A stretch of 24,040 nt of DNA from a virus (IMGVR_UViG_3300017991_002548:1-24040), one strand, 5' to 3'. Positions 1 to 24,040 are shown, counted from the stretch's first letter. Translations and numbers: made by a program. The notes: generated by a model not told the origin, from the letters alone.

Positions 1-29
1 AAGAATTAAGTTATAATATTTCTAATAAT

Positions 30-851
30 ATGAGCAATATATATAGTCAAGTTGAACGAATTCAGAGAAATATGTTTAACTTAAGACAAAGAGATCCTAT
101 AAAAGGTAGAACTTATGGGCCTTCTACTGCAGAAGAATTTGGTCAATTAGAAATGGCGTTAGAAAAGTTAATTCGTAATCCTTTTGATGATAAAGCACTA
201 TTTTATGCTCAAAAATTACATGGGCGACTGGAAGATGCTCTTAATATGAGACCAACAGAATTAGGCCCAGAATTCCAAGAATGGATTGAAACTCATCCTG
301 GACAATCTCAATTTGAGCCTCAACCTGAATTTGAAACAGAAACCGGGGAAGAAATCCCCGAAGTTGTTAATCAACCTCAATCGCCTTCGGAAGACTTAAC
401 AGAAGATACTGCCCAACAGTTGACTCGGCTATTAGGACCAGGTTTTACTAATGCACTTGTTGAAGTTTTGGGAGAAATTGCTCGAATGGACTATGGCAGC
501 GCTTCAGAAGCTCAAAATTTATTAAGTTTAATTCAAGAATTAAATGTATTAAATGCTCCCAATGAAGGAGAAACTAGTCAAGAATCCGAAAATATAACTT
601 TACCGGAATCTGAAGAGCTGGAATTAGGAGATTCAGGTGGCGTTCCTGAAGAAGTTGTGCCAGAATCACAGGAATATGACGCTGATACGATACTTGACCT
701 AGATGACTGGAATAATATTAAAGATCCACGAGAAGCTGCTTCTCGAATGGATACATTAATTAAGATAGCTGATATTGCTGATGTGGTATCACCAAGAATT
801 GCAAATATAATTGACGAGTACATTAAATGCTCTAAACTTAGAAAAACCTAG
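30..851 (+). CDS. Hypothetical acidic protein, possibly 5'-truncated by the window edge
   Basis: Function not recognised. The 273-aa product is hydrophilic: a helical N-terminal third, an acidic and Pro/Gln-rich middle (about residues 90-130 and 180-225), and a helical C terminus with the pattern MDTLIKIADIAD followed by IANIIDEYI. A comparable LDEIGET / KIADKIDVLL tail ends the 1003-aa protein at 10956-13967. The ATG at 30 has no visible Shine-Dalgarno, and the same frame is open without a stop back to base 3, so the true start may lie outside the window. It heads a run of co-directional genes leading to the portal, so a virion or assembly role is possible, but this is context only. Confidence 0.7.
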   Translation: MSNIYSQVERIQRNMFNLRQRDPIKGRTYGPSTAEEFGQLEMALEKLIRNPFDDKALFYAQKLHGRLEDALNMRPTELGPEFQEWIETHPGQSQFEPQPEFETETGEEIPEVVNQPQSPSEDLTEDTAQQLTRLLGPGFTNALVEVLGEIARMDYGSASEAQNLLSLIQELNVLNAPNEGETSQESENITLPESEELELGDSGGVPEEVVPESQEYDADTILDLDDWNNIKDPREAASRMDTLIKIADIADVVSPRIANIIDEYIKCSKLRKT

Positions 852-953
852 TATGTTGAAAATAAGAGCATAAAAAAGAAGGAAAGATAACTGTGAGCAC
901 ACAACTTGTACTACACAGGATTGTCTGTAGAATATTTAATAGGAGAGGAAACG

Positions 954-1685
954 ATGGAATTCTTTTCTCATAGAATTGTGAATCCAGTAGGTAATGGTTC
1001 AACTTTTGATGATTGGATCAAAAAAAACTTTGTTAAAACATCTTCCGAGGCCAAACCAGAATGCGAAGATGATCCTCGTGGCCAGTGCAGAGGCCAAGTT
1101 ATCAATAATGATAACGAGGAAGGTGCGCATTCATACCAAGAGGGCGAATCAGTAGACGGTAAGCCAGATCAATCTGAAGGTTCTAAGAAAGAATCTAAGA
1201 AAGGAAAGGAAACCGAAGCAAGCTCTGATACACCTATCAAAGAAGCTGATTGCGAGAAAGAAATGGGTGAATCCAATAAAGCAGGAGATGTTACCGAGGA
1301 ACACTCTGATGCTGCTAGTGCAGATGTAGGAGAAGCCAAGGTAGAGCAGAACATTAATAATGATCCCAATTATCAAAAGGGCGAGTCTACTGATCCTGGT
1401 AAAGTTGATGGCAAAAACAAGAAAGAATCCGCTGTAAAAAATGCATCATCTAAAGGATTTAAGAAAGTAGCCTCAATGGGTCATAAAGAGAAACTTGAAC
1501 TGTTTGCGTATATGACGTCACAGAAAACCAAATCAGGTGCTCCTGCCTGGCCTATGGAATACGTAGAAGCGATGGTTGGAACTACTTATGCTAATTTAAA
1601 AGACGATGAAAAAGCATGGTTCCGTAAATTCTGGGAAACTCAGTACCCTGACTCGTATGTAGCTGAAATGGTTAAGGATCGTTAA
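954..1685 (+). CDS. Hypothetical charged protein with conserved-looking C-terminal domain
   Basis: 243 aa, function not recognised. I chose the ATG at 954 over an in-frame TTG at 906 because AGGAGAGG lies just upstream (about 942-949). The N terminus (MEFFSHRIVNPVGNGS) and the last 65 residues, rich in Trp, Tyr and Phe (EKLELFAYMTSQKTKSGAPA onward), look folded. The middle (about residues 25-170) is low-complexity Lys/Glu/Ser/Asp and probably disordered. No membrane segment, signal peptide or catalytic motif is visible. A 14-nt gap separates it from the next gene, consistent with one transcript. A structural or assembly factor is an inference from location. Confidence 0.72.
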   Translation: MEFFSHRIVNPVGNGSTFDDWIKKNFVKTSSEAKPECEDDPRGQCRGQVINNDNEEGAHSYQEGESVDGKPDQSEGSKKESKKGKETEASSDTPIKEADCEKEMGESNKAGDVTEEHSDAASADVGEAKVEQNINNDPNYQKGESTDPGKVDGKNKKESAVKNASSKGFKKVASMGHKEKLELFAYMTSQKTKSGAPAWPMEYVEAMVGTTYANLKDDEKAWFRKFWETQYPDSYVAEMVKDR

Positions 1686-1699
1686 AAAAAGAGGATTTT

Positions 1700-2305
1700 A
1701 TGTCTATTATTCCTACAGGAAAACGAAGAGACCAGGTAAAACAAGGAGACTATAAATATGACAGTCTGTTTGGTAATGACCTGTTCGAGAAAATAGCAAT
1801 TACTGGAGAAATGGATTTGAAAGAATCTCCTCCAGTAAATCCAACTGCTCCTACAGAGTTACAACAGGCTACCAATCAAGGTACCCTAAACTTTGATCGT
1901 GGTATGGGAGCTAATCCGTTTCAAGACAAACGACCTGAACAGAATGTTCAAAATAACCAGCATAGTCCATTTTTAACTGATACTGGTGAATCTTTAAGTG
2001 ATGAAGATGCTCAAGTAAATCAAGGACTATTGCATGAGCGTCAAAAAATTATGAATGTTTTGCAGGGTGGCGGATTTATCATGGATCTCAGTAATGCTGG
2101 TAAAGATGGTGCAATTAATCTGAAATTACGTCCACAGCCAGGACTGCAAATTACACCAGAACATTATGAGCGTTTGTTACAAAGTCTCGCTAAGGTTGGC
2201 ATAAATCCTACACAGATTTCTGATCCAGATCCGAATACAGGAGCGATGTCAATTAGCTATAAAACAAATATAGAGCCCGAAAAGGTAACCAAGCCAGGCA
2301 GATAA
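1700..2305 (+). CDS. Hypothetical protein
   Basis: 201 aa, function not recognised. An AGAGG-type ribosome binding site precedes the ATG. Residues 1-110 are polar with many Asn, Gln and Pro and are probably disordered. Residues 115-190 alternate hydrophobic and polar residues (ERQKIMNVLQGGGFIMDLSN and LRPQPGLQITPEHYERLLQS), suggesting a small alpha/beta domain. It lies between two other unknown genes in a tight co-directional cluster upstream of the portal gene. A virion or assembly role is inferred from position only. Confidence 0.72.
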   Translation: MSIIPTGKRRDQVKQGDYKYDSLFGNDLFEKIAITGEMDLKESPPVNPTAPTELQQATNQGTLNFDRGMGANPFQDKRPEQNVQNNQHSPFLTDTGESLSDEDAQVNQGLLHERQKIMNVLQGGGFIMDLSNAGKDGAINLKLRPQPGLQITPEHYERLLQSLAKVGINPTQISDPDPNTGAMSISYKTNIEPEKVTKPGR

Positions 2306-2320
2306 TAAGGAATAAATAAT

Positions 2321-3214
2321 ATGAAACTATCAGGACATAAATATGATAATGACGTCTTTAATAGTCTTTTAGATGGACTTTCCAAAGATGTTGAACTAAA
2401 GAAAAATGCTCAAACTATCCCAGAGGCCAGTGAAGATCTGTTCTCTTTCTCTTCAACTACAGCTGAGAATATGAGCGATGTGCAAGTAGATCAGTTGGAA
2501 TTCGTAGCAAATGAATTGTCTTTTGCAGCCGAAAAGGCTAAAATTGCCGTTAATGCTGAAGACTTAGCTAAATTTGCTTCAATTATTCAACAACAGAATA
2601 TACGAGGGAAAAATATTGAGCGAGCTGCTCAAAAATATTGTAATGAAATTAATCGCGAAGTCGAATATTCTGGTACTACACGCATGAGTGGTCAAGAATT
2701 AATTGACAAGTTGGCATCTCATAAAGTAACCCCAGCAGGCTACGATCCACAACATGGAGCAAACGATAGCCAGACAGGTAAATTTATGGGATCAATTCGT
2801 AATCCTAATAGCGTATGGGATACCGACGCTCTAGAAAAGCAATCTCAAGTCGCATTGGGTGACGAACAAATTAAGGCTAGTAAGAAGTTACACGAAGAGC
2901 ATAGAACTGCTATGAAAACAGCTCAATGGGAAGAATTACAAGAGAAACATTCTGATCCAGAGCAAGTACATAAGGGTATCAGCAATACTGGAACTTCAGA
3001 AACTTCTGAAACCTCGAATCCTAAATTAGCTGCAAATTCTATGAGTATGTTTAGCTCTGATAGAGATTTCGAAAATATTCCAGAACAAACTCTTGGAGAA
3101 GAAATAATCGCTCAAGCAGAAGCTAGAGCAAATAAGAAAATTGCTAATGATGAATCTCCACAAATTCAAAAGCCCATGAATACCAAAGATGTTTTAGGTA
3201 AATTTTTTGAGTAA
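2321..3214 (+). CDS. Hypothetical helical protein
   Basis: 297 aa, function not recognised. The start is supported by AAGGAA about 10 nt upstream of ATG 2321. Residues 45-115 are predicted-helical and rich in Ala, Glu and Lys (FVANELSFAAEKAKIAVNAE; IERAAQKYCNEINREV), coiled-coil-like. The second half is polar, with a Thr/Ser/Glu tract (TGTSETSETS) and a helical acidic tail. No catalytic motif or membrane segment is seen. The 15-nt upstream and 13-nt downstream gaps place it in the same operon as the flanking unknown genes. Confidence 0.72.
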   Translation: MKLSGHKYDNDVFNSLLDGLSKDVELKKNAQTIPEASEDLFSFSSTTAENMSDVQVDQLEFVANELSFAAEKAKIAVNAEDLAKFASIIQQQNIRGKNIERAAQKYCNEINREVEYSGTTRMSGQELIDKLASHKVTPAGYDPQHGANDSQTGKFMGSIRNPNSVWDTDALEKQSQVALGDEQIKASKKLHEEHRTAMKTAQWEELQEKHSDPEQVHKGISNTGTSETSETSNPKLAANSMSMFSSDRDFENIPEQTLGEEIIAQAEARANKKIANDESPQIQKPMNTKDVLGKFFE

Positions 3215-3227
3215 TAAGGATGGATGA

Positions 3228-5192
3228 ATGTTCAATTTGGAAAAACACAACCAAATACCATCAGAATCCATCGAAGGAGATATAACCGGTGCGTTTGATG
3301 ACTTAGAGGGACAATATCAAGGAGAGCCTGTCGAAAGTACATCAGATGAACTTGTTGATACTGTAGATGATGCTCACCAGCAATTATTACTACAACAAGC
3401 ATCAAACGTTCCTATTTGGCAATATTTTTTAGATCTAGAACAAGAACATCCAGAATTAGCCCCTGATATACAAGCAGTAAAAACTCAGTCTGGAATTCAA
3501 GCATTAGAAGACACAATGAATCCGGCAGCTATTAGAGCTTTATATGATCAACTGGAAAAAGCCAATATAGAGGCAACATCTACATTATTGAATGAGACTA
3601 CTGATAACGTATTTTCGAAATCTGCTATTCTCAACGCTGCCAGAAAAGCTCAGAATGACAGAATACGAAATGTACAAACTCCAGAAGGTTTACCTCTTTC
3701 TGCTTTTAATATCAAACAATATAAAAAAGCCCAAATGGGATCATCTAAATTCCCGGTAGTAAATTTAGGAGATTTTATTACTAAATTTGCTGATGATCTT
3801 TTATCTTGGGATGGTGATCCAAGAACACCAGAATCGCAGTTAGCAAAATTAGCTTATGAAGAAATTAGAAATGCAGTAAGTCCAGGATTTGAAGAAGAAG
3901 CTAATAGTATTTTAGAGACTATTATTGAGTTGGATCCCATTACAGGACACTCGGATGCCGAAAAGAGCCTTATGAAAATTTATGATGTAATGCTAGCTCC
4001 AATGGCAAAGAATGAATCAACTCAAGAAATGTCGTCTCAAATAACTCCAGAAATGGAGACTATGGAGCCCATAATGAGTCAAAATGAACCAAAAGGAATT
4101 GTCATACATGATCTAGCAGAACATGTTACAAAAGAATCCTCTAATAACAATATGACCAAAACCGCAGCTGATCAATTTGGTCAGCAATATCTATTGTATG
4201 GACCTACAGAGAAACGCATTTGTCCTAAGCTGCGTGGGAAAAACCTAAGTGTTGGTGATGTAGTTTCAGAATATACTTGTCGCCATCATTGTCCAAATGG
4301 AATCTGTATAGATGACAATAAAACCATTTGCGGAGAAGCACTTTGGCGAGCAAATGCAATGGACAAATTCTCTCGTGAATATGTAGATGCTGATGGAAAT
4401 ATTCAAGGTGGTTATTTTAATAAACGATTTGAAATAAATAGAAATGTCCCCGAAGAAAATAAGATGCGTCTAAAGCCAGGCGAAACACGCAAACCACGTC
4501 CTGCATCCCAGGGTAATTTAGAGTCTAGAATGCAAGATATGCGAAATAAAGAAGGGCAATCTAGAGACTATCGACCTAACTCCGACACTAGCAAACCATT
4601 TAATTGGAGTAAAGATGTTGATCAAAATAATGTTCAACAAAATCAAACAAAACGCGATGCCCGCGAAAAAAATAGCGGACATCAATTAGTCCAATATACT
4701 AATAGAAATGAAGGCGAAAATAATCCCAAAAAATTAGCCTTTAATTTGAAAGCCCAGAAAACAGCTAGATTATCACAGAAACCTAAAGATCTAAAACAAA
4801 CACATAATCCGCATCCAGCTGATACTCATACTATAGAAGTAAATCCATCAGCTGCTCATGCTAGACAACCAGCAGATATAGATCCAAGAAAACAAACTCT
4901 AGATCAAGGTAAACCTATGGCTAAAAAACATTCTTTTAATCTAAAACAAGCAAAAGAATCAAAGACTTGTTACGAAGGAGAATGCTGGGATGTTAATCCA
5001 TGGGCGATTTGCAATAAATCAACCGGAGGCAAAAGCAAAGGTAAAGAAAAATTTGAACGTTGTGTACAAGAAGTAAAAAGTAAAAATATGCCCGAGGAAG
5101 ATTCCCCGAAAGCTGATAAAGAAGCTCAATTCTCATTAATTGAGTGGACTAAAAATCAATCCGCAGATAGTAATTCTAAAAAAAAAACTTAG
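3228..5192 (+). CDS. Hypothetical protein with Cys-rich module, ending in an A10 slippage candidate
   Basis: 654 aa, function not recognised. AAGGATGG precedes the ATG. Residues 1-290 are helical and acidic. Residues 332-369 carry six Cys plus His (C332, C351, H353, H354, C355, C360, C368, then GEALWR), plausibly a metal-binding module. Residues 380-570 are a disordered, basic, Asn/Gln-rich stretch with two related motifs, LAFNLKAQK and HSFNLKQAK. The tail, about residues 581-620, has C581 and C586 and the pattern NPWAICNKS...FERCVQEVK, which I have seen in other phage proteins without a known role. The last sense codons are AAA AAA AAA ACT before TAG; a -1 shift on the A run would add 87 residues from the next frame. 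The immediate downstream neighbour is the portal gene. Confidence 0.75.
   Translation: MFNLEKHNQIPSESIEGDITGAFDDLEGQYQGEPVESTSDELVDTVDDAHQQLLLQQASNVPIWQYFLDLEQEHPELAPDIQAVKTQSGIQALEDTMNPAAIRALYDQLEKANIEATSTLLNETTDNVFSKSAILNAARKAQNDRIRNVQTPEGLPLSAFNIKQYKKAQMGSSKFPVVNLGDFITKFADDLLSWDGDPRTPESQLAKLAYEEIRNAVSPGFEEEANSILETIIELDPITGHSDAEKSLMKIYDVMLAPMAKNESTQEMSSQITPEMETMEPIMSQNEPKGIVIHDLAEHVTKESSNNNMTKTAADQFGQQYLLYGPTEKRICPKLRGKNLSVGDVVSEYTCRHHCPNGICIDDNKTICGEALWRANAMDKFSREYVDADGNIQGGYFNKRFEINRNVPEENKMRLKPGETRKPRPASQGNLESRMQDMRNKEGQSRDYRPNSDTSKPFNWSKDVDQNNVQQNQTKRDAREKNSGHQLVQYTNRNEGENNPKKLAFNLKAQKTARLSQKPKDLKQTHNPHPADTHTIEVNPSAAHARQPADIDPRKQTLDQGKPMAKKHSFNLKQAKESKTCYEGECWDVNPWAICNKSTGGKSKGKEKFERCVQEVKSKNMPEEDSPKADKEAQFSLIEWTKNQSADSNSKKKT
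5178..5187 (+). other. A10 homopolymer: candidate -1 frameshift or transcriptional slippage site
   Basis: Ten consecutive A residues precede C. In the zero frame they read AAA AAA AAA ACT TAG, so A_AAA_AAA at 5180-5186 fits the X_XXY_YYZ slippery pattern. A -1 shift enters a frame that has no stop from 5180 to the TAA at 5441-5443. Runs of nine or more A are also classical polymerase slippage sites. An indel in sequencing or assembly would look the same. Confidence 0.5.
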
Positions 5193-5248
5193 CGAATAGT
5201 TCCTCTAAGTCTGCTCAAACCTTAAACATCGAAATTAAAGGCAAAAGA

Positions 5249-5443
5249 ATGGGCGTACACCCAAATTTTGCTCATGAATTCCTGGATGCTGAAAGTATGC
5301 AAGAATTTTTGCAAAACCTACATGATGACGAATGCTGTATAATTGAACAGCACGGAAATGATCTAGAGATTTTACAGGCTCTAAAAAATCGAGCTGATGC
5401 AGACGTGCAGGAAAGTACAAAATCGCTTGTAATGGATGGCTAA
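5249..5443 (+). CDS. Small acidic protein, or C-terminal extension of the upstream 654-aa protein
   Basis: 64 aa if begun at ATG 5249. The product (MGVHPNFAHEFLDAESMQEF and so on) is acidic, helical, and looks like real coding sequence. No convincing Shine-Dalgarno stands before this ATG, only an AAAGG at 5237-5241. The frame is open upstream to 5180, directly at the A10 run that ends the 654-aa gene, giving NLANSSSKSAQTLNIEIKGK in front of the Met. It can therefore be a separate small gene, the tail of a -1 frameshift product (about 741 aa in total), or the true C terminus of the upstream gene split by a homopolymer error. The portal gene starts 34 nt downstream. Confidence 0.55.
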   Translation: MGVHPNFAHEFLDAESMQEFLQNLHDDECCIIEQHGNDLEILQALKNRADADVQESTKSLVMDG

Positions 5444-5477
5444 ATTTCTATTACAAATTTTAGAGAACGGATAACAA

Positions 5478-8400
5478 ATGTCTAACATAATTCTACCTGA
5501 TGATCCCGAATTTAATAAGCCTATTATTATGGGAAATCCATTTGAAGTAGATCCTACACAAGATCTTAATAAACAAGCTATTACCCCAGGAACTAAACAA
5601 GCCGAAATGGATCGTCAACGAGCAGAAAATCCACATATATTTAAGTATGCTAATACCTTGCCTAGCTCAAATCCTGAGTCGTGGCAAAATTCTATGACTA
5701 AAATTAGCCAATCTACTGGTGTGAGTAATATGATGACTCAACCAATGTGGTTTTCTCCTTTGCATACCCCCCAAAACTGGCAAGTAGCCAGCAAGAGACG
5801 TGAAGTATATCAGTGGAGCTTCGTACCAGATCACTGTTATTTGCTTAATTATGGGGATTTTTCACTATTAGATATTCAAGATGTATATACAAAACATAAG
5901 AATAACCAAACTATGTATATACAAAACAATAAAGGTGAAAAGGCGAGTCCAGATATATGCACGAAAAGATATGTAGAGAAACAAGTTAACACATTAAAAA
6001 TTATGGGTGTTTCTCATCCATTAAAAGTTACTCATGATCATAAATGCATGATTATTAAACGAGAACATGTTAAATGTACAAATGTAGACTCTCCAGGATG
6101 TCTTAAAGCCAAATGTGATTTACGACGTGCAATTGATTATAAAATATCTACAGTTAATGCCGAAGATGTGAGGAAGGGTGATTATGTTTTATGCCCATTC
6201 TCTACTGAAGTAAAAGAATCAGTCATAAAAACTAAAGAACAAGCTAGGTTTGCTGGACATGTGGCTTCAGATGGCTATGTTTCTAAAAAGGAATCTGGAG
6301 TTAGTATATTTTTACATCCAGATGAAGAAGAATTTGTAATGGATTCTGTCAAGCCTATATTTGATTCATATGGATCCAAAGCGAATCTTCAAAAAGATAC
6401 TCGTAGTAAACAGCTTATGTCAATGCGCAGCGGAAGCAAACAATTGCATGTCTTTGCATCTAGTTTAGTCAAGGGTTCAAACATACACAAGAAATATACT
6501 GATCAAGTTATGCTCCTTGATCCGAAACTACAGTTACATGTATTAGGAGCTTATATACAATCTGATGGTTCATATAATAAAGTAAATGAGCAAATAGAAA
6601 TAACTACATGTTCAAAACATTTAGCTAGCCAGTTGCAAATAATGTTCTATAGATGTGGAATTATGGCGTTTGCTAGTAGACAGCCAAGAGGGATTAAAAA
6701 TGGATACAAGACTAGTAATTCTCATTATTATATGATTAATGTTCCTAAAACATATGTATATATGTTGAAAGATTATGTTCCTGGAAAAATCCCAGAAAAT
6801 GTATATGAGCCAGTTGAAAAAAGTATATACAAAGATTCAAAATTCAGGGGCAAAAGCAATATATATTTCAAGAAAGATGAACATGAAATTCATCGCATTC
6901 AGAATAGATTTTTCTGGAAAAATTATGTTGTAACTCCTGTTGTATCAAACACTTGTGAAGATTATAAAGGTGATGTTTATGACATTCGAACTCCTCCTAC
7001 TTTTGCTATCACGGCAAATGGAATAGCTATTCATCAGTGTCGATTCTTCTATGAAGGAGAGCCGAAAGTTGCTGCTGCTATAGATTTTTATTGTTTCGCT
7101 CCTGAAACTCAAATTCTTATGGCTAATGGCTCTCAAAAATCTATTTCATCTATCGAACCTGGAGATGAAGTAGTATCACATTCAGGAAAAATTAACAAAG
7201 TAGCTAAAACTTTTGTTAGAGATGCATCTGAAGATATTTTGGAAATTCATTATTCTGGATCTAGTGAAATTCTGAGGGTAACATATGGTCATAAAATATT
7301 AGTCGAAGATAATGATTCAACAAAATACGTACAAGCACAAGAATTAAAGGTAGGAGATTATCTTTTAACTCCAATTAATCATCTTAATCTTGATCATGGT
7401 AGTGAACATGTAAAGAATTTAGATGGATGTGATTATATTTATCAGGAAATAAGAGATATAAATCATTCTGAGTTTGTTGGTAAATTATATGATTTAGAAA
7501 TAGAAAATGATCATTCTTACATAGCTAATGGAATAGCATGTTCGAACAGTCGCTTTCCTATGAATGGCTTTAAATTAGAATGCACTGACCCTAAAATCCT
7601 TAAATTCTTTGCTCATCATATTGTTAAAAAATTACATCTAAATGAACGATTTAAAGAAATATCTTCCGAATACTATATGCTCGGTGATGTGTTTGTACAT
7701 ACAGATATTCAATGTGATATTTGCGGAGGTACAGGAGAAGATCCAGATACTGGCGAACGATGTGATCATCCAGGAGGAAAACTCAGCCGTATCTTTATTA
7801 TGAATCCAGATTGGATAGAAGTACAAAGGTCCCCTTTAACAGATGAACCACTGATTGTATTAATACCTGACGAAGAATTACAACAAATAGTACATAAACG
7901 TCAACCAAAAGCAATCTATGATAGAATACCAGAACACTTAAAAGCTCTTATTTTATCTAGAGCACCTATTCCATTATCGAATAGAACAATATCTCACCTA
8001 AAACATATGTCAGTGCCTTATGGTACTTATGGTACCTCTATAATCAGAAGACTTTTTACTACTTTGGCTTACAAAACGAAGATTATGACTGCTAACTGGA
8101 TTGTAGCTGAACGACTTATACTTCCTGTGCGAGTAGTAAAAATAGGTAGTGACGCTCGTCCTGCTGCTACTCAAGATATTGCTGATGTACAACAACAATT
8201 GGCAAATGTTGCCAATGACCCTAACATGACAATAGTAACCCACCATAACTTCGAGTACGACTGGTATGGGACTTCTGGAAAAGTTCTTCAAATTACTCAG
8301 GAGATGGAACACATTGATAAAGAGTTGTTAGATGGCTTAATGCTTAATCAAGCCCTTTTAAATGGCGAAATGTGCCATTCTGAAGATACTGAGGTACTTA

Positions 8401-10538
8401 CAGAAGATGGATTCAAAACATATGATGAAATAACCAATGAACAGATTATGTGTTTTGATAGCACCTCTTCATGTATTAGGTTAGAACCTCCTTATAAATT
8501 ACATGTCTACGATTATGATGATGAATTGATTCATTTCTTGGGAGAACAATTAGACATTATGGTTACTCCACATCATAAGATGTTGGTTAGATCCCCACAT
8601 GGTGATAAATGGACAACTATCCTTGCTAAAGATGTAAAACCTGGAATGAGGTTTTTGGCTCATTCTGAGTATCAATGTAACTCTTATGCTGAAGACAGAA
8701 TTTCAATTGATGAGACAATCAGTATTGCTCCTAAAGACTTTTTTGAATATGCAGGATATTATTTATCTGAGGGTCATATGTCATGCCAGAAGAGCAATTA
8801 TCAGATTTCAATATCACAGTTGAAAAAATCGTCGGTTTTACAAACTATGTCATCTTGTGTTAGTAATATGGGTATGAATTTTAGCGAGTATGATTATGAT
8901 GACAGAACTACAAATTCTATTACTATCTGCAATAAGGAATTTGTACAATATATGAAAGAGAATTTTGGAACTCATGCAGAAAACAAAAAAATACCAGCTT
9001 GGATGAAAAATTATCCTGTTGATTATTTACATATACTGTTAAAAGCCCTGGTTGATGGTGATGGACATACAACCAAGCATAAAAATACAGAGAATCATGT
9101 TTATACTACTATATCAGAAGAATTAGCAGACGATGTGCAAGAAATAGCATTTAAATGTGGTTATAATGTAAGAAAAGCAATTCATGTTGATAGGACCAAA
9201 AACATAAATAGCAAAAGTCGATTATTATATAGGGTAAAATTCAGTAAAGGGACATGGAGCAAGGGAAACGAGCCACGACTGAAAGAGCATCATATAAATA
9301 AAGTTTCATATAAAGGCAAAGTTTGGTGTTTTACTACTTCAACTGGATTTTTTGTAACTCGCAGGAATGGGAAAATGACCATTCAAGGAAATAGCGGTTA
9401 CCAGTCAGCTCAAGTAGGTGTTGAAACTCTTATTCGTCGCATTGAATCATGGCGACATACATTAGCTGAATTTGCCGAAGAAAGAATATTTAAACCTGTA
9501 GCAGAAATGCAAGGATTTGTTAATGAAAAAGAAAGTGAAGAAGTTGGTGAAACTGTCTTCATGTATCCTACTATTAAATGGAACGAATTAGAATTAAAAG
9601 ATAAAACTCAATTCCACCAGTTGCTCAATCAATTACATGACAAACAAGTCATTTCCACTCAAACTTTATTAGAAGAGTTTGGATTTGATTATGATCAAGA
9701 AGTTATGCGCATGCGTCACGAGCAAGCTCAAGCTGGACCTGCTGGAGCAATGCTAGGTGGCGGTGGTGGAGCTGGAGGAATGCCTATGGGTGGAGGAGGA
9801 ATGCCTGGAGTAGGCAGTCCTGCTCAAGGTGGCATGCCAGGAGAAGGTATGGACCCCATGGGTGGTATGGGAGGTATGGGTGGAGGCATGGACATGGGTG
9901 GTGGTGGCATGCCTGGAGCTGTTGCGGAAGGTGGAAAAATTACAAAGAAGGGTAAAAGTAAAGCTTCAGAGGAAGCAGAAGCTCCACCTATGATGCCTAT
10001 AAAACTCACCAAGATTGAACAGAAAATGGCAGGAATGCTAGAAGAAGTAGCTAGTACTATGGGTTTCTCTCCTGCTAATATTCGCATGCAATTCCCAATT
10101 GAAAATCCCAAAGGTGGAAAACCCTTTACTATGGATTTTGCTCTTCCTCCATTGAAAATAGATATAGAAGCAGATGGTGAATTACACATGATTGCTGGAC
10201 ATGCAGAACATGATCAGGAGAGGGATTATTTATTAGCTCAGCGTGGATGGACAGTATTAAGATTTGATGACAAAGTCATAGAAGAGGCTCCTCATCACGT
10301 CAAAGCAACTATTAATTCATATATTACAAAAGCAATGCAAGCTCCATCTAAAACGGCATCTACAGACAATGACCATACAGTTGGTTACTTCTCTTATAGA
10401 GATGGATCACTAAAGGATTTAGGTAAAAATGCCCAGAAGTATTATGAAGGATTTGAGACCAGAGAACAAATTCATACTTCTGAACCAGTAGGGTCTCGTT
10501 CTGCGGAAGAATATTTTGCTACAGCAAGGAAAGTTTAA
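5478..10538 (+). CDS. Portal protein precursor with three inteins and a C-terminal DUF559-like domain
   Basis: Portal (head-tail connector) precursor of 1686 aa; removing inteins at residues 120-520, 539-690 and 966-1305 leaves 793 aa. The portal ring nucleates the prohead and is the DNA entry channel. Portal-like features in the exteins: YGTYGTSIIRRLFTTLAYKT; an aliphatic segment ending LPVRVVKIGS; and, once intein 3 is removed, NGEM joined to SGYQSAQVGVETLIRRIES, a conserved-looking portal motif. A zinc-knuckle-like module, C746-x2-C749GGTG...C762-x-H764, lies in the exteins. After the portal body come a Gly/Met-rich linker (about 1419-1490) and a DUF559-like domain (about 1528-1620). The start has only a weak GAGAACGG ribosome site. 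TAA overlaps the next ATG by one base. Portal assignment is from motif recognition and its neighbours. Confidence 0.85.
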   Translation: MSNIILPDDPEFNKPIIMGNPFEVDPTQDLNKQAITPGTKQAEMDRQRAENPHIFKYANTLPSSNPESWQNSMTKISQSTGVSNMMTQPMWFSPLHTPQNWQVASKRREVYQWSFVPDHCYLLNYGDFSLLDIQDVYTKHKNNQTMYIQNNKGEKASPDICTKRYVEKQVNTLKIMGVSHPLKVTHDHKCMIIKREHVKCTNVDSPGCLKAKCDLRRAIDYKISTVNAEDVRKGDYVLCPFSTEVKESVIKTKEQARFAGHVASDGYVSKKESGVSIFLHPDEEEFVMDSVKPIFDSYGSKANLQKDTRSKQLMSMRSGSKQLHVFASSLVKGSNIHKKYTDQVMLLDPKLQLHVLGAYIQSDGSYNKVNEQIEITTCSKHLASQLQIMFYRCGIMAFASRQPRGIKNGYKTSNSHYYMINVPKTYVYMLKDYVPGKIPENVYEPVEKSIYKDSKFRGKSNIYFKKDEHEIHRIQNRFFWKNYVVTPVVSNTCEDYKGDVYDIRTPPTFAITANGIAIHQCRFFYEGEPKVAAAIDFYCFAPETQILMANGSQKSISSIEPGDEVVSHSGKINKVAKTFVRDASEDILEIHYSGSSEILRVTYGHKILVEDNDSTKYVQAQELKVGDYLLTPINHLNLDHGSEHVKNLDGCDYIYQEIRDINHSEFVGKLYDLEIENDHSYIANGIACSNSRFPMNGFKLECTDPKILKFFAHHIVKKLHLNERFKEISSEYYMLGDVFVHTDIQCDICGGTGEDPDTGERCDHPGGKLSRIFIMNPDWIEVQRSPLTDEPLIVLIPDEELQQIVHKRQPKAIYDRIPEHLKALILSRAPIPLSNRTISHLKHMSVPYGTYGTSIIRRLFTTLAYKTKIMTANWIVAERLILPVRVVKIGSDARPAATQDIADVQQQLANVANDPNMTIVTHHNFEYDWYGTSGKVLQITQEMEHIDKELLDGLMLNQALLNGEMCHSEDTEVLTEDGFKTYDEITNEQIMCFDSTSSCIRLEPPYKLHVYDYDDELIHFLGEQLDIMVTPHHKMLVRSPHGDKWTTILAKDVKPGMRFLAHSEYQCNSYAEDRISIDETISIAPKDFFEYAGYYLSEGHMSCQKSNYQISISQLKKSSVLQTMSSCVSNMGMNFSEYDYDDRTTNSITICNKEFVQYMKENFGTHAENKKIPAWMKNYPVDYLHILLKALVDGDGHTTKHKNTENHVYTTISEELADDVQEIAFKCGYNVRKAIHVDRTKNINSKSRLLYRVKFSKGTWSKGNEPRLKEHHINKVSYKGKVWCFTTSTGFFVTRRNGKMTIQGNSGYQSAQVGVETLIRRIESWRHTLAEFAEERIFKPVAEMQGFVNEKESEEVGETVFMYPTIKWNELELKDKTQFHQLLNQLHDKQVISTQTLLEEFGFDYDQEVMRMRHEQAQAGPAGAMLGGGGGAGGMPMGGGGMPGVGSPAQGGMPGEGMDPMGGMGGMGGGMDMGGGGMPGAVAEGGKITKKGKSKASEEAEAPPMMPIKLTKIEQKMAGMLEEVASTMGFSPANIRMQFPIENPKGGKPFTMDFALPPLKIDIEADGELHMIAGHAEHDQERDYLLAQRGWTVLRFDDKVIEEAPHHVKATINSYITKAMQAPSKTASTDNDHTVGYFSYRDGSLKDLGKNAQKYYEGFETREQIHTSEPVGSRSAEEYFATARKV
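5835..7037 (+). mobile_element. Intein 1 of portal, 401 aa, with LAGLIDADG endonuclease
   Basis: Precursor residues 120-520. It starts with C120 (CYLLNYGDFSLL) and ends NGIAIHQ before extein C521. Block B is KVTHDHK (TxxH). Two LAGLIDADG-type motifs are FAGHVASDG (acidic D265) and LGAYIQSDG (D363), so the homing endonuclease looks intact. Block F is GDVYDIRTPPTFAITANGIA. The terminal residue is Gln where Asn is usual, with the penultimate His kept and Cys at +1. Removal joins FVPDH to CRFFYEGEP. It is more AT-rich than the exteins and contains three copies of GTATATAC. Confidence 0.92.
5882..5923. repeat. TGTATATACA pair inside portal intein 1
   Basis: ATGTATATACAAAACA occurs at 5881-5896 and again at 5913-5928, 32 bp apart. 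The two copies are read in different codon phases (VYTK versus MYIQN), and a third GTATATAC at 6823-6830 is in the remaining phase (SIYK). The conservation is therefore of nucleotides rather than amino acids. Confidence 0.85.
7092..7547 (+). mobile_element. Intein 2 of portal, 152-aa mini-intein
   Basis: Precursor residues 539-690. It starts with C539 (CFAPETQILMANGSQ), has block B LRVTYGHKILV and a typical block F, GKLYDLEIENDHSYIANGIA, and ends CSN before extein Ser691. The length leaves no room for an endonuclease domain. The usual penultimate His is Ser. Removal joins AAIDFY to SRFPMNGF. Only 18 extein residues separate it from intein 1. The N-terminal half resembles the protease intein (shared LMANG, GD.V and VT..H.IL patterns). 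Confidence 0.92.
8373..9392 (+). mobile_element. Intein 3 of portal, 340 aa, with LAGLIDADG endonuclease
   Basis: Precursor residues 966-1305. It starts with C966 (CHSEDTEVLTEDGFKTYDEI), has block B IMVTPHHKMLV, endonuclease motifs YAGYYLSEG (E1098) and LKALVDGDG (about 1188-1196), then GKVWCFTTSTGFFVTRRNGK and the end IQGN before Ser1306. The RRNGK...GN ending is common in phage inteins, with Gly in place of the penultimate His. Removal joins LLNGEM to SGYQSAQVG, one of the most conserved-looking stretches of the portal. Confidence 0.92.
10062..10340 (+). other. DUF559-like (PD-(D/E)XK-type) domain at the portal C terminus
   Basis: Residues about 1528-1620 carry the DUF559 pattern in order: MDF (D1553), IDIEADGELH (E1564, D1566, H1570), a DxxRD motif (D1579, R1582, D1583), then GWTVLRF (1590-1596) and a terminal helix with V and I spacing. 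DUF559 is related to Vsr-type nucleases. The acidic residues expected for metal binding are present, so the domain is not obviously dead. A Gly/Met-rich linker separates it from the portal body. There is no intein boundary here, so it should stay in the mature protein unless cleaved off. Confidence 0.75.
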
Positions 10539-10963
10539 TGTTAGAAATCGAAGCTTCTAGAAAACGTATTAGAGATCGTGGTATTCATTGGGAAGAACAT
10601 TATCACGAAAAATCTAAAGCTATGAAAAAGAAATTCGAGAAAATGTTACCCAAATCATATTTTCGCTGGGAAGGCATGGATCATACAACGGGTCATCCTT
10701 ATTATGTTGTTGTAGGACCAGCTATTTCTCAAAGATATGGTAAAATGTTTTTTGCGGGCATTAAAAAAATGCCTAAAAATCCTAAAAAGAAAGCATACAG
10801 TCCAACTGGTAAGTATTTTCCTTCTTTGCGTGGAGCATTAAGTCATGCAACAGAAATGTGGGGCATTCGTTTTCCTCAGGATGCTGGAGCTTATACAAAG
10901 AATGATTTAGAACCCCTGAATATTCCACGACATATGAAAGGCATGGAGTCTCCAAATGGCTAA
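10538..10963 (+). CDS. Hypothetical small basic protein
   Basis: 141 aa, function not recognised. The ATG overlaps the portal stop (TAATG), with AAGGAAAG as ribosome site, so translational coupling is likely. The N terminus is a charged helix (IRDRGIHWEEHYHEKSKAMK). The core has aromatic beta-type segments (YYVVVGPAISQRYGKMFFAG) followed by Lys-rich KKMPKNPKKKA. It overlaps the next gene by 8 nt. Its position between portal and protease and its high Lys/Arg content suggest a head or assembly factor, which is inference only. Confidence 0.75.
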   Translation: MLEIEASRKRIRDRGIHWEEHYHEKSKAMKKKFEKMLPKSYFRWEGMDHTTGHPYYVVVGPAISQRYGKMFFAGIKKMPKNPKKKAYSPTGKYFPSLRGALSHATEMWGIRFPQDAGAYTKNDLEPLNIPRHMKGMESPNG

Positions 10964-13900
10964 ACGAATAGAAGGCAAAGTTAAAACTTTTTTGTTTAAA
11001 GAAGCTCACAATCGAAGAGAGCACCAAAAACAACAGTTTATAAACAAGTTTCTGTTTCATGAAGCAGAAGATCGATTTGCCAGTGTATTAAAAGAAGCTA
11101 TGCCTCGTGGTGCTGGTCAGTCTACACTAAAGAATTCTGGATGGAATACCGTTTGGGACTGGTCTTTCCCAAGCGAACGAGTAGAACAAATTCGACAGGA
11201 AATCGAAGAAGAGTTTAGTCCATATTTTTATGACATTTTGCATGGTAAGCACAAACCTATTAAAGCAGGAATCACTATTAGTGATGATAAGAAACAGTCT
11301 TCTGACGATGTCCAAGATGGTTCTATCTATTTTAGATTTTCTTATCGTCGAGCTGTAGCTCCCTTGCCAAGTGATGACCCAACTCAGCAAGCAGCTCATG
11401 ATGTCTCACAAAATGCATTAAATACTCTTAACGAAATTCTTCCCGGATTTCGAGAATTTGCTGATGCAATAGAAGCGAATAACGTGCCTTTGCAGCCTTA
11501 TCACTATGGGGGTGATTTTAGCACTGCTTCCGGGGGTTTAACTGAAGGTAGAAAAGAATTTCTTTTTGATTTCATTAAACAAGAACGCCAAAGGCATTCT
11601 CAAGGTTTAGAAGGGGCACAAACTTCCACTTTTTACAGACAACATGAAGCAATGTTAGATGAAACAGGGGATATTCCTATATCTACTAGACAAGCTAGAA
11701 AGAAGATATTCTCCAACTCAGACATTCCAAATGTTGCTACTTTTAATGATTTATTTAGAGCAATTCAGTTTAAAGTACAAGATGGTTATACGCTCAATAT
11801 GCCTGAATTAACCCGAACTGTAAAAGGGCTAATTGATGAAAGTTTACAAAAACATCAGCTAGATGTACAATCTCAAGATCCTAAAGAACGAGGATATATT
11901 GATACGTATAAATATTTTTATTTTACTTTGTTTAAAGATATTACAACTTGGTTTGAAGCCTTTGCCACAAAGGGAACTAGTCCGACTAATGTAGATGTAA
12001 CACTTCAAGAATTACGTTTAGCTTTAGCTCATTTAACAACTCCTACAGCCAATGGACGACATTCATTAGAACCTGATCAGTTTTCTTTGTCTACTCGAAC
12101 CCCATATTATAGTAACGGATGGGATTCTTCACCTAACAATGCTCGTCAAAAAATGCTAACTTTGCCTCCTTTGAGACAATTACCAGATGGGGAGGTTCGA
12201 TATGATCGCGGCAATGGAAACATGGGATATGATCATTTAACGTCCAACTGGAAAGATGGAGTAGAATTATTTTTAAGTAATTGGGGACCAAAATGCCACG
12301 AATGGTATGAGATCTTAAGCACAGGAAATGCTAATGAAGCATTATCTACTCAGTCACCAGAAACTTTTGATGCGTTTCAAAATGTTTTTAATAATAGAAC
12401 CAGTGCAGAAAATGTTTTGGATATTATAGCAAAATCACAAGGCAACTGGGATGATTTCAAACAGAATCATTTGGATAAATCTTTTTACAGTGAAATAAGA
12501 ACTGTTTATAATGGAATGAAGGTATTGGAGGCAGAAAAGCATTTAGACCCTTCTCCGGTTCGTCATAAATTCCCTATACAGGCAAATCCTGATTCTGATG
12601 TATTACAGCAAGTAAATGAATATGCACAACAAATGTTATCTTTGTCTAAATCTAGTATCGAATATGCAACTGAAATGTTTGATGCTTTAAATAAAAATCT
12701 TATTGCTCTGTATTCTAATCAAGAGTTGGATTGGGACACTTTAACGCTTGCTCTTAAACAACTTAATGATGCTAGGAAATTAACAAATATTAAAATTAAT
12801 CCTCAAGATACTACCAAAGCTAATAATTGGGTTGGTCAAACTCAAGAAGATGCAACCTATAAAATGGATGCCAAAGGATTTGAAGCTTTTAGGAATTTTG
12901 GGTATTCTACAGCAAAAATGATGGATTTCTTATCGGCCGTAATGACTCGTTGCTGCGTTGAACAAGTCAATACTCGCGAAGATGGCAATCCTGAAACTTT
13001 TTATGGACATCAATATTCAGGTAGCTCAGGTAAGGGTCGTGGAGGAGAAATTATATTATCTGTTCGTTATGCGTTTAGTGCTCCTGAACTTAGTCAAGAT
13101 CCGAAAATTATCCAACAAGTAAGAGATGAGCAACGCAAACGACATGTTAGAGCACGATCTAGACTGCAACGACAAACAAAGTTCCCAGAACATGCAGAAC
13201 CAACTGGGAGATTTGCTGATCCTAATGATCCAGAAAGCGAAGTGGGTATTTTTGAGCCTCTTCCTAATGAACAAACTCCTATTGTTACTATTGTAGAAAA
13301 TGTGGAATATTTTTTAGGACAAGCAGCTGGAAAACGTCGATTTGCTAAAACTATTAGACATGGTTTGCCCTGGCGTCATATGATTGATCAATTTATGCTG
13401 ATGTACCCAGATGTTGGCGACCAATTAGGCGTTATATTTGAACCTATGAATGCTGATCTTCAACGTCTAGAATTGTCTTGTAAAAGAGCTATTGATAAAG
13501 TACGACAAGGAATAGAAGTTCACTATACTAATGATGATGGAGAAACTACAGTATTATCTAGTGATCAATTACAGTCAGAATCGTTAGAATTAGGTGATAT
13601 TCCTGAAGTGGAGACAGAAGCACCCAAGTCTCCGGAAATTCCGGTTACTTCACCAGGAGTAGCACAGCCAACAGCTCCAGCAGTTCAAGAAATTCCTGTT
13701 CCTGAAATGGAAGTAGTTGATCAACAGCCTGTACAAACTCAAGAAGAAAATGTACCTCCTAATGTTGTTAAATCAATGCCTTCAGTAAATTTTGTTGGAA
13801 AGAATAGAAATAACAATCGTCAATTATTAAGATCTCATTCGCATGTATTAGGAAGCGTATCAGAGAGATTTATCAGATCCGCAAATAAATTAGATGAAAT

Positions 13901-13967
13901 CGGCGAAACAAAAATTGCTGATAAAATAGATGTACTATTGTCTAAAATCCAGGAAGAAAAAATATGA
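10956..13967 (+). CDS. Large hypothetical virion-type protein (1003 aa)
   Basis: 1003 aa, function not recognised. It starts inside the previous gene (8-nt overlap) with ATGGAG as ribosome site and ends in an ATGA overlap with the protease gene, so the three genes are probably translationally coupled. The first 50 residues hold three similar peptides, FLFKEA, FLFHEA and VLKEA, resembling phage prohead-protease cleavage contexts (hydrophobic-x-x-E/A). Residues 60-830 are a mixed alpha/beta body without a recognised motif. Residues about 870-935 are Pro/Glu/Val-rich and disordered. The tail (SVSERFIRSANKLDEIGETK then IADKIDVLLSKI) is helical and similar in layout to the C terminus of the protein encoded at 30-851. 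Minor structural or internal head protein is the best guess. Confidence 0.78.
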   Translation: MAKRIEGKVKTFLFKEAHNRREHQKQQFINKFLFHEAEDRFASVLKEAMPRGAGQSTLKNSGWNTVWDWSFPSERVEQIRQEIEEEFSPYFYDILHGKHKPIKAGITISDDKKQSSDDVQDGSIYFRFSYRRAVAPLPSDDPTQQAAHDVSQNALNTLNEILPGFREFADAIEANNVPLQPYHYGGDFSTASGGLTEGRKEFLFDFIKQERQRHSQGLEGAQTSTFYRQHEAMLDETGDIPISTRQARKKIFSNSDIPNVATFNDLFRAIQFKVQDGYTLNMPELTRTVKGLIDESLQKHQLDVQSQDPKERGYIDTYKYFYFTLFKDITTWFEAFATKGTSPTNVDVTLQELRLALAHLTTPTANGRHSLEPDQFSLSTRTPYYSNGWDSSPNNARQKMLTLPPLRQLPDGEVRYDRGNGNMGYDHLTSNWKDGVELFLSNWGPKCHEWYEILSTGNANEALSTQSPETFDAFQNVFNNRTSAENVLDIIAKSQGNWDDFKQNHLDKSFYSEIRTVYNGMKVLEAEKHLDPSPVRHKFPIQANPDSDVLQQVNEYAQQMLSLSKSSIEYATEMFDALNKNLIALYSNQELDWDTLTLALKQLNDARKLTNIKINPQDTTKANNWVGQTQEDATYKMDAKGFEAFRNFGYSTAKMMDFLSAVMTRCCVEQVNTREDGNPETFYGHQYSGSSGKGRGGEIILSVRYAFSAPELSQDPKIIQQVRDEQRKRHVRARSRLQRQTKFPEHAEPTGRFADPNDPESEVGIFEPLPNEQTPIVTIVENVEYFLGQAAGKRRFAKTIRHGLPWRHMIDQFMLMYPDVGDQLGVIFEPMNADLQRLELSCKRAIDKVRQGIEVHYTNDDGETTVLSSDQLQSESLELGDIPEVETEAPKSPEIPVTSPGVAQPTAPAVQEIPVPEMEVVDQQPVQTQEENVPPNVVKSMPSVNFVGKNRNNNRQLLRSHSHVLGSVSERFIRSANKLDEIGETKIADKIDVLLSKIQEEKI

Positions 13968-15889
13968 TAGAAAAACGAGCAGACTATCAAGTGGTTGATG
14001 CTCAACCATTAAATACACCCAATTTTAGTGAAAGCTTTATAAAAGATCAAGCGCTAAAAGTAGATGCAACTGTATTAGCTGATACTCTTACTAAGATTGC
14101 AAATTCATCAAAAGAGTCTAGTGATAAAAGTGGTGATGCAGCAGAATCACCAATATTTGATCTAGAAGCAGAAATTTCTAGTCATCCAGATTCATTGTTT
14201 ATAAAATGCTTTGCCATTAAAGCCAATGAAACTAATGAAAATGGTGATTATTTCTCTGTGGAAGAACTTATGAAAGCTACTCCTACTTTTGTGGGAGTGC
14301 CACTATTTACTAATCATGCTAATTCAGATATAAATGAAGCTCGTGGTAAAGTTGTCCATTCGTGGTGGGATGATGAACAAAATGGAATTATGATTATTGG
14401 AAGGGTTGATGCAGCTGCTTATCCTCAATTAGCCCGTGGTATAAAAGAAGAATATGTAGTTGGAACAAGTATGGGATGTTTTACTTCGAAGTGTCGCGTT
14501 TTAATGGCTAATGGGACCTATTTACCCATTTCTGAAGTCCAGGATGGCGACTTGGTATATACACACAAAGGAAGAACTCAAGAAGTTCTTAATGCTCAGA
14601 TTCGATATAAGAAAGAATTTATTAAGCAAATATCATTTGAAGGCTATTCTTCTGTTTTAGAAGTTACAAAAGAACATCCAATTCTAACTTTGAAAAATCC
14701 TGAAGATTCAGAAAATTTTTCTTCAGAAAATTTAACTTGGACTAAAGCTCAAGATTTAGGCGCTGGTGATTCTGTTTTGGATAGCGGTAATGTATATACA
14801 AAATCTGATGACTCAAAAAATAATGTATATACAAGTTCTGGATCGTATTTACTTCGAAAAATTAAGAAAATAGATAACCTGTTTTATGAGGGTCCAGTAT
14901 ATAATCTACAAGTAGCAAAAGATAATTCATATGTAGTGGAAGATGTTGCTGTTAAAAACTGTCAAGTACAATACTCACTATGCTCAATATGCCATAATTA
15001 CGCTGAAACTCCCGATCAGTACTGCTCTCATATAAGAGAACAAAAAACACGAGAAGTACATGCAAGAAAAGTTGAATGCGCATATCACAAACACGGCAAT
15101 GAAGAACAATGTCCAATCTGTGGAAGCAGAAAAGGAGAAAAGAAAGTTTTTGCAGTCAGTAGCAAAGCATTTGAGTACAATTATGGGATAAAATTTATCG
15201 AGAATTCCTTCGTAGTCAACCCTGCATGCCCAGATTGTGGAGTTACAGAAGTTATTGATCCTCATAAACTTCTAGCAAAAATTGCTGACATTCAAGCAGC
15301 ATTACCAAACCTTTTGAAAGTGGCTGCCGAACAAGATATGTTCTGCTCAGATAAACAATGCGTTAAATTAGCAGGACAAGCAGAATTAGATAGCCTAAAC
15401 CAAGCCTTAGATCTTGTAAGTTCTGTGTCCCAGTCTATGTTATCTCAAAAAGAGCAATTAGATCTGGAATTTTTAAGTGATTTAGTAAAAGTGTTAGCAG
15501 ATCTGCAAACCGTTGTTGATGAATTAACAGAACAAGGATATGGAAGGTTGCAATCTCCTAGTGGTGTTGGTGCTGATACTGATGAAATTCAAAAACCAAC
15601 TGGACCACCTATGGGTGATAATGTTACTCGATCAGTACAACCATTGAATCCTACTCCAGGAGGCGGATCTAAGATTCAAACAGGACCTGCAGGACAAGTA
15701 GGAACTGTTACAGGTCCTATGGCTCATAAAAAATTATTGCAATTGCAAAAATTAGCTACCAATCTAATTAAACGAACCGAACATAAATTTGAAATACCAG
15801 ACCTGCAAATAAGTCAAAAAAATATCAAATTAGCGTCTCAACGGCGTAAAAAGAGATTAAATTTGCGAATGAAATTGGACACAAAATAA
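13964..15889 (+). CDS. Prohead maturation protease precursor with mini-intein
   Basis: 641-aa precursor; 480 aa after loss of residues 172-332. It would cleave scaffold and other head proteins during capsid maturation. Protease evidence: a beta-rich N-terminal domain with LFTNHANSD (candidate catalytic H118) and GTSMG (candidate nucleophile S169), the His/Ser arrangement of phage prohead proteases of the herpesvirus-like fold. After the intein the protein continues as CQVQYSLCSICHNYAETPDQ followed by further Cys/His pairs (YCSH, ECAYHKHG, CPICG, CPDCG), a probable zinc-binding region. A helical segment (about 430-520) and a basic C terminus (ASQRRKKRLNLRMK) follow. ATG overlaps the upstream stop. 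The large putative scaffold gene is next downstream, as expected for a scaffold-processing enzyme. Confidence 0.85.
   Translation: MIEKRADYQVVDAQPLNTPNFSESFIKDQALKVDATVLADTLTKIANSSKESSDKSGDAAESPIFDLEAEISSHPDSLFIKCFAIKANETNENGDYFSVEELMKATPTFVGVPLFTNHANSDINEARGKVVHSWWDDEQNGIMIIGRVDAAAYPQLARGIKEEYVVGTSMGCFTSKCRVLMANGTYLPISEVQDGDLVYTHKGRTQEVLNAQIRYKKEFIKQISFEGYSSVLEVTKEHPILTLKNPEDSENFSSENLTWTKAQDLGAGDSVLDSGNVYTKSDDSKNNVYTSSGSYLLRKIKKIDNLFYEGPVYNLQVAKDNSYVVEDVAVKNCQVQYSLCSICHNYAETPDQYCSHIREQKTREVHARKVECAYHKHGNEEQCPICGSRKGEKKVFAVSSKAFEYNYGIKFIENSFVVNPACPDCGVTEVIDPHKLLAKIADIQAALPNLLKVAAEQDMFCSDKQCVKLAGQAELDSLNQALDLVSSVSQSMLSQKEQLDLEFLSDLVKVLADLQTVVDELTEQGYGRLQSPSGVGADTDEIQKPTGPPMGDNVTRSVQPLNPTPGGGSKIQTGPAGQVGTVTGPMAHKKLLQLQKLATNLIKRTEHKFEIPDLQISQKNIKLASQRRKKRLNLRMKLDTK
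14477..14959 (+). mobile_element. Intein 4, 161-aa mini-intein in the prohead protease
   Basis: Precursor residues 172-332. It starts with C172 (CFTSKCRVLMANGTYLPISE), has block B LEVTKEHPILT and block F GPVYNLQVAKDNSYVVEDVA, and ends VKN before Cys333. The penultimate residue is Lys instead of His. There is no endonuclease domain. Removal joins VVGTSMG to CQVQYSLCSIC, so the insertion lies three residues after candidate nucleophile S169 and directly before a probable metal-binding Cys. A pair of TGTATATACA palindromes sits where larger inteins carry their endonuclease. Confidence 0.92.
14791..14833. repeat. TGTATATACA pair inside the protease intein
   Basis: AATGTATATACAA occurs at 14789-14801 and 14822-14834, 33 bp apart, both in the same codon phase (NVYT). 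A partial copy, GTATATAC, is at 14555-14562. The pair sits between the N-terminal splicing blocks and block F, where larger inteins carry an endonuclease domain. Confidence 0.85.
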
Positions 15890-15901
15890 ACCAATAATCA
15901 T

Positions 15902-15929
15902 TTGACACCAAATTTATGCAGGATATAAC
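15902..15929 (+). promoter_or_regulatory. Sigma70-type promoter candidate for the putative scaffold/capsid genes
   Basis: TTGACA (15902-15907), a 16-nt spacer and TATAAC (15924-15929) form a near-consensus promoter in the longest gene-free gap before the terminator (15890-16030). It faces the 1676-aa gene starting at 16031. The leader contains a 5-bp hairpin CACAC/GTGTG (15968-15981). If used, it would let host-type RNA polymerase raise expression of scaffold, decoration and capsid proteins above the upstream operon. Confidence 0.6.
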
Positions 15930-16030
15930 CATTTAAAAAACTAACACATGGGATACGTCTACATCTACACACATTCGTGTGGACAAAGAATATATAATTT
16001 GGTTGAGTAACAAAAATAGGAGTCCTACAT

Positions 16031-19000
16031 ATGCTCGATAATGACCAGAGACAAGCGTTAATGGAAAAGCTTCGAAATAAGGTTAAAAAAGCCAGTTCGA
16101 ATATTTCCACCAAGGTTGAAGCCCAAAAAGGTGATTTCAAAGTTGTCGTAGCATCAGATTCTATTGATTACTTTTATAAGACTAATAAAGTTGGCACAAT
16201 GAAAGTCGCTGGCTTTGATGACGAAACAATTGAACTAATCAATGCTGATGCCAACGAAGCAGCTCACGAAATGCTCGAAACATTTGCAAGCACTTTCGAC
16301 ACTCAAGAATTCACGAAAGAAGCTGCCCAAACTAAAGAAGCAGCTCATGAAACGTTAGATGAACATACTTGGCAGATGACTACTCAAAAGCAATTGGATG
16401 AACAGAAAACTGCCCTGCACCCCAGAAAAGACGAACATATTAACAATATCACTCAAAAACAACTTCCTGAAAATGGAAAACGTCCCGGAACTTACGAAGA
16501 AGTAACCGAAGCCCAGATGGCTCAAGAAAAAACAACTTTCTATAACGAACCTTTAGATGCATCTCATAGAGTATTAGAAGACCGCAATATTGTCACAGAA
16601 GGTCAATTGGACGAAGGCGTTGCAACGTACTCCGATGAAGGACAGACAGAACGAGGAGAAATGAGTGCAAAATTTGATGGAGATTTAGCGAAACAGTCAC
16701 ATATGATTGGTGAAAAACAATTAGCCGAATTACTGAAACATCACGAATGGACAGAGCCCCTTACAATTACTGAAGGTAAGGATCAGCTGCCCAAACAAGA
16801 TGGTGAACTCGGACGAATTACAGCAGAAACTGCAAAGAAAATCGTCACTTCTGCTCTTAATGCATTAGGAAATACAATTATTGCTGCTGGAGTAACTCCT
16901 GCAAATCTTTCCAACATCGTTAATAAACTTATCTCACATGCTAGTAAATATCCAGTATTAGCAGATACTCTTAATAGATATGCACAGTCAGATGTTACAA
17001 CTATTAATGAAAAGGTTGCTAATGCTCAATATTTTGGGTTAGTAACTAATGCTAATCAGAATTTAAGTGATACACTAATTGCTGATATATTAGTTCGGCA
17101 GTTAGCCAAAATTGCAGAAGACCCCAGACACATTGTTAAGGGTCTTATTTCTTTGGCTCAGTCGGAAGATTTTGAAACCAAAATAGATGAAGCCGCAAAA
17201 CTTAATATTACCGAACAAACTAATGATAATGTTAGCTCAGATGAAGATCTCGAAGTTTTTGCTAGCGTTATTAAGGGCGATGACCAGAAGCCAAAAATCG
17301 AAGGAAGCGCCAAAGAAGACGGACTTTATCAATATGCCGGAAAAATAGATGAAGTTAAAGCCGATGTCTCAGATAGAGACGTGTTTGTAAAAGCAGCTTC
17401 AGACTATGCCAAAGAAGTCATTGCTACTAATGTAGATACAGAATTAAATCTTAATCCACTATCAATCGATGTAAATGAAGAATTAGGTACTTTTAAAATA
17501 CAAATGAAAGATGCTTCGTTTGAATCAGATTCGTTAGAAGCAAGAGCTGAAAAACGCAGAGAACTCGTTAAAGAAGCTCAGTTTGGTGGCGGTGGCGGAA
17601 TGCCTCCAGCCGGTGGAGATCAAATGGGTAACCCAATGGCACCTCCTGGAGGAGGAGATATGGGAGCACCACCTCCTGGAGAAGCATTCTCACAAGAACC
17701 TCCTCCTATGGAAGAAATGCCCGACGAAGGAATGGGTGGCGAACCTAAACCTCCTGGAAGTATCTGTAGCGTATGTGGATCAGAAGACGTAGATGTGGAT
17801 AATGGAGAATTTAGATGTAATAGTTGTGGAGCCGAAGGTGATATTCATGTTAGATTAGATATCAAGAAATGGCCTGATACTATCCACGAAACCGAACAAG
17901 AAGAAGAGCCAGGATTCGGACTCGGAGCAGAAGACGAACAAGGTATCGGAGGAATGGAAGAGCCAGCTATGGGTGGAGAAGGCGAAGGTACTACAATGCC
18001 AAATATTCCTATCGCTGCATCCGTAAGAGTAACTCCTCGTTTGTTAGAAAAAGTAGCAGAACAAAAAATCGAAATGGGTTCTGTTTGTCCTAACTGCGGT
18101 GGACATAATACCGACGTATTCAAGAGCGCAAATACAAAGGGTAAACATGGTATTTGCTGGGATTGCTTGCAAGAATACAACTATCAAGTGAAAGCTAATA
18201 CCAAAAAGGCTCATCAAGTTTATGCCCAGTTTACATGGATTCCAAAAACTGCAGAAAAATGTACTACATGCAATAGATTGCGTACCTCTTTTGTTAAGTC
18301 TTTGGAAGATTATGGCATGAAATTCGATGAATTTAATAGTCTTAATAGCATTAAAGAAAAAGCTAATATTATTTTAGCTATGAATAAGGCAGGTACGCTG
18401 AATATCAAAGAAGCCATGACTGCCCCACTATCTATTAATAAATATGCGGCTACATTTAAGCAGAAATTTGAGAAATTCCCAAGTGCTTCATGCATGGAAA
18501 GAATTGCTCGTAGGTTTGGAGAAAATGCAACCGCCATGGCAGGACCTTGCCAAGGTAAACCTCTCGCAGATTGCGTTTGTGGACAATTAGAGAATTTAGG
18601 AATTTACACAGACGGACTGGCTGCCAAGGTAGCTCACGTTATGGGTAGCGAAGATCCAATGGTTAATAGCCCAAGTGAAACCTGCGTAAAAATGTTTATT
18701 AATGATAATTATAACGTCAAAGAAGCATGTACTATCTGTGATGGACTCAGAGCAGCAGCTGCTACCGACGAAGAATTAATGATTGAAGCAATTGCCCAAA
18801 TGAGCCCATTCGCTAAACCTGCTCCTAAACCTATGGCAGCCCCCGTAGATCAGATGAAAGCTGCACCTCCAGCTAAGCCAATGGCAGCTCCTGTAGCAGC
18901 GCCAGCTCCTATGGAAGCTCCTGTAGCAGCTCCAGCAGCAGCGCCAGCAGCAGCGCCAGCTCCTATGGAAGCTCCTGTAGCAGCTCCAGCAGCAGCGCCA

Positions 19001-21061
19001 GCAGCAGCGCCAGCTCCTATGGAAGCCGCTCCTATGGAAACCCCAATAGAAGTTACGGATGTCCCAGAGATGGGTGATGGACATATGGACATAGAGATGG
19101 ATATTGAAGGAGATACAGGTTTCGAAGATGATATGGGTCTCGAAGAAGATTTTGGAGATACCGGACTAGAAGACGAAGGTGATTTCCAGACTATACTAAT
19201 CGATGGATTGCAAGATTTACTAAATGCTCTGCAAGGAGTAATTGGTGAAGATATGATCGATACTACCAACGACTTCGGTGAAACAGATGATATAGGTGAA
19301 GAAATCTCCGAAGATGCATTAAACGTCAGCGAACCCGAAGCAGAAGAAGATCTCGATGTCGGTGATGTGGCAGATGTTGATGGCATTGAAGAAACTCCCG
19401 AAGAAGAAATTCCCGGAGTTATGGAAGAAGAAGATTTTGGTAAACATGGAGACGAAGACGAAGAACCTATGAGCAGTCCTATGAAGGAAAAACACATGGA
19501 AGCTAAGCCCATGCCCGAGCAAAGATTGCCACATGCTGCAGAAACAGAAGAAACTGAAGTACATACTGCAGAAACAGAAGAAGAAACTCATACTGCAGAA
19601 ACAAATGATGATTCTTCGCTAATGAAACAGGCAAGTACAACTAATGAATTAGATCGATTGCTATACAGAATGAAGAGTGGAACTATTACTAAATCAGCTA
19701 CCGCTCTTGATAATCTAATCGATGGATTAGCAGAAAGTACCCCTTCGTTGTTTAAAGAAGCAGCCAAAACCCAGGGTGATGTCAAAACATTGACTCGTAA
19801 AGAAGCGAAAGAAAGTAAACTTGTCACAACTCCCACACAAGATACTGATGGTATCGGGAAATATAAAGATGGCAAACCTATGGGACACGAAGATAAATTT
19901 GATGCCGATAAACCCGATGTACCTCGCAGTGATGCAACCATCGGCGATGAAGGCAAAGAAGTTAAAGTGAATGATAATGATCGACCAACTGTACCTCATG
20001 GGTCACCATTAATGGATGGCGAAGAACACTATCCCGCAGAAAAAGGCAATGTCGTTGATGGAAATCAAGGCAGTATGCAAACTTCTGCAAGTACTGACTC
20101 AACTAAAAAAGAAGCAAAATGCACAAAATCTTTAGAAGAAAAAGAGGAAGAAGACACAGAAAAGGATAAGTGTGCAGAATCAGAAACTTCTAATAATATG
20201 AAAACTGCAAAATATACTGTAAAACCCGGAACTAAGCATTATGACGAATTAGCCACTAGGCTTTCTGAGGGAAAAGACCAAGTTAAACTTGCAGATAATA
20301 ATGAATACACAATGAAACAGGATAACGAAAAAATAATCTATCTTACAGAAGTAGATAATATTACGAAAGAATCACAAACTGTTTCTCCTAAGAGCGTAGA
20401 GAAGTTAGAAGATGATCCAGACATTAATCCGAGCAGTGGACCGGGAGCGGGCAAAACTCATGCAGACGAAGCACATAGTCTTGGGGTAGACGAAAAGAAA
20501 CCGAGCGAAGGAATGGACGAACCATCTGTACCCGAAGCTCCAGAAGGTGGACAACTTGCCAGAGAACATACTTACGACAATAAGTTGGAAGGACCTTCGG
20601 TGCCAGCAGGTGGAGGCATGGATGAAAATTATGATCAGAACGAAAAGAATACACCCGAGAAATTAGATCAAGTATTAGGAAAAGAAAACGATATAGCCGC
20701 AATGGCTGAAACGAACAAAGAACGAGCTACGAAAATTGCTGGACAAATGTTGAAGACTCAAACAATTTCGATTGACGAACTACCAAATAAAATTGCAGAA
20801 TTGTCAAAAGCAAGCTCTGAAATTTTAGATGATTACGAAAATATGCTCAAAGAAGCATCAACCAAAAAAGGATTGCAAAAATCGGCTAATGTAGGCCCTT
20901 CGGAAACCTCATTCCAGCTGCAATCCTCCTTCAAGCCCGTTGGCGAAGAAGGAAAAGATACTCCTCTGAAAGATTCACTTCAAGGATTATTTAGACTGGA
21001 TGAGAGAAATAAAGATTACGAAAAATTCGCAGCTAAAAAAGATAATAAGCTGTGGCATTAA
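16031..21061 (+). CDS. Very large acidic zinc-ribbon protein, putative scaffold/prohead core
   Basis: 1676 aa. Start ATG 16031 has AGGAG just upstream. In order: a helical N terminus; residues about 110-265 with repeated QL-containing peptides (TTQKQLDE, ITQKQLPE, VTEGQLDE, IGEKQLAE); a helical Ala-rich part; a Gly/Pro/Met-rich linker (about 517-575); a zinc ribbon C579/C582-C596/C599; a second, C686/C689-C709/C712, followed by CTTC at 744-747; a Cys-bearing helical domain (about 810-930); an Ala/Pro repeat (959-1000); a strongly acidic stretch (about 1005-1190); and a long disordered, charged C-terminal half. Scaffold or core is inferred from position between protease and capsid, size, acidity and many L/F-x-K-E-A/S peptides resembling protease sites. 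The zinc ribbons are unusual for a scaffold, so it could instead be an internal head protein. Confidence 0.75.
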   Translation: MLDNDQRQALMEKLRNKVKKASSNISTKVEAQKGDFKVVVASDSIDYFYKTNKVGTMKVAGFDDETIELINADANEAAHEMLETFASTFDTQEFTKEAAQTKEAAHETLDEHTWQMTTQKQLDEQKTALHPRKDEHINNITQKQLPENGKRPGTYEEVTEAQMAQEKTTFYNEPLDASHRVLEDRNIVTEGQLDEGVATYSDEGQTERGEMSAKFDGDLAKQSHMIGEKQLAELLKHHEWTEPLTITEGKDQLPKQDGELGRITAETAKKIVTSALNALGNTIIAAGVTPANLSNIVNKLISHASKYPVLADTLNRYAQSDVTTINEKVANAQYFGLVTNANQNLSDTLIADILVRQLAKIAEDPRHIVKGLISLAQSEDFETKIDEAAKLNITEQTNDNVSSDEDLEVFASVIKGDDQKPKIEGSAKEDGLYQYAGKIDEVKADVSDRDVFVKAASDYAKEVIATNVDTELNLNPLSIDVNEELGTFKIQMKDASFESDSLEARAEKRRELVKEAQFGGGGGMPPAGGDQMGNPMAPPGGGDMGAPPPGEAFSQEPPPMEEMPDEGMGGEPKPPGSICSVCGSEDVDVDNGEFRCNSCGAEGDIHVRLDIKKWPDTIHETEQEEEPGFGLGAEDEQGIGGMEEPAMGGEGEGTTMPNIPIAASVRVTPRLLEKVAEQKIEMGSVCPNCGGHNTDVFKSANTKGKHGICWDCLQEYNYQVKANTKKAHQVYAQFTWIPKTAEKCTTCNRLRTSFVKSLEDYGMKFDEFNSLNSIKEKANIILAMNKAGTLNIKEAMTAPLSINKYAATFKQKFEKFPSASCMERIARRFGENATAMAGPCQGKPLADCVCGQLENLGIYTDGLAAKVAHVMGSEDPMVNSPSETCVKMFINDNYNVKEACTICDGLRAAAATDEELMIEAIAQMSPFAKPAPKPMAAPVDQMKAAPPAKPMAAPVAAPAPMEAPVAAPAAAPAAAPAPMEAPVAAPAAAPAAAPAPMEAAPMETPIEVTDVPEMGDGHMDIEMDIEGDTGFEDDMGLEEDFGDTGLEDEGDFQTILIDGLQDLLNALQGVIGEDMIDTTNDFGETDDIGEEISEDALNVSEPEAEEDLDVGDVADVDGIEETPEEEIPGVMEEEDFGKHGDEDEEPMSSPMKEKHMEAKPMPEQRLPHAAETEETEVHTAETEEETHTAETNDDSSLMKQASTTNELDRLLYRMKSGTITKSATALDNLIDGLAESTPSLFKEAAKTQGDVKTLTRKEAKESKLVTTPTQDTDGIGKYKDGKPMGHEDKFDADKPDVPRSDATIGDEGKEVKVNDNDRPTVPHGSPLMDGEEHYPAEKGNVVDGNQGSMQTSASTDSTKKEAKCTKSLEEKEEEDTEKDKCAESETSNNMKTAKYTVKPGTKHYDELATRLSEGKDQVKLADNNEYTMKQDNEKIIYLTEVDNITKESQTVSPKSVEKLEDDPDINPSSGPGAGKTHADEAHSLGVDEKKPSEGMDEPSVPEAPEGGQLAREHTYDNKLEGPSVPAGGGMDENYDQNEKNTPEKLDQVLGKENDIAAMAETNKERATKIAGQMLKTQTISIDELPNKIAELSKASSEILDDYENMLKEASTKKGLQKSANVGPSETSFQLQSSFKPVGEEGKDTPLKDSLQGLFRLDERNKDYEKFAAKKDNKLWH
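18905..19026 (+). repeat. 54-nt tandem repeat coding an Ala/Pro-rich linker
   Basis: A 54-nt unit starting GCTCCTATGGAA begins at 18905, 18959 and 19013. The first two copies look identical; the third diverges after about 14 nt. Each unit encodes 18 residues, APMEAPVAAPAAAPAAAP, in frame in the 1676-aa gene. Copy number could vary by slippage without breaking the frame. It joins the Cys-bearing domain to the acidic region. Confidence 0.9.
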
Positions 21062-21086
21062 AAATCTAAATTAAGGAGATTTAAAT

Positions 21087-21761
21087 ATGGCTCTTATAGA
21101 AGTTTTTCATGTTGTGGCGAGCCAGTTCCCAATCGATACTAGCAGCGCAACCATCATTCCACAAGGTCGCCTTGTGACTTTGGATGGTAATGGGCAAGTG
21201 CAGCTATGCCCAGACGCAGATGGCGTAACTGGACCTTATCCTGTAGGAATCGCTGGTGACTCGCATTCAACTGGTACTACTAGTTATACACCGGAATCTG
21301 GTGCTCCACTTAGTAGAGACCCGGTAACTTCGTTGACAGGATCACTAATTGTTGGATCGTATGGTACTTCACAGCGATTTACTCAGAACCGATCTGCTGA
21401 TAATTATGACGAAGTTCTTGCTAGCGGCAAGATGACGGTTTATCATAGTGGTGGAGAATTCTGGACTGACCAGTATGAAGTTACTAACTCGGCGAGTGAT
21501 GCTACTGTATTTACACCTGGATTCACTCTGTGGTCATCTTCGGTTGCTGCTAACATAGGCATGTTCACAGACGAAGAATGTGCAGATGCTACGCAGCTTA
21601 ATGATGCATCACATCGAGCTGGTATTACATTGACTTCTCCAACTGCATATCCAAGTGGTGTACCAGGAACTGGTACAAATGCAGTAGGTTTCTCGGCACT
21701 ACCAGAAGGTGGAAACTCGATAGCATGGGGTACGTTCCTGCATGTTAAATTGACTGTCTAA
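21087..21761 (+). CDS. Putative capsid decoration or minor head protein
   Basis: 224 aa. A strong AAGGAG (21073-21078) precedes the ATG. The protein is beta-rich, with many Gly, Ser and Thr residues and few charges: MALIEVFHVVASQFP, IIPQGRLVTLDGNGQVQL, then VGIAGDSHSTG and a C-terminal strand FLHVKLTV. This composition, its position directly before the capsid gene and GC-richer codon use like the capsid exon suggest an abundant virion protein, most likely a decoration protein; a head fibre or minor capsid protein is also possible. No membrane or catalytic motif is seen. Confidence 0.7.
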   Translation: MALIEVFHVVASQFPIDTSSATIIPQGRLVTLDGNGQVQLCPDADGVTGPYPVGIAGDSHSTGTTSYTPESGAPLSRDPVTSLTGSLIVGSYGTSQRFTQNRSADNYDEVLASGKMTVYHSGGEFWTDQYEVTNSASDATVFTPGFTLWSSSVAANIGMFTDEECADATQLNDASHRAGITLTSPTAYPSGVPGTGTNAVGFSALPEGGNSIAWGTFLHVKLTV

Positions 21762-21765
21762 TTTA

Positions 21766-21799
21766 ATTAAGCCAACTTACCTATGGTTTTTGGCTATTA
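21766..21799 (+). promoter_or_regulatory. Imperfect inverted repeat upstream of the capsid gene
   Basis: TTAA-GCCAA at 21767-21775 can pair with TTGGC-(TA)-TTAA at 21790-21800, leaving a 14-nt loop and a small bulge. The right arm touches the capsid Shine-Dalgarno AAGGAG (21799-21804). No U-run follows, so it is not an intrinsic terminator. It could be an RNA processing, stability or translation-control element. Confidence 0.35.
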
Positions 21800-21811
21800 A
21801 GGAGAATATAA

Positions 21812-21908
21812 ATGATTGATAAGAATAGTCTTACGTCCGAACAAAAAGAGGCTGTGATCGCACAGGCACTCAATACAGACGAAGGTCGAACGGCTTTGGC
21901 CCAAGCGA
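21812..21908 (+). CDS. Major capsid protein, exon 1 (residues 1-32 and first base of codon 33)
   Basis: ATG 21812 follows AAGGAG by 7 nt and begins MIDKNSLTSEQKEAVIAQAL, the N-terminal helix of the capsid protein. Read without splicing it stops at TAA 21914-21916 after 34 residues. Splicing after A21908 to T23078 restores ...LAQA-M-VEPIRRSLEYQ in frame, for a total of 289 aa (97 + 773 nt = 290 codons including stop). The last exon bases GCGA pair with intron UCGC (21922-21925). Exon 1 is too short to be found by ordinary ORF calling. Confidence 0.82.
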
Positions 21909-23077
21909 AGGATTAACACCATCGCCACTGTGTATAATTCACAGTGAAAAAAAATGCTATATGCAGGAAAGTCCTGACACTTTCAACACACTAACAAGGT
22001 AACAGATGTTGATAGAACGGATAACCCGCAGGAAACCGAGAAAGTTAATATATGCTAAATGTTAAATGGTTGGCTGGTTTTTTTGATGCCGAAGGATCGG
22101 TTAGTTTTAACTATAAACCAAATATTGATTTGGTAAATACATCAGCTGCAACGATGTTTCAAATCAAAGATTTGATGAATAAGTTAAATATCGATTTAAA
22201 TATGAATTTTAGAGAAAAACCCTCAAAAAGCAGCAAAAAACCACGATGGGATATTTTTTTAAGACATGAATATCAAATTATTCCATTTATTAAACATATT
22301 GGACCATATGTATTTGGGAAGCAATTTCAATTACAAATGATTAAAGATTGGTACAATAAACCTTTTGATGGAATAAAAGAAAAGATACAATTTACTAACC
22401 AGGTAAATAATAAGATTATATCTAATTCAACAAAAGTAATGGAAAAATTAGGTGTCACAAAACTTGAAATATATGATGATATACCAGTATTAACTGATGA
22501 AGATTCATATATAACAACTAACACATTCAATGATATAGAATATTTTGCAGGGCTGTTGGATGGTGAAGGTACTATAAATATTCATTATAGAGCTTCATCA
22601 GGGACTTCACTAGGAAGATACACTCCACAAATCCTGTTTAATAATACAGATAAGATTATTATAAAATGCTATTGTTCTACTCTAGTAAATAACAATATTC
22701 CATATCATATATCATTTAGACAAGCTGGTACTACATCAAATCGTAGAAGATGGGATGTTATGGTTTCAGGTGTTAAACGGTGTGAAAGATTGTCCAGCTT
22801 GTTAGTAAACCATTTAGAAACTAAGAGAGAACAATGCAATCTCTTATTACAGTATTGTAAACACCGTTTACTTTCTCCTAAATCTATTAACGAATTAGGA
22901 AAAGAAACTAAAACGGCGTTACAACAAATGAGAAAAGGTATATATTAATTTGGGATCCTCAACGACTATATGCGTTTCATCCTTTCGTAGGATGGTGAGA
23001 TAGTCTGAACTGTATGGTAACATGCAGAGACAAGCAGAAATGACTTGTCCCACTCATAAGAGTGAGTAACAAAATTG
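21909..23077 (+). mobile_element. Group I intron in the major capsid gene, carrying a LAGLIDADG endonuclease
   Basis: 1169 nt. Helices seen: P1 GCGA/UCGC (21905-21908 with 21922-21925); P10 ACCA (21918-21921) with exon 2 UGGU (23078-23081); P2 CACUGUG/CACAGUG (21926-21946); possible P3 AAAUGC (21952-21957)/GCGUUU (22972-22977); P7 GACUA (22964-22968)/UAGUC (23001-23005), in the group I contexts CAACGACUA and AGAUAGUCUGAAC; P8 CAUCCU/AGGAUG (22978-22994); P9 CUGUAUG-GUAA-CAUGCAG (23010-23027) with a GNRA-type loop; two further hairpins at 23029-23049 and 23051-23064. The intron ends in G23077. A 12-bp helix, 22042-22053 with 22940-22951, brackets the endonuclease gene. The 5' splice site would be an A-U pair instead of the usual U-G. 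An alternative 5' site after U21913, pairing with GUCCU at 21971, lacks P10 support. Confidence 0.88.
22052..22948 (+). CDS. Intron-encoded LAGLIDADG homing endonuclease
   Basis: 298 aa, single-chain, with two LAGLIDADG-type motifs: WLAGFFDAEGSVS near residue 5 and YFAGLLDGEGTIN near residue 167, each with its acidic catalytic residue. It probably cuts intron-less capsid alleles near the GCGA/TGGT junction. Ribosome binding is weak (GAGAAAG, 22038-22044). Start codon and stop codon both lie within a 12-bp intron helix, so folding of the ribozyme and translation of the enzyme should compete. Base composition is AT-rich, in contrast to the GC-richer capsid exon 2. No inactivating stop is seen. 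Confidence 0.92.
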   Translation: MLNVKWLAGFFDAEGSVSFNYKPNIDLVNTSAATMFQIKDLMNKLNIDLNMNFREKPSKSSKKPRWDIFLRHEYQIIPFIKHIGPYVFGKQFQLQMIKDWYNKPFDGIKEKIQFTNQVNNKIISNSTKVMEKLGVTKLEIYDDIPVLTDEDSYITTNTFNDIEYFAGLLDGEGTINIHYRASSGTSLGRYTPQILFNNTDKIIIKCYCSTLVNNNIPYHISFRQAGTTSNRRRWDVMVSGVKRCERLSSLLVNHLETKREQCNLLLQYCKHRLLSPKSINELGKETKTALQQMRKGIY

Positions 23078-23850
23078 TGGTAGAACCAATTCGTCGTTCA
23101 TTGGAATATCAGGCAGTTGGTCGTAAACTGCTGTTGGTGGATGAACTTCCACAGGGAGCATTGGCACGCTACGAGAGAGATGTCTCGGCTATTGCTCATA
23201 TTATAGCTCGTCGAGGAGCTGTCCCTGATCAGATTCAGGAAGGTGAAGAAATTCTTGTCCCGACTTTCGAAATTGCAGCGAACCCGCAGGTTCGTCTTTC
23301 CGAGATTAAAGCTCGTCGATTCTATATCGTAGACCGGGCTCAAATCAAGGCTAAAGAAGCCATTCAGAAGGAAGAAGATTCGAATATCTTCAGTGCTCTT
23401 ATTGCAGCTGCTGACACACGTAATGATCAGATCGTCACCAACGTCGGTTCATTGTCGCCAGCTTCATTGAATACTGCTTTCCGTTTCATTGAGCAACACG
23501 ACTTGGTAGCAACCAAGATTATCGTTCATGCTAATCAGTATGCTTCGATTCGTGTATTCGGTAAGGATTTCTACGATGAAGCAACCACTCGCGAGATTTT
23601 GACCAGTGGTTTGTTTGGTCACGTGTGGACTGCAGACATTCACGTTTCGTCACGAATGGATGCAGATACAGTTATGGTTGTGGCAAGCCCTGACACTGTT
23701 GGCGCTTTCCCGATTCGCCAAGACATCACAGTTCTCCCCGCTGATGATCCTAAGAAATTACGACTCGGCTGGGTCATCTATGAGGAGGTTGGCATCGTTG
23801 TCGTAAACGATTACGCTTTGGCGAAGATTGAGGTAACTAGCGGAACGTAA
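23078..23850 (+). CDS. Major capsid protein, exon 2
   Basis: Main body of the HK97-fold-type major capsid protein: VEPIRRSLEYQ, LLLVDELPQGALARYERDVS, RRGAVPDQIQEGEEILVP, VRLSEIKARRFYIVDRAQIK, IFSALIAAADTRND, HANQYASIRVFGKDFYDEAT, TSGLFGHVWTADIHVSSRMD, TFPIRQ-like AFPIRQDITVLPADDPKKLR and LGWVIYEEVGIVVVNDYALA. These stretches match a phage capsid family that I recognise. A GTG at 23062 could head the frame in the unspliced sequence but lies inside the intron. Exon 2 is visibly GC-richer than its neighbours, as expected of a highly expressed gene. TAA ends at 23850, 40 nt before the terminator. Confidence 0.88.
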
Positions 23851-23890
23851 GCCTTTGTGATACAAGGACTTATAGTTTTATAGTTTTACG

Positions 23891-23919
23891 AGAGCAGGCA
23901 GAAATGCCTGCTCTTTTTT
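23891..23919 (+). terminator. Intrinsic terminator after the capsid gene
   Basis: AGAGCAGGCA (23891-23900), a GAAA loop and TGCCTGCTCT (23905-23914) form a perfect 10-bp GC-rich stem followed by T6 (23914-23919). It ends the scaffold-decoration-capsid transcript. Confidence 0.95.
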
Positions 23920-23967
23920 GTTTAACCTATTCGTACATTATGTTCTGTTTTCTTTAGTTTGCAGATT

Positions 23968-24032
23968 TGTATATACATGTTTAAATTTTTGTATATACAT
24001 TCACTTGGGCTTATCTGATATTTGTATATACG
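23968..24032. repeat. Triple TGTATATACA palindrome in the gene-free end of the window
   Basis: GTATATAC occurs at 23969-23976, 23991-23998 and 24024-24031. The first two are within the full 10-bp palindrome TGTATATACA; the third ends in CG. All are preceded by TTT. Start-to-start spacings are 22 and 33 bp, close to two and three helical turns. The segment after the terminator (23920-24040) holds no gene; it is AT-rich and may be an operator or promoter region for a following gene. Confidence 0.7.
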
Positions 24033-24040
24033 ATTTACAA

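What the first reader, a model, noticed from the sequence alone, without database searches (positions are those of the whole stretch)
10062..10340. Portal protein with a C-terminal DUF559-like nuclease domain
Seen: D1553, E1564-x-D1566, H1570, D1579-x-x-R1582-D1583 and the VLRF motif, in the order and spacing of DUF559, at the end of the portal polypeptide behind a Gly/Met-rich linker. Known: DUF559 is a Vsr-related PD-(D/E)XK-type family. Inferred: a nuclease tethered to the DNA entry channel could cut, trim or guard DNA during packaging or exclude rival DNA; it could also be a captured homing-type nuclease that has settled in a head gene. I do not know of a described portal with this architecture.
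Basis: partly seen in the sequence, partly recalled or inferred. Interest (0 to 1): 0.75.

Follow-up and report, generated by a model that had tools for sequence, protein, structure and literature searches.

The report
Phage portal carrying a built-in nuclease
In a large group of uncultured giant phages, the ring protein through which DNA enters the virus head carries a DNA-cutting-type domain on a flexible tether, and this fusion is present in every complete member checked, which suggests that the DNA gate itself is an enzyme.

Summary
The window's portal ORF (1,686 aa; about 793 aa without its three inteins) ends, behind a ~90-aa Gly/Met/Pro linker, in a DUF559 domain (PF04480, E 4.7e-9). 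Its predicted fold (core pLDDT mostly 93-97) matches DUF559 protein 3HRL (Z 13.4), the EDxHD homing nuclease I-Bth0305I (Z 12.8) and Vsr (Z 10.6).

It is not a one-off. Searching IMG/VR with the portal core alone, every portal of this clade with an uncut 3' end has the tail: 73 non-redundant sequences, on contigs up to 548 kb. They form one clade (support 100/98); the group around Bacillus phage G lacks the tail. In the 73, E1514, D1553, E1564 and D1579 are invariant, H1570 is kept in 72 and D1566 in 70. Tail and core diverge together (Mantel r 0.79), under similar purifying selection in near pairs. In eight loci an intein sits at one site inside the nuclease motif. The terminase keeps its own nuclease motifs. 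No annotated phage genome searched showed this fusion.

So this is a fixed portal component, probably inside the head, not a recent homing capture. Its job is inferred: most likely DNA processing at the portal; a nuclease delivered with the DNA is the main rival.

The parts
5478..10538 (+). [quoted passage not shown]
   Evidence: PHROG 16240 portal E 1.3e-31; intein-free homologue L088 has the portal fold, Z 16-20 against many solved portals
5835..7037 (+). intein 1 (aa 120-520, C...Q|C)
   Evidence: LAGLIDADG_3 matches three stretches of the ORF; boundaries from alignment with intein-free portals
7092..7547 (+). intein 2 (aa 539-690, C...N|S), mini-intein
   Evidence: Intein_splicing PF14890 E 7.1e-20; boundaries
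7548..8372 (+). portal core (extein, aa 691-965)
   Evidence: 35% identical to phage G gp14 over this part; 50-73% to the tail-bearing relatives in IMG/VR
8373..9392 (+). intein 3 (aa 966-1305, C...N|S) with LAGLIDADG
   Evidence: LAGLIDADG_3 best stretch aa 1187-1236
9393..9722 (+). C-terminal part of the portal fold (aa 1306-1415)
   Evidence: aligned to other portals; the corresponding part of L088 ends the fold that matches the C-terminal (crown) end of T4 gp20, lambda and P1 portals
9723..9995 (+). Gly/Met/Pro-rich linker ending in a basic KKGK-type patch (aa 1416-1506)
   Evidence: linker of this kind across the clade: median 101 aa, 33% Gly, 13% Pro, 12% Met; basic patch seen in alignment A6
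9999..10343 (+). DUF559 / EDxHD (Vsr-type) nuclease domain (aa 1508-1622)
   Evidence: Pfam DUF559 E 4.2e-9; AlphaFold2 core pLDDT mostly 93-97; 3HRL Z 13.4, I-Bth0305I Z 12.8, Vsr Z 10.6; catalytic residues conserved
10344..10535 (+). poorly conserved C-terminal extension (aa 1623-1686)
   Evidence: low pLDDT and little conservation

Best explanation
The portal of this phage clade is a two-part protein: a normal portal ring subunit and, on a ~100-residue flexible tether after the last (crown) part of the fold, an EDxHD/Vsr-type endonuclease domain. SHOWN here: the domain, its predicted fold, its conserved catalytic set, its presence in all complete members of the clade, its vertical inheritance and purifying selection, and an intact terminase nuclease motif set beside it. 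INFERRED from solved portals: the tether leaves from the crown, which faces the head interior, so up to twelve nuclease domains hang at the inner mouth of the DNA channel. INFERRED function: it acts on the phage's own DNA at the portal during packaging and head maturation (removing or nicking branched, mismatched or aberrantly modified DNA, or trimming the DNA end), in the manner of T4's portal-associated resolvase gp49 and its head nuclease gp4, but covalently built into the portal. It would have to be selective or held inactive so as not to destroy the packaged genome.
For: DUF559 by Pfam; fold and structural matches; profile search hits 3HRL at 1e-8 and I-Bth0305I at 8.6e-7. Portal-core searches independent of the tail: every clade portal with an uncut 3' end has the tail. 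One clade, 100/98. E1514, D1553, E1564, D1579, R1582, D1583, W1591, R1595 in 73/73, H1570 in 72/73, D1566 in 70/73. dN/dS 0.06-0.08 in near pairs, similar to the core. Core and tail distances correlate, Mantel r 0.79, best of 2,000 permutations 0.16. Eight inteins in the motif at one site, E1564|C1565. Full-length intein-free homologue: portal fold over residues 96-519, then linker, then nuclease. Terminase D/D/D nuclease motifs present in six contigs. Precedents: T4 gp49 with gp20 (PMC10893049); T4 gp4-type REase-fold head nuclease required for packaging (PMC7824862); crown and wing contact packaged DNA in T4, and C-terminal GFP fusions of gp20 still package (PMC9958956).
Against: No enzymatic activity has been shown. 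An active nuclease inside the head is a danger to the genome and would need control, for which no inhibitor was found or sought. T4 gp49 acts on DNA stalled outside the channel, whereas a crown tether points inward. Three of 73 members changed D1566 (to E or C), and the window copy has lost the Trp before the His. The tail evolves faster than the core (43% against 59% mean identity). The topology comes from homology and a medium-confidence model (mean pLDDT 65), not from an assembled dodecamer.
Confidence: 0.45

Rival explanations
1. Cargo nuclease: the tail is cut from the portal by the head maturation protease, stays inside the capsid as a free internal protein, and is ejected with the DNA to attack the host chromosome or rival DNA in the next cell, as proposed for MuF toxins.
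For: The tail is expected inside the head on a long, probably accessible linker with a recurrent basic patch. A protease-like gene lies downstream (13964-15889; weak match to PHROG 18299 head maturation protease). More than half of the putative MuF toxins have nuclease domains (PMC5576092).
Against: Toxin domains of that kind are exchanged among unrelated types; here one domain type is fixed in the whole clade and co-diverges with the portal. No conserved cleavage motif was identified, and no immunity gene was sought.
Confidence: 0.25
2. Non-catalytic module: the nuclease fold only binds DNA, or anchors the genome end or a scaffold at the portal.
For: D1566 is changed in 3 of 73 and the window copy lost the conserved Trp.
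Against: The metal-binding and catalytic set E1514, D1553, H1570, D1579 is kept in 72-73 of 73 non-redundant members down to 42% core and 25% tail identity.
Confidence: 0.15
3. Captured homing-type nuclease, a selfish passenger that settled in a head gene.
For: A close fold relative is the homing nuclease I-Bth0305I, and the gene is crowded with LAGLIDADG inteins.
Against: It is not sporadic: no clade member with a complete 3' end lacks it, and one origin suffices on the tree. No DNA-recognition domain was found. Purifying selection similar to the portal core in near pairs. A homing origin long ago is not excluded.
Confidence: 0.06
4. Replacement for a terminase large subunit that has lost its nuclease.
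For: Position at the packaging channel.
Against: Six terminases from the same contigs keep the Walker motifs and all three acidic nuclease motifs, HLDPA, YDxWNS and TDDxxD.
Confidence: 0.02

Closest known systems
Bacillus (Lysinibacillus) phage G portal gp14
   Same: Nearest annotated portal, 35% identity over the aligned core, also with a Gly/Pro-rich C-terminal region
   Different: No DUF559 domain in the portal or anywhere in its 497-kb genome
NGO0050 (PDB 3HRL), DUF559-type protein of Neisseria gonorrhoeae
   Same: Same fold, rmsd 1.7 over 94 residues, Z 13.4, and the D...ExDG...D motif
   Different: Stand-alone small bacterial protein; biological role not known to me
I-Bth0305I (EDxHD homing endonuclease, phage intron)
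   Same: Same catalytic-domain fold, Z 12.8; the E-x-x-G motif and the D of the helix align
   Different: Has extended DNA-binding regions and moves an intron (PMC3943268); the portal tail shows neither
Vsr mismatch endonuclease
   Same: Fold Z 10.6; the D, the H of WH and the helix D align
   Different: Stand-alone repair enzyme for T:G mismatches (own knowledge); no Glu at the E1564 position
T4 endonuclease VII (gp49) bound to portal gp20
   Same: A nuclease that associates with the portal and releases stalled branched DNA in packaging (PMC10893049)
   Different: Separate protein, unrelated fold, acts on DNA at the outer side
T4 gp4-type head completion nuclease
   Same: REase-fold nuclease in the head, reported to be required for packaging (PMC7824862); TnsA, said there to be its relative, gives about Z 7 to our tail
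   Different: Separate protein, not fused to a portal; found in other phage groups
MuF polymorphic toxins
   Same: Head protein encoded next to the portal, some with a C-terminal nuclease domain (PMC5576092)
   Different: MuF is a separate minor head protein, its toxin domains are exchanged and most MuF proteins lack one; here one domain is fixed on the portal itself

Membership tests
Pfam DUF559 (PF04480) | Profile score above the curated cut-off of 20.6 bits | tested here: met
   36.5 bits for the window protein; all 25 tails scanned match at E 0.01 or better
PD-(D/E)XK / EDxHD (Vsr-type) nuclease | alpha-beta-beta-beta-alpha-beta core | tested here: met
   AlphaFold2 core pLDDT mostly 93-97, order H-E-E-E-H-E-H-H; 3HRL, I-Bth0305I and Vsr are ranks 1-3 by Z
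PD-(D/E)XK / EDxHD (Vsr-type) nuclease | conserved E, D, H, D active-site residues | tested here: met
   E1514 73/73, D1553 73/73, H1570 72/73, D1579 73/73; D, H and D align with Vsr D51, H69, D97 through (Vsr numbering and roles from my own knowledge)
PD-(D/E)XK / EDxHD (Vsr-type) nuclease | metal-dependent DNA cleavage | not testable with these tools
   no biochemical assay
Tailed-phage portal protein | portal fold and sequence profile | tested here: met
   PHROG 16240 portal E 1.3e-31 (window) and 1.4e-39 (L088); L088 model aligns to solved portals at Z 16-20 over residues ~96-519
Homing endonuclease | sporadic presence at an insertion site, with empty sites among close relatives | tested here: not met
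   every complete portal of the clade has the domain; one change on the tree
Homing endonuclease | additional DNA-recognition region | tested here: not met
   Pfam finds only DUF559 in the tail of the window protein; the rest is linker or a low-confidence extension
Polymorphic (MuF-type) toxin | C-terminal toxin domain exchanged among unrelated types | tested here: not met
   one domain type throughout, co-diverging with the core, Mantel r 0.79
Polymorphic (MuF-type) toxin | MuF domain (PF04233/PF06152) | tested here: not met
   no MuF match in the Pfam scans of the portal

The most novel reading that the evidence does not exclude
The portal of a clade of huge phages is itself an enzyme: a twelve-fold set of tethered endonucleases at the inner mouth of the DNA channel inspects or processes the genome as it is packaged, a packaging-coupled DNA quality-control or end-processing device built into the portal rather than the terminase.
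Probability: 0.4. Interest if true: 0.87.

Novelty: new variant of a known kind. Interest (0 to 1): 0.72.

Why it matters
Portals are usually regarded as passive rings and sensors, with DNA cutting left to the terminase. A nuclease fixed on the portal through the history of a clade, with its active site preserved, suggests that cutting DNA (or holding it with a nuclease fold) at the portal is needed by these phages. It makes a specific question testable (what is done to DNA at the head-side mouth of the channel?), offers a ready biochemical object (a compact domain with a predicted active site), and gives a sequence marker for a clade of large uncultured phages with no close isolate.

Tried and rejected
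Terminase lacks its nuclease and the portal supplies it: rejected, terminase motifs intact in six contigs. Mobile or homing passenger: disfavoured by fixation, a single change on the tree and constraint similar to the core. Swappable toxin cassette: disfavoured by congruent divergence. Assembly artefact: rejected, the same architecture occurs in 73 non-redundant portals. Missing Holliday-junction resolvase that the tail could replace: inconclusive. In five large contigs of the clade (334-548 kb) there was no RuvC or RusA match and Endo VII in one of five, but the contigs may be fragments and other resolvase families were not sought. TnsA-type (gp4-like) nuclease: no match in the same five contigs, equally inconclusive. 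The PDB profile search beyond 3HRL and I-Bth0305I gives Vsr only at E 5; the Vsr link rests on fold. A Foldseek search of predicted viral structures listed DUF559 and endonuclease proteins in its top 50 and no named portal, though many rows have no name. Papers: no description of a portal with a DUF559 or Vsr domain was seen in the searches made, judged from titles, abstracts and a few papers read in part; most subscription journals are not held. PADLOC and NCBIfam scans failed on a coordinate error and were not repeated.

Full report
WHAT WAS CLAIMED.

THE OBSERVATION. The ORF at 5478-10538 encodes 1,686 aa. PHROG 16240 (portal) matches at 1.3e-31 and Pfam DUF559 matches aa 1550-1614 at 4.7e-9. 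The named residues are all at the stated positions. The ORF also contains three inteins, at aa 120-520, 539-690 and 966-1305; without them the protein is about 793 aa: N-terminal region, portal fold, a Gly/Met/Pro-rich linker (aa 1416-1506), nuclease domain (aa 1508-1622), and a poorly conserved end. The window is identical to nt 12900-36939 of the 65.8-kb IMG/VR contig 3300018080_003823.

FOLD. AlphaFold2 with 31 related tails gives pLDDT mostly 93-97 in the core, with elements helix, three strands, helix, strand, helices. Foldseek puts the catalytic domain of the homing endonuclease I-Bth0305I first (E 3.4e-4) and DUF559-type protein 3HRL third. VIA-align gives 3HRL Z 13.4 (rmsd 1.7, 94 of 94 residues), I-Bth0305I Z 12.8, Vsr Z 10.6, and TnsA about Z 7; by the tool's own note, values under 8 may be only a common arrangement. 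A profile of the tails finds 3HRL at 1e-8 and I-Bth0305I at 8.6e-7, and shows D1553, H1570 and the helix D aligned with the D, WH and D of Vsr.

DISTRIBUTION. A search of IMG/VR with the tail alone gives 33 loci, all but one of which lie at the end of a portal of this type (the exception, L084, is a 278-aa ORF). The converse test is the stronger one: searches with the portal core alone fetched portals irrespective of their ends. Of these, every portal of the clade whose 3' end is not cut by the contig has the tail; 73 remain at under 97% core identity. The phage-G group (phage G itself and its IMG/VR relatives) lacks it, and phage G has no DUF559 anywhere. A maximum-likelihood tree of 85 cores puts all 73 tail-bearing portals on one side of one branch, support 100/98, in 100% of bootstrap trees. 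Since the tree is unrooted, gain in this clade and loss in the other cannot be told apart by it; gain is the simpler reading because more distant portals (Rctr197k, LR745208, Eggerthella and Tunturiibacter phages) also come from genomes without a DUF559 match. Contigs of the clade reach 548 kb, so at least some are huge phages. tblastn against 50,697 phage records shows no portal with such a tail: the rows listed are helicases, endonucleases or unnamed proteins. The only hit in a scan of 84,980 prokaryote genomes is a stand-alone 202-aa protein in a Lokiarchaeota MAG, though that scan depends on short patterns and finds close relatives only.

CONSTRAINT. In 73 non-redundant tails T1511, E1514, D1553, E1564, D1579, R1582, D1583, W1591 and R1595 are invariant, Q1538 and H1570 are kept in 72, and D1566 in 70 (two Glu, one Cys). 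Near pairs with less saturated silent sites give dN/dS of 0.057, 0.080 and 0.071 in the tail and 0.067, 0.084 and 0.052 in the core (more distant pairs, with silent sites near saturation, give higher and unreliable values and are not used). Distances in tail and core correlate at r 0.79 (best of 2,000 permutations 0.16), so the tail is inherited with the portal and not swapped. Eight loci have an intein inserted between E1564 and C1565, in the middle of the catalytic motif. Inteins favour essential, highly conserved motifs (general knowledge), so this is independent support for the importance of the site.

PLACE IN THE VIRION. The intein-free homologue L088 (779 aa) was modelled with 22 relatives: mean pLDDT 65, the portal part mostly well above that, the linker under 50, the nuclease about 62-85. 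It aligns to many solved portals at Z 16-20 over residues 96 to about 519, which reach the C-terminal end of the T4, lambda and P1 portal chains; the linker follows at once. In T4 gp20 the stem, wing and crown lie inside the capsid and the crown and wing touch packaged DNA; C-terminal GFP fusions of gp20 are tolerated and still package (PMC9958956). By homology the nuclease should hang inside the head at the inner mouth of the channel. This is inference, not shown.

FUNCTION. A substitute for a lost terminase nuclease is contradicted: terminases from six of the contigs keep Walker A and B and all three acidic motifs. Two roles remain in front. (a) Processing of the phage's own DNA at the portal: precedents are T4 endonuclease VII, which associates with the portal gp20 and frees stalled branched DNA (PMC10893049), and the REase-fold head nuclease gp4, whose activity is reported to be required for packaging (PMC7824862). 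(b) A nuclease released from the portal by the head protease and ejected with the DNA, by analogy with MuF toxins (PMC5576092). Fixation and congruent divergence favour a constant job in head assembly, hence (a), but an inward-facing tether fits (b) as well as (a). I give (a) 0.45, (b) 0.25, a non-catalytic module 0.15, a homing passenger 0.06. A search for resolvases in five large contigs is suggestive only: no RuvC or RusA, Endo VII in one, with possibly incomplete contigs and many families untested.

VERDICT. Both halves are known kinds; the fixed fusion of a nuclease to a portal was not found in the annotated phages searched nor in the papers searched. New variant of a known kind, with a testable and unexpected implication.

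Noticed in passing
window 21812-23850: The major capsid protein gene is split: a first exon near 21812-21911 (MIDKNSLTSEQKEAVIAQALNTDEGRTALAQA), about 1.1 kb of intervening sequence with a LAGLIDADG ORF (22052-22948), then the rest; uninterrupted homologues join as LAQAMVEPIRRS. No Rfam match to a known intron.
   Followed up: partly
window 13964-15889: A protease-like head gene carries a mini-intein right at a GTSMG|C motif, so that the presumed catalytic Ser region is rebuilt only by splicing.
   Followed up: no
L023 4050-6395 (65.8-kb contig, upstream of the window): The terminase large subunit has a mini-intein of about 154 aa inside Walker A (GRR|C...HN|SGKD).
   Followed up: partly
L011, L015, L017, L131, L141, L142, L150, L086: Inteins of about 365-390 aa at one and the same site inside the nuclease motif (E|C...N|CDG) in eight portals (in L141 the downstream end is cut by the contig).
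   Followed up: yes
L065, L067, L071: A small subgroup has changed the D1566 position to Glu or Cys (IEAEGEVWH, IETCGEIWH, VEACGEVWH), perhaps an altered active site.
   Followed up: no
L087 5632-6240: A stand-alone DUF559-like protein with the same motif in a Lokiarchaeota MAG is the only relative found in the scan of prokaryote genomes.
   Followed up: no
L004 7257-9641: The portal of virus Rctr197k has a different C-terminal region behind a Gly-rich linker, so accessory portal tails may be more varied.
   Followed up: no
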